Shown here in pieces: positions 1 through 64,000 of a stretch of DNA of 64,000 nt. Both the position numbers and the translations under genes were made by a program. Where the stretch lies: the NCBI RefSeq assembly GCF_023634805.2, contig NZ_CP106881.1, forward strand, positions 3,315,501 through 3,379,500, in the 5' to 3' direction. The DNA comes from Comamonas endophytica (GTDB taxonomy: Bacteria; Pseudomonadota; Gammaproteobacteria; Burkholderiales; Burkholderiaceae_C). Below the pieces are notes generated by a model. That model saw nothing but the letters and a program-made list of their open reading frames with translations. It had not been told where the DNA came from and ran no database searches. Within the stretch, counting starts at the first letter, position 1; each line of letters starts with the position of its first letter.

Positions 1-327
1 TTCATCCTGGGCTACGAGGCGCGGCTCAACCCCATCAAACTGGATGCGGGGATGCTGGTGTTCGTCGAGGTGCTGCTGGACCGCACCACGCCCAATGTGT
101 TCGAGGAGTTCAAGGTGGCGGTGCAGCTGCAGCCGGAAATCATGGAGTGCCACATGGTCGCCGGGGGCTTCGACTACCTGCTGAAGACGCGCAGCGCCGA
201 CATGAACGCCTACCGGGTGTTTGCCGGCAATGTGCTTTGGCAGCTGCCGGGGGTGCGGGAGACGCGCACCTATGCGGTGATGGAGGAGGTGAAGAACTCC
301 TCGCATCTGCATTTGCGGGGGGTTTAG
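1..327 (+). CDS. Lrp/AsnC-family transcriptional regulator, C-terminal part (5' truncated by window)
   Basis: The reading frame is open from the first base and ends at a TAG at 325-327, giving the last 108 residues of a protein whose start lies outside the window. The visible part matches the C-terminal effector-binding (RAM) domain of Lrp/AsnC regulators: a beta strand with MLVFVEVLL, then the turn segment MECHMVAGGFDYLLK, which is the usual effector and oligomer-contact signature, then a strand ending TRTYAVMEEVKN. The DNA-binding helix-turn-helix is missing here. Such proteins form octamers or hexadecamers and respond to amino acids. The C-terminal sequence is closer to global Lrp than to AsnC, but this cannot be settled from half a protein. 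Confidence 0.88.
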   Translation, partial: FILGYEARLNPIKLDAGMLVFVEVLLDRTTPNVFEEFKVAVQLQPEIMECHMVAGGFDYLLKTRSADMNAYRVFAGNVLWQLPGVRETRTYAVMEEVKNSSHLHLRGV

Positions 328-378
328 GGGGCGGTGCCCTGGATGAGGCCGGGGTAGAGCTTGTGAGCTGGCCCTTCA

Positions 379-521
379 CCCTTCGACAAGCTCAGGGCGA
401 ACGGTCAAATCCGTCTCCCGTTGGCAAGCTGAGGGCGAACGGTCAAATCCGTCTCCCGTTAGCAAGCTGAGGGCGCTCGGTGGATGTTAACCGTTCGTCC
501 TGATCCTGAGCCTGTCGAAGG
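379..521. repeat. Tandem and inverted intergenic repeat (CTTCGACAAGCTCAG-type palindrome)
   Basis: A 38-bp unit is repeated in tandem, with equivalent points at 386, 424 and 462; the third copy is partial. The first copy opens with CTTCGACAAGCTCAGGGCGA, and an inverted partner, CCGTTCGTCC...CCTGTCGAAGG, closes the element at 491-521. The same palindromic family recurs at 8620-8675. It sits between two converging genes, so the transcript can fold into a hairpin that may end transcription from both sides. It resembles the short interspersed palindromes common in proteobacterial genomes. Confidence 0.75.
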
Positions 522-543
522 ATCGAAGGATGGACGTCCTGTC

Positions 544-1077
544 CTATAGCTTGCGAACGCAATCCGCCACAACTACGCGCGCAAACGCCGCCAGCACCTC
601 GATCTGCATCTTCTCGACTTCTGTCCAGGGGTCCTGCGGCCCCAGCACATTGAAAGTCGCGAAGCACCGGCCGTCGGCGCCCACCAGCGGCACATTCATC
701 ACCGACCGCAACCCCATCGACAGGATCAGCCGGTTGTCGTCGAACACCTGCGCCAGCGCCTCGGGGCCCTCGCCAATGAAGATCTCGCTGGACAGCAGCA
801 GCTGGCGCGTCCAGGGCGTGAGCTGCTTGCGCTTGCGGCCGGCGACCGGGTATTCGGCCGGGCGCGAGGACCAGATGCGCTGCAGGTCGATGATCTCCGC
901 CTGCTTCCCGGCCGCGGGCCACTCGACGTGGTTCACCGTGAGCAGACCATCGCCCAGCAGCTCCTGGCGCACGCGCTCGATCACCTGCATCGCGGCGTCG
1001 AGTCCCGGCGCGCGCGGCAGTTCGCGGCACAGCGCCTGGACGGCCGAGGCCGGCAACGTCAACAGGGCGTCACTCAC
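544..1077 (-). CDS. GAF-domain protein, function unknown
   Basis: This is a protein of about 177 residues, read from a GTG at 1077 that overlaps the stop of the preceding Bug gene by 8 bp. A longer start at 1122 would bury 50 bp of that gene. The body looks like a single GAF-like sensory domain: helix-rich N terminus, then a strand pair (SEIFIGEG...), then SVMNVPLVGADGRCFATFNVLG, which is the conserved GAF core, and a final helix. No output domain is present. Its place at the end of the gamma-glutamyltransferase/Bug operon suggests it senses or modulates the same compound, but the ligand is unknown. Confidence 0.7.
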   Translation of the reverse strand: MSDALLTLPASAVQALCRELPRAPGLDAAMQVIERVRQELLGDGLLTVNHVEWPAAGKQAEIIDLQRIWSSRPAEYPVAGRKRKQLTPWTRQLLLSSEIFIGEGPEALAQVFDDNRLILSMGLRSVMNVPLVGADGRCFATFNVLGPQDPWTEVEKMQIEVLAAFARVVVADCVRKL

Positions 1078-2038
1078 CCTTGATTCCCAGTTCGCGGATG
1101 ATCTTGCCGTAGCGGTCCGCATCGGACTTGAGCACCGCGGCGAACTGCGCCGGCGTGGTCTTGACGACTTCCACGCCGAGGCTGTCCATGCGCGCCTTGA
1201 CGGCGGGGTCGGCCATGGCGGCGTTGGCCACCGCGTTCAGGCGGTCCACCAGGTCCTTGGGCATGTTGGCGGGGCCGAACAGGCCGTACCAGACGCCGAG
1301 CTCGTAGCCGGGCAGCGTCTCGCCCACGGTGGGCACGCCCTCGGGCATCAGCGCCGAGCGCTTGGCTTCGGTCACGGCCAGCAGCTTGAGCTTGCCCGAC
1401 TTCACGTGCGGCAGGGTCTGCGTGCCGGCCGAGAACAGCACCTGGGTCTGGTCCGCCACGGTATCGACCACCGCCGGCGCGCCGCCCTTGTAGGGCACGT
1501 GCACCATGGTGACGCCCGCGGCCTTCTCGAACAGCACCGCGCTCAGGTGGTTGGTCGAGCCTTGGCCGGCGCTGGCGTAGTTCAGCTTGCCCGGGTTGGC
1601 CTTGGCGTAGGCAATGAAGTCCTTGAGGTTGTTGGCCGGCACCGAGGTGCTCACGACCATGGTGTTGATCACGTTGGCCAGCTGCGCGATCGGCGTGAAG
1701 TCCTCCACGCCCTTGAAGGGCATGCTGGCCATCAGCGCCGGGTTCATGGCGTGCGTGCTCATCGAGCCCACGAGCAGCGTGTAGCCGTCGGGGCGCGCCT
1801 TGGCGACGATGTTCGAGCCGATGTTGCCCGAGGCGCCGGCGCGGTTGTCGACGATGACCGGCTGGCCCAGCGCCTTCGTCATGCGCTCGCCCAGCGCGCG
1901 CGCCAGGATGTCGGTCGAGCCGCCCGGCGCCCAGGGCACGATCAGCGTGATCGGCTTGTCGGGGTAGGCGGCGGAGGCGGCGCCGGCAACGGCCAGCAGG
2001 GCGGTGGCGCACAGGGCGCGGATGCGTGAAGAGATCAT
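1070..2038 (-). CDS. Bug/TctC-family periplasmic substrate-binding protein
   Basis: A 322-residue protein with a Sec signal peptide (residues 1-23, cleavage near AGAASA/AYPDK). It carries the hallmark family opening YPDKPITLIVPWAPGGSTD, then RAGASGNIG and the VPYKGGAPA loop that shapes the ligand pocket. Bug proteins bind small carboxylates, amides or aromatics in the periplasm, and a few feed tripartite (TctAB) transporters. No membrane partner lies nearby, which is common for this family in Burkholderiales. It follows the gamma-glutamyltransferase gene by 35 bp and overlaps the GAF gene, so the three are probably one transcript. The substrate cannot be read from sequence. Confidence 0.93.
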   Translation of the reverse strand: MISSRIRALCATALLAVAGAASAAYPDKPITLIVPWAPGGSTDILARALGERMTKALGQPVIVDNRAGASGNIGSNIVAKARPDGYTLLVGSMSTHAMNPALMASMPFKGVEDFTPIAQLANVINTMVVSTSVPANNLKDFIAYAKANPGKLNYASAGQGSTNHLSAVLFEKAAGVTMVHVPYKGGAPAVVDTVADQTQVLFSAGTQTLPHVKSGKLKLLAVTEAKRSALMPEGVPTVGETLPGYELGVWYGLFGPANMPKDLVDRLNAVANAAMADPAVKARMDSLGVEVVKTTPAQFAAVLKSDADRYGKIIRELGIKGE

Positions 2039-2073
2039 GGTGGCTCCAGTGGATGAAAGGAAAGGAAAGGGAA

Positions 2074-3912
2074 TCAGCGGCCGACGGCGTAGCCCTGCAT
2101 GCCGCGCGGATTGGCGGCGGCGCGCAGCAGCAGCCGGCCCTGGGCGTCGCGCTCGCGCGAGCAGGCGGACATGCGGCTTTCGGACCAGGCGTCGCCGATC
2201 TTGACCTCATGGCCCGCGGCGCGCAGCGCGGCGATCTCCTCGGGCGCGAAACGCGATTCGAGGGTCAGCTGGTTGAGTTTGGTCTGGCGCGGCCAGAAGG
2301 ACGCGGGGAAATGGTCGATATGCCAGGCGGGCGCGTCGATGGCTTCCTGCAGGTTCATGCCGTGCACCGCATGGCGCAGGAAAAAGGCCGGAGACCATTG
2401 GTCCTGCTGGTCGCCGCCAGGGGTGCCGAACACCATGTAGGGCTCGCCATCGCGCAATGCCAGCGAGGGCGACAGGGTGGTGCAGGGCATGACGCGCGGC
2501 GTCACGGTGTTGGGCAGGCCCTCGTCCATCCAGGTCATCTGCAGGCGGGTGTTGATGGCGAAGCCCAGCGCCGGCACGACCGGGCTCGACGACAGCCAGC
2601 CGCCCGAGGGCGTGGCCGCGACCATGTTGCCGTCCCTGTCGATCACGTCGATATGGCAGGTGTCGCCGACGAACACTTCGCGCTCGGCCCATTCGCTGAC
2701 CGGGGGCAGCGCGGCGAAGGTGGGCTCGCCGATGCCGAAGCGCATGTCGGCGGTGCGCAGCGTGCGCTCGGCCACCTGCAGGTCGGGCAGGCGCGGCGCG
2801 AAGCCCTGCGGGGCGCCGGGGCGCAGCTCGGCCGAGGCGCGTTCGCCGGTCTCCTGCCAGCGCGCGCGCAGGTAGTCGTCGGACAGCAGCGCCATTTGCG
2901 CGGCGCGCTGCGCGCCAGGCGCGTCGCCATACCAGGCGAGGCGGTCAGCCATCGCCAGCTTGGCGGCCTCGGCAATGCGGTGCACGAAGCCCGCGGTGTG
3001 GGGCAGGTGGCTGCCAAGGTCGGCGTGGCGCAGCATGCCGATCTGCTGCAGGAAGGCCGGGCCCTGGCTCCAGAAGCCGCACTTGGCCAGCGTGTAGCGG
3101 CCGAAGTCCAGCGTCAGCGGTTGCTCGATAGTGGCTTCCCAGTTCGCCATGTCGTCGTAGCGCAGCAGGCCGCCATGGCGCTCGCCGCTGGTGTCCTGCA
3201 CCTTTTCTGTGCGGTAGTAGCGGTCGATCTCGTTGGCGACGAAGCCGCGATACCAGATGTTGATGGCCGCGTCGATCTGTTCGGTGCGGCTGGTGGAGCG
3301 TGCCTGCGCCTCGTGCAGCAGCCGCTCGAAGGTGCCGGCCAGCTTCGGCAGGCGAAACAGTGCACCGGGTTGGGGCACGCGCCCGCCCGGCAGCCAGACC
3401 TCGGCGGAGCTGGTCCACTGTTCGCGGAACAGGTCCTGCACCGCGTAGATCGCCTGCACCGCGCGCGGGATCAGCGGGAAGCCGTCGCGCGCATAGCCGA
3501 TGGCGGGGGCCAGCACATCGGCCAGAGACCAGGTGCCGTGCTCGCGCAGCATCGTCATCCAGGCGCCGAAGGCGCCCGGCACGGTGGCGGGCAGCATGCC
3601 GATGCCCGGCACCTGCTCGAAGCCCAGGCGGCGGAAGGCTTGGGCGTCGGCTTCGGCCGGCGCGACGCCCTGGCCCTTGATGGACTGGGACTGCTGCAGG
3701 CGCTCGCTCCACAGCAGGATCGGTACCTCGCCGCCCGGGCCGTTGAGGTGCGGCTCGACCACCTGCAGCACGAAGCCGCCGGCAACCGCCGCGTCGAATG
3801 CGTTGCCGCCGCGCTCGAGCACGCCCATGGCGGTTTGCGAGACCAGCCAATGGGTGGACGAGACCACGCCAAAGGTGCCGGTGATTTCTGGACGGGTGGT
3901 GAATGCGCTCAT
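2074..3912 (-). CDS. Gamma-glutamyltransferase-family protein
   Basis: A 612-residue Ntn-hydrolase of the GGT family. The autocleavage and catalytic threonine is visible in the motif GDTCHIDVIDRDGNMVAATP (Thr near residue 418), which splits the protein into large and small subunits. The glycine-rich oxyanion loop PSGGWLSSS follows, and the N-terminal half holds HLNGPGGEVPI. The start was set at MSAFTTRP because upstream codons run into the divergent promoter. No convincing signal peptide is seen, so it may be cytoplasmic, unlike the secreted E. coli enzyme. Family members hydrolyse glutathione or other gamma-glutamyl compounds or acylate amines; some are cephalosporin acylases. The operon with a Bug protein and divergent LysR suggests catabolism of an imported amide. 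Confidence 0.9.
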   Translation of the reverse strand: MSAFTTRPEITGTFGVVSSTHWLVSQTAMGVLERGGNAFDAAVAGGFVLQVVEPHLNGPGGEVPILLWSERLQQSQSIKGQGVAPAEADAQAFRRLGFEQVPGIGMLPATVPGAFGAWMTMLREHGTWSLADVLAPAIGYARDGFPLIPRAVQAIYAVQDLFREQWTSSAEVWLPGGRVPQPGALFRLPKLAGTFERLLHEAQARSTSRTEQIDAAINIWYRGFVANEIDRYYRTEKVQDTSGERHGGLLRYDDMANWEATIEQPLTLDFGRYTLAKCGFWSQGPAFLQQIGMLRHADLGSHLPHTAGFVHRIAEAAKLAMADRLAWYGDAPGAQRAAQMALLSDDYLRARWQETGERASAELRPGAPQGFAPRLPDLQVAERTLRTADMRFGIGEPTFAALPPVSEWAEREVFVGDTCHIDVIDRDGNMVAATPSGGWLSSSPVVPALGFAINTRLQMTWMDEGLPNTVTPRVMPCTTLSPSLALRDGEPYMVFGTPGGDQQDQWSPAFFLRHAVHGMNLQEAIDAPAWHIDHFPASFWPRQTKLNQLTLESRFAPEEIAALRAAGHEVKIGDAWSESRMSACSRERDAQGRLLLRAAANPRGMQGYAVGR

Positions 3913-3944
3913 CTGGTGCGTCTGGATGCAATGAAAGAAGGCTC

Positions 3945-4015
3945 GAACTATAGAAGCATGGAATAGGCCAGGGTGAATGAATTCGTATCGAGTCATGCAT
4001 CGCAGGCTATAGTTC
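3945..4015. promoter_or_regulatory. Divergent promoter region with 9-bp inverted repeat (GAACTATAG / CTATAGTTC)
   Basis: The 107 bp between the ggt-like gene and its LysR gene hold a perfect 9-bp inverted repeat, GAACTATAG at 3945-3953 and CTATAGTTC at 4007-4015. Each arm contains a TATAGT hexamer that can act as a -10 box pointing outwards. If the right-hand one is used, the LysR transcript would start almost at its ATG and be leaderless. The symmetry could equally be a regulator binding site. Confidence 0.4.
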
Positions 4016-4019
4016 TGGC

Positions 4020-4961
4020 ATGAGCCTGCAAACCATTGAACGCGCCATCAATGCCCGCCTGAAGCTGCGCCACTACCGCCTGATCGTGGCGCTCGAGCGC
4101 CACCGCTCGATCACGCGCGTGGCCGAGATCCTGGGCAGCAGCCAGCCCACCGTGACGCGCGCGCTGGCCGATATCGAGGACATCTTCCATGCCGTGCTGT
4201 TCGAGCGCACCGGGCGCGGGCTGGAGCCGACGGCGGCGGGCAGGGTGGTGATTGCGCACGCGGCGCATGCGATCGCCGAGAACGACGAACTGCTGGTCGA
4301 GCTCGACGGCGTGCGCGCCGGGCGCCAGGGCCGGCTGCGCGTGGGCGTGCTGCCCTATGCCTCGACGCGGGTGCTCGACAGCACCTGGTCCTACCTGTTC
4401 TCGCTGCGGCCGAAGATCGCCACGGTGTCGACCGAGGATGTGACGGGAAACCTGTTTGCGGCGCTGCGCGCGCGCACGCTGGACTGCGCGATCTGCCGCT
4501 TCTCGCAAGGCGATCCGGGCGATTCCATCGAGCAGGTGCTGCTCTACCACCAGCAGCCGCGGCTGGTGGTGGCCAAGCCCAGCGCCGCGCTGCTGACGCG
4601 CTATCCGGAGGTGGACATCGCGCGCCTGTCTGAGATGGACTGGATCCTGCCGCCGCCCGACACGCCGATCCGCGGCGTGATCGACGCGATCTTCTCGGCC
4701 GCGGGGCGCCGCGTGCCCACCCCGGCGCTCGAGGCCTACGCCGTGCGCACCATCACCTCGGCGCTGCGCAACCTGCCGCGCGGCATCACCGTGCTGCCCG
4801 ACGACATCGCCCAGGCGGTCTGCGCGGGCGGGGCGGCCGAAGTGCTGGAGCAGGTGCTGCCCTGGAGCCTGCCGCCCGTGGGGCTGGCCTGGCTGCGCAA
4901 CTCGCCGAAGATCGAGCTGATCGACGGCCTCAAGCAGGCCGTTCTGGGGCGCATGGCCTGA
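4020..4961 (+). CDS. LysR-family transcriptional regulator (of the ggt/Bug operon)
   Basis: A 313-residue LysR regulator. The N-terminal winged helix-turn-helix is clear (residues about 18-77: LKLRHYRLIVALERHRSITR, then SSQPTVTRALADIE). The C-terminal effector-binding domain starts near residue 100 with RLRVGVLPYAS. The subtype resembles GbpR/CbL-like regulators with a slightly extended N terminus. It is transcribed divergently from the gamma-glutamyltransferase/Bug/GAF operon with 107 bp between the starts, the standard arrangement for a LysR protein that controls its neighbour and itself. The effector is unknown. Confidence 0.93.
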   Translation: MSLQTIERAINARLKLRHYRLIVALERHRSITRVAEILGSSQPTVTRALADIEDIFHAVLFERTGRGLEPTAAGRVVIAHAAHAIAENDELLVELDGVRAGRQGRLRVGVLPYASTRVLDSTWSYLFSLRPKIATVSTEDVTGNLFAALRARTLDCAICRFSQGDPGDSIEQVLLYHQQPRLVVAKPSAALLTRYPEVDIARLSEMDWILPPPDTPIRGVIDAIFSAAGRRVPTPALEAYAVRTITSALRNLPRGITVLPDDIAQAVCAGGAAEVLEQVLPWSLPPVGLAWLRNSPKIELIDGLKQAVLGRMA

Positions 4962-4967
4962 GCCGGA

Positions 4968-5177
4968 TCACAGGCCCGTGGCGTCCAGTGCCGGCGGGCG
5001 CAGCAAGTCCTTGTCGATGCCCATGACTTCGCTGGCGCGTTCCATGGCGGTCCACAGCTGTGCCGGCATCTTCAGGATTTCCTCAGGCGTCTCGGCGCGC
5101 GCGATCCAGGCCGCGATCTCGTTGTGCTGCTCGCGCGTCAGCAGGTCCAGGTGCAGCATTTCGTCGATGGTTTTCAT
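4968..5177 (-). CDS. Small conserved-looking hypothetical protein (69 aa)
   Basis: An ATG-started, 69-residue acidic helical protein (MKTIDEMLHLDLLTREQHNE...). It has no signal peptide, membrane segment or cysteine. Its codon use fits the neighbours and it occupies otherwise empty sequence, so it is probably real. It lies downstream of the nrt operon in the same direction, 84 bp after nrtD, and converges with the LysR gene 6 bp away. The helix ending in EILKMPAQLWTAMERA resembles short SHOCT-like or regulator-interaction peptides only vaguely. No function is assigned. Confidence 0.6.
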   Translation of the reverse strand: MKTIDEMLHLDLLTREQHNEIAAWIARAETPEEILKMPAQLWTAMERASEVMGIDKDLLRPPALDATGL

Positions 5178-5261
5178 GAATCAGCGGCTTTCGTAGGGCC
5201 AGGATGCCCGGTCAGCATCCTGAGCTCCAATATACCGCCGTCCCAGGGTGGTCGCCGCGCT

Positions 5262-6062
5262 TCAGGCGGCTTTTTCCACATGCGCCTGGCGCGTGTAGAG
5301 GAAGTCCATCACCGCCTGGCGGCAGCGCAGGTATTCGGGGTCGGTGGCCAGCGCCACGCGCCGGCGCGGGCGCGGGATGTCGACCTGCAGGATCTCGCCG
5401 ATGTGCGCCGCCGGACCATTGGTCATCATCACGATCTTGTCTGACAGCAGCACGGCTTCATCGACATCGTGCGTGACCATGACCACGGTGCTGCGCGTGC
5501 GCGCGACGATCTCCAGCAGTTCGTCCTGCAGCTTGGCGCGCGTGAGCGCATCGAGCGCGCCGAAGGGCTCGTCCATCAGCAGCACCTGCGGCTCCATCGA
5601 CAGCGCGCGCGCGATGCCCACGCGCTGCTTCATGCCGCCGGAGATCTCGCCGGGGCGCTTGTCGCGCGCATGGGCGAGGCCCACCAGTGCCAGCGCCGCC
5701 TCGCTGCGCTCCTTCAGCTGGGCGCGGCTCTCGGCCTGGCCGAACACGCGCTCCACGGCGAGATGCACGTTCTCGTAGCAGGTGAGCCAGGGCAGCAGGG
5801 AGTGGTTCTGGAAGACCACCGCGCGCTCGGGCGCCGGGCCCTGGATCTCGCGGTTGGCGCACAGCAGCACGCCGCGGGTGGGCGTGGTGAGCCCGGCAAT
5901 CAGGTTCAGCAGCGTCGATTTGCCGCAGCCGGAATGCCCGATCAGCGCGACGAAGTCGCCCTTGGAAATGCGCAGATCGATGTTCTCCAGCGCCAGGAAC
6001 GGGCCCTTGGCCGTCTTGAAGCTTTGCGAGATGCCTTGCAGCTCGATGAATCGGTCGCTCAT
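5262..6062 (-). CDS. nrtD: Nitrate/nitrite-type ABC transporter ATP-binding protein
   Basis: A 266-residue ABC ATPase. Visible motifs are Walker A GHSGCGKST (about residues 42-50), the Q-loop VVFQNHSLLPW, the signature ISGGMKQR, Walker B VLLMDEPFGALD and the H-loop VMVTHDVDEA. The HSLLPWLTCYENV segment is typical of the nitrate/taurine/sulfonate class (NrtD, SsuB, TauB), and the NrtD assignment rests on the adjacent permease, binding protein and NasT. Its ATG overlaps the end of nrtB by 4 bp, indicating translational coupling. It energises uptake through NrtB at the inner membrane. Confidence 0.9.
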   Translation of the reverse strand: MSDRFIELQGISQSFKTAKGPFLALENIDLRISKGDFVALIGHSGCGKSTLLNLIAGLTTPTRGVLLCANREIQGPAPERAVVFQNHSLLPWLTCYENVHLAVERVFGQAESRAQLKERSEAALALVGLAHARDKRPGEISGGMKQRVGIARALSMEPQVLLMDEPFGALDALTRAKLQDELLEIVARTRSTVVMVTHDVDEAVLLSDKIVMMTNGPAAHIGEILQVDIPRPRRRVALATDPEYLRCRQAVMDFLYTRQAHVEKAA

Positions 6063-6988
6063 GATTTCACCTCTTCATAAGTAAAGGCCTTGGCGATCTG
6101 TACCAGAAGCAGCTCCAGTCCCAGGCCCACCAGGCCGATCACGCCAATGGCGATCAGGATGTTCGTGACGTTGAGGTTGTTCCATTCGTCCCAGACCCAG
6201 AAGCCGATGCCCACGCCCCCCGTGAGCATCTCGGCCGCGACGATCACCAGCCAGGCCGTGCCCACGGCCAGGCGCACGCCGGTCAGCATGTAGGGCAGCA
6301 CCGAGGGCAGCAGGATCTTCGTGGCGATCTTCCATTCGGAGAGATTGAGCACGCGCGCCACGTTCATGTAGTCCTGCGGCACGCGCTGCACGCCGATCGC
6401 GGTGTTGATCACCATCGGCCAGATCGAGCAGATGAAGATGGTCCAGATGGCGGCGGGATTGGCACCCTTGAAGACCAGCAGGCCGATGGGCAGCCAGGCC
6501 AGCGGCGAGACCGGCTTGAGCAGGCTGATGATCGGATTGAACATCTTCGACAGGAAGCGAAAGCGCCCGATCACGAAGCCCGCGGGAATGCCGACCAGGG
6601 CCGCCAGGCCGAAGCCGATGGCCACGCGCTCGAGCGAGGCCAGCACGTTCCAGCCCACGCCCTGGTCGTTCGGGCCGTTGCTGTAGAACGGATCGCTAAA
6701 CAGCTCGACGGCCTGGTCGAAGGTGGCGGCCGGGCCGGGAATGCTCTGGCTCGTGGCTATCGAGATGCCGGCCCAGGCCAGCACCAGCAGCGCCAGGCCC
6801 AGCAGCGGCGGCACGGTGGCGCGCACCGCTTGCTGGACATGGGGCGCCAGCCGGCTGGGCGGCCGGGCGCCGGCTTGCACAGGCGCCTTGGCCAGCAGCG
6901 TGGGCTCGGTGGCAGCGGATTCCACGGGCTCGGCCGGGCGGGCAGGGCGCAGCGGCGCGGCCGCGGGCGACAGGATCTGTGTGTTCAT
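6059..6988 (-). CDS. nrtB: Nitrate-type ABC transporter permease
   Basis: A 309-residue inner-membrane protein. After a 60-residue proline/alanine-rich cytoplasmic tail come about six membrane segments, starting with PLLGLALLVLAWAGISIATS. The EAA-type loop that contacts the ATPase is visible around QRVPQDYMNVARVLNLSEWK. The segment EMLTGGVGIGFWVWDEWNNL near the C terminus is characteristic of NtrB/NrtB nitrate permeases. It lies 40 bp after nrtA and overlaps nrtD by 4 bp. The long N-terminal tail is unusual compared with cyanobacterial NrtB. Confidence 0.9.
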   Translation of the reverse strand: MNTQILSPAAAPLRPARPAEPVESAATEPTLLAKAPVQAGARPPSRLAPHVQQAVRATVPPLLGLALLVLAWAGISIATSQSIPGPAATFDQAVELFSDPFYSNGPNDQGVGWNVLASLERVAIGFGLAALVGIPAGFVIGRFRFLSKMFNPIISLLKPVSPLAWLPIGLLVFKGANPAAIWTIFICSIWPMVINTAIGVQRVPQDYMNVARVLNLSEWKIATKILLPSVLPYMLTGVRLAVGTAWLVIVAAEMLTGGVGIGFWVWDEWNNLNVTNILIAIGVIGLVGLGLELLLVQIAKAFTYEEVKS

Positions 6989-7028
6989 CGTGCTTTCCTT
7001 GGATGGGAGGCAGGGGCCGGCGCCGGGC

Positions 7029-8273
7029 TCAGGCCTTGATCTTGAAACCGTCGGCGTACCGTTGTGGCTGCGTGCCGTCCCACACCACGCCGTCGATGAG
7101 CTTGCTGCTGCGCAGGTCGCCCTTGGGCAGCGGCGTCTTCGAGGCCGTGGCCGCCTGCTTGTAGAGCTCGATGCGGTTGATGGACTTCGCCACCGCGAGA
7201 TAGTCCGGATGGTCCTTGAGCAGGCCCCAGCGCTTGTGCTGCGTGAGGAACCACATGCCGTCCGAGAGGTAGGGGAAGTTCACCGCGCCCTCGTTGTAGA
7301 ACTTCATGTGGTCGGGGTCGTCCCAGGTCTTGCCCATGCCGTTCTGGTAGCGGCCCAGGATGCGCTGGTTGATCGCATCGACGCTGGTGTTCACATAGGA
7401 CTTGGCGGCAATGGTTTCGGCCATCCGGCTCTTGTTGGCCATGCTGGCATCGATCCAGCGTCCGGCCTCGAGAATGGCGGCGGTGACGGCGCGCGCGGTG
7501 TTCGGGTACTTGTCGGCGAATTCGGCCGTGCAGCCCAGCACCTTCTCGGGATGGTCCTTCCAGATTTCCTGGGTGGTGGCGGCCGTGACGCCGATGCCGT
7601 CCATGATCGCGCGGTGGTTCCATGGCTCGCCGACGCAGAAGCCGTCCATGTTGCCGACGCGCATGTTGGCCACCATCTGCGGCGGCGGCACGGTGATGAC
7701 CTTGGCCTCCTTCATCGGATTGATGCCGTTGGCTGCGAGCCAGTAGTACAGCCACATTGCATGCGTGCCGGTGGGGAAGGTCTGCGCGAAGGTGTATTCG
7801 CGCTTCTCGCTGGCCATCAGCCTGGCCAGGCCCGCGCCGTTGACGGCGCCCTTGTCGGCGAGCTTCTTGGCCAGCGTGATGGCCTGGCCGTTGTTGTTCA
7901 GGTTCATCAGCACGGCCATGTCCTTCTTCGGCCCGCCAATGCCCAGATGCACGCCGTAGACCAGGCCATAGAGCACATGCGCGCAGTCGAGCTCGCCATT
8001 GACCAGCTTGTCGCGCACGCCGGCCCAGCTCGCTTCCTTGGTGGGAATGATCTTGACGCCGTATTTCTGGTCGATGCCCAGCACCGAGGCCATCACCACG
8101 CTGGCGCAGTCGGTGAGCGGAATGAAGCCGATCTTCACTTCCTTCTTCTCGGGTGCGTCCGAGCCCTGGGCATGCACCAGCGCGCGCAGCGCGGGGGAGA
8201 TCCCCGCGGCGCCCACGGTCGCGGCTTGCAATACGGTGCGGCGCTGGAGTCCGGCTTTCATCAGGTCGGGCAT
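7029..8273 (-). CDS. nrtA: Nitrate-type ABC transporter substrate-binding protein (CmpA/NrtA family)
   Basis: A 414-residue periplasmic binding protein. The N terminus has a twin-arginine-like export signal (QRRTVLQAATVGAAG), so this is the secreted binding protein rather than the cytoplasmic sensor NasS. The mature part begins KKEVKIGFIPLTDCASVVMA, the conserved start of NrtA/CmpA/NasS proteins. NMDGFCVGEPWNHRAI is the conserved anion-site region. The start at 8273 was chosen because longer frames run into the leader hairpins and terminator. The ligand is probably nitrate or nitrite, given NasT control; cyanate or bicarbonate are alternatives within the family. No nitrate reductase or nirBD is present in the window. 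Confidence 0.88.
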   Translation of the reverse strand: MPDLMKAGLQRRTVLQAATVGAAGISPALRALVHAQGSDAPEKKEVKIGFIPLTDCASVVMASVLGIDQKYGVKIIPTKEASWAGVRDKLVNGELDCAHVLYGLVYGVHLGIGGPKKDMAVLMNLNNNGQAITLAKKLADKGAVNGAGLARLMASEKREYTFAQTFPTGTHAMWLYYWLAANGINPMKEAKVITVPPPQMVANMRVGNMDGFCVGEPWNHRAIMDGIGVTAATTQEIWKDHPEKVLGCTAEFADKYPNTARAVTAAILEAGRWIDASMANKSRMAETIAAKSYVNTSVDAINQRILGRYQNGMGKTWDDPDHMKFYNEGAVNFPYLSDGMWFLTQHKRWGLLKDHPDYLAVAKSINRIELYKQAATASKTPLPKGDLRSSKLIDGVVWDGTQPQRYADGFKIKA

Positions 8274-8298
8274 ATGCAGTCTCGGCAAAAAAAGTGGC

Positions 8299-8361
8299 AA
8301 AAAAAAGGCGTCCACATCACGCGTCCAGGCGGGGCCTGGGCACTGGGATGGGGACGCCTTT
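8299..8361 (-). terminator. Intrinsic terminator/attenuator in the nrtA leader
   Basis: On the minus strand a perfect 10-bp stem (8352-8361 paired with 8304-8313, AAAGGCGTCC/GGACGCCTTT) is followed by a run of eight U. The 38-nt loop holds a second small hairpin (CCAGG/CCTGG). It lies only 26 bp upstream of the nrtA ATG and downstream of the promoter, so it must terminate nrt transcription unless relieved. This is what an ANTAR antiterminator such as NasT acts on. Confidence 0.85.
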
Positions 8362-8371
8362 GTCCGGTGAG

Positions 8372-8416
8372 CGGCAATCGATCGTTGAATGCCGGTCGGT
8401 GGGTCTTCATTGACCC
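8372..8416 (-). promoter_or_regulatory. Two tandem ANTAR-type RNA hairpins in the nrtA leader
   Basis: The minus-strand RNA folds into a first hairpin (8416-8401) with a 5-bp stem GGGTC/GACCC and hexaloop AATGAA. The second (8394-8372) has the CGGCA/TGCCG stem, an internal T-T mismatch, two more pairs, and loop AACGATC. ANTAR proteins recognise paired hairpins whose loops carry A at position 1 and G at position 4; both loops fit, although the second loop has seven rather than six bases. They precede the terminator at once, so NasT binding could block terminator folding. Confidence 0.72.
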
Positions 8417-8427
8417 TGGATAGCTTC

Positions 8428-8444
8428 AAGCAAGTTCGGTGCCA
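8428..8444 (-). promoter_or_regulatory. Sigma-54 (RpoN) promoter for nrtABD
   Basis: On the minus strand the sequence TGGCACCGAACTTGCTT matches the sigma-54 consensus TGGCAC-N5-TTGCW exactly, with the -24 GG and -12 GC correctly spaced. It predicts a start of transcription near 8419, just ahead of the first ANTAR hairpin. Nitrogen-limitation control through NtrC is the expected input. A weak NtrC-like dyad, GCGCCATTACCGTGC at 8548-8562, lies about 110 bp upstream. Confidence 0.8.
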
Positions 8445-8619
8445 GGCAGTGGAGTGTCTTGGGGTCTATTAAAACGATAGCAGGCGAAGCAAGGAGCGAG
8501 CGGGGCGGAGTGCCATCCAGTGTCGGCCCCACGATGGATTGGACGATGCGCCATTACCGTGCGTGTGTGCTGAGTTGGGGCGTGAAAAGCGCGCTCTATT
8601 CGTGGCGTGGCCGCTCATG

Positions 8620-8675
8620 CTTCGACAAGCTCAGCACGAACGGAAATGACCCGTTCGTCCTGAGCCTGCCGAAGG
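8620..8675. repeat. Palindromic repeat, second copy of the CTTCGACAAGCTCAG family
   Basis: Two 24-bp arms (8620-8643 and 8651-8674) form an inverted repeat with three mismatches around a short AT-richer spacer. The left arm is CTTCGACAAGCTCAGCACGA followed by ACGG. It belongs to the same family as 379-521. It lies 14 bp after the nasT stop, so it probably serves as the nasT transcription terminator. Confidence 0.75.
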
Positions 8676-8689
8676 ATGTCGATGCAGCT

Positions 8690-9313
8690 TCAACCCAGCA
8701 ACTCCGCCGCGTCAATCATCCTCTGCGCGATCTGCACCATCTTGACGCCCTTGTCCATTGCAAGCTTGCGCAGGCGGTCGTAGGCCTCCTTTTCGCTCAG
8801 CGCCTGGCGCTGCATCAGGATGCCCTTGGCGCGGTCGATGGTCTTGCGGTCCTTGAGCTCGTCGCGCGCGTTCTGCAGCTCGGCGCGCAGCGACTGCTCG
8901 TGCTGGAAGCGCGCCATCGCCACCTGCAGGATCGGGCGGATGCGCTGCGGCGACAGCCCCTCGACGATATAGGCGCATACGCCCGCGGCCACCGCATCGG
9001 GTACATGGGTGGTGTCGGGGTCGTTGGTGAACAGCACGATCGGGCGGCGCTCGCCACGCGTGGCCATGACCACATGCTCCAGCGCATCGCGCGCCTCGCT
9101 TTCGGCGTCGACGATGATCAGGTCGGGGTGCAGCTGCGCGATGCGCTCGTGCAGGAAGACATCGGCAGGCAGCGTGGCCACCACATCGTATTGGGCCTCG
9201 AGCAGGCCCATGCGCAGCGAGCGTGATCTTTCGAGCTGCTGCTCGGCATGCTCCTGCTCGTCGGCGAGAAGCGGGTCCGGGACGATGACCACGATGCGCA
9301 GGGATTGAGTCAT
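8690..9313 (-). CDS. nasT: NasT-type response regulator with ANTAR RNA-binding domain
   Basis: A 207-residue protein. An N-terminal receiver-like domain (LRIVVIVPDPLLADEQ..., DLIIVDAE with the acceptor-position Asp) precedes a C-terminal three-helix ANTAR domain containing ELKDRKTIDRAKGILMQRQ and EKEAYDRLRKLAMDKG. ANTAR proteins bind paired hairpins in mRNA leaders and prevent termination. The matching target is in the nrtA leader downstream. NasT is normally held inactive by the nitrate sensor NasS, which is not in the window. The start at 9313 follows the usual family N terminus; the upstream extension reads into the divergent LysR promoter. Confidence 0.9.
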   Translation of the reverse strand: MTQSLRIVVIVPDPLLADEQEHAEQQLERSRSLRMGLLEAQYDVVATLPADVFLHERIAQLHPDLIIVDAESEARDALEHVVMATRGERRPIVLFTNDPDTTHVPDAVAAGVCAYIVEGLSPQRIRPILQVAMARFQHEQSLRAELQNARDELKDRKTIDRAKGILMQRQALSEKEAYDRLRKLAMDKGVKMVQIAQRMIDAAELLG

Positions 9314-9459
9314 GGGTGTTCGACAAGCAAGAAAAATGCCATTCGGTGTCTTGTTTCGTTGCGTTACGTCGCTGGGGCGCGCAGTGGAAAGGCCCTGTGC
9401 TGCACCTTTGGCGTGCTCCTTGCTTGCGATTCCAGGTGTTCCCGCCCCAGGCCTGTCCC

Positions 9460-10443
9460 ATGTCCGCCACCCCTTTATCCCCACCCGTGCCGCTGAACCT
9501 GCGGCAGATCGAAGTCTTCCACGCCATCATGCTGGCCGGCACGCTCAGCGGCGCCGCGCGCATGCTGTGCGTGTCGCAGCCCGCCGTGAGCCGCATGCTG
9601 GCGACGGCCGAGAGCCGGCTGCGCATGCTGATGTTCGAGCGCGTGCGCGGACGGCTGCAACCCACGCCCGAGGCGCAGCGGCTGTTTTGCGAGGTGCAGG
9701 GCATCATCGATGGCGTGCGCCGCTTCAACACGCTGGCCGCCGACATGGCGGTGGGCACGCATGGCGAGCTGTCGCTGGTCTCCAGCCCGAGCTATGCCGA
9801 ATGGCTGATGCCCGTCGCCATCCGGCGCTTTCGCGCGCGCTACCCCGAGGTGCGCATCAAGTACCGGCCGCTGCCCTTCGATGCGCTGCTGCCGCATGTG
9901 CTGCTGGGACATGCCGATCTGGCGATCTCCTCGATGCCCGCGCCGCCGAGCGCGAACGTCGCGGCGCGCGCCATCGGCCAGGGTTTCATCGAATGCGCGG
10001 TGCCCGAGCGCCATCCGCTGGCGCAGGCCGAGTCCGTGGGCGCGGCCGATCTGCTGGGCCAGACCTTCATCAGCTATGGTGGCGACACCCCCTTCGGCAA
10101 CCTGGCCGCGGACTTCTTCGCCGCTGCCGGGCTGGCGCTGCGCGCCGATGTGGAGATCCGCTCCACGCCCGAGGCCATGGGCCTGGTGCGCGCCGGCGTG
10201 GGCGTGGCGCTGATCGAGGCCTTTGGCGCGCGCCGCCCGAGCCAGGACGGCGTGGTGCTCAAGCCACTGCGGCCCATGCTCTCGCATCGCATCTACCAGA
10301 TCCATGCCAACACCAGCCCGCTGTCGGCAATGGCCAAGGAATTCCTGGCCACCGTCAAGCGGTTGCTCAAGGAAGAGGGGCGGGATGCGGTGCCCGCGCC
10401 CGGGGTGCACGACACCGCGCGCGTTCTGGTGCACCGGGCCTGA
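9460..10443 (+). CDS. LysR-family transcriptional regulator
   Basis: A 327-residue LysR protein. The helix-turn-helix spans residues 14-73 (LRQIEVFHAIMLAGTLSGAA, then SQPAVSRMLATAES), and the effector domain starts near residue 97 (GELSLVSSPSYAEWLMPVAI). ATG 9460 was chosen because the upstream in-frame codons read into the nasT promoter. It lies 234 bp upstream of the N-carbamoyl hydrolase operon in the same direction and divergent from nasT, so it could regulate either. Codirectional LysR-operon arrangements are less usual but occur. The intergenic stretch 10444-10677 shows no clear gene. Confidence 0.92.
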   Translation: MSATPLSPPVPLNLRQIEVFHAIMLAGTLSGAARMLCVSQPAVSRMLATAESRLRMLMFERVRGRLQPTPEAQRLFCEVQGIIDGVRRFNTLAADMAVGTHGELSLVSSPSYAEWLMPVAIRRFRARYPEVRIKYRPLPFDALLPHVLLGHADLAISSMPAPPSANVAARAIGQGFIECAVPERHPLAQAESVGAADLLGQTFISYGGDTPFGNLAADFFAAAGLALRADVEIRSTPEAMGLVRAGVGVALIEAFGARRPSQDGVVLKPLRPMLSHRIYQIHANTSPLSAMAKEFLATVKRLLKEEGRDAVPAPGVHDTARVLVHRA

Positions 10444-10677
10444 AAGCGCCGTTGCCGCCATTGCACGGCCGCGGGCAGGGCACATCACCTTTTGTCGCAA
10501 ACCCATAACCACAGGTTAAGGGCAGGGCAGCTGAAGCCAGTGCCGGGGTTGGACAAATCCCTTGCGCAACAAACACTTGCGCCGCGGTCGAGGCATTTTC
10601 CGGCGGGCTGCAAAGGTGGTTCTGGCGTATTTGGCGGTGCGCGCCGCGCTGCCGATGATGGCGCCAGATTCACTTGA

Positions 10678-11685
10678 ATGACCGCTATGAAACGTCTCAT
10701 CACCGTGGCCGCTGCCCAGCTTGGCCCGATCCAGAAAGCCGAAGGCCGCGATGTGGTCGTGGCGCGCATGGTGCGCCTGCTCGAACAGGCGCACCGCAAG
10801 GGCGCGCATGTCGTGGTGTTCCCGGAGCTCGCCTTCACCACCTTCTTTCCGCGCTGGTATGTGGAGGACCTCGACGAGGCCGATGGCTGGTACGAGCAGA
10901 CGCTGCCCTCGCCGGCAACGCAGCCGCTGTTCGATGCCATCCGCCGCTACGGCCTGACCTGCTATCTGGGGTATGCGGAAATCGCCCATGAGCCCGACGA
11001 GAACGGCGTGCTGCGCAAGCGCCGCTTCAATACCTCGGTGGTGATCGCACCCTCGGGCGAGATCGTGCTGAAGTACCGCAAGATCCATCTGCCGGGCCAC
11101 AAGGAATTCTCCACGCTGCGCAAGGTGCAGCATCTGGAAAAGCGCTATTTCGAGGTCGGCAACCTGGGCTTCCCGGTGGTGCGGGCGCCCGTGGGCCCGG
11201 TCGATGGCGTGAACCTGGGCATGCTGATCTGCAACGACCGCCGCTGGCCCGAGGCCTGGCGCGAGCTGGGACTGCAGCAGGTCGAGCTGACCATGCTGGG
11301 CTACAACACGCCGGCCGTGAACCAGGAAAACCGCGGCTTCGAGGCGCACCATCTGCGCAACTTCCATTCGCAGCTGTCGATACAGGCGGGCTGCTACCAG
11401 AACGCGACCTTTGGCGTGGGGGTGGCCAAGGCCGGCAACGAGGACGGTTTCGAGCTCATGGGCCACTCGATCATCGTCAACCCGCAAGGCGAGATCATGG
11501 CCATGGCCACCAGCTGGGATGACGAACTGGTGGTGGCCGACTGCAACCTGGCGATGTGCGAGCTGGGCCGCACCACCATCTTCAACTTCGCGCAGCACCG
11601 CCGCCTCGAAGCCTACCAGCGTCTCGCATCGCAGACCGGCAGCAGCGCACCTGCCGTATGGCAGCCGGGCCAGGGCGAGGTGTGA
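10678..11685 (+). CDS. Nitrilase-superfamily N-carbamoyl-D-amino-acid hydrolase-like amidohydrolase
   Basis: A 335-residue carbon-nitrogen hydrolase. The Glu-Lys-Cys triad is visible: E50 in VVFPELAF, K135 in KYRKIHLPG and C185 in ICNDRRWPE. The CNDRRWPE sequence and the EFSTLRKVQHLEKRYFE lid are characteristic of bacterial N-carbamoyl-D-amino-acid amidohydrolases, which release CO2, ammonia and a free amino acid. The family is about 304 residues; the extra length is at the C terminus. It overlaps the next gene (a PLP dehydratase) by one base, so hydrolysis and deamination may be consecutive steps on one imported compound. Confidence 0.88.
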   Translation: MTAMKRLITVAAAQLGPIQKAEGRDVVVARMVRLLEQAHRKGAHVVVFPELAFTTFFPRWYVEDLDEADGWYEQTLPSPATQPLFDAIRRYGLTCYLGYAEIAHEPDENGVLRKRRFNTSVVIAPSGEIVLKYRKIHLPGHKEFSTLRKVQHLEKRYFEVGNLGFPVVRAPVGPVDGVNLGMLICNDRRWPEAWRELGLQQVELTMLGYNTPAVNQENRGFEAHHLRNFHSQLSIQAGCYQNATFGVGVAKAGNEDGFELMGHSIIVNPQGEIMAMATSWDDELVVADCNLAMCELGRTTIFNFAQHRRLEAYQRLASQTGSSAPAVWQPGQGEV

Positions 11686-12722
11686 TGATGGCCGCTTCGC
11701 TTCCCACCTCCATAGAGCACGCCATGCTCGGCGCGATGGCCGTGCCGCGCTTTGCCGATGTCCAGGCCGCGGCGCAGGCGATCGCGCCGCATGTGCAGCG
11801 CACGCCGCTGCTGCGTTCGGCCGCGCTCGATGCCATTGCCGGCGGCCCGGTCTGGCTCAAGGCCGAGAACCTGCAGACCACGGGCTCGTTCAAGCTGCGC
11901 GGCGCCTTCAATGCGCTGCTGGCGCTGAACGCCGAGCAGCGCGCGCGCGGCGTGGTCGCCTATTCGACGGGCAACCATGGCCAGGCCATTGCCTGGGCCG
12001 CGCGCCAGCTGGGCGTGCCGGCGACCATCGTCATGCCTGTCGATGCGCCGAAGAACAAGATTGCGCGTGCGCTGGCCCAGGGCGCGCAGGTCGTGCATTA
12101 CGACCGCGAAAAGCAAAGCCGCGAGGACATCGGCATGCGCCTGCTGGCCGAGACCGGCGGCACGCTGGTGCCGCCCGGCGACCATCCGCAGGTGCTTGCT
12201 GCCCAGGGCACGGTGGCACTCGAGGCGCTGGAAGACCTGCCGGCCGAGGTGCGCGGCGCACTGGGCCTGTTTGCCGCCCCCTGCGGCGGCGGCGGCCTGA
12301 TGGCCGGCTGCTGCCTGGCGCTCGATGCGCTCAGCCCGGGCGCACGCCGCGTGGCCGTCGAGCCCGCGGCCTTCGACGATACCGTGCGCTCGCTCGCGAG
12401 CGGCCGGCGCGAGAGCAACGCCGCGGGCGCGCGCACGCTGTGCGACGCGCTGCAGGCCGCCACGCCGGCCGAGCTGCCCTTTGCCATCAACCAGCCGCTG
12501 CTCAGCGCAGCCGTGGCCGTGAGCGATGACGAAGTGGCGCGCGCCATGCGCTTTGCGCTCGAGGAGCTGCACCTGGTGGTCGAGCCCGGCGGCAGCGTGG
12601 CGCTGGCGGCTTTGCTGGCTGGCAAGCTGCGGCTTGAAGGGCGCAGCGCCGTGATCGTGCTGTCCGGCGGCAATGTCGACATGGCGCTGCTGCAGGCCGT
12701 GATGGCCAAGACCGATGCCTGA
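11685..12722 (+). CDS. PLP-dependent threonine/serine dehydratase-like enzyme
   Basis: A 345-residue fold-type II PLP enzyme. The Schiff-base lysine lies in TTGSFKLRGA, the substrate-binding loop is STGNHGQA, and the phosphate-binding glycine loop is PCGGGGLMAG. The C-terminal IVLSGGNVD contacts the pyridine ring. It lacks the ACT-like regulatory domain of biosynthetic IlvA, so it is of the catabolic type, making a 2-oxoacid and ammonia from threonine, serine or 3-hydroxyaspartate. The similar EutB of hydroxyectoine use is another option, but no ectoine genes are nearby. It sits between the carbamoyl hydrolase and a Bug protein. Confidence 0.88.
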   Translation: MMAASLPTSIEHAMLGAMAVPRFADVQAAAQAIAPHVQRTPLLRSAALDAIAGGPVWLKAENLQTTGSFKLRGAFNALLALNAEQRARGVVAYSTGNHGQAIAWAARQLGVPATIVMPVDAPKNKIARALAQGAQVVHYDREKQSREDIGMRLLAETGGTLVPPGDHPQVLAAQGTVALEALEDLPAEVRGALGLFAAPCGGGGLMAGCCLALDALSPGARRVAVEPAAFDDTVRSLASGRRESNAAGARTLCDALQAATPAELPFAINQPLLSAAVAVSDDEVARAMRFALEELHLVVEPGGSVALAALLAGKLRLEGRSAVIVLSGGNVDMALLQAVMAKTDA

Positions 12723-12819
12723 AGACCAGAACAACGAGGCCGGCGCCACCGCCCAGCGGTGCAGCCCGGCCCAGGAGACTGCAAACCCTGTGTTCACCGC
12801 GTTCCAGAAAGTCCCCAAC

Positions 12820-13821
12820 ATGTTGCGTTTTTCCTTTTCCTCCCTGCCTTCGCGCCGCCTGCTGCTCAAGAGCCTGGCCGCACCCCTGGCCGCGCTGGCA
12901 CTGTGCGGCCATGCGCAGGCAGCGTTTCCCGACAAGCCGATCACGCTGATCGTGCCCTTCAACGCTGGCACGACGCCCGACATGGTCTCGCGCCTGCTGG
13001 CCGAGGCGGTGAGCCGCGACATCGGCCAGCCGGTGGTGGTGATGAACCGCGTGGGCGCCTCCGGCATCATCGGCACCCAGGCCGTGGCCAATGCGCCGGC
13101 CGACGGCTACACCATCGGCTTCGCCAATGTGGCGACGCTGGCCATCAACCAGTCTCTGTACAAGAAGCTGCCCTATGACGCCGACAAGCAGCTGGCGCCG
13201 GTGGCCCTGATCGGCTCGGTGCAGAACGTGCTGGCCGTGCGCAGCAGCCTGGGCGTGAAAGACGTCGCGGGGCTGGTGGCGCTGGCGAAGCAGCAGCCCG
13301 GCAAGCTGACGGTGGCCTCGGGCGGCAACGGCACGACGGGCCATCTGAGCGCGGAGATGTTCAAGAGCATGGCCGGGGTGTCCATCGTGCACATTCCCTA
13401 CAAGGGCGGCCTCGAGGCCGACCTGGCGCTGCTGCGCGGGGAGGTGGATGTGGTGTTCGAGAACATCACTTCGATCGCGCCGCATCTCAAGGGCGACAAA
13501 GCCGTGGCGCTGGCCGTCACCGGCGCCATGCGCGACCCCCGGCTGCCGCATCTGCCCACGCTGGCCGAAAGCGGCCTGGCCAACTACCAGGCCGTGGCCT
13601 GGAACGGCTACGTTGCGCCGGCGGGTGTCGATGCGAAGGTGCTGGACTTCCTGAACGCGGCATTCAACAAGGCATTGTCTTCGCCTGCCGTCAAGCAGCA
13701 GCTCAATGCCCAGGCCTACGAGGTGCATGTGGGTCCGCGCCAGGCGCTGTTCGAGTTGGCAAAGAAAGAACGCCCGGTCTGGGCCGATGTCATCCGCCGC
13801 TCGGGCGCGACGCTGGATTGA
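12820..13821 (+). CDS. Bug/TctC-family periplasmic substrate-binding protein
   Basis: A 333-residue secreted binding protein. The N terminus (SRRLLLKSLAAPLAALALCG) is an export signal with adjacent arginines, and cleavage is likely after HAQA. Family motifs are FPDKPITLIVPFNAGTTPD, RVGASGIIG and the IPYKGGLEA pocket loop. Start 12820 gives a conventional signal peptide, whereas the longer frame would overlap the dehydratase gene. It ends the carbamoyl-hydrolase operon and probably presents that pathway's substrate. No transporter membrane subunits are linked. Confidence 0.92.
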   Translation: MLRFSFSSLPSRRLLLKSLAAPLAALALCGHAQAAFPDKPITLIVPFNAGTTPDMVSRLLAEAVSRDIGQPVVVMNRVGASGIIGTQAVANAPADGYTIGFANVATLAINQSLYKKLPYDADKQLAPVALIGSVQNVLAVRSSLGVKDVAGLVALAKQQPGKLTVASGGNGTTGHLSAEMFKSMAGVSIVHIPYKGGLEADLALLRGEVDVVFENITSIAPHLKGDKAVALAVTGAMRDPRLPHLPTLAESGLANYQAVAWNGYVAPAGVDAKVLDFLNAAFNKALSSPAVKQQLNAQAYEVHVGPRQALFELAKKERPVWADVIRRSGATLD

Positions 13822-13924
13822 TCCAGGCGTGAAGCGGGATGGGCAGGGCGCATGCTGAATGGGGCGGCCGCCATGCCTGAACCAGCGGGCGCCATGCCGG
13901 CTTGGCCCGTGTGGTTGCCTGCGA

Positions 13925-13952
13925 CGCTGTGCCAGGATAGCCTGGCACAGCG
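13925..13952 (+). terminator. Perfect 12-bp inverted repeat, probable terminator hairpin
   Basis: CGCTGTGCCAGG and CCTGGCACAGCG pair perfectly around the tetraloop ATAG. It lies about 100 bp after the Bug gene within the 381-bp gap before tRNA-Gln. There is no long T run, so it may be a Rho-independent terminator of reduced strength or an RNA-protecting hairpin. The rest of the gap (13953-14161) shows no gene. Confidence 0.5.
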
Positions 13953-14161
13953 TGTTCCCAGTCCGGCATACCTCTATGAATGCAGCTTACATGCTAGGGG
14001 GTGGAGATGAAGTCCGGTTACAGTGGGGATTGACCTGGAGCGCCGGATGGCCTCGGACGGTTTCCAGGCACGCTGGCGGTAATCCGGACTTTGTCCGGCA
14101 CCCCAGCCAGCGCGGCACTGCGGCTCGAAACAGGATTTTTTTGCATTTTTGCGCGATTTCG

Positions 14162-14190
14162 TTTCAAGCGCTTTTTTGCGATGCTATGAT
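14162..14190 (+). promoter_or_regulatory. Sigma-70 promoter for tRNA-Gln
   Basis: A good -10 box TATGAT (14185-14190) lies 17 bp after a weak -35 TTTCAA (14162-14167). The expected start point is around 14197, a few bases ahead of the mature tRNA 5' end. Confidence 0.55.
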
Positions 14191-14202
14191 TGCGTTCATT
14201 GC

Positions 14203-14279
14203 AGGGGAGTCGCCAAGTTGGTTAAGGCACTGGATTTTGATTCCAGCATGCGAAGGTTCGAATCCTTCTTCCCCTGCCA
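14203..14279 (+). tRNA. tRNA-Gln (anticodon TTG)
   Basis: A 77-nt cloverleaf. The acceptor stem AGGGGAG pairs with TTCCCCT (last pair G-U). The anticodon arm CTGGA/TTTTGAT/TCCAG carries TTG, and the T arm is GAAGG-TTCGAAT-CCTTC. The CCA end is encoded. It is followed within 10 bp by a strong terminator, so it is a single-gene transcript. Confidence 0.96.
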
Positions 14280-14287
14280 CCCTATTC

Positions 14288-14319
14288 GCCCCGGTTGCTT
14301 TCAGCAGCCGGGGCTTTTT
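14288..14319 (+). terminator. Intrinsic terminator of tRNA-Gln
   Basis: Stem GCCCCGG/CCGGGGC (14288-14294 with 14308-14314), extended internally by GCT/AGC, then five T. It lies immediately downstream of the tRNA. Confidence 0.9.
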
Positions 14320-14482
14320 CATTTTCGCTTCGAAAATGCATGTGCCGCATTAATTCGGGATTACCCTTATAGACCGCGTCATGTGCATGGCTGGTAGCAC
14401 GCGAGCACAATCGCCCGTGTTCAGATGGTCGCCGTGCCTTCCGCATGGCGCGGACGGCCTCGTCTTTGGAAGCGGAGTGAAA

Positions 14483-16921
14483 ATGGAAAACAACACAACT
14501 TCAAACCTGGGCAAGTGGCGCATATGGCTGTATGTGCTGGCCTTGGTGCTGCTGGCGGCCGGCCTGTATTTCGTGATTGGCGGCGGCGTGCTGATAGCGC
14601 GCGGCGGCAGCTGGTACTTCACGATCGCCGGCTTGTTTCTCGTGGCGGCGGGCGTGCAGATGGCCCGCGCGCGCGCTTCGGGCGCGTGGCTCTATCTGCT
14701 GGCGCTGGCGGGTACCGCGGTATGGGCGCTGGCCGAAGTCGGCCTCGACTTCTGGGGCCTGATCTCGCGCCTGCTGGCGCTGGTGTTCCTGGGCGTCGTC
14801 GTCGCGTTCACGTTGCCGCTGCTCAACCGTGCCGAGGGCCGCGCCGCGGCGCGCCGACCCGGCATCGTGATCGGCGCGGTGCTGGCCGTGCTGGGCCTGT
14901 GGGGCTTCGTAGGCATGTTCCAGAAGCACCCCGAAGTGGCGGCCCAGGCGCCCGCGGCGCAGCAGGTGCCGATCGCGCCCGGAGCGGAGCAGAAGGATTG
15001 GGCCCATTACGGCAATGATGCCGGCACGCAGCGCTTTGCCGCGCTGGACCAGATCAATGCCGAGAACGTCAGGGAGCTGGAAGTGGCCTGGACCTTCCAG
15101 CATGGCGACGTGCCGCAATCCACCGGTGCCGGCGCCGAAGACCAGCTCACGCCGATGCAGATCGGCGACAAGCTGTTCCTTTGCACGCCGCACAACAACG
15201 TGATCGCGCTCGATGTGGACACCGGCAAGCCATTGTGGCGCCGCGACTTCAACGCGTCGGTGGGCGGCGTCTGGGAACGCTGCCGCGGGCTGGCGTATTT
15301 CGACGTGAACGCCGCCATTGCCGCGCCGACGGTGCCAGGCTCGACCCCGGTCACGCCGGTGTCGCTGCCGGCTTCGGGCGGCTGCGAGCGCCGCGTGATC
15401 ATGAACACCATCGATGCGCGCCTGGTGGCCATCAACGCCGACAACGGCGAGATGTGCGCCGAGTTCGGCAGCCAGGGCGTGGTGGATCTCAAGGCCCACA
15501 TGGGCGCGGTGGCCAACCCGGCCTACTACACCATGACCTCGGCGCCCACGGTGGCCGGCACGACGATCGTCGTTGGCGGGCGCGTGGCGGACAATGTGCA
15601 GGTGGACATGCCCGGCGGCGTGATGCGCGGCTTCGACGTGGTCACCGGCCGCATGCGCTGGCACTTCGATCCGGGCATGAGCGACCCCAATGCGCCGCTG
15701 CAGGGCAACGAGAACTTCAAGCGTTCGACGCCCAATGTGTGGGCCGGCATCTCCTATGACCCGGCGATGAACACCGTGTTCCTGCCCGTGGGCTCGGCCT
15801 CGGTCGACCTGTACGGCGGCACGCGCACCGCGCTGGACCGCAAGTACGGCGCCTCGGTGCTGGCGCTCGACGCCGAGACCGGCAAGGAGAAGTGGGTCTA
15901 CCAGACCGTGCACAACGACCTGTGGGACTTCGACGTGCCGATGGCGCCTTCGCTGATCGACTTTCCCAAGGCCGATGGCTCCAGGGTGCCGGCCGTCGCG
16001 GTGGCGACCAAGGCCGGCCAGATCTATGTGCTCGACCGCATGACGGGCCGGCCCCTGACCGAGGTGCAGGAAAAGGAGGTCAAGCCCGGGCGCATCGCCA
16101 ATGAAGCCTATGCCAAGACCCAGCCGGTCTCGACGGGCATGCCGCAGATCGGCGCCTACACCCTGCGCGAAGCCGACATGTGGGGCGCCACGCCCTTCGA
16201 CCAGCTGCTGTGCCGCATCGACTTCAAGGGCATGCGCTACGACGGGCTGTACACCGTGCCCGACACCGACAAGTCCCTGTCCTTCCCCGGCTCGCTGGGC
16301 GGCATGAACTGGGGCGGCATGTCCGTCGATCCCAACAACCAGCTGCTGTTCATCAACGACATGCGCCTGGGCCTGTGGGTGACGATGGTCGAGCAGAAGC
16401 AGGATGCCAAGCTGTCGGAGGGCGGCGAGTCGCCCAATGCCGGCATGGGCGAGGTGCCGCTGGGCGGCACGCCGTATTCGGTGGTGAAGAACCGCTTCCT
16501 GTCGCCGCTGCAGATTCCCTGCCAGAAGCCGCCTTTCGGTACCATGACCGCCGTCGATCTGAAGACGCAAAAAGTGGCCTGGCAGGTGCCGCTGGGCACG
16601 GTGCAGGACACCGGCCCCTATGGCATCAAGATGCTGCTGCCGATGGAAGTCGGCATGCCCACGCTGGGCGGCTCGGTGGCCACGCAGGGCGGCCTGGTGT
16701 TCTTTGCCGGCACGCAGGATTACTACCTGCGCGCGCTGGAGTCCGCCACCGGCAAGGAAGTCTGGAAGAAGCGCCTGCCCGTGGGCAGCCAGGGCACGCC
16801 CATCACCTACAAATCGCCCAAGACCGGCAAGCAGTATGTGGTGATCTCGGCCGGCGGCGCGCGCCAGTCGGTGGACCGCGGCGACTATGTGATTGCCTAC
16901 GCGCTGCCCGACAAGCGCTGA
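14483..16921 (+). CDS. gcd: Membrane-bound PQQ-dependent glucose/quinate/shikimate-family dehydrogenase
   Basis: An 812-residue inner-membrane quinoprotein. The first 150 residues hold about five membrane helices (IWLYVLALVLLAAGLYFVIG onward), which bind ubiquinone. The remainder is a periplasmic eight-bladed propeller with tryptophan-docking repeats such as VIALDVDTGKPLWRRDF, VLALDAETGKEKWVYQTVHN and LRALESATGKEVWKKRLP. The HNDLWDFDVP segment and the WGATPFDQLLCRI segment are conserved in this group. It oxidises an aldose or quinate in the periplasm, passing electrons to quinone. Start 14483 follows an AGCGGAG ribosome site. Sugar versus quinate preference is undecided, and no pqq biosynthesis genes are in the window. 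Confidence 0.93.
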   Translation: MENNTTSNLGKWRIWLYVLALVLLAAGLYFVIGGGVLIARGGSWYFTIAGLFLVAAGVQMARARASGAWLYLLALAGTAVWALAEVGLDFWGLISRLLALVFLGVVVAFTLPLLNRAEGRAAARRPGIVIGAVLAVLGLWGFVGMFQKHPEVAAQAPAAQQVPIAPGAEQKDWAHYGNDAGTQRFAALDQINAENVRELEVAWTFQHGDVPQSTGAGAEDQLTPMQIGDKLFLCTPHNNVIALDVDTGKPLWRRDFNASVGGVWERCRGLAYFDVNAAIAAPTVPGSTPVTPVSLPASGGCERRVIMNTIDARLVAINADNGEMCAEFGSQGVVDLKAHMGAVANPAYYTMTSAPTVAGTTIVVGGRVADNVQVDMPGGVMRGFDVVTGRMRWHFDPGMSDPNAPLQGNENFKRSTPNVWAGISYDPAMNTVFLPVGSASVDLYGGTRTALDRKYGASVLALDAETGKEKWVYQTVHNDLWDFDVPMAPSLIDFPKADGSRVPAVAVATKAGQIYVLDRMTGRPLTEVQEKEVKPGRIANEAYAKTQPVSTGMPQIGAYTLREADMWGATPFDQLLCRIDFKGMRYDGLYTVPDTDKSLSFPGSLGGMNWGGMSVDPNNQLLFINDMRLGLWVTMVEQKQDAKLSEGGESPNAGMGEVPLGGTPYSVVKNRFLSPLQIPCQKPPFGTMTAVDLKTQKVAWQVPLGTVQDTGPYGIKMLLPMEVGMPTLGGSVATQGGLVFFAGTQDYYLRALESATGKEVWKKRLPVGSQGTPITYKSPKTGKQYVVISAGGARQSVDRGDYVIAYALPDKR

Positions 16922-16960
16922 GCCCAATGAACAGGGCCGGCAAGCCGGCCCTTGATCTCC

Positions 16961-16986
16961 AAAGCCACCTGCGGGTGGCTTTTTTC
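16961..16986 (+). terminator. Intrinsic terminator after gcd
   Basis: Stem AAAGCCACC/GGTGGCTTT with tetraloop TGCG, then further T residues to 16986. A second GC-rich hairpin (GGGCCGG/CCGGCCC, 16934-16951) precedes it. The A-rich left arm allows weaker use from the opposite strand by dps, which converges here. Confidence 0.85.
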
Positions 16987-17002
16987 ATGGTGCCCGCAGG
17001 GC

Positions 17003-17515
17003 TTACTGCTCCACCAGCAGCGAGCGCAGCATCCAGGCGGTCTGCTCGTGCACCGACAGGCGCTGCGTCAGAAGGTCGGCGGTGGGCTCGTCCGAAGCCT
17101 CGTCGACGATCGGCAGCATGGCGCGCGCCGTGCGCGCCACCGCTTCGTGGCCATTGACCAGGATGCGCACCATCTCCATTGCCGCGGGCGGCGTGGAGGG
17201 AGCGTCATCGAGCGAGGCCAGCGCGCCGTACTGGGCATACGACCCAGGCGCGACATGGCCGAGCGCGCGGATGCGCTCGGCAATCAGGTCGGCTGCGTTC
17301 CACAGTTCCGTGTACTGCTCCATGAACATCTGGTGCAGGCTGTTGAACATCGGGCCGGTGACGTTCCAGTGGAAGTTGTGCGTCGTCAGGTACAGCGTGT
17401 AGTTGTCGGCCAGCAGGCGCGACAGGCCTTCGGCGATGGCCTGGCGGTCCTCGGCCGAGATGCCGATGTTGATGGCATGCGATTGCGCTGTGGGGGAGAC
17501 GGATTTCTTGGGCAC
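17003..17515 (-). CDS. dps: Dps-family DNA-protecting ferritin-like protein
   Basis: A 170-residue four-helix protein. The ferroxidase ligands of Dps are seen in [20 protein letters not shown] (His) and [20 protein letters not shown] (Asp/Glu), and the dodecamer helix [13 protein letters not shown] lies at the C terminus. The start is a GTG at 17515 preceded by a strong AAAGGAG ribosome site 6 bases upstream. The lysine-containing N terminus MPKKSVSP may bind DNA. Dps oxidises and stores iron using peroxide and shields DNA in stationary phase or under oxidative stress. It is probably monocistronic, converging on gcd. Confidence 0.95.
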
Positions 17516-17609
17516 GGCTGGCTCCTTTGCAAAGAGTGGATGAAATCGGCGCGCAGATGCGTAGACGCGACAGCGACCACTTTATCGCGTTCTGCGGCGT
17601 GCCGGCGTC

Positions 17610-18437
17610 TCACGGGGTCGGAGATTCCGCTGCGCTGGCGTGCGGCGCGGCCGCGCGTGCGCAGCCTTTGCCGGCATGCAGCGCGCGGGCGGCGGGCGGC
17701 AGGAAGCGAATGCGCGTGCGCTGCACCAGCTCCTCGTAGCTGATGGTCGGCAAAACCGTGGTGTCGGGGGCGTTGGCCAGCCAGTGGGCCCAGCTCCTGC
17801 CGCTGCAGGGGTCGTAGACCAGCTTGAACAGATGGCTGGGCACCTGCACCCGGCCGGCGCCGATGGTGGGCGCGTCGGCCGCAAACACCGGGCCGGTGTA
17901 GACGTAGACATCGGCCTGGGCGCGCAGCACGTACTGGCGCGTCTGCTGCTCGATCTGCGCCCAGGCGCCACCATTGAAGCGTTGGTCCTGCGGCACCATG
18001 TTGGCCAGGCTGAAGCTTTGCTTCATGGCCTCGCGGGTGCTCATGTCGCCGGCCGGCGCCATATGGCCGCGCGAATAGCCCGAGCCGCGGTAGTCGGTCA
18101 GCTCCGCACGCTCGGGGGGGGGCAGGCGCGTATCGGCAAAGAAGCGGTTGCTGCGCTTTTGCCCGCGCGCGGCGTCGATCGTGGCGCGGTCGAGGTGCTC
18201 GACGACGAACACCGGGGTCTTGGAGGTGCCGCTGTGCAGCACCGCAAAGGCGCTGTAGCACAGTTCGCGCTGCCCGGGCTCCGGCGGCACCCGGGGCGGG
18301 GCCTGTGCGGGAAAGAATTGCGGGCACTCGGCAAAGCGCGTGCTGTCGGGCGAGAACTGCGGCGCGGGCCGCAGCGCGCAGCCGGCCAGCAGCGCCAGCA
18401 GGCTGGCGGCGGCGCACTGGCGCCAGTATTCGGACAT
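17610..18437 (-). CDS. DNA/RNA non-specific endonuclease, lipoprotein-anchored
   Basis: A 275-residue protein with a lipoprotein signal (LLALLAGC, lipid-modified Cys20), so it is anchored in an envelope membrane facing the periplasm. The active site of the ββα-Me nuclease family is GYSRGHMAPAGDM with catalytic His125; the usual DRGH is SRGH here. SLANMVPQDQRFNGGAWAQI supplies the Mg-binding Asn, and YVYTGPVF is the conserved strand. It would degrade extracellular or incoming nucleic acid for nutrition or defence. Start 18437 gives the cleanest signal peptide. It is divergent from a second small lipoprotein gene. Confidence 0.9.
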   Translation of the reverse strand: MSEYWRQCAAASLLALLAGCALRPAPQFSPDSTRFAECPQFFPAQAPPRVPPEPGQRELCYSAFAVLHSGTSKTPVFVVEHLDRATIDAARGQKRSNRFFADTRLPPPERAELTDYRGSGYSRGHMAPAGDMSTREAMKQSFSLANMVPQDQRFNGGAWAQIEQQTRQYVLRAQADVYVYTGPVFAADAPTIGAGRVQVPSHLFKLVYDPCSGRSWAHWLANAPDTTVLPTISYEELVQRTRIRFLPPAARALHAGKGCARAAAPHASAAESPTP

Positions 18438-18565
18438 GCAAACCCACCGGCGCCGGGCAGGGGCTGCCCGCGGCGTCGGGCTGCATGGCAAGGCGGCGGT
18501 ATCCGGCATGGCAGCACCCCTGGGTTCCTATGATAGGAAGCGAAGGGTTCGCAAAGAGAGAAACC

Positions 18566-18817
18566 ATGCATCGGTATCCGATTCGCGGCGCCGCCTGCCT
18601 GCTGTCCGCAGCGCTGATGGCGGCCTGCACCCCGCAGCCCGTGCAGCCGCCGCGGCCGGCGGGGCTGGTCACTCCCGCCACTACCTTCTGCCATGCGCAG
18701 GGCGGCCGCACTTTGCTGGGCTACACGGCCGAGGGCCGCGAAACGCTGTGCTTCCTGCCCGACGGCTCGCTGGTCGACGAGTCGCAGCTGTACCGCCGCG
18801 AGCATCCCTGCAAATAA
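18566..18817 (+). CDS. Small lipoprotein with DUF333-like domain
   Basis: An 83-residue protein, ATG 18566 with an AAAGAGAG ribosome site. The signal peptide ends in lipobox LMAAC. The mature part has TFCHAQGGRT and LCFLPDGSLVDESQLYRRE, resembling the Cys-x3-GG...C-x2-PDG...LYR pattern of the DUF333 family (putative hemolysins, function unproven). Two cysteines could form a disulfide in the periplasm. It is divergent from the nuclease gene and 114 bp upstream of queD. Confidence 0.75.
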   Translation: MHRYPIRGAACLLSAALMAACTPQPVQPPRPAGLVTPATTFCHAQGGRTLLGYTAEGRETLCFLPDGSLVDESQLYRREHPCK

Positions 18818-18931
18818 CGCGCGCCGCCGGAAGCCCCTGTGGTCCAAGGGTCCGCGCCGGCCCCGCCACCTTACCATGACAGGCAGAATTCACCTTTGCG
18901 GCGGGCATGAAGCGCCTGCCGCGGTTTGTGA

Positions 18932-20008
18932 ATGAGCGACATGAATACCGAGATTTTCTACACCGCCGCCGCCACCTTCGAGGCCGCGCGGCAACTGGGC
19001 GGGCTTGCGCCCGCGCACCCGGCAGGCCGCCTGCATGGACATGGCTTCAACGCACGCGTGCAGTGCACCATTCCCGCGGACTGGGCCGCGTTTCCCGGCG
19101 GCGAGGTCGAGCAGCTGCAGCAGCGGCTGGCGGCGGCCGTTGCCCGGCTCGATTACCGGAATCTGAATGATCTGCTGCCCGAGCCCAGTGATATCGAGCT
19201 GGCGCGCTGGATCGCGCAGCAGCTGGCTGACCCGGCACTGGGCCACCTGGAAGTCGGCGTGGACAGCACCGCACAGCAAGGCGCGGTGCTCGATGCCGCG
19301 GGCCAGGCCCAGTTCTGGCGCCGCTATGTATTTCAGTCGGCGCACCGCCTGCCGAATGTGCCCGCGGGCCACAAGTGCGGACGCATGCATGGCCATGGCT
19401 TCGAGGCCATCGTGCAGGCCGGCGGCCATGTCGATTACGACCAGCTCGACGCGCTCTGGGCGCCCCTGCAGCAGGAGCTGCACTATGCCTGCCTCAACGA
19501 GATCGAGGGGCTGGAGAACCCGACCAGCGAGATGCTCTCGGGCTGGATCTGGCGCCGGCTGAAGCCGCAGTTGCCGACGCTGTCGCAGGTCACGGTCTTC
19601 GAGACCGCCTCGTGCGGCGCGCGCCACGACGGCCAGCGCTATCGCATCTGGAAGGACATGACGCTCGACAGCGCGCGCCAGCTGCGCCGCGCGCCCGAGG
19701 GGAGCCTGCACCGGCGCCTGCAGGGCCACACCTATACGCTGCGCCTGCACCTGAGTGCGCCGCTGGACCAGATCATGGGCTGGACGGTGGATTTCGGCGA
19801 TGTGAAGCAGCTGTTCAACCCGCTGTTCAAGGCGCTCGACCATCAGCCACTGCATGAAATCCCGGGTCTCGAGGACTGCGACACGGCAAGCCTGGCGCGA
19901 TGGATCCTGGCGCAGGCGCGGCAGGACTTGCCGCAGCTCGATGGCGTGGAACTGTACGAGACGCGCGGCTGCGGCGCGCTGGTCTCGCTGGCCGGAGCCA
20001 CGCAATGA
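18932..20008 (+). CDS. queD: Three-domain 6-carboxy-tetrahydropterin synthase-like protein (QueD triple T-fold)
   Basis: 358 residues, about three times a normal QueD (about 120), made of three tandem T-fold units. Unit 1 (about 1-112) keeps only part of the zinc site (LHGHGF). Unit 2 (about 127-232) has the full zinc and catalytic-cysteine set, QSAHRLPNVPAGHKCGRMHG, with H138, C149, H153 and H155, but its LDHH segment has become LHYAC. Unit 3 (about 237-358) has lost the zinc set (SLHRRLQGHTY) but keeps DFGDVK and LDHQPLHEIPGLE (D303, H304) and the substrate glutamate (E343). QueD converts 7,8-dihydroneopterin triphosphate to 6-carboxy-tetrahydropterin for queuosine. It overlaps queE by 4 bp. 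Confidence 0.92.
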   Translation: MSDMNTEIFYTAAATFEAARQLGGLAPAHPAGRLHGHGFNARVQCTIPADWAAFPGGEVEQLQQRLAAAVARLDYRNLNDLLPEPSDIELARWIAQQLADPALGHLEVGVDSTAQQGAVLDAAGQAQFWRRYVFQSAHRLPNVPAGHKCGRMHGHGFEAIVQAGGHVDYDQLDALWAPLQQELHYACLNEIEGLENPTSEMLSGWIWRRLKPQLPTLSQVTVFETASCGARHDGQRYRIWKDMTLDSARQLRRAPEGSLHRRLQGHTYTLRLHLSAPLDQIMGWTVDFGDVKQLFNPLFKALDHQPLHEIPGLEDCDTASLARWILAQARQDLPQLDGVELYETRGCGALVSLAGATQ

Positions 20009-20640
20009 CCTATACCGTCAAGGAAATCTTCTACACGCTGCAAGGCGAGGGCGGCCAGGCCGGGCGCGCGGCAGTGTTCTGCCGCTTTGCCGGCTGCAAT
20101 CTCTGGACCGGCCGCGAGAAGGACCGCGCCAAGGCGATCTGCCAGTTCTGCGACACCGATTTCGTCGGCACCGATGGCGAGGGCGGCGGCAAGTTCGCCA
20201 CGGCCGAGGCGCTGGCGGCCAAGGTGCATTCGCTGTGGCCCGACTCGCCTTCGGGCCGCCCGCTGGTCGTGTGCACCGGCGGCGAGCCGCTGATGCAGCT
20301 GGACCAGGCACTGGTCGATGCGCTGCATGCCCAGGGCTTCGAGATTGCGGTGGAAACCAACGGCACCCAGCCGGCGCCCCGGGGACTGGACTGGATCTGC
20401 GTGAGCCCCAAAGCCGGCGCGCCGCTGGTGCTGACCGAGGGCTCGGAGCTCAAGCTGGTGTTTCCGCAGCCCGGCGCGATGCCGGAGCAGTTCGCGCATC
20501 TGGCGTTCACGCACCACTTCCTGCAGCCGATGGACGGGCCGCAGCAGCAGCGCAATACGCGGCTGGCGATCGAGTACTGCATGGCGCATCCGCAGTGGCG
20601 GCTGTCGATACAGACGCACAAGGTGGTTGGCATTGCGTAA
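20005..20640 (+). CDS. queE: 7-carboxy-7-deazaguanine synthase
   Basis: A 211-residue radical SAM enzyme that turns the QueD product into 7-carboxy-7-deazaguanine. The [4Fe-4S] cysteines lie in FAGCNLWTG and ICQFCDTDF, spaced CX14CX2C, the variant of the Burkholderia-type QueE rather than CX3CX2C. SAM binding is shown by VVCTGGEPLMQ and the substrate pocket by EIAVETNGTQ and CVSPKAG. The ATG overlaps the queD stop (ATGA), giving a coupled queDE unit. queC is not in the window. Confidence 0.95.
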   Translation: MTYTVKEIFYTLQGEGGQAGRAAVFCRFAGCNLWTGREKDRAKAICQFCDTDFVGTDGEGGGKFATAEALAAKVHSLWPDSPSGRPLVVCTGGEPLMQLDQALVDALHAQGFEIAVETNGTQPAPRGLDWICVSPKAGAPLVLTEGSELKLVFPQPGAMPEQFAHLAFTHHFLQPMDGPQQQRNTRLAIEYCMAHPQWRLSIQTHKVVGIA

Positions 20641-20767
20641 GTAGCAACAGACGCGGCGCGGCCAAGCTTATCGCCGCGACCGGAAACGGATACGCTGGCT
20701 TCTTGCATCTTTTCGCCGGAAGGACTGGTGCGGCCGCCGCAACGCAGCGGCTTGCATCTGCAAGACC

Positions 20768-23700
20768 ATGCTGCTAGCCTCCACAACCGCTTTCGCGCCA
20801 CGCAGCGCCGAGCCCAACCCGCTGCGCGAGGCCATCGCCCGCGCCCAGGCGCTGACAGAACCCGAAACCGTTGCGCCGTTGCTGGCGCAGGCGCGTGTGC
20901 CTGACGCGCTGGAGCAGGCCATCGAGGCCACCGCGGCGCGGCTGACGCGTGGCCTGCGCGCGCGCAGCAACGGGTTCTCGGCAGGCATGGTGCAGGGCAT
21001 GCTGCAGGAATTCTCCCTGGCATCCGAAGAGGGCATCGCGCTGATGTGCCTGGCCGAGGCGCTGCTGCGCATTCCCGATGCCGCCACGCGCGACGAGCTG
21101 ATACGAGACAAGATCGGCGGGGGCGCATGGCAGGGCCATCTGGGCAAGAGTCCGCATCTTTTTGTCAATGCCACCGTGTGGGGCCTGTTGCTCACCGGGC
21201 GGCTGGTGGAGGCACCCGAGCCGTCGGGCATGAGCGCATCGCTGCACCGGCTGGGCGCAAAGGGGGCGGAGCCGCTGGTGCGCGCCGCGGTGGATGCTGC
21301 GGTGGGGCTGATGGCGCGGCAGTTCGTGGCCGGCGAGAGCATCGAGCAGGCGCTGGCCCGGGCACGCGCGCGCGAGGCCCAGGGCTTTCGCCATTCCTAC
21401 GACATGCTGGGCGAAGCCGCGCTGACCGAAGCGCAGGCGCAGCACTATCTGGCGGCTTACTGCCATGCCATCGAAGCCGTGGGCCGCGCGGCATTGGGGC
21501 GCGGCATCCATGACGGGCCCGGGGTGTCGATCAAGCTGACGGCGCTGCATCCGCGCTACAGCCGGGCGCAGTACGCGCGTGTCATGTCCGAGCTCTATCC
21601 GCGCCTGCTCCGGCTGGCGCGCGCGGCGCGCAGCCATGGCATCGCGCTGCATATCGATGCCGAGGAATCCGAGCGGCTGGAGCTGTCGCTGGATCTGCTG
21701 GAAAAACTCTGCCAGGCGCCCGAGCTTGCAGGCTGGAACGGCCTGGGCTTCGTGCTGCAGGCCTACCAGAGGCGCTGCGCCAGCGCCATCGACTTCGTTA
21801 TCGATCTGGCGCGCCGACACCAGCGCATGCTCCTGCTGCGGCTGGTCAAGGGCGCGTATTGGGACAGCGAGATCAAGCGCGCGCAGGTGCTGGGCCTCGA
21901 CGGCTATCCGGTATTCACGCGCAAGGCCCATACCGATGTGTCATATATCGCCTGCGCGCGCCGACTGCTGGCCGCGCCCGATGCGGTGTACCCGCAGTTC
22001 GCCACGCACAACGCGCGCACGCTGGCAACCGTGTACCACCTGGCCGCGGCCGAGTTCCCGCAGGCGCGCTACGAATTCCAGTGCCTGCATGGCATGGGCG
22101 AGCCGCTGTACGAGCAGGTGGTGGGCAGTGCCGGACATGCTGGGCTGGGGCGCACCTGCCGCATCTATGCGCCCGTGGGCGGGCATGCGCATCTGCTGGG
22201 CTATCTGGTGCGGCGGCTGCTGGAAAACGGCGCCAATTCCTCCTTCGTGCACCAGGCGGCGGACACGGCGGTGGCCCTGCCAGCGCTACTGCATTCGCCG
22301 GTGGCGCGCATCGATGAGGCCGGCGAGATCGAAGGCGTGGCCGGGGCGGCCCATCCGAACATTCCCTTGCCTGCAGCGCTGTTTGGCGCGCGGCGCGCCA
22401 ATTCGCGCGGCCTGGATCTGGCCGATGAATCCAGCGTGCAGGCCTTTGCCGCAGTGCTGGCACAGCAGCCGCGCCTGCTGGCCAAGCCATTGATCGCGCG
22501 GCCGCTGGAATCGACGCATGCGCCGCGGCCCGTGCACAACCCGGCGCGGCGCGAGGAGGTGGTGGGGCAGGTGCAGGAAGCCGATGCCGCACAGGTCGAG
22601 GCGGCGCTGGCCGAGGCCGGCGCCGGATTTGCCGCCTGGGGCCAGACGCCCGTGCCGCAGCGCGCCCAATGCCTGCTGCGCGCAGCCGATGCCTTCGAGC
22701 AGCAGATGCTGGAGCTGATGGCGCTGCTGGTGCGCGAGGGCGGCAAGACCGCGGCCAATGCGCTGGCCGAGGTGCGCGAGGCAGTGGACTTCCTGCGCTA
22801 CTACGCCACGCAGGCTGCACGCGACTTCCACCCGGAAACGCACCGCGCGCTGGGGCCCGTGGCCTGCATCAGCCCCTGGAATTTCCCGCTGGCGATCTTC
22901 ACGGGCCAGGTGGCGGCGGCGCTGGCCGCGGGCAATGCGGTACTGGCCAAGCCCGCGCGGCAGACTCCGCTGATCGCGGCGCACGCGGTTCGATTGCTGC
23001 ATGCCGCGGGCGTGCCCCTGGCCGCGCTGCAGCTGCTGCCTGGCGCGGGGGCCGATGTCGGCTCGGCCTTGGTGGCCGATGCGCGCGTGATGGGCGTGGT
23101 GTTCACGGGATCGACGGAAGTCGCGCGGCAGCTGGCACAGGCGCTGAGCCACAGGCTGCGCCCCGATGGCCAGCCGGTGGTGCTGATTGCCGAAACCGGC
23201 GGGCTCAACGCCATGCTGGTGGATTCGACGGCGCTGGCCGAGCAGGCCGTGCCCGATATCCTGGCCTCGGCTTTCGACAGCGCGGGCCAGCGCTGCTCGG
23301 CGCTGCGCATCCTGTGCGTGCAGGAAGATTGCGCCGAGCCGCTGCTGCAGATGCTCGATGGCGCGATGCGGCAGCTGCAGGTGGGCGATCCGCGGCAGCT
23401 GGCCACCGATGTGGGCCCGGTGATCGACGCGCAGGCACAGGCCGGCATAGAGCAGCATGTCGAGGCGATGCGCGCCAAGGGATATGTGATGCGCCAGTGC
23501 GCGCTGCCTGCGGCTGCCGCGCAGGGCAGTTTCGTCGCGCCCACGGTGATCGAGATCGAACGCATGGGCGATCTCGAGCAGGAAGTCTTCGGGCCGGTGC
23601 TGCATGTGCTGCGCTATCCGCGCGCGCGCCTGGATGCGCTGCTGGGGCAAATCAACGGCACGGGCTATGGCCTGACCCAGGGGCTGCATTCACGGCTCAC

Positions 23701-24499
23701 GGCAACCACGGCGCAGGTGACGGCCGCCTGCCGCGCCGGCAACCTGTATGTCAACCGCAATACCATTGGCGCCGTTGTCGGGGTGCAGCCCTTTGGCGGC
23801 GAGGGCCTGTCGGGCACCGGGCCCAAGGCCGGCGGGCCGCTGTACCTTCGCCGGCTGCTGGCAAGCCACCCGGCGGATGCGCGCGAAGTGCTGCTGCAGG
23901 AGGCGCTGGCGCCGCAGGATGCGCCCGGCCCGGCAATGCACCCGGCGCTGCAGGCGCTGCAGCGCTGGGCCGAGACCTCGATGCCGGCGCTGGCCGAGCG
24001 CTGCGCACTGTATGCGGGCCAGTCGCCGGCGGATCTGGAAGTGCTGTTGCCTGGCCCCACCGGGGAGCGCAACAGCTTGCGGCTGGTGGCGCGGCCGGCG
24101 ACGCTGTGCCTGTCTTCCACCCCGGAAGGAGCGCTGTGGCTGCTGGCCGCGGTGCTGGCGGTGGGCGGCCATGCCGTCTGGCCCGCCGAGCTTGCCGCGC
24201 TGCATGCGCGCCTGCCGGCCCCGGTCGCCCGGCATCTGCTGCTGGTGAGCGATTGGGCACAGGCGCTGGCGGACCGGCGGGTGCGCGTCGATGCGGTGCT
24301 GCATGCGGGCCCGGCGGAATCCCTGCTGCCGTTGCAGCAGCGGCTTGCGGCGCGCGCTGGCGCGCTGCCGGCCTTGATCCATGTGGACGATGACGGGGCC
24401 CCCGTGCCGCTGGAGCGCTTGCTGATCGAGCGCGTGGTCAGCACCAATACGGCAGCGGCGGGAGGCAATGCTTCGCTGATGGCGCTGGGCGGGCATTGA
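20768..24499 (+). CDS. putA: Bifunctional proline dehydrogenase / L-glutamate gamma-semialdehyde dehydrogenase
   Basis: 1243 residues. An arch/alpha region (1-150) leads into a proline dehydrogenase barrel (about 200-520) with SIKLTALHPRYSRAQ and the FAD/proline-site motif LVKGAYWDSEIKRAQ. An aldehyde dehydrogenase follows (about 560-1020) with CISPWNFPLAIF, the general base E809 in AETGG and nucleophile C843 in GQRCSALR. The C-terminal 200 residues form the extra ALDH-like fold of type B PutA. The N-terminal ribbon-helix-helix repressor of E. coli PutA is absent, so this protein should not regulate its own gene. It oxidises proline to glutamate and channels the semialdehyde between domains. 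Confidence 0.97.
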   Translation: MLLASTTAFAPRSAEPNPLREAIARAQALTEPETVAPLLAQARVPDALEQAIEATAARLTRGLRARSNGFSAGMVQGMLQEFSLASEEGIALMCLAEALLRIPDAATRDELIRDKIGGGAWQGHLGKSPHLFVNATVWGLLLTGRLVEAPEPSGMSASLHRLGAKGAEPLVRAAVDAAVGLMARQFVAGESIEQALARARAREAQGFRHSYDMLGEAALTEAQAQHYLAAYCHAIEAVGRAALGRGIHDGPGVSIKLTALHPRYSRAQYARVMSELYPRLLRLARAARSHGIALHIDAEESERLELSLDLLEKLCQAPELAGWNGLGFVLQAYQRRCASAIDFVIDLARRHQRMLLLRLVKGAYWDSEIKRAQVLGLDGYPVFTRKAHTDVSYIACARRLLAAPDAVYPQFATHNARTLATVYHLAAAEFPQARYEFQCLHGMGEPLYEQVVGSAGHAGLGRTCRIYAPVGGHAHLLGYLVRRLLENGANSSFVHQAADTAVALPALLHSPVARIDEAGEIEGVAGAAHPNIPLPAALFGARRANSRGLDLADESSVQAFAAVLAQQPRLLAKPLIARPLESTHAPRPVHNPARREEVVGQVQEADAAQVEAALAEAGAGFAAWGQTPVPQRAQCLLRAADAFEQQMLELMALLVREGGKTAANALAEVREAVDFLRYYATQAARDFHPETHRALGPVACISPWNFPLAIFTGQVAAALAAGNAVLAKPARQTPLIAAHAVRLLHAAGVPLAALQLLPGAGADVGSALVADARVMGVVFTGSTEVARQLAQALSHRLRPDGQPVVLIAETGGLNAMLVDSTALAEQAVPDILASAFDSAGQRCSALRILCVQEDCAEPLLQMLDGAMRQLQVGDPRQLATDVGPVIDAQAQAGIEQHVEAMRAKGYVMRQCALPAAAAQGSFVAPTVIEIERMGDLEQEVFGPVLHVLRYPRARLDALLGQINGTGYGLTQGLHSRLTATTAQVTAACRAGNLYVNRNTIGAVVGVQPFGGEGLSGTGPKAGGPLYLRRLLASHPADAREVLLQEALAPQDAPGPAMHPALQALQRWAETSMPALAERCALYAGQSPADLEVLLPGPTGERNSLRLVARPATLCLSSTPEGALWLLAAVLAVGGHAVWPAELAALHARLPAPVARHLLLVSDWAQALADRRVRVDAVLHAGPAESLLPLQQRLAARAGALPALIHVDDDGAPVPLERLLIERVVSTNTAAAGGNASLMALGGH

Positions 24500-24517
24500 G
24501 CTCGCTCAGGCTTTCGT

Positions 24518-25390
24518 TCAGGGCAGGGCCGCTGCGGCAACGAAGGCCTGCTCCACGGCATCGAGGCTGCGCATGCCGGCATCGGCCAGGCGCCGCACCA
24601 TGCAGATCTGGCGCACCGGGGCGCCGCGCCCCAGCGGCAGCTCGCGCACGCCATAGGCATCGCGCAGCTGGTAGCGGATGCGCGGCAGCACCGATACCCC
24701 CAGGCCGGCCGCCACCATGGCGATGATGGCATCGATGCCCGGCACGTCGAGCAATGGCTGGCGCTGCGGCACCAGTTGGTTGACGAAGCGCGCCGCCATC
24801 TGGCCTGCGACCACCGAACGGTCCAGCCGTATCCAGGGCGAATGGCTGAGGATCTGCCGCGTGGTGCCGGGCGCCATGGCGGCAGGCACCACCAGCACGA
24901 ATTCCTCGCGCAGCAGGGGCGTCCACAGCAGTCGGCTGGATCCGCCCGAGACCGGCCGCACGACGATGGCGGCATCGACGCGTCCGGCCTTGAGGCTGGT
25001 CAACAGGTCGGGTGTGGTGCCGCGGTCGATCTGCAGCGCAATGCCGGGCGCGTGGCGCTGCAACTGAGCAAAGGCCTGGGGCAGCAGGGTGGTCATGGCC
25101 GACTCGGTGATGCCCAGCCGCACATTGCCCGCGGGCGGCGCATCCGTGGCGTGGCGCATGGATTCCAGCTCGGCCAGATTGCGGTTCACCACGGCCGCCA
25201 ACGCGATGGCAAAGGGCGTGGGCCGCGCATTGCGCGCCGAGCGGTCGAACAGCGGTTGGCCGAAATACTGTTCCAGCTGCTTCATCTGCAGGCTCACGGC
25301 GCTGGGCGTCAGGTTCACCTGCTCGGCGGCCTGGGCAAAGCTGCCGTGCTGCACGACCGCGGAGAGGGTCGCAAGCCATTGCATTTTCAT
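24518..25390 (-). CDS. LysR-family transcriptional regulator
   Basis: A 290-residue LysR regulator from ATG 25390; longer starts read through the divergent promoter. The helix-turn-helix is MQWLATLSAVVQHGSFAQAA followed by TPSAVSLQMKQLEQYF, and the effector domain begins near NVRLGITESAMTTLLPQAF. It faces the FMN-dependent hydroxyacid dehydrogenase gene across 92 bp, the usual layout for a LysR activator of that gene. It converges with putA (18 bp apart), which is not its likely target. Confidence 0.92.
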   Translation of the reverse strand: MKMQWLATLSAVVQHGSFAQAAEQVNLTPSAVSLQMKQLEQYFGQPLFDRSARNARPTPFAIALAAVVNRNLAELESMRHATDAPPAGNVRLGITESAMTTLLPQAFAQLQRHAPGIALQIDRGTTPDLLTSLKAGRVDAAIVVRPVSGGSSRLLWTPLLREEFVLVVPAAMAPGTTRQILSHSPWIRLDRSVVAGQMAARFVNQLVPQRQPLLDVPGIDAIIAMVAAGLGVSVLPRIRYQLRDAYGVRELPLGRGAPVRQICMVRRLADAGMRSLDAVEQAFVAAAALP

Positions 25391-25482
25391 GAGTTTTACT
25401 TTTGTATCGAACGACGAAACATCGAACATCCATGCGGCATTGTCTCCTAGCATCAAGGCACTTCCAACCCGCATACCCATCC

Positions 25483-26709
25483 ATGACCGCCACTTTCCGC
25501 GTAGAGGATTACGCCGCGCCCAGCTCCTCGTCCCCCGCCAGCGCCGGCGTGCCCGCATTGCCGCGCCGCCTGCGCGGCATCCTGTCGCTCGATGATTTCG
25601 AATACGCCGCACGCGACTTCCTGCCCAAGCCGATCTTTGCCTATGTCTCCGGCGGTTGCGAAACCAACCGCTCGCTGCAGGCCAACCGCAGCGCCTTTGC
25701 CGACCATGCCTGGCAACCGCGCATGCTCACCGATACCTCGCGCCGCACGCTGGACACCACGCTGCTCGGTGAGACCTATGCCGCGCCCTTTGGCATCGCG
25801 CCCATGGGCATCAGCGCGCTGTCCGCCTACCGCGGCGACCTGGTGCAGGCGCAGGCGGCGGCCGCCGCCAACATTCCCATGATCCTCAGCGGTACCTCGC
25901 TGATTCCCATGGAGGAGGTCGTGCAGGCCAACCCCCGGGCCTGGTTCCAGGCCTATGTGCCAGGCGAGCCGGAGCGCATTCTTTTGCTGCTCGAGCGCGT
26001 GGAGCGCGCCGGTTTCGGCACGCTGGTGGTGACCGTCGATACGCCGGTGTCAGGCAACCGTGAGAACAACCTGCGCGCGGGATTTTCCACGCCGCTGCGC
26101 CCGAGCCTGCGCCTGGCATGGGAGGGAATCACCCACCCGGGCTGGCTGTGCGGCACCGCCTTGCGCACGCTGCTCAGGCACGGCATGCCGCATTTCGAGA
26201 ACTCCCAGGCCAAGCGCGGCGCGCCCATTCTGTCATCGACCGTGACGCGCGACTTTGGCGCCCGCGACCATCTGAGCTGGGAGCATTTCGATCTGATACG
26301 CCGGCGCTGGAAGGGCCGGCTGGTGATCAAGGGCATCCTGCACAAGGACGACGCCATCCAAGCCCGCGATCACGGCGCCGACGGCATCATCCTCTCCAAC
26401 CATGGCGGCCGCCAGCTCGATGGCGTGGTCTCGCCGCTGCGCGTGCTGCCGGGCATCGTGCAGGCGCTGGGCCCCGACTATCCGGTGATGATCGACAGCG
26501 GTTTCCGCCGCGGCAACGATGTGCTGCTGGCGCTGGCGCTGGGCGCGAAATTCGTGTTCGTGGGCCGGCCCTTCAACTACGCGGGCGCGGTGGCGGGCGC
26601 GGCCGGCGTGCGCCATGCCATTGCCATCCTGGGCTCGGAAGTCCTGCGCAACATGGCGCTGATCGGCGTTACCAGCCCGGCCGACCTGGGCCGCGAGCAT
26701 CTCGCCTGA
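25483..26709 (+). CDS. FMN-dependent alpha-hydroxy acid dehydrogenase (L-lactate dehydrogenase-like)
   Basis: A 408-residue TIM-barrel flavoenzyme. The catalytic base is H307 in ILSNHGGRQLDG, and FMN contacts are seen in APMGISAL, the VVTVDTPVSGNRENN strand and VMIDSGFRRGNDV. Arg in GRQLD and YVSGGCETN bind the hydroxyacid. It oxidises an L-2-hydroxyacid such as lactate, mandelate or glycolate to a 2-oxoacid, passing electrons to the respiratory chain or oxygen. Which substrate is not evident; the divergent LysR is not LldR-type, and the adjacent operon handles 2-hydroxyacids too. It ends convergent to the Bug gene. Confidence 0.9.
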   Translation: MTATFRVEDYAAPSSSSPASAGVPALPRRLRGILSLDDFEYAARDFLPKPIFAYVSGGCETNRSLQANRSAFADHAWQPRMLTDTSRRTLDTTLLGETYAAPFGIAPMGISALSAYRGDLVQAQAAAAANIPMILSGTSLIPMEEVVQANPRAWFQAYVPGEPERILLLLERVERAGFGTLVVTVDTPVSGNRENNLRAGFSTPLRPSLRLAWEGITHPGWLCGTALRTLLRHGMPHFENSQAKRGAPILSSTVTRDFGARDHLSWEHFDLIRRRWKGRLVIKGILHKDDAIQARDHGADGIILSNHGGRQLDGVVSPLRVLPGIVQALGPDYPVMIDSGFRRGNDVLLALALGAKFVFVGRPFNYAGAVAGAAGVRHAIAILGSEVLRNMALIGVTSPADLGREHLA

Positions 26710-26711
26710 AG

Positions 26712-26742
26712 AAAAAACGCCGGCATCCAGTGGATACCGGCG
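26712..26742 (-). terminator. Intrinsic terminator of the Bug/RraA/dehydrogenase operon
   Basis: On the minus strand a CGCCGG/CCGGCG stem, continued by GGAT/ATCC past a one-base mismatch, is followed by six U (26717-26712). It lies 24 bp after the Bug gene stop and also ends 3 bp from the convergent dehydrogenase gene. Confidence 0.8.
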
Positions 26743-26766
26743 CGTGGCGCCCCGAGCGCCAAGCCC

Positions 26767-27741
26767 TCACTCCAGCTTGATGCCAGCCTCGCGGATCAGG
26801 CTGCCCCATTTCGCATGTTCGGCCTTGATGAACGCGCCAAACTGCTGCGGCGTGCCGGTGACGGGAATATTGCCTTCGGAGGCCAGCTTGTCCTGCACGT
26901 CCTTGCGCGCCACCATGGCGACGACTTCCTTGTTGATGCGCGCCACGATGTCCGCGGGCATGCCGGCCGGCCCGACCAGCCCCAGCCAGGTGCTGGCGTC
27001 GAAGCCGGCAAAGCCCTGCTCGGCCACCGTCGGCACATCGCCCATCGCCGGCAGGCGCTGCGCGGAGCTCACGGCCAGCGCGCGCACCCGGCCCGCCGTC
27101 ATCTGCGACATGACCGACACGCTGTTGCCGAAATACAGCTGCACCTGCCCGCCCAGCAGCTCGTTCATGGCCGGGCCCGCGCCCTTGTAGGGCACCTGCA
27201 GCACCTCGATGCCGGCGCGCCGCGCCAGCATCTCGCCGGCGAGATGGCCCACGGTGCCGTTGCCCGCATGGGCGATGCTGAGGCCGCCGGGCTTGGCCTT
27301 GGCGGCCTTGATGAAGTCGGCCAGCGTGCGAAAGGGCGAATCGGCGCGCACCACCAGCACCACCGGCTGCACCGCGATCTCGACGATGGGCGTGAAGTCC
27401 TTCAGGGGATCGAAGGGCATCTTGCTGTAGAGCGCCGGATTGATCGACAAATTCGAGGCTTGGCCCATGCCGATGGTGTAGCCGTCGGCCGGCGCCTTGG
27501 CCACCATGTCCAGGCCGATATTGCCGGCCGCGCCGGGGCGGTTCTCGACCACCACGGTCCATTGGTTGAGCACCGTCAGTTTCTCGGCGACCAGGCGCGA
27601 GTTGGCATCGGTGCCGCCGCCGGGAGGGAAGGGCACGATCAGCCGTATCGGCTTGGCGGGCCATTTGCCCTGCGCCCAGGTACCGGTGGCGGCAGTGGCC
27701 GCAAGGGCGGCACCGGATTGAAGAAAGTGACGTCGTTGCAT
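26767..27741 (-). CDS. Bug/TctC-family periplasmic substrate-binding protein
   Basis: A 324-residue binding protein. The N terminus MQRRHFLQSGAALAATAATG is twin-arginine-like, with cleavage after TWAQ. Family motifs are WPAKPIRLIVPFPPGGGTDA, NRPGAAGNIG and VPYKGAGPA. It is the last gene of an operon with an RraA-like aldolase and a D-2-hydroxyacid dehydrogenase, which suggests the ligand is a hydroxy- or oxo-dicarboxylate, though this is inference. A 42-bp gap separates it from the RraA-like gene. Confidence 0.93.
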   Translation of the reverse strand: MQRRHFLQSGAALAATAATGTWAQGKWPAKPIRLIVPFPPGGGTDANSRLVAEKLTVLNQWTVVVENRPGAAGNIGLDMVAKAPADGYTIGMGQASNLSINPALYSKMPFDPLKDFTPIVEIAVQPVVLVVRADSPFRTLADFIKAAKAKPGGLSIAHAGNGTVGHLAGEMLARRAGIEVLQVPYKGAGPAMNELLGGQVQLYFGNSVSVMSQMTAGRVRALAVSSAQRLPAMGDVPTVAEQGFAGFDASTWLGLVGPAGMPADIVARINKEVVAMVARKDVQDKLASEGNIPVTGTPQQFGAFIKAEHAKWGSLIREAGIKLE

Positions 27742-27783
27742 GGTTTGTCTCCTGTTGTTGTGTTGTTTCTTCGAGGGCGCGGC

Positions 27784-28476
27784 CTAGATGGGCAAGCCCT
27801 TTTCGCGCAGCACCGCGTCGAAGCGCTCGGGGTCCGAGGTACCGCTGCGGTTGGCCTCGCGGATCTTTTCTTCCTTGACCAGATGCGCGCGGGTCTTGGC
27901 CAGCACCTCGGCAGCCTGATCGGCCGGCACGGCAATGACGCCATCGGCGTCGCCCACGATGAGGTCGCCGGGCATCACCACCAGGCCGGCGCAGGAGATC
28001 GGCACATTCACCTCGCCTGGGCCGTCCTTGCTCGGGCCGCGGTGCGTGTGGCCCTTGGCAAAGATCGGCATGCCGTCCTCGGCCCATTCGCACAGGTCGC
28101 GGATGGCGCCATCGATGACCAGGCCGCCCAGCCGCTTCGCCACGCAGGTAGTGCGCATCAGGCCGCCGACCAGCGCCTGGGAGACATCGCCTGCGCCGTC
28201 GATCACCAGCACGTCGCCCGGCTCGACCATCATCAGCGCCTTGTGGATCATCAGGTTGTCGCCGGGGCGCACGCGCACCGTGACGGCCGGGCCGCACAGC
28301 ACGGTCTCGAGCCGGCGGTGGTACTGGCGCAGGCCCACAGTGCCGACGTTGCGGCTCATCGAGTCGCCGATGGCCGCCACGGGCATGTCTCTGAAAGCCG
28401 CGACGGTGTCGGCATCAGGGCCGGCGGCGCGCGGATTGATGCGATAGCCGGCGGGCCACGCGGTGTTGTTGCTCAT
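27784..28476 (-). CDS. RraA-like protein, probable 4-hydroxy-4-methyl-2-oxoglutarate / 4-carboxy-4-hydroxy-2-oxoadipate-type aldolase
   Basis: A 230-residue RraA/HMG-aldolase-fold protein. The metal- and oxoacid-binding elements VIDGAIRDLCEWAEDGMPIF (Arg-Asp pair) and GDLIVGDADGVIAVP are conserved. The family includes both pyruvate-releasing class II aldolases of aromatic catabolism (LigK/GalC/HMG aldolase) and RNase E inhibitors. The operon context (hydroxyacid dehydrogenase, Bug protein, LysR) favours the catabolic role. Its ATG overlaps the end of the dehydrogenase gene by 4 bp. The exact substrate is not assignable. Confidence 0.85.
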   Translation of the reverse strand: MSNNTAWPAGYRINPRAAGPDADTVAAFRDMPVAAIGDSMSRNVGTVGLRQYHRRLETVLCGPAVTVRVRPGDNLMIHKALMMVEPGDVLVIDGAGDVSQALVGGLMRTTCVAKRLGGLVIDGAIRDLCEWAEDGMPIFAKGHTHRGPSKDGPGEVNVPISCAGLVVMPGDLIVGDADGVIAVPADQAAEVLAKTRAHLVKEEKIREANRSGTSDPERFDAVLREKGLPI

Positions 28477-29465
28477 GCAATGCTCCGGTTGTTTCGAATA
28501 AGCACCTGCGGGTTCACGCAGGAAGAGGGATCAGGGGCCCGGCCGCTCAGAAAGCCCAGCACGTTGTGCGCCGCGCCCGTGGCCATGCCTTCGAGCGCAG
28601 CGGCGGTGGAACCTCCGACATGGGGAGTGAGAACGACATTGGGCAAAGCGGCCAGCGCGCTGCCGGCGGGCAGGGGCTCGACGGCCATGGTGTCCAGCCC
28701 CGCGGCAAACAGGGCGCCGGAGCGCAGCGCTTCGACCAGCGCCGGCTCGTCGACCACTTCGCCGCGTGCCGTGTTGACGAGGATCGCGCCGCGCGGCAGC
28801 CGCGCCAGGCGCTGCGCATCGAACAGGCCGCGGGTATGGGCGTTGAGCGGAATGTGCAGGCTCAGCACATCGGCCAGCGGCAGCAGCGCATCGAGCGAGT
28901 CATGCAGCACCACGCCCTCGACGGGAGAGGGCCCGCTCAGTGCCGGATCAAACGCATGCACTTCCATGCCCAGCGCCAGCGCAACCTTGGCCACGCGCTG
29001 GCCGACCTGTCCAAATCCCACCAGCCCCAGGCGCCGGCCGCCGAGCTGCAGGCCGTCCTGCGCGCGCGTCCAGCGGCCGGCGCGCAGTTCGCCGTCGAGC
29101 CATGCCACCTTGCGCGCCGTGGCCAGCATCAGCCCCAGTGTCAACTCGGCCACCGACTGGGCATTCGCGCCGGGGGTCACATACACCGGAATGCCGGCCG
29201 CAGTGGCCGCGGCCACATCGATATTCGGCACGCCCACGCCATGCTTGGAAATGACCTTGAGGCTGGGGCAGGAGCGGATGGCCGCGGCAGACAGTTCAAC
29301 GGTGCGCGAGATGACGGCATCGATGGCCTCGCTGGCCATCACGCCCTCGACTTCTGCGGCGCTGCTGCCATCGCGCATGAACAGCACGCGGCAGCCCGCG
29401 TCCTCCAGGATGCGCAGGCCCGCCGGGGCCAGCTTCGGGGCGGTGACGAAAATCGTGAATGCCAT
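28473..29465 (-). CDS. NAD(P)-dependent D-2-hydroxyacid dehydrogenase
   Basis: A 330-residue D-isomer-specific 2-hydroxyacid dehydrogenase. The Rossmann motif is LGLVGFGQVGQRVA, the catalytic Arg is in VNTARGEVVDE, and Glu and His are in the C-terminal part (His in VVLTPHVGGST). It interconverts a 2-oxoacid and a D-2-hydroxyacid. ATG 29465 starts a normal N-terminal catalytic lobe (MAFTIFVTAPKLAPAG). It is the first gene of the operon and is divergent from a LysR gene over 111 bp. Phosphoglycerate dehydrogenase is a relative, but the ACT domain is missing. Confidence 0.92.
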   Translation of the reverse strand: MAFTIFVTAPKLAPAGLRILEDAGCRVLFMRDGSSAAEVEGVMASEAIDAVISRTVELSAAAIRSCPSLKVISKHGVGVPNIDVAAATAAGIPVYVTPGANAQSVAELTLGLMLATARKVAWLDGELRAGRWTRAQDGLQLGGRRLGLVGFGQVGQRVAKVALALGMEVHAFDPALSGPSPVEGVVLHDSLDALLPLADVLSLHIPLNAHTRGLFDAQRLARLPRGAILVNTARGEVVDEPALVEALRSGALFAAGLDTMAVEPLPAGSALAALPNVVLTPHVGGSTAAALEGMATGAAHNVLGFLSGRAPDPSSCVNPQVLIRNNRSIA

Positions 29466-29576
29466 GTTCTCTCGTTGTGGATCTCTTGGAACGGGGATTT
29501 TGCGCACCCGCATTCATTCGGTCCATTCGATAATGTTCATTCATTCATTTCTTTTGGTGATCGATCGAGGCCTGCC

Positions 29577-30494
29577 ATGGACCTGCATCTGCGCGATCTG
29601 CGCTATTTCGAGACCGCAGCCGAACTGGGTCACTTCGGCCAGGCTGCCGACCAGCTCGCGCGCAGCCAGCCGGCGCTCACCAAGTGCATCCAGCGGCTGG
29701 AGGAGGCGTTCGGCAGCCCGCTGTTCGTGCGCGAGGGGCGCGGTGTCAGGCTCACGCCCGTGGGCGAGATGCTGCTGGGGCGCGCGCGCCTGCTGCGCAA
29801 CAACGCCGAGGAGCTGGTGCGCCAGGTCAACGAATTCGCGCAGGGCCAGGCGGGCCACGTGCGCGTGGGCAGCGGCCCTGTGGCGGCTGACCACCTGCTG
29901 CCGCAGCTGTGCGCGCTGGCGATGGAGGGCGGGCACAAGACCACCATCGGCATCGTCGTCGGCCCGAGCTGGGAGCTGCGCGAACAGCTGCGCGAGGGCC
30001 GTATCGACCTGCTGATCGGTCTCACCATCGATGGCGATCCGAACACGGTCTCCTATCCGATCGTGGAAGATGTGGTGGTCGTTGCCGCCAGCCGCACGCA
30101 CCCGGTGTTCCGGGAGCCGCGCATCACGATGCAGACGCTGCTGGGCTACGCATGGGCCTTGCCCGCGCCCAACATTCCAAGCCGCGCATGGCTGGACATG
30201 GCTTTCTCCACCAAGGGCCTGGCCACGCCCGGCGTGCAGATCGAGGCCAGCTCGATCGCGCTGCTGCCGCGCATGATCGCGCGCACCCATCTGCTGAGCT
30301 TTGTCTCGCGGCATACGCTGGAGCTGCAGGGCGGTGGCGATCTGCGCGAAGTGCGGCTCAAGGCCACGACACTGCGGCGCAAGCTGGGTGTGACGGTGCG
30401 CGCCAGCGGCGAGCTGTCGCCCGCTGCCCGGCGCATCGTGGAGCTGCTGCGCAGCAGGGGCCGGGAAATTGCGGCGCACCACGCCGCCGACTGA
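29577..30494 (+). CDS. LysR-family transcriptional regulator
   Basis: A 305-residue LysR protein. The DNA-binding part is LRDLRYFETAAELGHFGQAA and SQPALTKCIQRLEEAFG, then the effector domain from about residue 93 (HVRVGSGPVAADHLLPQLCA). It is divergent from the dehydrogenase/RraA/Bug operon. The 111-bp spacer contains the repeated tetramer ATTC (ATTCATTCATT) and an AT-rich TAATGTTCATT segment that could hold the overlapping promoters and operator. Confidence 0.93.
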   Translation: MDLHLRDLRYFETAAELGHFGQAADQLARSQPALTKCIQRLEEAFGSPLFVREGRGVRLTPVGEMLLGRARLLRNNAEELVRQVNEFAQGQAGHVRVGSGPVAADHLLPQLCALAMEGGHKTTIGIVVGPSWELREQLREGRIDLLIGLTIDGDPNTVSYPIVEDVVVVAASRTHPVFREPRITMQTLLGYAWALPAPNIPSRAWLDMAFSTKGLATPGVQIEASSIALLPRMIARTHLLSFVSRHTLELQGGGDLREVRLKATTLRRKLGVTVRASGELSPAARRIVELLRSRGREIAAHHAAD

Positions 30495-30505
30495 TCAGTA
30501 TTGCG

Positions 30506-31003
30506 TCAGAAGATCCCCATCGCCAGCCCCTCGGCCAGCGCTTCGCCCAGCGCCCGGCATTGCTCCAGATCTGCCGCCGCGATCCGCTTGGGCGCCAGAA
30601 TCGCTTCGGGCGTCTGCGCATGGGTGCAGACGATCAGCGGCTCGGCCACGGCCTTGAGCCGCCAGCCGGTGGCAATGCGCGCGATCTGCCGCGCGGCGTT
30701 GCTGCCGTCGCTGCCCGCGCAGACTAGGCTGGCATAGGGCCGGCCGTCGATGCGCCCGAGCGCCCCGTAATAGCTGCGGTCGAAGAAATCCTTGAGCTGG
30801 CCGCTGATGGCGGCGAGGTTCTCGGGCGTGGCGAAGACATACCCATCGGCCGCCAGCACGTCGTCGGCGCCTGCCGCGCTGGCATGCAGCAGCCGCACTT
30901 CGACGCTGCCTTGCGCTGCCGCGCCGTCATGCGCGGCCAGCGCCATCTGGCGCGTGCCATCGGTGAGGGAGTGATGGACGATCAGCAAGGACTTGCGGGA
31001 CAT
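30506..31003 (-). CDS. Flavodoxin-fold NAD(P)H:FMN reductase-like protein
   Basis: A 165-residue protein with a flavodoxin-like fold. The phosphate-binding loop is VHHSLTDGTRQMA, the flavin-contact loop is FATPENLAAISGQLKDFFDR, followed by the strand YASLVCAGSDGSNAARQI. The PEN(L/M)…DFFDR pattern is typical of flavodoxin family proteins that reduce quinones or drugs. It ends 12 bp from the LysR gene (convergent) and is divergent from the FAD oxidase gene. Its substrate is unknown. Confidence 0.82.
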   Translation of the reverse strand: MSRKSLLIVHHSLTDGTRQMALAAHDGAAAQGSVEVRLLHASAAGADDVLAADGYVFATPENLAAISGQLKDFFDRSYYGALGRIDGRPYASLVCAGSDGSNAARQIARIATGWRLKAVAEPLIVCTHAQTPEAILAPKRIAAADLEQCRALGEALAEGLAMGIF

Positions 31004-31096
31004 GGGGACCAAGCATAGCGCCTGCGGGAAAGCACAGATTGAAACCCGTTAAATGCAGTAAGACTATTGAATGGTAAATTCATATAGTTAATTCAG

Positions 31097-32680
31097 ATGA
31101 AAAATCTGTTGTCACTGCAGCTGTATCAGCTGTTCCGCCACCGCTTCATCCCCGGCGCTGCCGCCCTCCAGCACTACGGCGCCGACACCGGCGGCGCGCA
31201 GCGCGCGCTGTACGGGGCCGTCAGGATCTCGCAGCCACAGGAGGTCGCTGCCCTCATCGGCCTCGCGCGCTGCCATGGCCTGGCGCTCTGGCCCATCTGC
31301 GGCGGGCGGAATTTCGGCTACGGGACCGCGCTGCCTGTGCGAGATGGTGCGCTCATCGTCGATCTGTCCGGGCTGAAGGGGATGCAATTCCACGCCGAAT
31401 CGCATACCGTCACCGTGGAAGCCGGGGTCACGCAAGGCGATCTCCAGCACTTCCTTGCATCGAACAGGCTGCCCTACCTGGTGCCGACGACCGGCGCCGG
31501 GCCGCATGGCAGCCTCATCGGCAATGCGCTCGATGGCGGCTACGGCATGACGCCGGTGCCGGACCATTTCGACGGCCTGAGCCACTTCCAGGGCTATTGG
31601 GGCAACGGCAGCCCCATGTCCGATCCGCTGGCGGAACTGGCAAGCCCCGACATGGCGCGCCGCTGGCCTGCGGGAATCGGCATGAACCCGCGCAGCCTGC
31701 TGCGCCAGGGCAACCTGGGCATCGTCACGGCCGCCACGCTGCAACTGGCGCCCAGGCAGCCGCATGCGCGCCTCATCGCCATTCGATGGGACTCCGAGCA
31801 GGCCTTCGAGAAAGGCATGGAGACGCTGGCCGGACTCCAGGAAGTCATCCCCGCGATGACCTCCGTCTATTCGGTCAACAAGGAGCGCCTGCAGGCGACG
31901 AATGGACAGCTCGCACTGCGCGACCCATCCATGCAGTGCGCAGCGCGCCACGAGGCCCAGCCCGCGCGCCAGGAATTCATCAGCATGGCGACCATCTTCG
32001 GGCCGCGGCACGCCACGGCCGGCGCTTGCAAGGACATCCGGCGCCAGCTCGAGGGCGCCCGGTTGCTGTGCCTGTCGAGAGGGCAGCTGGCACTGCTGGG
32101 CCGGCTTTGCGGCATGCTGCCTGCCGGCTTGCTGTCGCGCTCGGAGCGCCTGGCGCGCCTGCACCGCAATGCGCGCTCGCTGGCCTCTGCCCTTGCGCTG
32201 CTCGACGGCACGCCGTCCCATGAGTTCCTGAAGCTCGCGTACGCCGCCCGCCAGCCCGCGCCGCAGGTCCATGCCGGCAGCGACCCGGCAAAGGATGGCC
32301 AGGGCATCCTGTGGTTCGCACCGCTCATTCCGCTGACGCCATCCGGCGTGCGCGGCGGCATGGCGCTCATCCGGGGCATCCTGGTCAGGCATGGATTCGA
32401 CGCGCTGCTGGCATTGACCATACGCAATCCGCGCGCGGGCATTGCCACCATCCCGCTCATCTTTCCAAAGACGCAGGAAAACGCACGCCGCGCGCACGCC
32501 TGCTACCAGGAACTGGTGACTGCCTGCACGCAGGCCGGCATGCCGCCGTACCGGCTGAACATCGAATCGATGGCGACGCTCGCGGGCCTGCGCGTGGCGG
32601 GGGAGCACCCGCGGCTGCACGCCTGCCTGAAGGCCGCGCTGGATCCAGACGACATCATCGCGCCGGGCCGTTACGGCTGA
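31097..32680 (+). CDS. FAD-linked oxidase/dehydrogenase of the VAO/4-cresol dehydrogenase type
   Basis: A 527-residue flavoprotein. The N-terminal FAD-binding domain has ISQPQEVAALIGLARCHGLA, CGGRNFGYGTALPVRDGALI and the pyrophosphate loop PTTGAGPHGSLIGNALDGG. YTP(H)-like geometry is seen at GYGMTPVPDHFDG. The C-terminal substrate domain ends ALDPDDIIAPGRYG, a standard VAO-family close. Relatives oxidise para-substituted phenols such as 4-cresol, vanillyl alcohol or eugenol. No cytochrome subunit is linked and no signal peptide is seen. The gene stands alone, preceded by an AT-rich 90-bp promoter region (AATTCATATAGTTAATTCAG) unlike its surroundings. Confidence 0.85.
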   Translation: MKNLLSLQLYQLFRHRFIPGAAALQHYGADTGGAQRALYGAVRISQPQEVAALIGLARCHGLALWPICGGRNFGYGTALPVRDGALIVDLSGLKGMQFHAESHTVTVEAGVTQGDLQHFLASNRLPYLVPTTGAGPHGSLIGNALDGGYGMTPVPDHFDGLSHFQGYWGNGSPMSDPLAELASPDMARRWPAGIGMNPRSLLRQGNLGIVTAATLQLAPRQPHARLIAIRWDSEQAFEKGMETLAGLQEVIPAMTSVYSVNKERLQATNGQLALRDPSMQCAARHEAQPARQEFISMATIFGPRHATAGACKDIRRQLEGARLLCLSRGQLALLGRLCGMLPAGLLSRSERLARLHRNARSLASALALLDGTPSHEFLKLAYAARQPAPQVHAGSDPAKDGQGILWFAPLIPLTPSGVRGGMALIRGILVRHGFDALLALTIRNPRAGIATIPLIFPKTQENARRAHACYQELVTACTQAGMPPYRLNIESMATLAGLRVAGEHPRLHACLKAALDPDDIIAPGRYG

Positions 32681-32771
32681 AGAAGCGGGCAGGGGCCGGA
32701 CTGCAGCGCCAGCGGCTTTTCGGGTGCGCCGCGCGGGCACATGGCACTTCTGGCGCCAGTGCCGGGGCGTC

Positions 32772-32948
32772 GGGTGCTGCGGGTGCTGCGGGTGCTGCGG
32801 GTGCTGCGGGTGCTGCGGGTGCTGCGGGTGCTGCGGGTGCTGCGGGTGCTGCGGGTGCTGCGGGTGCTGCGGGTGCTGCGGGTGCTGCGGGTGCTGCGGG
32901 TGCTGCGGGTGCTGCGGGTGCTGCGGGTGCTGCGGGTGCTGCGGGTGC
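32772..32948. repeat. 9-bp minisatellite (GGGTGCTGC)n, about 20 copies
   Basis: 177 bp of uninterrupted 9-bp units GGGTGCTGC, without visible variants between copies. It begins 91 bp after the FAD oxidase stop and ends 165 bp before tpsB. Because 9 is a multiple of 3, open frames run through it on both strands (Gly-Ala-Ala, Val-Leu-Arg, Cys-Gly-Cys), but these are artefacts of the repeat. Perfect identity implies recent slippage, so copy number probably varies between isolates. Confidence 0.95.
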
Positions 32949-33113
32949 GCTGGCGCCAGCCCACCTCAATTTTTATTTAAGTCAAGCTTCGTAACATTTT
33001 GTTGATTTTGGTTCCATGTTTTTTTGTAACAAAGACCTGCATTTGTTGTCATGAGAGTGGTTCGTTAAATAACTTGAAGATACATTTCGAGCAACCTGCT
33101 CACATTTTTTCCG
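32949..33113 (+). promoter_or_regulatory. AT-rich leader and probable promoter region of the tps operon
   Basis: Unlike the GC-rich surroundings, 32968-33113 is rich in A and T, with T-runs (TTTTTATTTAA, TTTTTTTGTAAC). TTGATT near 33002 and TAACAA near 33026 give a weak sigma-70-like pair. No gene is visible. The low GC fits an H-NS/MvaT-like silenced regulatory region or a horizontally acquired promoter. Together with the minisatellite it forms the 433-bp gap upstream of tpsB. Confidence 0.5.
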
Positions 33114-34799
33114 ATGTTGTCCTACTCCCGCAATCTCAGTGTCTTGACCTGCTCGCTTGTCGGGCTGGCCGCTCCCATCGCCCATTCCCAGCAGTTGCCC
33201 GACGCGGGCACCCAGCTGCGGCAGATCGCTCCGGTGCCTCAGCCGCTGCGTCCGGCACCCGAGCTCCGTATCCAGTCTCCCGATGCCCAGGCGCCGGTTG
33301 GCGCCGAGGGCGGCGCGCGCATCGTGGTCTCTTCGGTTCAGATCGAAGGCGTCAATGCGTTCACGGCCAGCGAATTGCTGGCGCAGGCGGGTTTCGTGCC
33401 TGGATCCGAGCTCGACCTGTCGCAACTGCGCTCGCTGGCGGCGCGCATCACCGACTTCTACCGCAGCGCGGGCTACTTCGTCGCGCGCGCCTACCTGCCG
33501 GCGCAGGAGGTGCGTGACGGCCAGGTGACGATCTCGGTGGTGGAAGGCACTTACGGCAAGGTCGAGCCGCGCAACCAGTCGCGGCTGTCGCCGTCGGTGG
33601 CCCGCGGCCTGATGGGCGAGGTGGCGGCGGGCGAGACGGTGCGCAGCGCGCCGCTGGAAAGCAGCCTGCTGCTGCTGTCGGACCTTCCCGGCGTGGCGGT
33701 GCGCTCGACCCTGGCACCGGGCGTGGCCGTGGGCACTTCCGATCTGTTTGTCGACATCGTGCCTGGCGCGGCATTCAGCGGCAGCATCGATGCCGACAAC
33801 CAGGGCAACCGCTACACCGGCCGCGAGCGGGTGGGCGCGATCCTGAACCTCAACAACCCGGCCGGCCTGGGCGACGTCGCCAGCCTGCGCCTGCTCACGG
33901 CGGGCGACGGCCTCAAGTACGCGCGCGCTTCCTACCAGGTGCAGGCCGGGCGCGGCAAGCTCGGCCTGGCCTATGCCCATCTCGATTACCGCCTGGGCAA
34001 GGAGTTCGCCAGCCTGCGGGCGCATGGTACGGCGAAGGTGGCGAGCGTGTTCGGCAGCTACCCGCTGCTGCGCAGCCGCAATGCCAGCCATTACCTGCAG
34101 TGGAGCTTCGACGACAAGCGCTTCGACGACCGCGTGGACTCCACCGGCGTGCAGAACGACAAGAAAAGCCGCCTGCTCACCGTCAATCTCAATGGCGACC
34201 AACGGGCGCTGTTTGGCGGCGAGTCGCTGAGCACCTACCAGCTGTCCCTGGGCCTGGGCCGCTTCGACCCGCAAAGCGCGCCGCTGCGCGCGGCCGACGC
34301 CGCCAGCGCGCGCACCGAGGGCAGCTTCTCCAAGCTGGGCTTCAGCCTGGGCCACCTGCAGGCCGTGGCGCCAAACACCTATCTTTCGGTGGCGCTGGGC
34401 GGGCAGTTCGCCTCGAAGAACCTCGATGCCTCCGAGAAGATGGCGCTGGGCGGCTCGTCCGCGGTGCGTGCCTATCCCGAAGGCGAGACCCAAGCCGACG
34501 AGGCCTATGTGCTCACCATCGAGGCGCGCCACAACCTGGGGCAACTGGCCGCCGCCGTGCCCGGGCAGCTGCAGCTGGTGGGCTTTGTCGATACCGGCGC
34601 CGCCCGCATCAGCAAGAACCCCTGGACCAGCGCCGACAACCGCCGCACGCTCAGCGGCGGCGGGATCGGCGTGAACTGGGTCGTGGACCGCAGCTTCGTC
34701 GTCAAGGCGTTCTACGCCCACACCATCGGCAGCGCGCAGGCCACGTCCGCGCCGCCGGCCAGCAGCCGCTTCTGGCTCCAGGGCGTCAAGTACTTCTGA
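33114..34799 (+). CDS. Two-partner secretion outer-membrane transporter (TpsB; ShlB/FhaC/HecB family)
   Basis: 561 residues with a signal peptide ending near IAHSQQ. A proline-rich linker follows, then a POTRA domain (VVSSVQIEGVNAFTASELLA to about residue 150) and a 16-strand beta-barrel. The conserved lid-loop/barrel region includes ASEKMALGGSSAVRAYPEGE, matching the family pattern LGG-x2-(S/T)VRGY-x4-E, and the C terminus ends in the barrel signal phenylalanine (GVKYF). It exports a partner TpsA across the outer membrane. The partner gene begins 64 bp downstream. It is probably the first gene of a four-gene transcript that includes the sulfotransferase. Confidence 0.95.
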   Translation: MLSYSRNLSVLTCSLVGLAAPIAHSQQLPDAGTQLRQIAPVPQPLRPAPELRIQSPDAQAPVGAEGGARIVVSSVQIEGVNAFTASELLAQAGFVPGSELDLSQLRSLAARITDFYRSAGYFVARAYLPAQEVRDGQVTISVVEGTYGKVEPRNQSRLSPSVARGLMGEVAAGETVRSAPLESSLLLLSDLPGVAVRSTLAPGVAVGTSDLFVDIVPGAAFSGSIDADNQGNRYTGRERVGAILNLNNPAGLGDVASLRLLTAGDGLKYARASYQVQAGRGKLGLAYAHLDYRLGKEFASLRAHGTAKVASVFGSYPLLRSRNASHYLQWSFDDKRFDDRVDSTGVQNDKKSRLLTVNLNGDQRALFGGESLSTYQLSLGLGRFDPQSAPLRAADAASARTEGSFSKLGFSLGHLQAVAPNTYLSVALGGQFASKNLDASEKMALGGSSAVRAYPEGETQADEAYVLTIEARHNLGQLAAAVPGQLQLVGFVDTGAARISKNPWTSADNRRTLSGGGIGVNWVVDRSFVVKAFYAHTIGSAQATSAPPASSRFWLQGVKYF

Positions 34800-34820
34800 C
34801 CCCCGCAACGCACGCCTCTT

Positions 34821-34849
34821 CGGCCGCCCTGGCGGCCGCTTCCCTTTTT
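34821..34849 (+). terminator. GC hairpin plus T-run between tpsB and tpsA (possible partial attenuator)
   Basis: CGGCCGCC and GGCGGCCG pair across a very short loop (34821-34838), followed by CTTCCC and five T (34845-34849). This resembles a weak intrinsic terminator inside the operon and could lower tpsA expression relative to tpsB, or stabilise the upstream mRNA end. The distance from stem to T-run is longer than ideal. Confidence 0.4.
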
Positions 34850-34862
34850 CCGATCGCCCGCC

Positions 34863-37800
34863 ATGAATCACATCTACCGCTCCCTCTGGAATGAAAAGCT
34901 CGGCACCTATGTCGCCGTCGCCGAGACCGCAGTCAGCGCCGGCAAGAAGGTCTCATCGAGCCGCAGCGGCGCCGCGCATTTCGCGGTGACGGCGCTGGCG
35001 GCCGCGCTGTGCCTGGGCTGGGGCGGGGCGGCGCTGGCGAATCCGGTGGGCGGCGTGGTCACCGCCGGTTCGGCCGCCATCTCTTCCGCGCCCGGCAGCA
35101 CCACCATCACGCAGGGCAGCCAGAACGCGGCCATCAACTGGCAGAGCTTCAATATCGGCGCCGGCGAGTCCGTGCGCTTCGTGCAGCCCAATGCCAACGC
35201 GGTGGCGCTCAATCGGGTCGTCGGCGGCGATCCTTCGAGCATCCTGGGCAGCCTGTCGGCCAACGGCAAGGTGTTCCTGGTCAACCCGAACGGCATCCTG
35301 TTCGGCCGCGGCGCATCGGTGAATGTCGGCGGCCTGGTGGCCTCGACGCTGAACATCACGGACAGCGACTTCATGGCCGGGCGCTATCGCTTCGCGGGCA
35401 GCGGCACGGCGGGCGTGAACAACCAGGGCCGCATCGATGCACCAGGCGGCTATGTGGCGCTGCTGGGCGCGAACGTGAGCAACACCGGCGTGATCGCCGC
35501 GCGCATGGGCAGCGTGGCGCTGGCGGCGGGCCAGGCGGTGACGCTGGATGTGGCGGGCGACGGCCTGCTCAATCTAAGCGTGGACCAGGGCGCGGTCAAG
35601 GGGCTGATCGACAACGGCGGACTGATCCAGGCCGATGGCGGCCAGGTGCTGATGACGGCGCAGGCGGCGGGCAATCTGCTGGACACCGTGGTCAACAACA
35701 CCGGCGTGGTGCAGGCGCAGAGCATCGACAAGCGCGGCGGCACCATCAAGCTGCTGGGCGACATGCAGTCGGGCACCGTGAACGTCGGCGGCACCCTGGA
35801 TGCCAGCGCGCCGCAGGGCGGCAACGGCGGCTTCATCGAAACCTCGGCGGCCAAGGTCAGGGACCAGGGCGCGCTGGTGACCACCGCCGCGCCGCACGGC
35901 ATCACGGGCAGCTGGCTGATCGACCCGACCAATTACAACATCGCGGCGTCGGGCGGCGACATCACCGGCACCGATCTGGGCAACCGGCTCAAGACCACCA
36001 ACGTGGTCATCGAAACGGTGGCCGCCGGCTCCGACGCCGGCAACATCACCGTCAACGACAACGTCTCCTGGGCCGCCAACAAGCTGACGCTGAAAGCGCA
36101 CAACGACATCGTCATCAACCAGGCCATGCGCGGCTCCGGCAGCGCCAGCCTGGCGCTGCAGTACGGCCAGGCCAGCGCGGCCGGCACCGGCAGCGGCTAC
36201 AAGGTCAACGCCGAGGTCGACCTGCCCAGCGGCATGAACTTCAGCACCCAGCAGGGAAGCACCGGCGCGGTGGTCAACTACCGGGTCATCAATGCCCTGG
36301 GCGCGCCGGGCAGCCAGACCGGAGCCGACCTCCAGGGCATCGATGGCAATCTGTCGGGCAACTATGTGCTGGGCAGCAATATCGATGCGCGGGCTACGGT
36401 CGGCTGGAACGGCGGGGCGGGGTGGAAGTCCATCGGCGCCGATGACCGGCCCTTCACGGGCCGCTTCGACGGCCTGGGGCATGAGATCCATGGACTGACC
36501 ATCAACCGTAGCAGCGCGGGTGGCGCCGGCTACGGCGGGCCTGCCGGCGATTTCGGCATGTTCACACGCATCGGCAGCAGCGGCCAAGTGCGCAATCTAG
36601 GCCTGGTGAACATGTCGTTGAGCACGGGTGCGGCCATTTACGGCTACGGCAGCTCGGGAGGACTGGCGGGCGTCAACGAGGGCTCCATCGACAATGTCCG
36701 GGTCAGCGGCAGTTTCACGGCTTTCGACTACGGCAGGGTGGGGGGGCTGGTGGGTTACAACCTCGGCACCATCGACAACAGCCACAGCAGCGGTATGCTT
36801 ACCGCCGAGGTGCGCACTCCTGGCCGCGATGGTTTCGTCTACGGTGCCGGCATCGCCGTCTACAACGGAACACAGTTTGGCGGCGCGACTCCGGCCTCCA
36901 TCCGCAACAGCTCCAGCAGCATGAAGATCACGGCCAGCGCCGTGGGCGCCGGCCTCGTGGGGCAGAATTCGGGCGGCATCAGCAACAGCTTTGCCACCGG
37001 GGACGTCAGCGGCGGCCACCTCGCCGCTGGATTGGTCGCCTACAACGGCGGCACCGGCTCGATCGACAACAGCCACGCCACCGGCAATGTGGTGGGGGCC
37101 TACAACATGGCTGGCGGCCTGGTGGCCGACAACAGCGGCGGCTCGATCGACAACAGCTATTTCAGCGGCAACGTGAGCGGCGGCAGCCAGTACATCGGTG
37201 GCATCGCCGGTTACAGCTTCGGCGCCATCAGGAACAGCTATGTCACTGGCAATGTATCCGGAGCCGCCTACGCGGGTGGCATTGCCGGATACAGCACCAC
37301 CGGCGGCAGGCTGGAGAACGTCTACAGCAGCGGTACGGTCCGCTCTTCGATGGCTGGCGGCGCAGGGGGTGTCGTGGGCACACTCAACAACAGCGTTGTC
37401 AGGAACACCTACTACAACTCGACGCTCAACCCAGGGATAAGCGCCTTTGCCCGCACGGACAACACCCCGAGCAACGGCGCCGGCGGCCCTCCCATGGGAG
37501 CCGGCCTGACCACGGCCCAGATGAAGCAGGCCTCGAGTTTTGCCGGTTTCAATTTCACCAATACCGGCGGTCTGGCCGGCAACAACTGGGTCATGGTGAA
37601 CGCCGATGGCACGCTGGCGGCCAATGGCGGCACCGCGGCCGCGGGCACCATGCCCATGCTGGCGTCCGAATACAGCAAGACCATCCACTCCGCCCACCAG
37701 CTGCAGCTGATGGTCATGGACAAGAGCGCCAGCTATACCCTGGGTTCCAGCTTCAGCGCCGCAGGCACGGCCAGCACGGCCAAGGACATCTGGGGCAGTA

Positions 37801-40800
37801 CCGGCTTCATTCCGGTGGGCAGCCTGATGAACGGCTTCACCGGCAAGCTCGATGGCACGGGGCACATCGTCTCCAACCTGAACATCTACCGGGCCGGCGC
37901 GACGGCCGTCGGCCTGTTCGGCGGGCTGGGCAATGGCGGCGCCGTTGCCAACATCGGCCTGGACGGCGGCAGCATCACCGGCGGCTCGACCACCGGCGCC
38001 CTGGTGGGCTACAACGCCCGCGGCACGGTTTCCAACAGCTTCAGCACCGCGGCGGTGAACGGCACTTCCAATGTGGGCGGGCTGGTGGGCGCCAATACCA
38101 TCGCAGCGTCGGTCACCGACAGCTATGCGACCGGTACGGTGATCGGCTCCAGCGGCGTGGGAGGCCTGGTCGGCAGCAACAGCGGCACGGTGGTCAATTC
38201 CTATGCGGCGGGGATGGTGATGGGCAATCCTGGCCAGAGCGGCGGCCTGGTCGGCGTGGGCAACGTGGGCAGCGTCAACAACAGTTTCTGGAACATGTCG
38301 ACCAGCGGCCAGCCCACCAGCGGCGCGGTCGATGGCAACCGCGGCATCGGCCTCGCGACGGCGGAACTGAACAAGCTCGCCAACTACAACAGCGCCACCG
38401 TTGCCAATGGCGCGGTCAATCCGAACTGGGACCTGACCAAGACATGGGTCGTGTATGACGGCCAATCCGCGCCGCTCCTGCGCGCCTTCATGAAGCCGCT
38501 GGTGGTCACCGTGGGATCCGGCACCAAGGTCTATGACGGCACCGCCTCGGGCGGCACCAATACCGTCTCCTACTCCAACGTGATCAACGGCGACGTGGCC
38601 GGCACGCTGCAGTACAGCACCGCAGGCGGCGTCAATGTCGGTACCTATGCGGCGTCGGCTAGCGGCCTGCATGCGCTGGGCGGGCAGACCGGCTACGCGA
38701 TCAGCTACGTCGATGGCAGTATGACCGTGACGCAGCGCCAGGTCAGTCTCAACGCCACCAAGGTCTACGACGGCACGACGACGGCCAACCTGGCGGGCGC
38801 GACGCTCACGGGCCTGGTCGGCAATGAAACGCTGAACTTCTCCGGCGGCACCGCAGGCGATTACAGCGACAAGAACGTCGGCGCCGGCAAGGCCATCACA
38901 GTGACCGGTGTCACGCTGGCCGACGGCACGGGCGGCGGGCTGGCAAGCAACTATGTGTTCGCCGGGGGCACTGGCGAGATCACCGCCAAGGCGCTGACGG
39001 TGACCGGTGTGGCCGCCACTACCAAGACCTATGACGGCACCACCAGCGCCACGCTCACGGGCGGCACGCTCGCGGGCCTGGTTGCCGGCGAAACCCTGGG
39101 CCTGTCGGGCCTGAGCGGGACGTTCAACGACCAGCACGCTGGCAGCGGCAAGGCCGTGACCGTCACGGGCGTCGGCCTGGTCGACGGCACCGGCCTGGCG
39201 CGCAATTACACGGTCGGCAACCCCACCGGCGTCGTCGGCACCATCACGCCCAAGGCATTGACGGTCAGTGGCGTTTCGGCCAATAGCAAGACCTATGACG
39301 GCAACACCACCGCCACGCTGGCGGGCGGCACGCTCAATGGTTTGGTTGCCGGAGAGACACTGTTCCTGGGGGGGCTGAGCGCTGCGTTCAGCGATGCCAA
39401 CGCGGGCTTTGGCAAGGCGGTGGTCGTGACCGGCGCTTCCCTGATCAACGGCACGGGCCGGTCGAGCAATTACACGGTGAGCGGCCCGGTGGGCCTGACG
39501 GCCAATATCAATCCCAAGATTCTGACCATCACCGGAGCGACGGCCCACAGCAAGACCTATGACGGCACGACGGCGGCAACGTTGTCGGGCGGCACGCTGC
39601 AGGGCCTGGTGGCCGGTGAAACGCTGACCCTGGCGGGCTTGAGCGGCAGGTTCGGCAATGCCAACGCAGGCGTCGGCAAGCTGGTGGACCTGTCGAGCTA
39701 CGTACTGGTCAACGGCACGGGCCTGGCCAGCAACTACATCGTGAACTCCTATGTACCGGGCCTGGTGGCCAACATCAACGCCAAGGCCTTGACGGTCAGC
39801 GGCGTGACGGCGGCCAGCAAGACCTATGACGGCACCGACACGGCGATCCTCTCGGGCGGCACGCTCAACGGCCTGGTGGGCACGGAGACGCTGGTGCTGT
39901 CGGGCCAGTCCGGTGCCTTCGGCGACAAGAATGCCGGAGTCGGCAAGGCCGTGACGGTGACGGGCGCGACGCTCTCCAACGGCACGAACGGCGGCCTGGC
40001 CAGCAACTACACCGTGACGAACGCCACGGGCGTGACGGCCAATATCGACGCCAAGGCCCTGACGGTCAGCGGCGTGACGGCGGCCAGCAAGACCTATGAC
40101 GGCAACGACGTCGCCACGCTGTCGGGCGGGACCCTGAATGGCCTGGTGGGCAGCGAAACACTGGGGCTTTCCGGCCAGACCGGCACCTTCAGCGACAAGA
40201 ATGCCGGCTCCGGCAAGTCCGTCACGGTCACGGGCGCCACCCTGTCCAACGGCACGAATGGTGGCTTGGCCAGCAACTACACCGTGACGAACGCCACGGG
40301 CGTGACTGCCGATATCAACGCCAAGGCCCTGACGGTCAGCGGCATGACGGCGGCCAGCAAGACCTATGACGGCACGGATGCGGCGACTTTGTCGGGCGGC
40401 ACGCTCGAGGGCCTGGTGGGCGGCGAAACGCTGGTGCTGTCGGGACAATCCGGCACGTTCGGCGACCGCAACGCCGGCAGTGGCAAGGCGGTGACCGTGA
40501 CGGGCGCGACGCTGGGCAACGGCACGGGCCTGGCCAGCAATTACACGGTCGCCAACCCCACGGGCCTGACCGCCGATATCAACGCCAAGGCCCTGACCGT
40601 CAGCGGTGTGACGGCTGCCAGCAAGACCTATGACGGCACCACGACCGCCACGTTGTCGGGCGGCACGCTCGAAGGCCTGGTGGGTGCGGAGACGCTCGTG
40701 TTGTCCGGACAATCGGGCACCTTCGACGACAAGAACGCCGGCACCGGCAAGGCAGTGACGGTGACGGGCTCTACGCTGTCCAACGGCACGAACGGCGGCC

Positions 40801-43800
40801 TTGCCAGCAACTACACCGTGAGCAATCCCACCGGGGTCACCGGCAGCATCACGCCCAAGGCGCTCACGGTGAGCGGTGTCAGGGCGGACAACAAGGTCTA
40901 CGACGGCAATGCCGCGGCAACCCTCAGCGGCGGCACGCTCGCCGGCATGGTCGCCGGGGAGACGCTGGGCCTGTCGGGCCTGAGCGGGACCTTCGACAAC
41001 CGGAACGCCGGCAGCGGCAAGGCCGTCACCGTGACGGGCGCCAGCCTGATCGACGGCAGTGGCCTGGCCAGCAACTACACGGTAGGCAGCCCGGTCGGCA
41101 TCACCGCGGATATCACCGCCAAGGCGTTGACAGTCGGCGGTGTCACGGTTGCAGACAAGAGCTATGACGGCACGACGGCGGCCAGCCTGTCGGGCGGCAC
41201 GCTCGTTGGCCTGGTGGACAACGAGACGTTGACCCTGTCGGGCCAGACGGGTACCTTCGGCGACAAGAATGCCGGGACCGGCAAGGCCGTCACGGTAACC
41301 GGCGCGACGCTGGGCGATGGCACGGGGCTAGCCAGCAACTACACCGTGAGCAATCCCACCGGCGTCACCGGCAACATCACGCCCAAGGCGCTCACGGTGA
41401 GCGGGGTCCGGGCAGACAACAAGTTCTACGACGGCAATGCCACTGCGGCCCTCAGCGGCGGCACGCTCGCCGGCATGGTCGCTGGCGAAACGCTGGGTAT
41501 GTCGGGCCTGAGCGGGACCTTCGACGACCGGAACGCCGGCACCGGCAAGGCTGTCACCGTCACGGGCGCCAGCCTGATCGACGGCACTGGCCTGGCCAGC
41601 AACTACACGGTAGCCAGCCCCGTCGGCATCACCGCGGATATCACCGCCAAGGCGCTGACGGTCAGCGGCGTCACAGCGGCAGACAAGACCTATGACGGCA
41701 CGACGGCGGCAAGCCTGTCTGGCGGCACCCTCGTTGGCCTGGTGGGCAACGAGACCCTGACCCTGTCGGGCCAGACGGGCGCCTTCAGCGACCAGAACGT
41801 CGGGGCCGGCAAGGCCGTCACCGTAACCGGCGCCACGCTGGGCAATGGAACGGGCCTGGCCAGCAATTACACCGTCAGCAATGCCACGGGCGTGACTGCC
41901 GATATCACAGCCAAGGCATTGACGGTGACCGGAGTGACGGCCGCCAACAAGACCTATGACGGCACGACGGTGGCAACGCTGTCGGGCGGCACCCTCGACG
42001 GTTTGGTCGGCAACGAAACGCTGACCCTGTCGGGCCAGACCGGTGCCTTCAGCGACCAGAACGCCGGTGCAGGCAAAACCGTCACGGTGACCGGCGCCGC
42101 GCTGGGCAATGGAACGGGCTTGGCCAGCAATTACACCGTCAGCAATGCCACGGGCGTAACTGCGGACATCACCGCCAAGGCCTTGACAGTGACCGGCGTG
42201 ACCGCCGCCAACAAGACCTACGACGGCACGACGGTGGCAACGCTGTCGGGCGGCACGCTGACCGGCCTGGTCGGCAATGAGACGCTGACCCTTTCTGGCC
42301 AGACCGGTGCCTTCAGCGACCAGAACGCCGGTGCAGGCAAAACCGTCACCGTGACCGGTGCCACGCTGGGCAATGGAACGGGCTTGGCCAGCAATTACAC
42401 CGTCAGCAATGCCACGGGCGTAACTGCGGACATCACCGCCAAGGCCTTGACAGTGACCGGCGTGACCGCCGCCAACAAGACCTACGACGGCACGACGGTG
42501 GCAACGCTGTCGGGCGGCACGCTGACCGGCCTGGTCGGCAACGAAACGCTGACCCTGTCGGGCCAGACCGGTGCCTTCAGCGACCAGAATGTGGGAACCG
42601 GCAAGGCCGTAATGGTGACCGGCGCCACGCTGGGCAATGGCACGGGCCTCGCCAGCAACTACACGGTCAGCAACGCCACAGGCGTGACTGCGGACATCAC
42701 CGCCAAGGCCTTGACGGTGACCGGCGTGACGGCCGCCAACAAGACCTATGACGGCACCACGGCGGCAACGCTGTCGGGCGGCACGCTCGACGGTTTGGTC
42801 GGCAACGAAACGCTGACCCTGTCGGGCCAGACCGGTGCCTTCAGCGACCAGAACGCCGGTGCAGGCAAAACCGTCACCGTGACCGGTGCCACGCTGGGCA
42901 ATGGAACGGGCTTGGCCAGCAATTACACCGTCAGCAATGCCACGGGCGTAACTGCGGACATCACCGCCAAGGCCTTGACAGTGACCGGCGTGACCGCCGC
43001 CAACAAGACCTACGACGGCACGACGGTGGCAACGCTGTCGGGCGGCACGCTGACCGGCCTGGTCGGCAATGAGACGCTGACCCTTTCTGGCCAGACCGGT
43101 GCCTTCAGCGACCAGAACGCCGGTGCAGGCAAAACCGTCACCGTGACCGGTGCCACGCTGGGCAATGGAACGGGCTTGGCCAGCAATTACACCGTCAGCA
43201 ATGCCACGGGCGTAGCGGCCGATATTACGGCCAAGGCCTTGACGGTGACTGGAGTGACCGCCGCCAACAAGACCTATGACGGCACGACGGTGGCAACGCT
43301 ATCGGGCGGCACGCTGACCGGCCTGGTCGGCAACGAAACGCTGACCCTGTCGGGCCAGACCGGTGCCTTCAGCGACCAGAATGTGGGAACCGGCAAGGCC
43401 GTAATGGTGACCGGCGCCACGCTGGGCAATGGCACGGGCCTCGCCAGCAACTACACGGTCAGCAACGCCACAGGCGTGACTGCGGACATCACCGCCAAGG
43501 CCTTGACGGTGACCGGCGTGACGGCCGCCAACAAGACCTATGACGGCACCACGGCGGCAACGCTGTCGGGCGGCACGCTCGAAGGCCTGGTGGGCAACGA
43601 GACGCTGACCCTGGGCGGCCAGACGGGTGCCTTCGGCGACCAGAACGCAGGAACCGGTAAGGCCGTTATCGTGACCGGCGCCACGCTGGGCAACGGCACG
43701 GGCTTGGCCAGCAATTACACGGTGAGCAATGCCACGGGTGTGACAGCCGATATCACGGCCAAGGCCTTGACGGTGACCGGCGTGACCGCCGCCAACAAGA

Positions 43801-45377
43801 CCTACGACGGCACGAAGGTGGCAACGCTGTCGGGCGGCACGCTGACCGGCCTGGTCGGCAACGAAACGCTGACCCTGTCGGGCCAGACCGGTGCCTTCAG
43901 CGACCAGAACGCCGGTGCAGGCAAGACCGTCACCGTGACCGGCGCCACGCTGGGCAATGGTACGGGCTTGGCCAGCAACTACACGGTCATCAACGCTACG
44001 GGCGTGACTGCCGATATCTCCGCCAAAGCCTTGACGGTGACCGGCGTGACCGCCGCCAACAAGACCTACGACGGCACCACGGTGGCAACGCTGTCGGGCG
44101 GCACGCTGAATGGTTTGGTCGGCAATGAAACGTTGACCCTGAGCGGCCAGACCGGTGCCTTCAGCGACCAGAACGTGGGAACCGGCAAGGCCGTGGCAGT
44201 GACCGGCGCCACGCTGGGCAATGGCACGGGCTTGGCCAGCAATTACACCGTCAGCAATGCCACGGGCGTGACTGCCGATATCACAGCCAAGGCCTTGACG
44301 GTGACCGGAGTGACGGCCGCCAACAAGACCTATGACGGCACGACGGTGGCAACGCTGTCGGGCGGCACGCTGACCGGCCTGGTCGGCAACGAAACGCTGA
44401 CCCTGTCGGGCCAGACGGGCGCCTTCAGCGACCAGAACGCCGGTGCAGGCAAGACCGTCACCGTGACCGGTGCCACGCTGGGCAATGGAACGGGCCTGGC
44501 CAGTAATTACACCGTGAGCAACGCGACGGGCGTGACTGCCGATATCACAGCCAAGGCATTGACGGTGACCGGAGTGACGGCCGCCAACAAGACCTATGAC
44601 GGCACGACGGTGGCAACGCTGTCGGGCGGCACGCTGACCGGCCTGGTCGGCAACGAAACGCTGACCCTGTCGGGCCTGACCGGTGCCTTCAGCGACCAGA
44701 ACGCAGGAACCGGCAAGGCCGTGACGGTGACCGGCGCCACGCTGGGCAATGGCACGGGCCTGGCCAGCAACTACACCGTGAGCAACGCCACGGGCGTCAC
44801 GGCCGACATCACGCCTAAAGTCTTGACCGTCACCGGCATGACCGCTCTGGACAAGACTGCCGACGGCAACGCCGTCGCCTCGCTGGCCGGCGGCGCGCTG
44901 AGCGGCCTGGTGGGCGCGGAAACATTGGGCTTTGCCGGGCAGACCGGACGTTTCGACAACGCTGACGCCGGCACGGCCAAACCCGTGACCGTCAGCGGCC
45001 TGACCCTGCTGGATGGCACGGGCCTGGCCAGCAACTACCGCGTGGAAAACCCCACGGGGCTTTCGGCCAGCATCATTGCGGCCGAAACACGGCCGGCTTC
45101 CGCCGCCAGCGATGCGATTGCCGCGGCCCAGTCCGTCGCGGCGCCGGTATCGCTGGGCGGCAACGTCGTGGCGCCCCAGATGGTGCTGGCACAGCAGCCC
45201 GCCACGCCCGATGGTGGTGCGCGGTCCGAGTCCGGCGGCACCGGCCCGGCCGTGCGCAACGACGTCGGCGTGCTGCCTTCGGCATTGCAGGGCATGGCGC
45301 TCGACGTGGTGGGCAGCGGCGTGAACCTGTCTGTTCTGCAGGCTCCTGCCGGTGGTGGCGCGCAGGAACAACGGTAA
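34863..45377 (+). CDS. Giant two-partner secretion exoprotein (FHA-type adhesin) with GLUG and YDG repeats
   Basis: 3504 residues. The N terminus is an extended signal peptide (ESPR: MNHIYRSLWNEKLGTYVAVA), with cleavage near residue 59. The TPS secretion domain follows (about 60-320) with the hallmarks FLVNPNGILFGRGASVNVGG and NWQSFNIGAGESVRFVQP. Residues about 480-850 and 1060-1160 carry GLUG motifs (GGLVGYN..., SIDNSYFSG). From residue 1224 an MBG/YDG region of about 25 repeats, each 88-90 residues (KTYDGT...LSGGTL.GLVGNETL), extends to about 3400. The C terminus is short and has no toxin domain, which argues for an adhesin rather than a CDI effector. Partner TpsB lies upstream, and a sulfotransferase and APS kinase lie directly downstream. 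Confidence 0.95.
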   Translation: MNHIYRSLWNEKLGTYVAVAETAVSAGKKVSSSRSGAAHFAVTALAAALCLGWGGAALANPVGGVVTAGSAAISSAPGSTTITQGSQNAAINWQSFNIGAGESVRFVQPNANAVALNRVVGGDPSSILGSLSANGKVFLVNPNGILFGRGASVNVGGLVASTLNITDSDFMAGRYRFAGSGTAGVNNQGRIDAPGGYVALLGANVSNTGVIAARMGSVALAAGQAVTLDVAGDGLLNLSVDQGAVKGLIDNGGLIQADGGQVLMTAQAAGNLLDTVVNNTGVVQAQSIDKRGGTIKLLGDMQSGTVNVGGTLDASAPQGGNGGFIETSAAKVRDQGALVTTAAPHGITGSWLIDPTNYNIAASGGDITGTDLGNRLKTTNVVIETVAAGSDAGNITVNDNVSWAANKLTLKAHNDIVINQAMRGSGSASLALQYGQASAAGTGSGYKVNAEVDLPSGMNFSTQQGSTGAVVNYRVINALGAPGSQTGADLQGIDGNLSGNYVLGSNIDARATVGWNGGAGWKSIGADDRPFTGRFDGLGHEIHGLTINRSSAGGAGYGGPAGDFGMFTRIGSSGQVRNLGLVNMSLSTGAAIYGYGSSGGLAGVNEGSIDNVRVSGSFTAFDYGRVGGLVGYNLGTIDNSHSSGMLTAEVRTPGRDGFVYGAGIAVYNGTQFGGATPASIRNSSSSMKITASAVGAGLVGQNSGGISNSFATGDVSGGHLAAGLVAYNGGTGSIDNSHATGNVVGAYNMAGGLVADNSGGSIDNSYFSGNVSGGSQYIGGIAGYSFGAIRNSYVTGNVSGAAYAGGIAGYSTTGGRLENVYSSGTVRSSMAGGAGGVVGTLNNSVVRNTYYNSTLNPGISAFARTDNTPSNGAGGPPMGAGLTTAQMKQASSFAGFNFTNTGGLAGNNWVMVNADGTLAANGGTAAAGTMPMLASEYSKTIHSAHQLQLMVMDKSASYTLGSSFSAAGTASTAKDIWGSTGFIPVGSLMNGFTGKLDGTGHIVSNLNIYRAGATAVGLFGGLGNGGAVANIGLDGGSITGGSTTGALVGYNARGTVSNSFSTAAVNGTSNVGGLVGANTIAASVTDSYATGTVIGSSGVGGLVGSNSGTVVNSYAAGMVMGNPGQSGGLVGVGNVGSVNNSFWNMSTSGQPTSGAVDGNRGIGLATAELNKLANYNSATVANGAVNPNWDLTKTWVVYDGQSAPLLRAFMKPLVVTVGSGTKVYDGTASGGTNTVSYSNVINGDVAGTLQYSTAGGVNVGTYAASASGLHALGGQTGYAISYVDGSMTVTQRQVSLNATKVYDGTTTANLAGATLTGLVGNETLNFSGGTAGDYSDKNVGAGKAITVTGVTLADGTGGGLASNYVFAGGTGEITAKALTVTGVAATTKTYDGTTSATLTGGTLAGLVAGETLGLSGLSGTFNDQHAGSGKAVTVTGVGLVDGTGLARNYTVGNPTGVVGTITPKALTVSGVSANSKTYDGNTTATLAGGTLNGLVAGETLFLGGLSAAFSDANAGFGKAVVVTGASLINGTGRSSNYTVSGPVGLTANINPKILTITGATAHSKTYDGTTAATLSGGTLQGLVAGETLTLAGLSGRFGNANAGVGKLVDLSSYVLVNGTGLASNYIVNSYVPGLVANINAKALTVSGVTAASKTYDGTDTAILSGGTLNGLVGTETLVLSGQSGAFGDKNAGVGKAVTVTGATLSNGTNGGLASNYTVTNATGVTANIDAKALTVSGVTAASKTYDGNDVATLSGGTLNGLVGSETLGLSGQTGTFSDKNAGSGKSVTVTGATLSNGTNGGLASNYTVTNATGVTADINAKALTVSGMTAASKTYDGTDAATLSGGTLEGLVGGETLVLSGQSGTFGDRNAGSGKAVTVTGATLGNGTGLASNYTVANPTGLTADINAKALTVSGVTAASKTYDGTTTATLSGGTLEGLVGAETLVLSGQSGTFDDKNAGTGKAVTVTGSTLSNGTNGGLASNYTVSNPTGVTGSITPKALTVSGVRADNKVYDGNAAATLSGGTLAGMVAGETLGLSGLSGTFDNRNAGSGKAVTVTGASLIDGSGLASNYTVGSPVGITADITAKALTVGGVTVADKSYDGTTAASLSGGTLVGLVDNETLTLSGQTGTFGDKNAGTGKAVTVTGATLGDGTGLASNYTVSNPTGVTGNITPKALTVSGVRADNKFYDGNATAALSGGTLAGMVAGETLGMSGLSGTFDDRNAGTGKAVTVTGASLIDGTGLASNYTVASPVGITADITAKALTVSGVTAADKTYDGTTAASLSGGTLVGLVGNETLTLSGQTGAFSDQNVGAGKAVTVTGATLGNGTGLASNYTVSNATGVTADITAKALTVTGVTAANKTYDGTTVATLSGGTLDGLVGNETLTLSGQTGAFSDQNAGAGKTVTVTGAALGNGTGLASNYTVSNATGVTADITAKALTVTGVTAANKTYDGTTVATLSGGTLTGLVGNETLTLSGQTGAFSDQNAGAGKTVTVTGATLGNGTGLASNYTVSNATGVTADITAKALTVTGVTAANKTYDGTTVATLSGGTLTGLVGNETLTLSGQTGAFSDQNVGTGKAVMVTGATLGNGTGLASNYTVSNATGVTADITAKALTVTGVTAANKTYDGTTAATLSGGTLDGLVGNETLTLSGQTGAFSDQNAGAGKTVTVTGATLGNGTGLASNYTVSNATGVTADITAKALTVTGVTAANKTYDGTTVATLSGGTLTGLVGNETLTLSGQTGAFSDQNAGAGKTVTVTGATLGNGTGLASNYTVSNATGVAADITAKALTVTGVTAANKTYDGTTVATLSGGTLTGLVGNETLTLSGQTGAFSDQNVGTGKAVMVTGATLGNGTGLASNYTVSNATGVTADITAKALTVTGVTAANKTYDGTTAATLSGGTLEGLVGNETLTLGGQTGAFGDQNAGTGKAVIVTGATLGNGTGLASNYTVSNATGVTADITAKALTVTGVTAANKTYDGTKVATLSGGTLTGLVGNETLTLSGQTGAFSDQNAGAGKTVTVTGATLGNGTGLASNYTVINATGVTADISAKALTVTGVTAANKTYDGTTVATLSGGTLNGLVGNETLTLSGQTGAFSDQNVGTGKAVAVTGATLGNGTGLASNYTVSNATGVTADITAKALTVTGVTAANKTYDGTTVATLSGGTLTGLVGNETLTLSGQTGAFSDQNAGAGKTVTVTGATLGNGTGLASNYTVSNATGVTADITAKALTVTGVTAANKTYDGTTVATLSGGTLTGLVGNETLTLSGLTGAFSDQNAGTGKAVTVTGATLGNGTGLASNYTVSNATGVTADITPKVLTVTGMTALDKTADGNAVASLAGGALSGLVGAETLGFAGQTGRFDNADAGTAKPVTVSGLTLLDGTGLASNYRVENPTGLSASIIAAETRPASAASDAIAAAQSVAAPVSLGGNVVAPQMVLAQQPATPDGGARSESGGTGPAVRNDVGVLPSALQGMALDVVGSGVNLSVLQAPAGGGAQEQR
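38532..45080 (+). repeat. Tandem YDG-repeat array within tpsA (about 25 units, 264-bp period)
   Basis: The Y codon of the YDG motif recurs at 38532, 38766, 39030, 39294, 39558, 39825, 40095, 40365, 40629 and 40899. From there it recurs every 264 bp exactly to 44859, sixteen units in register. The last unit has lost the tyrosine (KTADG). Older 5' units differ in length (264, 267 or 270 bp) and sequence, while central units are almost identical. Each unit encodes one Ig-like beta domain with two tyrosines, in YDG and SNYTV. Confidence 0.95.
42103..43582 (+). repeat. Higher-order duplication: 792-bp (three-unit) block copied in tandem inside tpsA
   Basis: Bases from about 42103 to 42790 recur at about 42895 to 43582, offset 792 bp (3 x 264). 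Rare shared variants such as the CTTTCTGGCC codons and GTAATGGTGACC appear in both copies. A short diverged patch (about 42415-42455 against 43207-43247) interrupts the identity and looks like gene conversion. This marks recent unequal recombination. Confidence 0.85.
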
Positions 45378-45387
45378 GAGGAAAGTC

Positions 45388-46233
45388 ATGTCTTTCAACT
45401 TCGTCGGCATCACCGGTCTGCCGCGCGCCGGCTCCACCTTGCTGGGCCAGTTGCTGGCCCAGCATCCCGAAGTGCATTGCGAGGGCAACAGCTCGCCGCT
45501 GTGCTCCACGCTGCAGGGAATCCGGCGCCAGATCAGCCATGAGCCGTTTTTCCTGTCGCAGCTCGACGGCGGCTTCGACACCGCCTATGGGCACCTCGAG
45601 TCGGCCATGCAGGGCTTCCTGCGCGGCTGGTACCGGGATGTCGGCAAGCCGGTGGTGGTGGACAAGAGCCGGGCCTGGCTGAACTCCGTCGAAACGCTGC
45701 TGGCACTGGCACCCGAGGCGAAGCTCATCGTCTGCCTGCGCGAACTGGGGCAGGTCTATGGCTCGGTCGAGGCAAGGCACCAGAAAACGCCGCTGCTGGA
45801 CTTCGTCGACCAGTTGGCCGATCTCGACCGCTTCGGCCGCGCCGACGCGCTGTTCGCCAAGGAGCGCACGATCGGCGCGCCGCTGGCGGCGCTGCAGGCC
45901 ATCGACGATCTGCCGCTGGAGGTGCGCCAGCGCCTGTACTTCCTGCGTTTCGAGGATCTGATGGCCAACCCCGCGGCCTGCATGTCGCACCTGTTCGCCT
46001 GGCTCGGCATCGCGCCCTTTGCCATCGATCCGGAGAACCTGCCCATAGGCGCGCCGGAAAGCGACAGCCATTACCGCATGAAATACATGCACCGCCAGTC
46101 GGCGCGCATCTCCACGCCGCGCCCGCATGAGATCCCGGCGCGCATCCAGGCGCGCATCGAGCTGGCCTGCGCCTGGTACTACGAGCGCTATTACCCGGGT
46201 TTCACCGCCGCCGCGCCATCGGCGCATCAATGA
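45388..46233 (+). CDS. PAPS-dependent sulfotransferase
   Basis: 281 residues, ATG after a strong GAGGAAAG ribosome site, 10 bp after tpsA. The 5'-phosphosulfate loop is GITGLPRAGSTLLGQLLAQH (residues 7-26), and the 3'-phosphate site is around KLIVCLRELGQVYGSVEARH. RLYFLRFEDLMANPAACMSH is the typical second half of the fold. The loop resembles the Sulfotransfer_3 family, which includes tyrosylprotein sulfotransferases and some carbohydrate sulfotransferases. No signal peptide or membrane segment is present, so it acts in the cytoplasm, before export. It overlaps cysC by 4 bp, so donor synthesis and use are coupled. The acceptor is not known; the TpsA protein is the contextual candidate. Confidence 0.88.
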   Translation: MSFNFVGITGLPRAGSTLLGQLLAQHPEVHCEGNSSPLCSTLQGIRRQISHEPFFLSQLDGGFDTAYGHLESAMQGFLRGWYRDVGKPVVVDKSRAWLNSVETLLALAPEAKLIVCLRELGQVYGSVEARHQKTPLLDFVDQLADLDRFGRADALFAKERTIGAPLAALQAIDDLPLEVRQRLYFLRFEDLMANPAACMSHLFAWLGIAPFAIDPENLPIGAPESDSHYRMKYMHRQSARISTPRPHEIPARIQARIELACAWYYERYYPGFTAAAPSAHQ

Positions 46234-46856
46234 ATATGGCCGGCAGTTCCGGGCCATCCCCCAACGTCGTCTGGCAGCCCGGCCTGCTCGATGAAGCCAC
46301 GCGCCAGCGGCGCAACGGCCACCGCGGCGCCGTGGTCTGGCTGACCGGCTTGCCCGGTTCGGGCAAGTCCACGCTGGCTTTTTCGGCCGAGTTGCAGCTG
46401 CATGCGCAGGGATTCCAGACCGCGGTGCTCGACGGCGACAACCTGCGCCACGGCCTGTGCGCCGACCTGGGTTTCTCGCTCGAGGACCGGCGCGAGAACA
46501 TGCGCCGCGTGGGCGAAGTCGCCCGCCTCTTTGCCGCGCAGGGCAGCGTGGTCCTTGTGGCCCTGGTCTCGCCGCTGCGCGCCGCGCGCGACCTGATGCG
46601 GGCACGCATGCCTGCCGGTGGCTTCATCGAAGTGCATTGCGACTGCCCGCTGACAGTGTGCCGGCAGCGCGATCCCAAGGGCCTCTACGCCAAGGCTGCG
46701 CAAGGACTGATCTCGGATTTCACTGGAGTGAGCTCGCCCTACGAGGTGCCGCTGGCGCCGGAGCTGGTGCTGCATACGGCGCAGGAAGGGCATGAAGCTT
46801 CGGCGCAGCGGCTTGCGCTGTTTTTGCTGGAGCGCCTGCGCCAAGGCGCGCAGTAG
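46230..46856 (+). CDS. cysC: Adenylylsulfate (APS) kinase
   Basis: 208 residues. Walker A is GLPGSGKST (residues 40-48), followed by VLDGDNLRHGLCADLGFSLE and DRRENMRRVGEVA, the APS-binding elements. DPKGLYAKAAQGLISDFTG and SPYEVP are the conserved lid and substrate loop. It phosphorylates APS to PAPS, the sulfuryl donor. In sulfate assimilation it usually accompanies cysDN; here it stands alone, translationally coupled (ATGA) to the sulfotransferase, which indicates a dedicated PAPS supply. It is convergent with the porin gene. Confidence 0.95.
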   Translation: MNMAGSSGPSPNVVWQPGLLDEATRQRRNGHRGAVVWLTGLPGSGKSTLAFSAELQLHAQGFQTAVLDGDNLRHGLCADLGFSLEDRRENMRRVGEVARLFAAQGSVVLVALVSPLRAARDLMRARMPAGGFIEVHCDCPLTVCRQRDPKGLYAKAAQGLISDFTGVSSPYEVPLAPELVLHTAQEGHEASAQRLALFLLERLRQGAQ

Positions 46857-46895
46857 CGCTGTCTTCCCATGCGGGCGGCAAACGCCCGCGGACGT

Positions 46896-47927
46896 TCAGA
46901 AATTGTGGCGTAGCCCGATCTCGTAACCCGTGACCTTCCTGCCGGCATTGGGCGTGCGGCTCAGCGAGGAGTCGAGCGCGCGTGCGGCCAGGGCGTCGTT
47001 GCGCATGTGCGCCACGGTGGTGTAGACCTCCGTGCGCTTGGACAGCTGGTAGCCATAGCCCAAGGCCAGGCGCTGCGAGTCCGCATCGCCGCGATTCTTG
47101 TCCTCGAACATGGAGTAGGCCGCGCGCAGCTCGCCCTGGCCCAGCGCCATCTTCAGGCCCACGCTGTACAGATCCACGCGGCTGCCGTCACCGCGCTCCG
47201 AGGCCACCAGCAGCATGGGGGTGAAGGCGCCAAGCTTATAGGACGCGCCGATATTGAAATTCCTGTAGTTCACGCCCGCCGCGGCCGTGCCGCCGCGCAC
47301 GCTGCCGTAGGCGGCGCCCACGTCCAGCGCGCCCGCGGCATAGCCCAGGCGCACGGCGGTGCTGCTCGACAGGCGGCTGTCGTCCGCCTGCTCGCCGAAG
47401 CTGTGGGTCAGTTGGCCGTACACGCCATCCATCTTCGGCAGCAGGTAGCTCACGCTGTTGGACACCCGCTTGGGGTTCGAGCCATCGGGCGTGCCGGCGG
47501 CGGAGTCGTCGATCAGGTTGTGGCCGTTGACGGCGCCCAGGCCGGCGTCGGCAAACGGGTGGAAATGCTCCATGTTCAGGAAAGTCGGCGTCTTGTCGCG
47601 GCCCAGGCGCAACTCGCCGAAGGCGCCGCTCAGGCTGAGGGTCGAACGGCGGTCGAAGCCGAAACCCTCGGCATTGCCGTCATCGGGGTCCAAGCCGCCT
47701 TCGAGCCAGAAACCGGCCTTCAGGCCCGCGCCCAGATCCTCCTCGCCCCGGAAACCCAGGCGGCTGCTGGCGCTGCCGCCACTGGCCAGGCCGGAGACGC
47801 TCTTGCCGGCCGTGGAGACATGGCCCACGGAGACGTCCGCCACGCCGAAGAGGGTCACGCTGGAGCTTTGGGCCATGGCGCCGGCTGCGGCCGTGAGGGC
47901 GGCGAAGGCGAGGAATTGTCGTTTCAT
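46896..47927 (-). CDS. Gram-negative general porin (Omp32/OmpC-like, porin_4 family)
   Basis: 343 residues with a Sec signal (MKRQFLAFAALTAAAGAMAQ). The mature start SSVTLFGVADVSVGH is typical of beta-proteobacterial porins, as are RLGFRGEEDLGAGLKAGFWL and FGELRLGRDKTP. The C terminus ends RHNF with the barrel-assembly phenylalanine. The 16-strand trimer lets small, often anionic, solutes cross the outer membrane. Start 47927 was chosen for the signal peptide. It is probably monocistronic; a GCGGGCG/CGCCCGC hairpin at 46871-46889 lies just after its stop, without a T run. Confidence 0.93.
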   Translation of the reverse strand: MKRQFLAFAALTAAAGAMAQSSSVTLFGVADVSVGHVSTAGKSVSGLASGGSASSRLGFRGEEDLGAGLKAGFWLEGGLDPDDGNAEGFGFDRRSTLSLSGAFGELRLGRDKTPTFLNMEHFHPFADAGLGAVNGHNLIDDSAAGTPDGSNPKRVSNSVSYLLPKMDGVYGQLTHSFGEQADDSRLSSSTAVRLGYAAGALDVGAAYGSVRGGTAAAGVNYRNFNIGASYKLGAFTPMLLVASERGDGSRVDLYSVGLKMALGQGELRAAYSMFEDKNRGDADSQRLALGYGYQLSKRTEVYTTVAHMRNDALAARALDSSLSRTPNAGRKVTGYEIGLRHNF

Positions 47928-48085
47928 GCTGTTCACTGTGTGGATGGAATAAGTGCCTGCACCGGGACTTCGCCAAATGTGAGTCGCTTTCCGTGCGGGA
48001 CGCAAGCCATGAGAGATGATGGGCGTGAACAATAGTTCCAAGGCGCAGGAAATAGATCCTTGGCTGGCTCGGCAACGGCAAAAGG

Positions 48086-48119
48086 AAAAAGCCCCTGATC
48101 CTTGCGAATCAGGGGCTTT
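48086..48119 (-). terminator. Intrinsic terminator downstream of tRNA-Thr
   Basis: Minus-strand stem AAAGCCCCTGAT/ATCAGGGGCTTT (12 bp, 48108-48119 with 48088-48099) with an 8-nt loop, followed by U residues. It directly follows the tRNA 3' end. Confidence 0.9.
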
Positions 48120-48123
48120 CATT

Positions 48124-48199
48124 TGGTGCCGGAGAGATGAATCGAACACCCGACCTTCTCATTACGAATGAGCTGCTCTACCGACTGAGCTACACCGGC
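48124..48199 (-). tRNA. tRNA-Thr (anticodon CGT)
   Basis: 76 nt including encoded CCA. The D arm is GCTC/GAGC, the anticodon arm is GCTCA-TTCGTAA-TGAGA with CGT, and the T arm is GGGTG-TTCGATT-CATCT. The G27-A43 mismatch also occurs in E. coli tRNA-Thr(CGT). The acceptor stem GCCGGTG/CTCCGGC has one T-T mismatch at pair 6-67. It lies 11 bp after fbp in the same direction and may be processed from the fbp transcript. Confidence 0.95.
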
Positions 48200-48210
48200 T
48201 GAAGCTCAAA

Positions 48211-49218
48211 TTATATACCAGAATGGTAGCTGGTCACGCGATCGACTTCATTTTTCGAGCCGAGGATCACGCTCACGCGTTCGTGCAGCTGCGTGGGCTT
48301 GATGTCCAGGATGCGCTGCTTGCCGTTGGTGGCCGCGCCGCCGGCCTGCTCGATCAGCCAGCTCATGGGGTTGGCTTCGTACAGCAGGCGCAGCTTGCCG
48401 GGCTTGTTGGGCTCGCGCTGGTCCCAGGGGTACATGAAGATGCCGCCGCGCATCAGGATGCGGTGCACGTCGGCGACCATCGAGGCGATCCAGCGCATGT
48501 TGAAGTTCTTGCCGCGCGGGCCTTCCTCGCCGGCCAGGCATTCGTCGACGTAGCGCTTCACCGGGGCGTCCCAGTGGCGCATGTTCGACATGTTGATGGC
48601 GAATTCCTTGGTGTCCTCGGGAATGCGGATGTTCTCGCGCACCAGCACGAAGGAGCCCTGCTCGCGGTCGAGCGTGAACATGGCCACGCCGTCGCCCACG
48701 GTGAGCACCAGGGTGGTCTGCGGGCCGTAGATGCAATAGCCGGCCGCGACCTGTTCCGAGCCGCACTGCAGGAAGTCATCGTCATGCACGCCGGGGTGGC
48801 CTTCGGGCTTCTTGAGCACGCTGAAGATGGTGCCGATCGAGACGTTGACGTCGATGTTCGAGGAGCCGTCCAGCGGATCGAAGGTCAGCAGGTATTCGCC
48901 TTGCGGGTAGCGGTTGGGCACCACGTAGATGCCTTCCATTTCCTCGGAGGCCATGGCCGCCAGGTGGCCGCCCCATTCGTTGGCTTCGATCAGCACCTCG
49001 TTGGCGATGATGTCGAGCTTCTTCTGCACCTCTCCCTGCACGTTCTCGGAACCGGCCGAGCCCATGACATCGCCGAGCTCGCCCTTGTTGACGGCGAAGC
49101 TGATGCGCTTGCAGGCGCGGGCGACGACTTCCAGCAGCAGGCGCAGCTGGGGCGGGATGCGGCCGTCGACGCGTTGCTGCTCGACGAGATAGCGGGTGAA
49201 ACTGGGGCGTTTGCTCAT
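48211..49218 (-). CDS. fbp: Fructose-1,6-bisphosphatase class I
   Basis: 335 residues, close to the 332 of E. coli Fbp. The metal-site motif is [20 protein letters not shown], with upstream acidic residues in MASEEMEGI, and the active-site region is GGIFMYPWD with [11 protein letters not shown]. It hydrolyses fructose 1,6-bisphosphate in gluconeogenesis (or the Calvin cycle if present). Start 49218 gives [15 protein letters not shown], a typical beta-proteobacterial N terminus. It lies between pepN and tRNA-Thr, with a pepN terminator upstream, so it has its own promoter in the 98-bp gap. Confidence 0.97.
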
Positions 49219-49262
49219 GGCGGGAATCCGTTGATATGAAAAAAGGGGAGGGCAGGCGCCGC

Positions 49263-49301
49263 AAAAAACCCGGGTGCAGGCATTGAAGCCTGCGCCCGGG
49301 T
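49263..49301 (-). terminator. Intrinsic terminator after pepN
   Basis: Minus-strand 14-bp stem with one mismatch (49301-49288 with 49281-49268) and a 6-nt loop, followed by a U run (49268-49263). It separates the prfB-pepN unit from fbp. Confidence 0.88.
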
Positions 49302-49316
49302 GGCGTCTGCGGATAT

Positions 49317-52049
49317 TCAGTCGGCGAGGGCGCGTGTCACCACTTCGCGGACATCGTTGCTCAGGTCCGGGCGCGCTGCCACGCGGGCAATGGCTTCGCG
49401 CGCGGCGCTGCGGTAGGGCTCGGCCAGCTTCTTCCAGCGGTCGAGGGCGCGCGCCAGGCGCGCCGCGACCTGCGGGTTGATGGCATCGAGCTCGATCACG
49501 CGCTCGCACCAGAAGCGGTAGCCGCCGGCGTCGGCGCGGTGGAAGGCACCGGGGTTGCCATTGCAGAAGCTGAAGATCACGCTGCGCGCGCGGTTCGGGT
49601 TCTGCAGCTGGAAGTCGGGGTGCTGCATCAGCTGCTTGACGGCCGGCAGCACCTGGCCGCCGCGGTCGGTCGCGCCGGCCTGCAGCGCAAACCACTTGTC
49701 GAGCACCAGCGCCTCGGTCTTGAACAGCGCGTGGAAGCGCGCCAGCGCGTTGCTCGCCAGCGGGTGGCCGCTGTGCACCAGGGCCGACAGCGCATTGAGG
49801 CGGTCGGTCATGTTGGCCGCGTCCTTGAAGCTCTGGTAGGCGCGCGCGGGCCACACCGTGTCGCCGGTCTGGCGCGCGTCCAGGCACAGCATGTGCAGCG
49901 CCATGCCGGTCAGCGCGCGCCGGCCCGCGGACACCGGGTCGGGGCTGTAGGCACCCGTGTCCTGGTGGTTCTCGAAGGCCCAGACCCAGTCGTCGCGCAA
50001 CGCGGCGGCCAGTTGCTGGCGCAGCGTCTCGCGCACCGCGTGCACGCGCTGCGGGTCCACTTCTTCCAGCTGTTCGGACAGATAGCTCTCCGAAGGCAGG
50101 CCCAGCACCAGCTCCTTGTAGGCCGCATCCAGCTCGGGATGGCGCAGCACGCTGCGCATGGCCTCGGCGAATCGCTCGGGCAGCAGGTTCTGGTCGATGG
50201 TGCCGTCGGCATGCATCACCACCGCCGGGTTGTTGATCGCGCCCAGCGCGATGCGCTGCGCCAATTGCTGGCCGGCTTCCCAACGGTTGAAGGCATCGCT
50301 GTCCTGCGCCAGCAGGGTCAGCAGCGCCTCTTCGCTGTAGTCGTAGTGCAGCGCCACCGGCGCCGTGAAGCCGCGCAGCAGCGAGGGCACGGGGGGCATT
50401 GAAACATTGGCGAACACGAAGGACTGCTCGGGCTCGCTCAGCACCAGCAGACGGCTGGCGGCCGGCTCGCCGGCGGCGCCTGCGGCATCGAGCAGCTGCA
50501 CCGTCTGGGCCACGCCATCCTCGGTCAGCAGGCCGACCTCGACGGGAATGACGAAGGGCAGCTTCTCGGGCTGGCCCGGCGTGGGCGCGCAATGCTGGCG
50601 CAGCGTCAGCGTATAGGTCTGGGCCTCGGCGCTGTAGACGCCGCTGGCCGCCACCTGGGGCGTGCCGGCCTGGCTGTACCAGCGCTTGAATTGCTCGAGG
50701 CGCGCGCTCAGCTCGCTGTCCGGGTTGGCATCGGCGATGGCCTGGGCGAAATCGTCGCAGGTGACGGCCTGGCCGTCATGGCGCTCGAAGTACAGCGCCA
50801 TGCCCTTGGCGAAGCCTTCGCGGCCGACCAGGGTGTGCATCATGCGCACGACTTCCGAGCCCTTCTCGTAGATCGTGACGGTGTAGAAGTTGTTGATCTC
50901 GAGGTAGCTGTCGGGGCGCACGGGGTGCGCCATGGGGCCCGCGTCCTCGGCGAACTGCACGGTGCGCAGCACGCGCACGTCCTCGATGCGCTTGACGGCG
51001 CGCGCCGAGGGCGTGCCGGCCAGGTCCATGCTGAACTCCTGGTCGCGGAACACCGTCAGGCCTTCCTTGAGGCTCAGCTGGAACCAGTCGCGGCAGGTGA
51101 TGCGGTTGCCGGTCCAGTTGTGGAAGTATTCATGACCGACCACGCTCTCGATGTTGGCGTAGTCGACGTCGGTGGCGGTGGCCTGGTTGGCCAGAACGTA
51201 CTTCGTGTTGAAGATGTTCAGGCCCTTGTTCTCCATCGCGCCCATGTTGAAGTCGCTGGTGGCGACGATCATGAAGCGGTCGAGGTCCAGCGGCAGGCCG
51301 AAGCGCGCTTCGTCCCAGGCCACGCTGGCCATCAGCGAGTTCATCGCGTGCTCGGTCTTTTCCAGGTCGCCCGGGCGCACGTAGACCTGCAGCAGATGTT
51401 CCTTGCCGGCGCGGCTGGTGATGCGCTGCTCGCGCGCCACGAGCTCGCCCGCCACCAGCGCGAACAGGTAGCAGGGCTTGCGGTGCGGGTCCACCCATTT
51501 GGCGTAATGCCGGCCCTCGTTGCCCGGGCCCTGCAGGTCGCCGCTCTCGACCAGGTTGCCGTTGGACAGCAACACCGGGAACAGCTTCTTGTCGGCGCGC
51601 AGCGTGACGCTGTACATCGCCATGACGTCCGGACGGTCGAGGAAGTAGGTGATGCGCCGGAAGCCCTCGGCTTCGCACTGCGTGAAGAACGTGCCCTCGC
51701 TCACGTACAGGCCCATGAGCTTGGTGTTCTTGGCCGGGGCGCAGGTGGTGAAGATCTCCAGCTCGACGGGCTCTTCGCCCGCCGGCAGGTTCTCCAGCAC
51801 CAGCGCGCTGCCGTCCATCTTGAACGAGGTGCCTTCGCCGTTGACCATGACCCGCGCGAGGTTGAGCTCGTCGCCATCGAGGCGCAGCGGCTTGGCCGCC
51901 ACGGCGGGGTTGCGGCGCACGCGCATGCGGTTGAGCACGCGGGTCTTGGCCGGGTCGAGATCGAAAGTCAGGTCCACGGTGTCGATCCACCAGGCCGGAG
52001 CCTGGTAGTCGGCGCGTTGTGTGGGTTTCGCTTGTCCTTCACGCAGCAT
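49317..52049 (-). CDS. pepN: Aminopeptidase N (M1 family)
   Basis: 910 residues. The zinc site is [11 protein letters not shown] (H306-H310, with the third ligand Glu in [14 protein letters not shown]), and the exopeptidase motif is [11 protein letters not shown]. The C-terminal alpha-solenoid follows, ending [20 protein letters not shown]. It removes N-terminal residues from peptides in the cytoplasm during protein turnover. It begins 12 bp after the prfB stop, so the two are probably cotranscribed. The length is slightly above the 870 of E. coli. Confidence 0.97.
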
Positions 52050-52061
52050 GATGTTCCTCCC

Positions 52062-53166
52062 TTATATGCCCTGCTTGAGCGAGGCTTCGATGAACGCGTC
52101 GAGATCGCCGTCCAGCACCTTCTGGGTGGCCGAGATTTCGACGTTGGTGCGCAGGTCCTTGATGCGGCTGTTGTCCAGCACGTACGAGCGGATCTGGTGG
52201 CCCCAGCCGACGTCGGTCTTGGTGTCCTCGAGCTTTTGCTGCTCTTCCAGGCGCTTGCGCATCTCGAAGTCGTACAGGCGCGAGCGCAGGCGCTGCCAGG
52301 CCACGTCGCGGTTGCTGTGCTGGCTGCGGCCGTCTTGGCATTGCACCACGATGCCGGTCGGAATGTGTGTCAGACGCACGGCCGAGTCGGTCTTGTTGAT
52401 GTGCTGGCCGCCCGCGCCCGAGGCCCGGTAGGTGTCGGTGCGCACGTCGGAGGGGTTGATCGTGATCTCGATCGAGTCGTCGATCTCGGGGTACACGAAC
52501 AGCGAGGCAAAGCTGGTGTGGCGTCCGCCCGAGGAGTCGAAGGGGCTCTTGCGCACCAGGCGGTGCACGCCGGTTTCGGTGCGCAGCAGGCCGAACGCGT
52601 ACTCGCCCTCGATGCGGATGGTCGCGCTCTTGATGCCGGCCACGTCGCCCGGGGTCTCTTCCTGGACCTCAGCCTTGAAGCCCTTGCGTTCGGCGTACTT
52701 GAGGTACTGGCGCAGCAGCATGCTGGCCCAGTCGCAGGCCTCGGTGCCGCCGGCGCCGGCCTGGATGTCGACGAAGCAGTTCAGCGGATCGGCCTCGTGG
52801 CGGAACATGCGGCGGAACTCGAGCTCCTCGACCAGCGGGCGCAGCTTCTCGGTCTCGGCCTCGATGGTGCGCAGGCCGTCCTCGTCGTCCTCCTCGCGGC
52901 TCATCTCGAACAGCTCGGTATTGTCCGCCAGTTCATTGGCCAGCTTCTCGAGCGTCAGCACGACGCCGTCGAGCAGCTTCTTCTCCTTGCCCAGTTCCTG
53001 GGCCTTCTTGGGATCGTTCCAGACGGCGGGGTCTTCCAGCGAGGCGTTGACGGTCCTCAGGCGTTCGTATTTGGCATCGTAGTCAAAGATACCTCCGTAA
53101 GTCGGCCGCGCGCTGCGTCAGGTCTTCGAGGGTGTTGCCGATGAGGTTGATGCGTTCTGCTTCCAT
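52062..53166 (-). CDS. prfB: Peptide chain release factor 2 (with programmed +1 frameshift)
   Basis: Read from ATG 53166 through 26 codons to an in-frame TGA at 53085-53083, then in the +1 frame to 52062, giving about 367 residues, near the E. coli 365. The GGQ motif that triggers peptide release is in [16 protein letters not shown], and the stop-recognition SPF motif is in [15 protein letters not shown]2 recognises UGA and UAA, and low RF2 favours the frameshift, so the gene regulates itself. A single open frame shows only part of the protein, so automated calls may mark it broken; it is not. Confidence 0.96.
53082..53097 (-). promoter_or_regulatory. Programmed +1 frameshift site of prfB
   Basis: Minus strand reads CGGAGGTATCTTTGAC: an internal Shine-Dalgarno-like GGAGG, then the slippery CTT codon followed by stop TGA and C. 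This matches the classical RF2 recoding signal. The upstream peptide ends ...ADLRRYL before the stop, and the shifted frame continues [10 protein letters not shown]. Confidence 0.95.
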
Positions 53167-53263
53167 GGTGCTTGTCCTGTGTGTTCTTGAGAATGAATCA
53201 GGGATTTTCTCATGCACAGCAGGCATCTGGAGGCAAAGCCCCGGGGCAGGGGCTTTTGGATGG

Positions 53264-53290
53264 AAAAAAGCGGGGCGCGGTGCGCCCCGC
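53264..53290 (-). terminator. Intrinsic terminator of the chemoreceptor gene
   Basis: Minus-strand perfect 9-bp stem GCGGGGCGC/GCGCCCCGC with a 3-nt loop, followed by six U. It starts 7 bp after the chemoreceptor stop. An adjacent hairpin, AAAGCCCC/GGGGCTTT (53234-53256), lies nearer prfB. Confidence 0.88.
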
Positions 53291-53296
53291 GGCAGC

Positions 53297-55042
53297 TCAG
53301 AAGCTTTCCCAGTCGCCGTCGCTGCCCGGCGCCTGCGAAGGGCGGGGTTTGACGGCGCGGGCGGGCGGGGCGGCAACCATCGGCGCGGCGGCCACGCCGG
53401 GGGCCGGTGCGGCGGCGGCAGCGGGGCGGGCAGGGGCCGCTTTGGGCGCCGGCGCAAGGGGGGCGTTGGCAGGCGCGGCGGCCAGTGCCGCTGCCTGTCC
53501 CAGGTCGAATACGCTCACCACCTTGGACAATGCCGCGGCCTGGCCCTGCAGCGCATCGGTCGCGGCGGCGGCTTCCTCGACCAGCGCGGCGTTCTGCTGC
53601 GTCATCTGGTCCATCTGGATGATGGCCTGGTTGACCTGTTCGATGCCGGTGGTCTGCTCGTGGCTGGCGGCGGTGATCTCGCCCATGATGTCCGTCACGC
53701 GGCGCACGCTGGTGACGATCTCCTCCATGGTCCGGCCGGCCTGCTCGACCTGCCCGTTGCCTTCCTCGACCTTGGTGACCGAGGCATCGATCAGCTGCTT
53801 GATCTCCTTGGCCGCCGAGGCCGAGCGCTGCGCCAGGGTGCGCACCTCGGAGGCCACCACGGCAAAGCCCCGGCCCTGGTCGCCGGCACGCGCGGCTTCC
53901 ACCGCGGCGTTGAGCGCCAGGATGTTGGTCTGGAAGGCGATCGAGTCGATCACGCCGATGATGTCGACGATCCGGCGCGAGGAGGCATTGATGTCGGACA
54001 TCGTCTGCACCACCTGCGACACGGCCGCGCCGCCGCGCACCGCGACCTGGGAGGCGGCGCTGGCCAGCTGGTTGGCCTGCTGCGCGTTGGCGGCGTTTTG
54101 CTTGACGGTGGCGGTGAGCTCCTCCATGGAGGCCGCGGTCTGCTCCAGCGAGCTGGCCTGCTCCTCGGTGCGCGCCGACAGGTCCTGGTTGCCCGAGGCG
54201 ATCTGGCTGCTGGCCGTGGCCATCGAGTCCGTGCCCTGGCGCACCTGGCCGACGATCCGCTGCAGGCTGGCGTTCATGTCCTGCAGGGCCTGCAGCAATT
54301 GGCCGGTCTCATCGCGCGAATGCACCTCGATGCGGCTGGCGAGATTGCCCGCCGCCACCTGCTGCGCCAGCTTCACCGCGTTCTGCAGCGGGCGCGAAAC
54401 GGCGCGCGCGATGCCCAGCGCCAGCGCAAAACCCAGCAGCACCGAGCCGGTCAGCAGGCCGATGATCCACCAGCGCGCAGCCTCGAACAGCTCGTCGCCA
54501 CGGGCATTGATGGACTCGGTGCGGGCTTCGTTGATCTTGTCGAGCGCCTCCAGCTTGCTCTGGATGGCCAGCGTCACCTTCAGCGAATCGCCGCGCAGCT
54601 GGTAGGCCGCCTGCTCGCTTTGCACCTCGCGCGACAGCTGCAGGATCTGCGCCGCGTGGGTCGCATAGGCCTTCAGGTCGGTGGCGATGTCGGCCAGCAA
54701 TTGCTGCTCCTCGGGCGTCTTGGCGAACGCGGCGTAGCCGGCGTGCTGCCTGTTCACGGCGTCCCACAGGACGGGCATGGTCTTCTCGTAGGTTTCGGCC
54801 TCGGCAGGCGTGGCGGCCAGCAGGTGCTGCGTGAGCTGCGCGCGGTGGCGCTGCAGCTGGTATTTCATGTCCTGCAGCGCGCGCGCCGCGGGCAGCGATT
54901 GGCGCGTCAGATCGGTGGCAGTCTGGTTGACGAGGTCGAGCTGGAGCAGGGCGAAGAGGCCGACGCTGGCGGACAGCAGCAGCAGGGCGGCAAAGGAAGC
55001 AAGCAGCTTGTTGGCAAGCTTCAGATTGTGAAAGAAGGTCAT
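53297..55042 (-). CDS. Methyl-accepting chemotaxis protein
   Basis: 581 residues. The first membrane helix spans about 12-34, a four-helix-bundle periplasmic sensor (about 35-190) follows, the second membrane helix spans 191-213, then a HAMP domain and a long cytoplasmic coiled coil. The signalling hairpin tip is [20 protein letters not shown]. The C terminus is an alanine/proline-rich linker ending DWESF, a CheR/CheB-tethering pentapeptide like NWETF in Tar, so it is a high-abundance type receptor. Start 55042 ([14 protein letters not shown]) gives the normal N-terminal anchor. The ligand is unknown; no che genes are nearby. Confidence 0.95.
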
Positions 55043-55239
55043 GGAGGCAGGCGAGAGTTCCGAAAGTGACGGGGGCGGCGCGAGCGTGTTCTCATGCATG
55101 CCCTGCGCCACTTCCCTGCCGGGGTTATCGGTGCGCCGGCGCAAACCCTGAGCTGAATCTGATGACGTTCGCAATCAGTTACATATCTGCTGGAAATCGC
55201 GTGAGGTCGCCATGCCCCCTGTGGGGGCCTGCCTGCGGC

Positions 55240-56331
55240 TCAGGCCCGGCTCTTGCGTGCAAAGGACCAGGCCAGTTCGGCCATGGGACGTGCGGTATCG
55301 CCTGCGGCTTTCGCCTGGTCGCTCGACGCCGTGCCGGCCTCGACGCGCTTGGCGATGCCCTGCAGGATGGCGGCGATGCGGAACAGGTTGTAGGCCAGAT
55401 AGAAATTCCAGTCGGCCTGCAGCGCCTCGGGCATGGCGATGCCGGTGCGCTCGCAATAGCGGCGGATATAGCTTTGCTCGTCGGGAATGCCCAGCGCCGC
55501 GAGGTCGATGCCGCCGATGCCTCGGCCCATGGCCGCCGGAATGTGCCAGCCCATGCAGTGATAGCTGAAATCGGCCAGCGGGTGGCCCAGGGTCGACAGC
55601 TCCCAGTCGAGCACGGCGATCACGCGCGGCTCGCTCGGGTGGAACACCAGGTTGTCGAGGCGGAAGTCGCCATGCACTATGGAGACCTGCGCCGCATCGC
55701 ATGCACTGGCCGGCATGTGCTGCGGCAGCCAGGCCATCAAGTGGTCCATCTCGGGAATGGGCTGGGTCACCGAGGCCAGGTATTGCTTGCTCCAGCGCGC
55801 GATCTGGCGCTCGAAGTAGTTGCCCGGCTTGCCGTAGTCGGCCAGGCCATGCTCGGCAAACTTCACCGCATGCAGCGCGGAGATCACGCGGTTCATCTCG
55901 TCGTAGACCGCGCCGCGCTCGGCAGGAGTCATGCCCGGCAGCGCCTGGTCCCACAGCACCCGGCCTTCCATGTACTCCATCACATAGAACGCGCGTCCCA
56001 TGACCGATTCGTCCTCGCACAGCGCGTACATGCGCGGCACGGGCACGTCGGTGTCCTGCAGGCCGCACATCACGGCGAATTCGCGCTCGATGGCGTGCGC
56101 CGAGGGCAGCAGCTTGGCGACCGGCCCGGGCTTGGCGCGCAGCACATAGCTTTGCGTCGGCGTCACCAGCCTGTAGGTCGGGTTGGACTGTCCGCCCTTG
56201 AACATCTCGACGTTCAGCGGGCCTTCGAAGTCCTGGATGTTGCGCGCGAGCCAATCCGACAGCGCGGTGGTGTCGAACGCGTGCTGCTGCGGGAGGGGAC
56301 GGGTGCCGACAAATTGGTCGAAGTCGTTCAT
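55240..56331 (-). CDS. Aminoglycoside phosphotransferase-fold kinase (ACAD10/FadE36-like)
   Basis: 363 residues with the APH/choline kinase fold. The N lobe is FKGGQSNPTYRLVTPTQSYV and LRAKPGPVAKLLPSAHAIER, the catalytic loop is IVHGDFRLDNLVFHP (Asp base), and the metal Asp is in VLDWELSTLGHPLADFSY. This subgroup accompanies acyl-CoA dehydrogenases and is thought to phosphorylate hydroxyacyl-CoA intermediates (as ACAD10/11 do for 4-hydroxy acids). It is not an antibiotic-resistance enzyme on this evidence. It follows the Crp/Fnr gene by 20 bp, so the two are likely cotranscribed. Confidence 0.87.
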   Translation of the reverse strand: MNDFDQFVGTRPLPQQHAFDTTALSDWLARNIQDFEGPLNVEMFKGGQSNPTYRLVTPTQSYVLRAKPGPVAKLLPSAHAIEREFAVMCGLQDTDVPVPRMYALCEDESVMGRAFYVMEYMEGRVLWDQALPGMTPAERGAVYDEMNRVISALHAVKFAEHGLADYGKPGNYFERQIARWSKQYLASVTQPIPEMDHLMAWLPQHMPASACDAAQVSIVHGDFRLDNLVFHPSEPRVIAVLDWELSTLGHPLADFSYHCMGWHIPAAMGRGIGGIDLAALGIPDEQSYIRRYCERTGIAMPEALQADWNFYLAYNLFRIAAILQGIAKRVEAGTASSDQAKAAGDTARPMAELAWSFARKSRA

Positions 56332-56351
56332 GGCTCGGTGGCTCCTCGGGT

Positions 56352-57086
56352 TCACTGTTCGGTTTCGGCGATGCGCAGCAGCGTGGGGCGGTCGCGCACG
56401 ACCAGCCCGCCCGGCTCGATGCGGATGGTGTTCTCGCGCTCCATGGACTTGAGTTCCTGGTTCACGCGCTGGCGCGAGGCGCCCAGCAGCTGCGCCAGCT
56501 CTTCCTGGGCCAACTGCAGCCCGATGCGGATCTCCTGCGCCTCGCTGAGGCTGGGCACGCCATAGCTGCGCACCAGGTGCAGCAGCTGCTTGGCCAGGCG
56601 CGCGCGCAGCGGCAGGGTGTTGAGGTCTTCGACCAGGCCGTAGAGCTGGCGGATGCGCCGCGCATGCAGGCGCAGCATGGCTTCGGAGAATTCGGCGTGC
56701 GCCGCGAGGATCTTCTTGAAGTCGGCCTTGGACACGCACAGGATGGTGGTCTCGCCATGGGCATAGGCGTCATGCGTGCGCCGGTCGCCGTCGAGGATCG
56801 CGACATCGCCGAACCAGATGCCCGGCTCCACATAGGTCAGGGTGATGAGCTTGCCGGAGATCGACGTCGAGCTCACGCGCACGGCGCCCCGGGCGCAGGC
56901 GATCCACTCCTCCGGCGGCTCGCCGCGCGCGCTGATCAGTGCCCCGTCCTTGTAGCGCTTGACATAGGCGCAGCGCAGGATGTCGTGCCGCAGCGAGGGA
57001 GAAAGCGATGTGAACCAGCGTCCGGAGTTGATCGCTTCGCGTTCTTCGATGGTGAGAATCGGATCGTCCATGCCTGTCTTTTCCAT
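56352..57086 (-). CDS. Crp/Fnr-family transcriptional regulator
   Basis: 244 residues from ATG 57086; ATG 57071 (MDDPILT) is an alternative with a better-placed GGAAAAG. The cyclic-nucleotide-binding fold covers about 25-140 (LITLTYVEPGIWFGDVAILD), with a dimer helix and a C-terminal winged helix containing LQLAQEELAQLLGASRQRVN. FNR cysteines are absent, so it does not bind an iron-sulfur cluster. The sequence resembles regulators found beside fatty-acid and acyl-CoA genes. It is divergent from the FimV-like gene and upstream of the APH-fold kinase. Confidence 0.92.
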   Translation of the reverse strand: MEKTGMDDPILTIEEREAINSGRWFTSLSPSLRHDILRCAYVKRYKDGALISARGEPPEEWIACARGAVRVSSTSISGKLITLTYVEPGIWFGDVAILDGDRRTHDAYAHGETTILCVSKADFKKILAAHAEFSEAMLRLHARRIRQLYGLVEDLNTLPLRARLAKQLLHLVRSYGVPSLSEAQEIRIGLQLAQEELAQLLGASRQRVNQELKSMERENTIRIEPGGLVVRDRPTLLRIAETEQ

Positions 57087-57258
57087 GACTGATGACTTTG
57101 CGATTGTCGCGTGCGCGAGCGCGGCGCCCGCGGCGGGCGGCTTACGTGATAACCCTGAAGCCGCGCCGGTCCTGCGCTGCCCGGCTGCAAGCAAATGCGT
57201 TGTCCTGTTGGGCGCGCCATCCTTGTATGCCAAAATTCATGTCCAGGGAGAGCTGCTT

Positions 57259-59766
57259 GTGAAAATTTACTCTACGGTAGGCGGGGTAGGACTGTTCGCG
57301 CTGTCACTGACCGCGTCGGCGTTGTCTCTGGGTCAAAGCCAAGGCCAGGCCGTACTGGGCGCCCCGCTGGATCTCGTGTTCCAACTGGAGCCGGATGCGG
57401 GCCTGGATGCGGCTGCTTCCTGTGTGGCTGCCGAGGTGATGATGGGCGATCGCCGCGTCGACGGCAGCCGCGTGCGCGTCACGCCGCTGTCCACGCGTGC
57501 CGGCCAGCCTGCGGCGGTGCGCGTGCGCGCGTCGGTGATGGTCGACGAGCCAGTGGTCACCGTGCGCCTGTCCGCCGGTTGCGTGGGCCAGATGTCGCGC
57601 AGCTATACCTTCTTCGCGGAACTGCCTGAAACGGTGGAGCGCAGCGCCATGCCGCTGGATATCGCGCAGTTCGGTGCGGCGTCCGCGGCCAGCGCCGCAG
57701 CCGCGCCCGCGCGCCGGGAAAGGCCGGCTTTGCGCGATGCCGCCGCCGTTCCCCGGGTCCGCACCGACAACGCCAGCGCCCGGCCGGCACCGCCACCGCG
57801 CCCGCGCAAGCCCGCCGCCAGGCCGCCTCAGGTGGCGCCGGCGCCGGCACAGCCGCAGGAAGGCGCCGCGCCAGGTGAATCGCGCCTGCGCATGGAGCCG
57901 CTCAATACCTGGCTGGGCACCCCTGCCGGTGTCACGGGTGCAGCTGGCAGCGGCGCTGCGGCGGGTGCGTCAGGCGCGGCCGCAGGCGCAGCCGCTCCCG
58001 TGCCTGTCCCTCCCGCACCCGCACCCGCTGCGCCGGCTGTCGCGGCTGCCCCTCCATCCGCTGCCACGGCGCCCGCGCCGGCACCCGCAGCGGTGGCCGA
58101 GGCGCCCGTGGCGGCGGCCGGCCCCGCCGAAGCCGATCCGCGAATTCTGGCGCTCGAGGCCGAATTGCAGGCGCTCAGGGCGCGCGATGCACGCTACGCC
58201 GCCAGCCTCGCCGAAATGCGCAGCCAGCTCGAGGCCATGCAGACCGACCAGGGCAGCCCCTGGACCCTGCCACTGCTGATGGCGCTGGCCGTCGCGCTTG
58301 CCGTGCTGGCCTGGCTGCTGCTGCGGTTGCGCAGCCTGACACAGGCGCCGCCCGCCAACGCCTGGCTGCATTCCCTGGGCGACGCATCGCGCATGGACGA
58401 CCCGGCGTTTGCCGCAGGCGTCGCCCCGGCGGGTCCCGCGTCGGCCTCGCTGCCGCCGCTGGGGCGTGCGACCGCCGGCGCTGCTCCGGTCTCCGGATTC
58501 GGCCCCTCCACGCTGCGCACTTCGATGGTCTTCGATCCGGATGCGATGCCCGTGCACGGGCCGCGCGAACTGGTCAAGCCGGAGGACCTGTTCGACGTGC
58601 GCCAGCAGGCCGAGTTCTTCACCTCGGTGGGCGAATACGAGCAGGCCATCGCGGTGCTGCGCAAGCACATCGACGAGCACGAGGACTCGTCGCCGTTGGC
58701 CTACCTGGAGTTGCTCGGCCTGTTCTATCAGCTCAGCCGGCGCGCCGAATATGACGCGCTGCGCCAGCAGTTCGAGCAGCATTTCGCAGTGCGCGTGCCC
58801 GAGATGGCGCAGTTCGCCCAGCGCGGCCAGTCGCTCGAGCATTCACCGGAGCTGCTGGCGCGCATCGAGGCGCTGTGGCCCACCGACCATGTCTGCGAGC
58901 TGATCGAGGGCGCCTTGTTCCGCGCGCCGGGCCAGGGCAGCGAGCTGCTGTTCGATCTGGAAGCCTTCGACGACCTGCTGCTGCTGCAGGCCGTGGCGCG
59001 CACCACGCCGGCAGACATGCGCGGCGTGGTGGCCGGCCGCGTGCGCACCACGCCCGCAGCAGGCCCCGTGCACGCGCCCGCCTCGGTCCCCGAACCCACG
59101 CCGGTGGCCGCTGCCGCCATGGCGGCGACCGCGGGTGCGGCGGCCTTCGATGCCTCGGCCCCGGATATGCCCACGGTGCTGGTGCCTGACGCGCCGGGGC
59201 TCGATGCGCTGGTTCCCGGCGTATCGACGCCCGGCGTATCGACGCCCGGCGTATCGACGCCCGGGGACCAGCCCTGGGCCACGCTCGAGCGGGCCGGCCT
59301 GCCCACGCTGATGCCGCTGCCGCCGGTGCTGGAGCAGCCGCCGCTGTCGCTGGACATGCCGCTGGATTTCGAAGCACCGCCTGGCGTGTTCGCGCGCTCC
59401 GAGCCGCTGGCGCCGGACAGTGCCGACAGCAGCCTGCCGGCAATGCCGCCGCTGCTGGACATCGACCTGAGCGACGTGGGCCGCGCGCAGCCGCTGGATC
59501 TGCCCGCCGTGGAGTCGCTGCCTTTCGATCTGGAGGAATTCCCAACGCGGCCGATCGTCGGCTCGGGCGTGGACCAGACAGTGGGCTTCAATCCCATCGA
59601 TCCGCGTCTGCCCCTGCCCGACGATCTGGAGCTCACGCCCTGGGACATGGAGGATTCTCCCGACAGCATCCTCTCGGCCTTCAACGCAGCCCGCACCGAC
59701 CGGGTGATCGCCAAGCCGCCCGCCGAAGACAGTGGCAAGGACAAGCCTGGGGAAGGGCGCGGCTGA
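57259..59766 (+). CDS. FimV/HubP-like polar landmark protein
   Basis: 835 residues, starting at GTG 57259 with GGGAGAG upstream; no ATG fits the signal peptide (VKIYSTVGGVGLFALSLTAS). The N-terminal FimV segment ALSLGQSQGQAVLGAPLDLV is followed by a periplasmic domain with three cysteines and a long Ala/Pro linker. A short coiled coil (ILALEAELQALRARDARYAA) leads to one membrane helix (LPLLMALAVALAVLAWLLLR). The cytoplasmic part has a TPR-like region (DLFDVRQQAEFFTSVGEYEQ) and an acidic tail. A 15-bp repeat encodes three GVSTP units near 59218-59262. FimV/HubP proteins organise pili, flagella and chromosome poles. The gene stands alone. Confidence 0.85.
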   Translation: MKIYSTVGGVGLFALSLTASALSLGQSQGQAVLGAPLDLVFQLEPDAGLDAAASCVAAEVMMGDRRVDGSRVRVTPLSTRAGQPAAVRVRASVMVDEPVVTVRLSAGCVGQMSRSYTFFAELPETVERSAMPLDIAQFGAASAASAAAAPARRERPALRDAAAVPRVRTDNASARPAPPPRPRKPAARPPQVAPAPAQPQEGAAPGESRLRMEPLNTWLGTPAGVTGAAGSGAAAGASGAAAGAAAPVPVPPAPAPAAPAVAAAPPSAATAPAPAPAAVAEAPVAAAGPAEADPRILALEAELQALRARDARYAASLAEMRSQLEAMQTDQGSPWTLPLLMALAVALAVLAWLLLRLRSLTQAPPANAWLHSLGDASRMDDPAFAAGVAPAGPASASLPPLGRATAGAAPVSGFGPSTLRTSMVFDPDAMPVHGPRELVKPEDLFDVRQQAEFFTSVGEYEQAIAVLRKHIDEHEDSSPLAYLELLGLFYQLSRRAEYDALRQQFEQHFAVRVPEMAQFAQRGQSLEHSPELLARIEALWPTDHVCELIEGALFRAPGQGSELLFDLEAFDDLLLLQAVARTTPADMRGVVAGRVRTTPAAGPVHAPASVPEPTPVAAAAMAATAGAAAFDASAPDMPTVLVPDAPGLDALVPGVSTPGVSTPGVSTPGDQPWATLERAGLPTLMPLPPVLEQPPLSLDMPLDFEAPPGVFARSEPLAPDSADSSLPAMPPLLDIDLSDVGRAQPLDLPAVESLPFDLEEFPTRPIVGSGVDQTVGFNPIDPRLPLPDDLELTPWDMEDSPDSILSAFNAARTDRVIAKPPAEDSGKDKPGEGRG

Positions 59767-59781
59767 AGCCGCGCCGGCAGC

Positions 59782-60768
59782 TTATCGCCAGGCGGCTCGC
59801 AGCGCCTGCGCCTGGCCTTCGGGGTCCTCGGCCGCGACCAGCGCGCGCACCACGGCAATCGAGCCCGCGCCGGTGGCCAGCACCTCGGCAAACTGCTGCG
59901 CGCCGATGCCGCCGATCGCCACCAGCGGGTACTGGCGCATCAGCCGCACATAGGCCGCCAGCCGCGCCACGCCCTGCGGCGCGGTGGCCATGCGCTTGAG
60001 CGTCGTCGGGAAAACAGCGCCCAGCGCCACATAGCTGGGCCGCACGGCCTGGGCCCGCAGCATCTCGGCGTAGCCATGGGTGCTGACCCCCAGCCGCAGG
60101 CCGGCCGCGCGGATCTTCTCCAGGTCTTCGGCGCGCATCCCATCCAGGTCTTCCTGCCCCACATGCACGCCATAGGCACCGGCGTCGATGGCCGCCTGCC
60201 AGTGGTCGTTGATGAACAGCAGTGCTGGCGTTCCCTGAACCGCCGCCACCGCCGCGCGCACCTCGCGCTCGATGGCCTGCGGGTCCTCAGACTTGAAGCG
60301 CAGTTGCACCGTCGGCACGCCGGCGCGCGCCATGCGGCCCACCCACTGCGCATCGGGCAGCACGGCATACAGGCCCAGCGACTGCGGGCAGCTGGCAAAG
60401 GCCGGAGGCAGGGCGGCATCGGCCGGGATCAGGCCGAAGTCGCGCGCGTCGTCGGGCCAGTGCGCGGCATCGAACTGCCCGGTGCGTTCGGTCTGCGCCT
60501 GCCAGGCGCGCGCCAGGCATTCGGCATCCTGGGCAATGAAGCCGAGCGCGCTGCACGCCCGCAGCGCCGCCAGGTAGGCCGGCTGCGACTGGGTCGCCCG
60601 CGGCACGGGCTGGGGCGGCAGCGCGCTGTTGTCGCCGCCTTCGGGGGCAAAGACCGGCGCGTGGTGCCGGACGATGGCCTGGGCCATTGAGGCCTGGGCC
60701 ATGGAAGCCTGGGCCAGGGCATCGATATCGGTGGAGCTCATGGTGCGTGCGCTTTCAGGGGCCGTCAT
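59782..60768 (-). CDS. thiE: Thiamine-phosphate synthase with N-terminal extension
   Basis: 328 residues, against about 210 for E. coli ThiE. The catalytic barrel occupies the last 200 residues (from [12 protein letters not shown]), with the pyrophosphate-site motifs [27 protein letters not shown] and [10 protein letters not shown]. It joins the thiazole phosphate carboxylate to HMP-PP. The first 130 residues hold the short repeat [13 protein letters not shown] and a helical segment of unknown role. Start 60768 overlaps thiG by 14 bp; ATG 60741 is equally possible. It is the last gene of thiO-thiS-thiG-thiE and converges on the FimV-like gene. Confidence 0.92.
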
Positions 60769-61567
60769 GGTGCCAGAAGGGCGTGCCCAGCACCGGCGTG
60801 CTGGGCTGGGCGGACTGCTGCTCGGCCATCGCGCCCGCATGCCAGGCGGCGCGCCCCGCGTGCGTGGCGTCGGCAAAGGCGCCGGCCATGGCAACGGGGT
60901 CCTGCGACAGCGCCACCGCGGTGTTCAGCAGCACGCCGTCGAAGCCCCATTCCATCACCTGGCAGGCATGCGACGGGCGGCCCAGGCCGGCATCGATGAT
61001 CATCGGCACCGGCAGGCGCTCGCGCAGCGTCTGCAGCGCGTAGGGGTTGACCGGGCCGCGGCCGGTGCCGATCGGCGCGGCCCAAGGCATGACCGCCTGG
61101 CAGCCGACATCGACCAGGCGCTGGCACAGCACCAGGTCCTCGGTGCAGTAGGGCAGCACCAGGAAGCCATCCTTGATCAGGATCGACGCCGCCTCGACCA
61201 GGTTCAACGTGTCGGGCTGCAGCGTGTAGTCGTCGCCGATCAGCTCGAGCTTGATCCAGGGCGTGTCGAAGACCTCGCGCGCCATCTGCGCCGTCGTCAC
61301 CGCCTCCTGGATGCTCAGGCACCCGGCGGTGTTGGGCAGCACCGGCACGTCGAGGCGGCGCAGCAGCTCCCAGAAGCTGGCGCCGGTCTCGGCCGCATTG
61401 CTGCCCTGGCGGCGCAGCGAGGCGGTGAGCATGGCCGGGCGCGCGCGCTCCACGGCGGCTTCGAGCACTGCGGGCGAGGGGTAGCGCGAGGTGCCCAGCA
61501 ACAGCCGGCTGGCAAAGCTGTGGCCATACAGGACCAGCGGGTCGGAGATGGGGGTGGTGGTGTTCAT
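60755..61567 (-). CDS. thiG: Thiazole synthase
   Basis: 270 residues. The (beta/alpha)8 barrel is seen from [20 protein letters not shown]; other conserved pieces are [36 protein letters not shown] and [12 protein letters not shown]. ThiG forms the thiazole ring from DXP, dehydroglycine (from ThiO) and ThiS thiocarboxylate. The active-site Schiff-base lysine is the K of WIKLE. Start 61567 is set by [10 protein letters not shown]; upstream codons would overlap thiS. Confidence 0.95.
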
Positions 61568-61595
61568 GGGAGGCAGATTCCTTGGTGCGGGCAGC

Positions 61596-61793
61596 TCAGC
61601 CGCCGGTGACGGGCGACACGACCTCGACGCGGTCGCCCTCGGACAGCAGCCACTGCGCATACTGCGCGCGCGGCACGAACTGGGTATTGACGGCCACCGC
61701 ATAGGGCGGGCGCAGCGCCTGCAGCGCCAGCGCATCGGCCAGGCTCGCGCCCTCGGGCAGCGGAAGCGACTTTTGGTTGAGAAGAATGTTCAT
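61596..61793 (-). CDS. thiS: Sulfur carrier protein ThiS
   Basis: 65 residues with a ubiquitin-like fold and the essential C-terminal Gly-Gly ([10 protein letters not shown]) that becomes a thiocarboxylate. [17 protein letters not shown] is the typical start. It hands sulfur to ThiG. It begins 10 bp after the thiO stop, well placed for coupled translation. Confidence 0.93.
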
Positions 61794-61803
61794 GCAAAGC
61801 TCA

Positions 61804-62907
61804 TCAAGGGGCAGGGGCCGTGTGCACGGCCACATCGAAACGGCGCGCGAGCTGGGAGTCTCCGGTGGCCAGCAGCTCCAGTACCACGTCCAGCATCGCC
61901 GGCGAGATCATGAAGCCATGGCGGTAGAGGCCATTGACCTCGATCACGCGCTCGGACAGGCGCCGCACGGCGGGCAGGTTGTCCGGCAGGGTCGGGCGGC
62001 ACTGGGTGGAGATTTCCACGATGCGCGCCTCGGCAAAGCCCGAATGCACGGTGTAGGCAGCGCTCAGCAGCTCGAGCGTGGAACGCACGCTGGGGGCGGA
62101 CATGTCGTCGGACTCGATCTCGGTCGCGCCGATGACGAACAGATGGTCCTCCTTGGGCGCGATGTACAGCGGATAGCGCGGATGCACCAGCCGCGTCGGC
62201 CGCAGCAAGCGGACCTCGGGCGCATGCACGCGCAGCACCTCGCCGCGCACGCCGCGCAACTGGCGCCAGGCGCCGCGCGCGCCCAGGCCGCGGCAGTCCA
62301 GCACCCAGTCGGGCTGGCCCGCAGTGCCGGGCGCGAAGTCGCCCATTTCGCGCGGGGTGTTCCAGTGCATCTCCACATTCAGGCGCGTGAGCGTGGCACG
62401 CAGCGCGTCGAGCAGCTGGCGGTTGTCCAGCTGGCCTTCGCCGGGCAGATACACGCCCTGGTTGAAACGGTGCGTGGTGGCCGGCTCGATCTCGTGCAGC
62501 GCGCTGCCCGACAGGTTCTGCAGCGCCGGCAGCGTCGGGTTGATGCGGCGGTTCTTCTCGAACAGTGCGCACAGGCGCTGCGCGTCCCCCGCATCCTGGC
62601 GGTGCCAGAGCACCAGCGTGCCGTTTTGCTGGAAGAACACTGGCTGGTCCAGGCCGGCGATCAGCTGCGGCCAGCGCTCGAGCGCGTACTGGCCCATGCG
62701 CACCACGCCCGGTTCGGTCACGGCCGATTCGGCCAGCGGCGCCAGCATGGCCGCGGCCACGCGCGCCGCCGCGCCGCCGGCCTCGGGGCCCTGGGCGTCA
62801 TACAGCGCGATGCGGTGGCCCTGGCGCGCGAGCTGGCAGGCCAGCAGGCGGCCCATGAGTCCCGCGCCCAGGATGGCAACGCGCGAGGAAGGTTGAAGGC
62901 AAGGCAT
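61804..62907 (-). CDS. thiO: Glycine oxidase ThiO (FAD-dependent)
   Basis: 367 residues. The FAD-binding Rossmann motif is VAILGAGLMGRLLACQLARQ. A second FAD signature is the VIEVNGLYRHGFMISPAMLD region, and the substrate region is VHPRYPLYIAPKEDHLFVIG. It oxidises glycine to dehydroglycine for ThiG. The start is ATG 62907, since longer frames enter the TPP riboswitch. It is the first gene of the thiOSGE operon and is controlled by that riboswitch. thiC and thiD are not in the window. Confidence 0.94.
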   Translation of the reverse strand: MPCLQPSSRVAILGAGLMGRLLACQLARQGHRIALYDAQGPEAGGAAARVAAAMLAPLAESAVTEPGVVRMGQYALERWPQLIAGLDQPVFFQQNGTLVLWHRQDAGDAQRLCALFEKNRRINPTLPALQNLSGSALHEIEPATTHRFNQGVYLPGEGQLDNRQLLDALRATLTRLNVEMHWNTPREMGDFAPGTAGQPDWVLDCRGLGARGAWRQLRGVRGEVLRVHAPEVRLLRPTRLVHPRYPLYIAPKEDHLFVIGATEIESDDMSAPSVRSTLELLSAAYTVHSGFAEARIVEISTQCRPTLPDNLPAVRRLSERVIEVNGLYRHGFMISPAMLDVVLELLATGDSQLARRFDVAVHTAPAP

Positions 62908-62968
62908 GGAATGGAGTCGATCGGTCCCGTCAATACGGCAGGACAAACAGGCGCGGCCACGCCCTGGG

Positions 62969-63118
62969 AAACTCCCCACGCCAGTATGACCTGGATCGGG
63001 TGTCGGGGCGGGCAGCGCCAAGGCGCCGCCGGGCGCCTGGCGCCCAGCCCCAGGGTGTTTCTCAGTCGCGCATCGCGTGGCGGCTGCTCAGCCGCTGGCG
63101 ATGGGACACCCCTGTTTC
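62969..63118 (-). promoter_or_regulatory. TPP riboswitch (THI element) upstream of thiOSGE
   Basis: The minus strand has P1 GAAAC (63118-63114) pairing with GTTTC (62973-62969), then ACAGGGGTG, the invariant CTGAGA (63065-63060) and ACCC, a long GC-rich P3 arm, and the pyrophosphate sensor half GATCCAGGTCATACTGGCG (about 62996-62978) followed by TGGGGAG. It binds thiamine pyrophosphate and shuts off the operon. About 60 nt separate it from the thiO ATG. No U-run terminator is seen, so control of ribosome access is likely. Confidence 0.93.
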
Positions 63119-63256
63119 GTCCGTTGAAGCTTCGATTACAGCACAAGCCGGGCAGCTGCGTGGCTTCGAGGGCGGCTTGGGTCGGGAATCCGCCGCGCGC
63201 GCTGCGCCCGTGCGCCTAAGATGATGACTCCATCCGCTGCATCAGGTTCAGAGCCC

Positions 63257-64000
63257 ATGCCCGTTTACCACCAAACCATTGGCGTGCGCCGCCATGTCTT
63301 CGACGGATTGGCGCAGTTGCTGGCACGGGCCTCGCCCGAGCGCTCGGGCGACCAACTGGCCGGCGTCGCGGCGCACTCGGCCGAGGAGCGGGTGGCGGCG
63401 CAGATGGCGCTTGCCGATGTGCCGCTGGCGCAGTTCCTTCGGGAAGCCATCGTGCCTTATGAGTCCGACGAGGTCACGCGCCTGATCCTCGACGGCCACG
63501 ATGCGCAGGCCTTCGCACCCGTGGCCCATCTGAGCGTTGGCGGATTTCGCGACTGGCTGCTGTCCGATGCGGTCGACAGCGCCACGCTGGCGGCGCTCGC
63601 GCCCGGGCTGACGCCCGAGATGGCGGCCGCGGTATCGAAGCTGATGCGCCACCAGGACCTGATCCAGGTGGCGCGCAAGTGCCAGGTGACGACGCGCTTT
63701 CGCAACACCATCGGCCTGCCGGGGCGGCTGTCGACGCGGCTGCAGCCCAACCATCCGACGGATGCGGCCGCGGGCGTGGCCGCCAGCGTGGTGGACGGCC
63801 TGATGCATGGCTCGGGCGATGCGACCATCGGCATCAACCCGGCCACGGACAATGTGCCCCGGGTCATGCGCCTGCTGGAGATGCTGGACGCGGTGATCCA
63901 GCAATACGGCATTCCCACCCAGTCCTGCGTGCTGACCCATGTCACGAACACGCTGCAGGCGATGGAGCGCGGCGCGCCCGTGGACCTGGTGTTCCAGTCC
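63257..64000 (+). CDS. eutB: Ethanolamine ammonia-lyase large subunit (3' truncated by window)
   Basis: ATG 63257 opens a frame that runs off the window (248 codons visible). The translation matches EutB along its length: RSGDQLAGVAAHSAEERVAA, YESDEVTRLILDG, NTIGLPGRLSTRLQPNHPTD, GDATIGINPATDNV and IPTQSCVLTHVTNTLQAMER. The enzyme uses adenosylcobalamin to convert ethanolamine to acetaldehyde and ammonia, with EutC as small subunit, presumably beyond the edge. It is divergent from thiO; the 138 bp between riboswitch and ATG must hold both promoters. No microcompartment genes are visible. Confidence 0.95.
   Translation, partial: MPVYHQTIGVRRHVFDGLAQLLARASPERSGDQLAGVAAHSAEERVAAQMALADVPLAQFLREAIVPYESDEVTRLILDGHDAQAFAPVAHLSVGGFRDWLLSDAVDSATLAALAPGLTPEMAAAVSKLMRHQDLIQVARKCQVTTRFRNTIGLPGRLSTRLQPNHPTDAAAGVAASVVDGLMHGSGDATIGINPATDNVPRVMRLLEMLDAVIQQYGIPTQSCVLTHVTNTLQAMERGAPVDLVFQS

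Follow-up and report, generated by a model that had tools for sequence, protein, structure and literature searches.

To our knowledge, the RaxX peptide is the main known case of protein sulfation in bacteria. In the RaxX-RaxST-RaxAB system of Xanthomonas oryzae, a PAPS-dependent sulfotransferase is encoded together with a secreted polypeptide, a 60-residue precursor exported by type I secretion, and with its secretion system, while the PAPS enzymes belong to the core genes. A precedent of another kind is the HMW1A/HMW1B/HMW1C system of Haemophilus influenzae, in which a two-partner secretion (TPS) exoprotein with an extended signal sequence is modified before export by an adjoining cytoplasmic enzyme, a hexose glycosyltransferase (as described in parts of PMC3983070 and PMC5422565). 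The eukaryotic tyrosylprotein sulfotransferases TPST1 and TPST2 provide a further point of comparison, and TPST2 was the template on which RaxST was modelled by its authors (according to a section of PMC6637879).

The window (the whole stretch of 64,000 nucleotides analysed here) contains a compact one-strand operon made of tpsB, a giant tpsA, a gene for a PAPS-type sulfotransferase (ST) and cysC, all on the plus strand. The first gene, tpsB (33114..34799, 561 aa), codes for an outer-membrane TpsB/FhaC-type transporter with POTRA domains followed by a ShlB/FhaC barrel (Pfam POTRA_2 1.6e-18, ShlB 4.9e-24). Its partner tpsA (34863..45377) encodes an exoprotein of 3504 residues with ESPR, YDG and GLUG Pfam matches, and has the layout of type Vb exoproteins, with a Sec-type extended signal peptide (ESPR, residues 1-48, 34863..35006, PF13018 1.1e-13) and an N-terminal TPS secretion domain (35043..35783, PF05860 7.4e-44), followed by a YDG repeat array with 24 PF18657 stretches (approximately 38454..45050). 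The PF05860 match came from the genome search (G000:C1:3350543-3351283) and is absent from the hmmscan listing of TpsA. The ST gene (45388..46233, ATG start, 281 aa, Sulfotransfer_3 2.9e-18) begins after a gap of 10 bp and overlaps by 4 bp with cysC (46230..46856, 208 aa, APS_kinase 1.5e-61), whose product matches PF01583 over its full length (positions 1-151 of 152, 207 bits). Gene order, strand and coordinates agree with the preliminary description, save that tpsB and tpsA are separated by 63 bp and not by 64 bp. A short GC-rich inverted repeat without a T run (46871..46889, plus strand), located between cysC and a convergent porin gene, is a possible end of the operon. No sigma-70-like promoter was found upstream of the operon, and its GC content shows no departure that stands out.

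The likeness to HMW1 lies in the combination of tpsA, tpsB, an extended signal sequence and an adjacent cytoplasmic enzyme. The neighboring enzyme here is a sulfotransferase and not an HMW1C-like glycosyltransferase, and the operon also includes the donor-making CysC, so that the resemblance is one of mode, not of membership, and the modification of TpsA is putative. With the RaxX system, set beside it by description, the locus shares the grouping of a sulfotransferase gene with the genes of a secreted polypeptide and of its exporter, but the operon consists of tpsB, tpsA, ST and cysC only, with neither a small RaxX-type leader-peptide substrate nor a RaxAB exporter, the polypeptide being instead a 3504-residue type Vb exoprotein and PAPS synthesis being encoded in the operon itself.

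By analogy with HMW1C, the best reading of the ST is that of a sulfating partner of a TPS adhesin, with sulfate taking the place of sugar. We propose, with a probability of about 0.62, that this four-gene TPS adhesin operon includes the ST as a "third partner" that acts on TpsA, most likely on its tyrosines, before export. CysD and CysN, encoded apart in the genome, would make APS, which CysC would phosphorylate to PAPS; the cytoplasmic ST would then transfer sulfate to the still unfolded TpsA polypeptide ahead of Sec export, and TpsB would thread the modified protein through to the cell surface; its negative charge may there alter adhesion, stability or partner binding. The gene content and order, the recurrent linkage, the PAPS-binding residues and the TPST-like predicted fold are observed features of the system; the choice of TpsA as substrate and of tyrosine as acceptor, and the effect of sulfation, we infer.

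The ST has the hallmarks of a PAPS-dependent enzyme of the Sulfotransfer_3 family, i.e., the family profile, the 5'-PSB arginine and the 3'-PB serine, residues whose roles are treated in a section of PMC6637879. Residues R13, K93, R118 and S126 are conserved in all 29 aligned orthologs, and R13 (the 5'-PSB arginine) and S126 (the 3'-PB serine) are present in 8/8 distant members as well. The resemblance to tyrosylprotein sulfotransferases suspected in the preliminary description was borne out, since TPST1 and TPST2 are the nearest solved structures both by sequence and by predicted fold; one paralog, used as a control, did not have a TPST as its nearest structure. This likeness is not unique to the ST subfamily (a TPR-sulfotransferase matches TPST2 at 4.3e-14). 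Unlike the TPSTs, the ST has no signal peptide visible by eye, and the TPST catalytic glutamate, which we take to be Glu99 of TPST2, is not kept; the aligned residue, 34 or 35 of the ST, is N/H/Q/M or S in the 29 aligned orthologs, so that the catalytic base, and perhaps the acceptor class too, would differ.

To follow the ST in other genomes, we have used the best 80 of 266 confirmed matches of a contig scan. These comprise 38 orthologs (at least 59% identity), 14 divergent members (42-55%) and 28 distant sulfotransferases. L098, whose 54% match covers 69 residues at a contig edge, is counted in the last group, though it could be a piece of an ortholog. Within these best 80 matches, TPS markers appear in the examined flanks of 29/38 orthologs, 18 of them by TpsB or the TPS domain and 11 by exoprotein repeats or C terminus only, and, with both marker sets, in none of the 28 distant loci (Fisher p 3.7e-11). 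The strict count, restricted to TpsB or TPS-domain matches, is 18/38 versus 0/28 (p 8.1e-6); in both comparisons the rows are not phylogenetically independent, since several of the 38 orthologs are from Janthinobacterium. The linkage is found at 59-73% ST identity in Beta-, Gamma- and Alphaproteobacteria, relatives of Geobacter and Chlorobiaceae, in two gene orders. The proposed tie between a sulfation module and a TPS adhesin stands for the ortholog group, where the outcome named beforehand as speaking against it, a pair of ST and cysC detached from tps loci, was looked for and not seen, although TPS markers are missing from the examined flanks of 9/38 orthologs and 14/14 divergent members. 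The TPS domain is absent genome-wide in 5/11 genomes of the divergent members (L069 was left out of this search and the sequence of L072 was also left out). A cysC gene near a sulfotransferase gene is also seen outside TPS loci, in 5/28 of the distant ones (L085, L086, L088, L091, L107). In the TpsA tree (matches below 180 residues left out, i.e., L146; L150 and L158 gave no match), L159, L174 and L177 fall in the mostly ST-linked part, yet lack the ST.

A parallel arrangement is found elsewhere in the window's genome (C2:509822-530733), where the genes of a second sulfotransferase and APS kinase border those of a cadherin-repeat adhesin of 4321 residues and of a type I secretion system. It is like the TPS operon in having a giant adhesin, its secretion machinery, a sulfotransferase and an APS kinase in one gene row, and differs in the secretion type and in its sulfotransferase, a TPR fusion of another subfamily. 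This set is present in 2/299 genomes of the family of the window's genome (also in G182).

The supply of PAPS bears on whether cysC belongs to this system or is a general sulfate assimilation enzyme placed here incidentally, the latter being the role of CysC in many bacteria. We consider this very improbable here. As the preliminary description had noted, cysC is present without cysDN; cysH, cysD and cysN are found in another part of the contig, in an assimilation cluster with no cysC beside it, and CysH carries cysteines that we take to be diagnostic of APS reductase. Only 75/299 family genomes have an APS kinase, and the other 224 lack one at E<=1e-20. Among the 14 family genomes matched by the ST search, nine, at 26-32% identity, were taken to carry paralogs and left out, and the five with an ST ortholog all have an APS kinase beside it, the sole one of the genome in four, as expected of the private kinase proposed earlier. 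The searches of the window's genome yielded two full-length APS kinases and two sulfotransferases, with no further one of either, for the two sulfotransferase families searched, outside the ST operon and the second adhesin operon. Given the APS-reductase appearance of CysH, PAPS seems, judging from sequence, to be dedicated to the two adhesin systems.

More weight has to be given to the nature of the target. The ST might act on another surface molecule used alongside the adhesin (a lipid, a polysaccharide or a small molecule); lipids and small molecules are sulfated by other members of its wider family, and the ortholog and divergent loci lacking TPS markers in their flanks would fit such a role. 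We regard it as unlikely in view of the recurrent linkage to tpsA/tpsB, of the parallel set adjoining a type I secreted adhesin and of the neighborhoods themselves, in which an unsystematic look noticed no other recurrent gene class, sulfate-activation genes aside. Slightly less probable still is that TpsA would be glycosylated and that the ST would sulfate the sugar it bears. The pair of ST and cysC could also be a mobile or passively inherited cassette functionally unconnected with TpsA, as the patchy distribution (0/3 other sampled genomes of the same genus matched), the split ST gene of G173 and the tpsA remnant beside ST-cysC in G061 might indicate. The persistence of the linkage in distant lineages and in both gene orders, its absence from the 28 distant sulfotransferases and the lack of ST at 20 fetched YDG-TpsA loci make this quite improbable, and sulfation of TpsA itself keeps our preference.

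Among the matches listed in a search of open-licence literature, no paper described a sulfotransferase in a TPS locus, and in the available part of a TPS review (PMC5422565) the only "sulf" term is O-acetylserine sulfhydrylase. The recurrence of the gene set in distant bacteria suggests, from genome sequences, that some bacteria may decorate exported adhesins with sulfate. A broader view, which we hold tentatively and at somewhat less than even odds, is that bacteria have repeatedly come to sulfate giant exported adhesins, probably at tyrosines, beside TPS as well as beside type I secretion, each time by means of a sulfotransferase and an APS kinase dedicated to the system, and that organisms assimilating sulfate by way of APS reductase make PAPS solely for it. 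If so, the conserved operon would extend protein sulfation to giant surface adhesins in several phyla and would account for the APS kinase kept by some bacteria without an assimilatory need of PAPS. Gene neighborhood would then predict enzyme-substrate pairs that can be tested by mass spectrometry.

With regard to the acceptor, TpsA contains 25 YDG tripeptides and 20 SNYTV motifs, and the YDG tyrosines had been put forward as special candidates. This idea had to be abandoned. YDG repeats occur in 72/299 family genomes, and just four of these (the window's own, G061, G067 and G173) have the ST; the YDG query matched only 18/38 ortholog loci (best 80 of 266 matches), and YDG tripeptides are missing both from the ST-linked TpsA of L043 and from that of L060, whose repeats read YDA. 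The 20 fetched YDG loci had neither ST nor cysC, and, being drawn from outside the ST genomes, show no more than that YDG often occurs in the absence of the ST. No tyrosine motif common to every ST-linked TpsA was found. Positions 197, 473 and 501 of the window's TpsA are tyrosine in 12, 13 and 12 of 14 linked rows, and also in 2/8 unlinked rows. The tyrosine content (L151, which is broken, left out) is 2.3-5.2% in the 14 ST-linked rows versus 1.1-1.8% in five unlinked ones, a difference confounded with lineage, and 2.4-2.7% in the unlinked L159 and L177. By eye, a C-terminal motif near 'GGV[KR]LP' is seen in several ST-linked TpsA proteins, and related endings are present in L159 and L177, which have no ST.

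The two-partner secretion (TPS) operon consists of four open reading frames whose coordinates agree with the positions assigned in the preliminary description: tpsB, the outer-membrane transporter (33114-34799; Pfam ShlB and POTRA_2), tpsA, the 3504-aa exoprotein (34863-45377; ESPR, 24 YDG stretches and GLUG), a PAPS-type sulfotransferase of 281 aa, hereafter ST (45388-46233, starting at ATG; Sulfotransfer_3), and cysC, the APS kinase that makes PAPS (46230-46856; APS_kinase). They are separated by 63 bp (tpsB-tpsA) and 10 bp (tpsA-ST), and ST and cysC overlap by 4 bp; with an alternative GTG start at 45352, ST would run into tpsA. The TPS domain of TpsA was recovered at 7.4e-44 in the genome-wide search and did not appear in the single-protein hmmscan. 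The operon is flanked by a flavin-binding protein gene upstream and a convergent porin gene downstream.

The proposal of a sulfated TPS adhesin had called for a survey of gene neighborhoods, and in this survey the coupling to TPS genes recurs. The ST protein search retrieved 1289 relatives at E<=0.001 (the best 120 are 66-91% identical), and scanning named genomes with an ST profile built from 25 sequences gave 266 confirmed loci, the best 80 of which were analyzed. By identity these comprise 38 orthologs (at least 59%; L032-L067, L081 and L082), 14 divergent members (42-55%; L068-L080 and L083) and 28 distant sulfotransferases (L084-L111; 25-37%, plus L098, an edge fragment at 54%). Among these best 80 of 266, TPS markers were found in the flanks of 29 of the 38 orthologs, none of the 14 divergent members and, with both marker sets, none of the 28 distant ones (29/38 vs. 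0/28, Fisher p = 3.7e-11; strict count 18/38 vs. 0/28, p = 8.1e-6; rows not independent). The evidence was a TpsB or TPS-domain match in 18 cases, YDG/GLUG-type repeats only in eight, and TpsA C-terminal queries together with inspection by eye in three (L044, L056, L066). Judging from record titles, these 29 loci come from, among others, Janthinobacterium, Undibacterium, Schauerella, Rhodoferax, Limnohabitans, Gallionella, Methylobacter, Dyella, Burkholderia, Azospirillum, Geobacter, Oryzomonas and Chlorobiaceae. Two gene orders occur, tpsB-tpsA-ST and tpsA-tpsB-ST, and in five orthologs (L039, L042, L043, L045, L057) ST and the markers are on opposite strands. Nine orthologs had no TPS marker nearby (L041, L046, L047, L049, L053, L055, L058, L064, L082), several of them on short contigs; the genomes of all nine carry a TPS domain elsewhere, as do 6/11 genomes behind the divergent members and 0/14 control genomes of the search. 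Both the locus and its recurrence are solid.

The genome of the window contains two full-length PF01583 genes, both near a sulfotransferase gene, and profiles PF13469 and PF00685 detect two sulfotransferases in it; two weak PF01583 partial matches (2.8e-4 and 6.9e-4) were set aside. In the assimilation cluster (about C1:231855-237148), two PF01507 genes, one CysH-like and the other CysD-like, precede a CysN-like gene (named by eye), and there is no cysC. The CysH protein contains CCGIRK and CAPC, which we take to be the mark of iron-sulfur APS reductases; an organism with such a reductase does not require PAPS for cysteine. An APS kinase (E<=1e-20) is present in only 75 of the 299 family genomes. 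It adjoins ST in all five that have an ST ortholog (the window's own, G061, G067, G173 and G251), and in the last four it is the sole APS kinase of the genome at this cut-off. Among the 38 orthologs (best 80 of 266 loci), cysC lies at most 611 bp downstream of ST in ten, while in L061 (Geobacter) and L065 (Chlorobiaceae) ST is followed by a PF01507 gene, CysD by position, and CysNC; 25 of the other 26 ortholog genomes have an APS kinase at another site, and none was found in the remaining one, a 2.6-Mb assembly. Since cysC also flanks 5/28 distant sulfotransferases in the same best 80, its pairing with sulfotransferases is not special to TPS loci.

A second adhesin-sulfotransferase-cysC set is found on contig C2 of the same genome (C2:509822-530733; L007, L008, L152). 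Its first gene encodes a 4321-aa adhesin with 21 cadherin stretches; next come genes for a TPR-sulfotransferase fusion, a TolC-type protein, an ABC exporter and an HlyD protein, and cysC is last. The order is kept in a family genome of another genus (G182; L184), with a 68% identical TPR-sulfotransferase and the only APS kinase of that genome at the end of the set. Close TPR-sulfotransferases occur in only these 2/299 family genomes, and three more have partial matches (35-38%). Therefore, the combination of giant adhesin, exporter, sulfotransferase and APS kinase is a recipe that this organism uses twice, each time with a different secretion type and a sulfotransferase of a different subfamily.

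That TpsA is the substrate of ST can fairly be inferred, with a probability of roughly 0.6. The closest working model is HMW1C, described in PMC3983070 and PMC5422565 as a cytoplasmic enzyme that is encoded next to tpsA/tpsB and acts on the adhesin prior to its export; HMW1C adds a sugar, whereas sulfate is predicted here. The closest chemistry is that of RaxST, which, according to PMC6637879, sulfates RaxX ahead of type I secretion with PAPS supplied by core genes; RaxX is a peptide, whereas TpsA is a giant type Vb exoprotein. Unlike both, the operon itself encodes the donor enzyme, and none of the papers listed in our literature searches showed a TPS system with its own sulfotransferase and donor enzyme. 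Tyrosine as the acceptor is a weaker, tentative proposal; serine, threonine or a glycan may be modified instead. Tyrosine is more frequent in ST-linked TpsA than in most of the ST-less TpsA examined, a difference confounded by lineage. The YDG tyrosines, singled out earlier as possible acceptors, had to be rejected as a specific signal: YDG domains occur in 72/299 family genomes vs. ST in five (four of which have YDG), and 20 YDG-TpsA loci from the family-wide search showed neither ST nor cysC within the 12-20 kb fetched. In a phylogeny of 33 TPS domains, a minimum of three changes accounts for the 13 ST-linked rows, vs. a mean of 10.6 for shuffled labels (0/500 as low): ST tracks a particular lineage of TpsA, within which it was lost or gained.

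Two relatives are decayed: in G173 (L148, contig C103) the ST gene is split into two separated parts, and in G061 (L146, contig C78) a 65-residue TPS fragment and a partial tpsB adjoin ST-cysC. In G251, ST likewise shows only in pieces, at a contig edge. The genome of the window carries another YDG locus, one without ST (L151, C1:720001-735000), where the TPS domain and the YDG part lie in separate frames and the gene looks disrupted, as well as a 2788-aa TPS exoprotein (L150, C1:2913584-2921950) with a small ORF past its 3' end, a layout that recalls contact-dependent inhibition systems. Near the orphan ST genes of two Nitrosomonadales/Gallionellaceae loci there is a FecR-type protein (L049, 4334-5104; PF04773) and one that looks FecR-like by eye only, with no Pfam match (L046, 1-639). 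Divergent members in a cyanobacterium and Competibacteraceae adjoin weak pectate-lyase-like adhesive-domain matches below the Pfam cut-off (L070, 10937-11542; L080, 2-823). A caspase-family domain (Peptidase_C14) forms the C-terminal end of some YDG TpsA without ST (L162 5678-12940, L165 7000-13344, L175 5497-11787), and similar C-termini were seen by eye in L158, L163, L164 and L168. Also by eye, a short motif, approximately V..GGV[KR]LP, stands near the last residues of several ST-linked TpsA (e.g., L033, L036, L050, L060), and related endings occur in the ST-less TpsA of L159 and L177.
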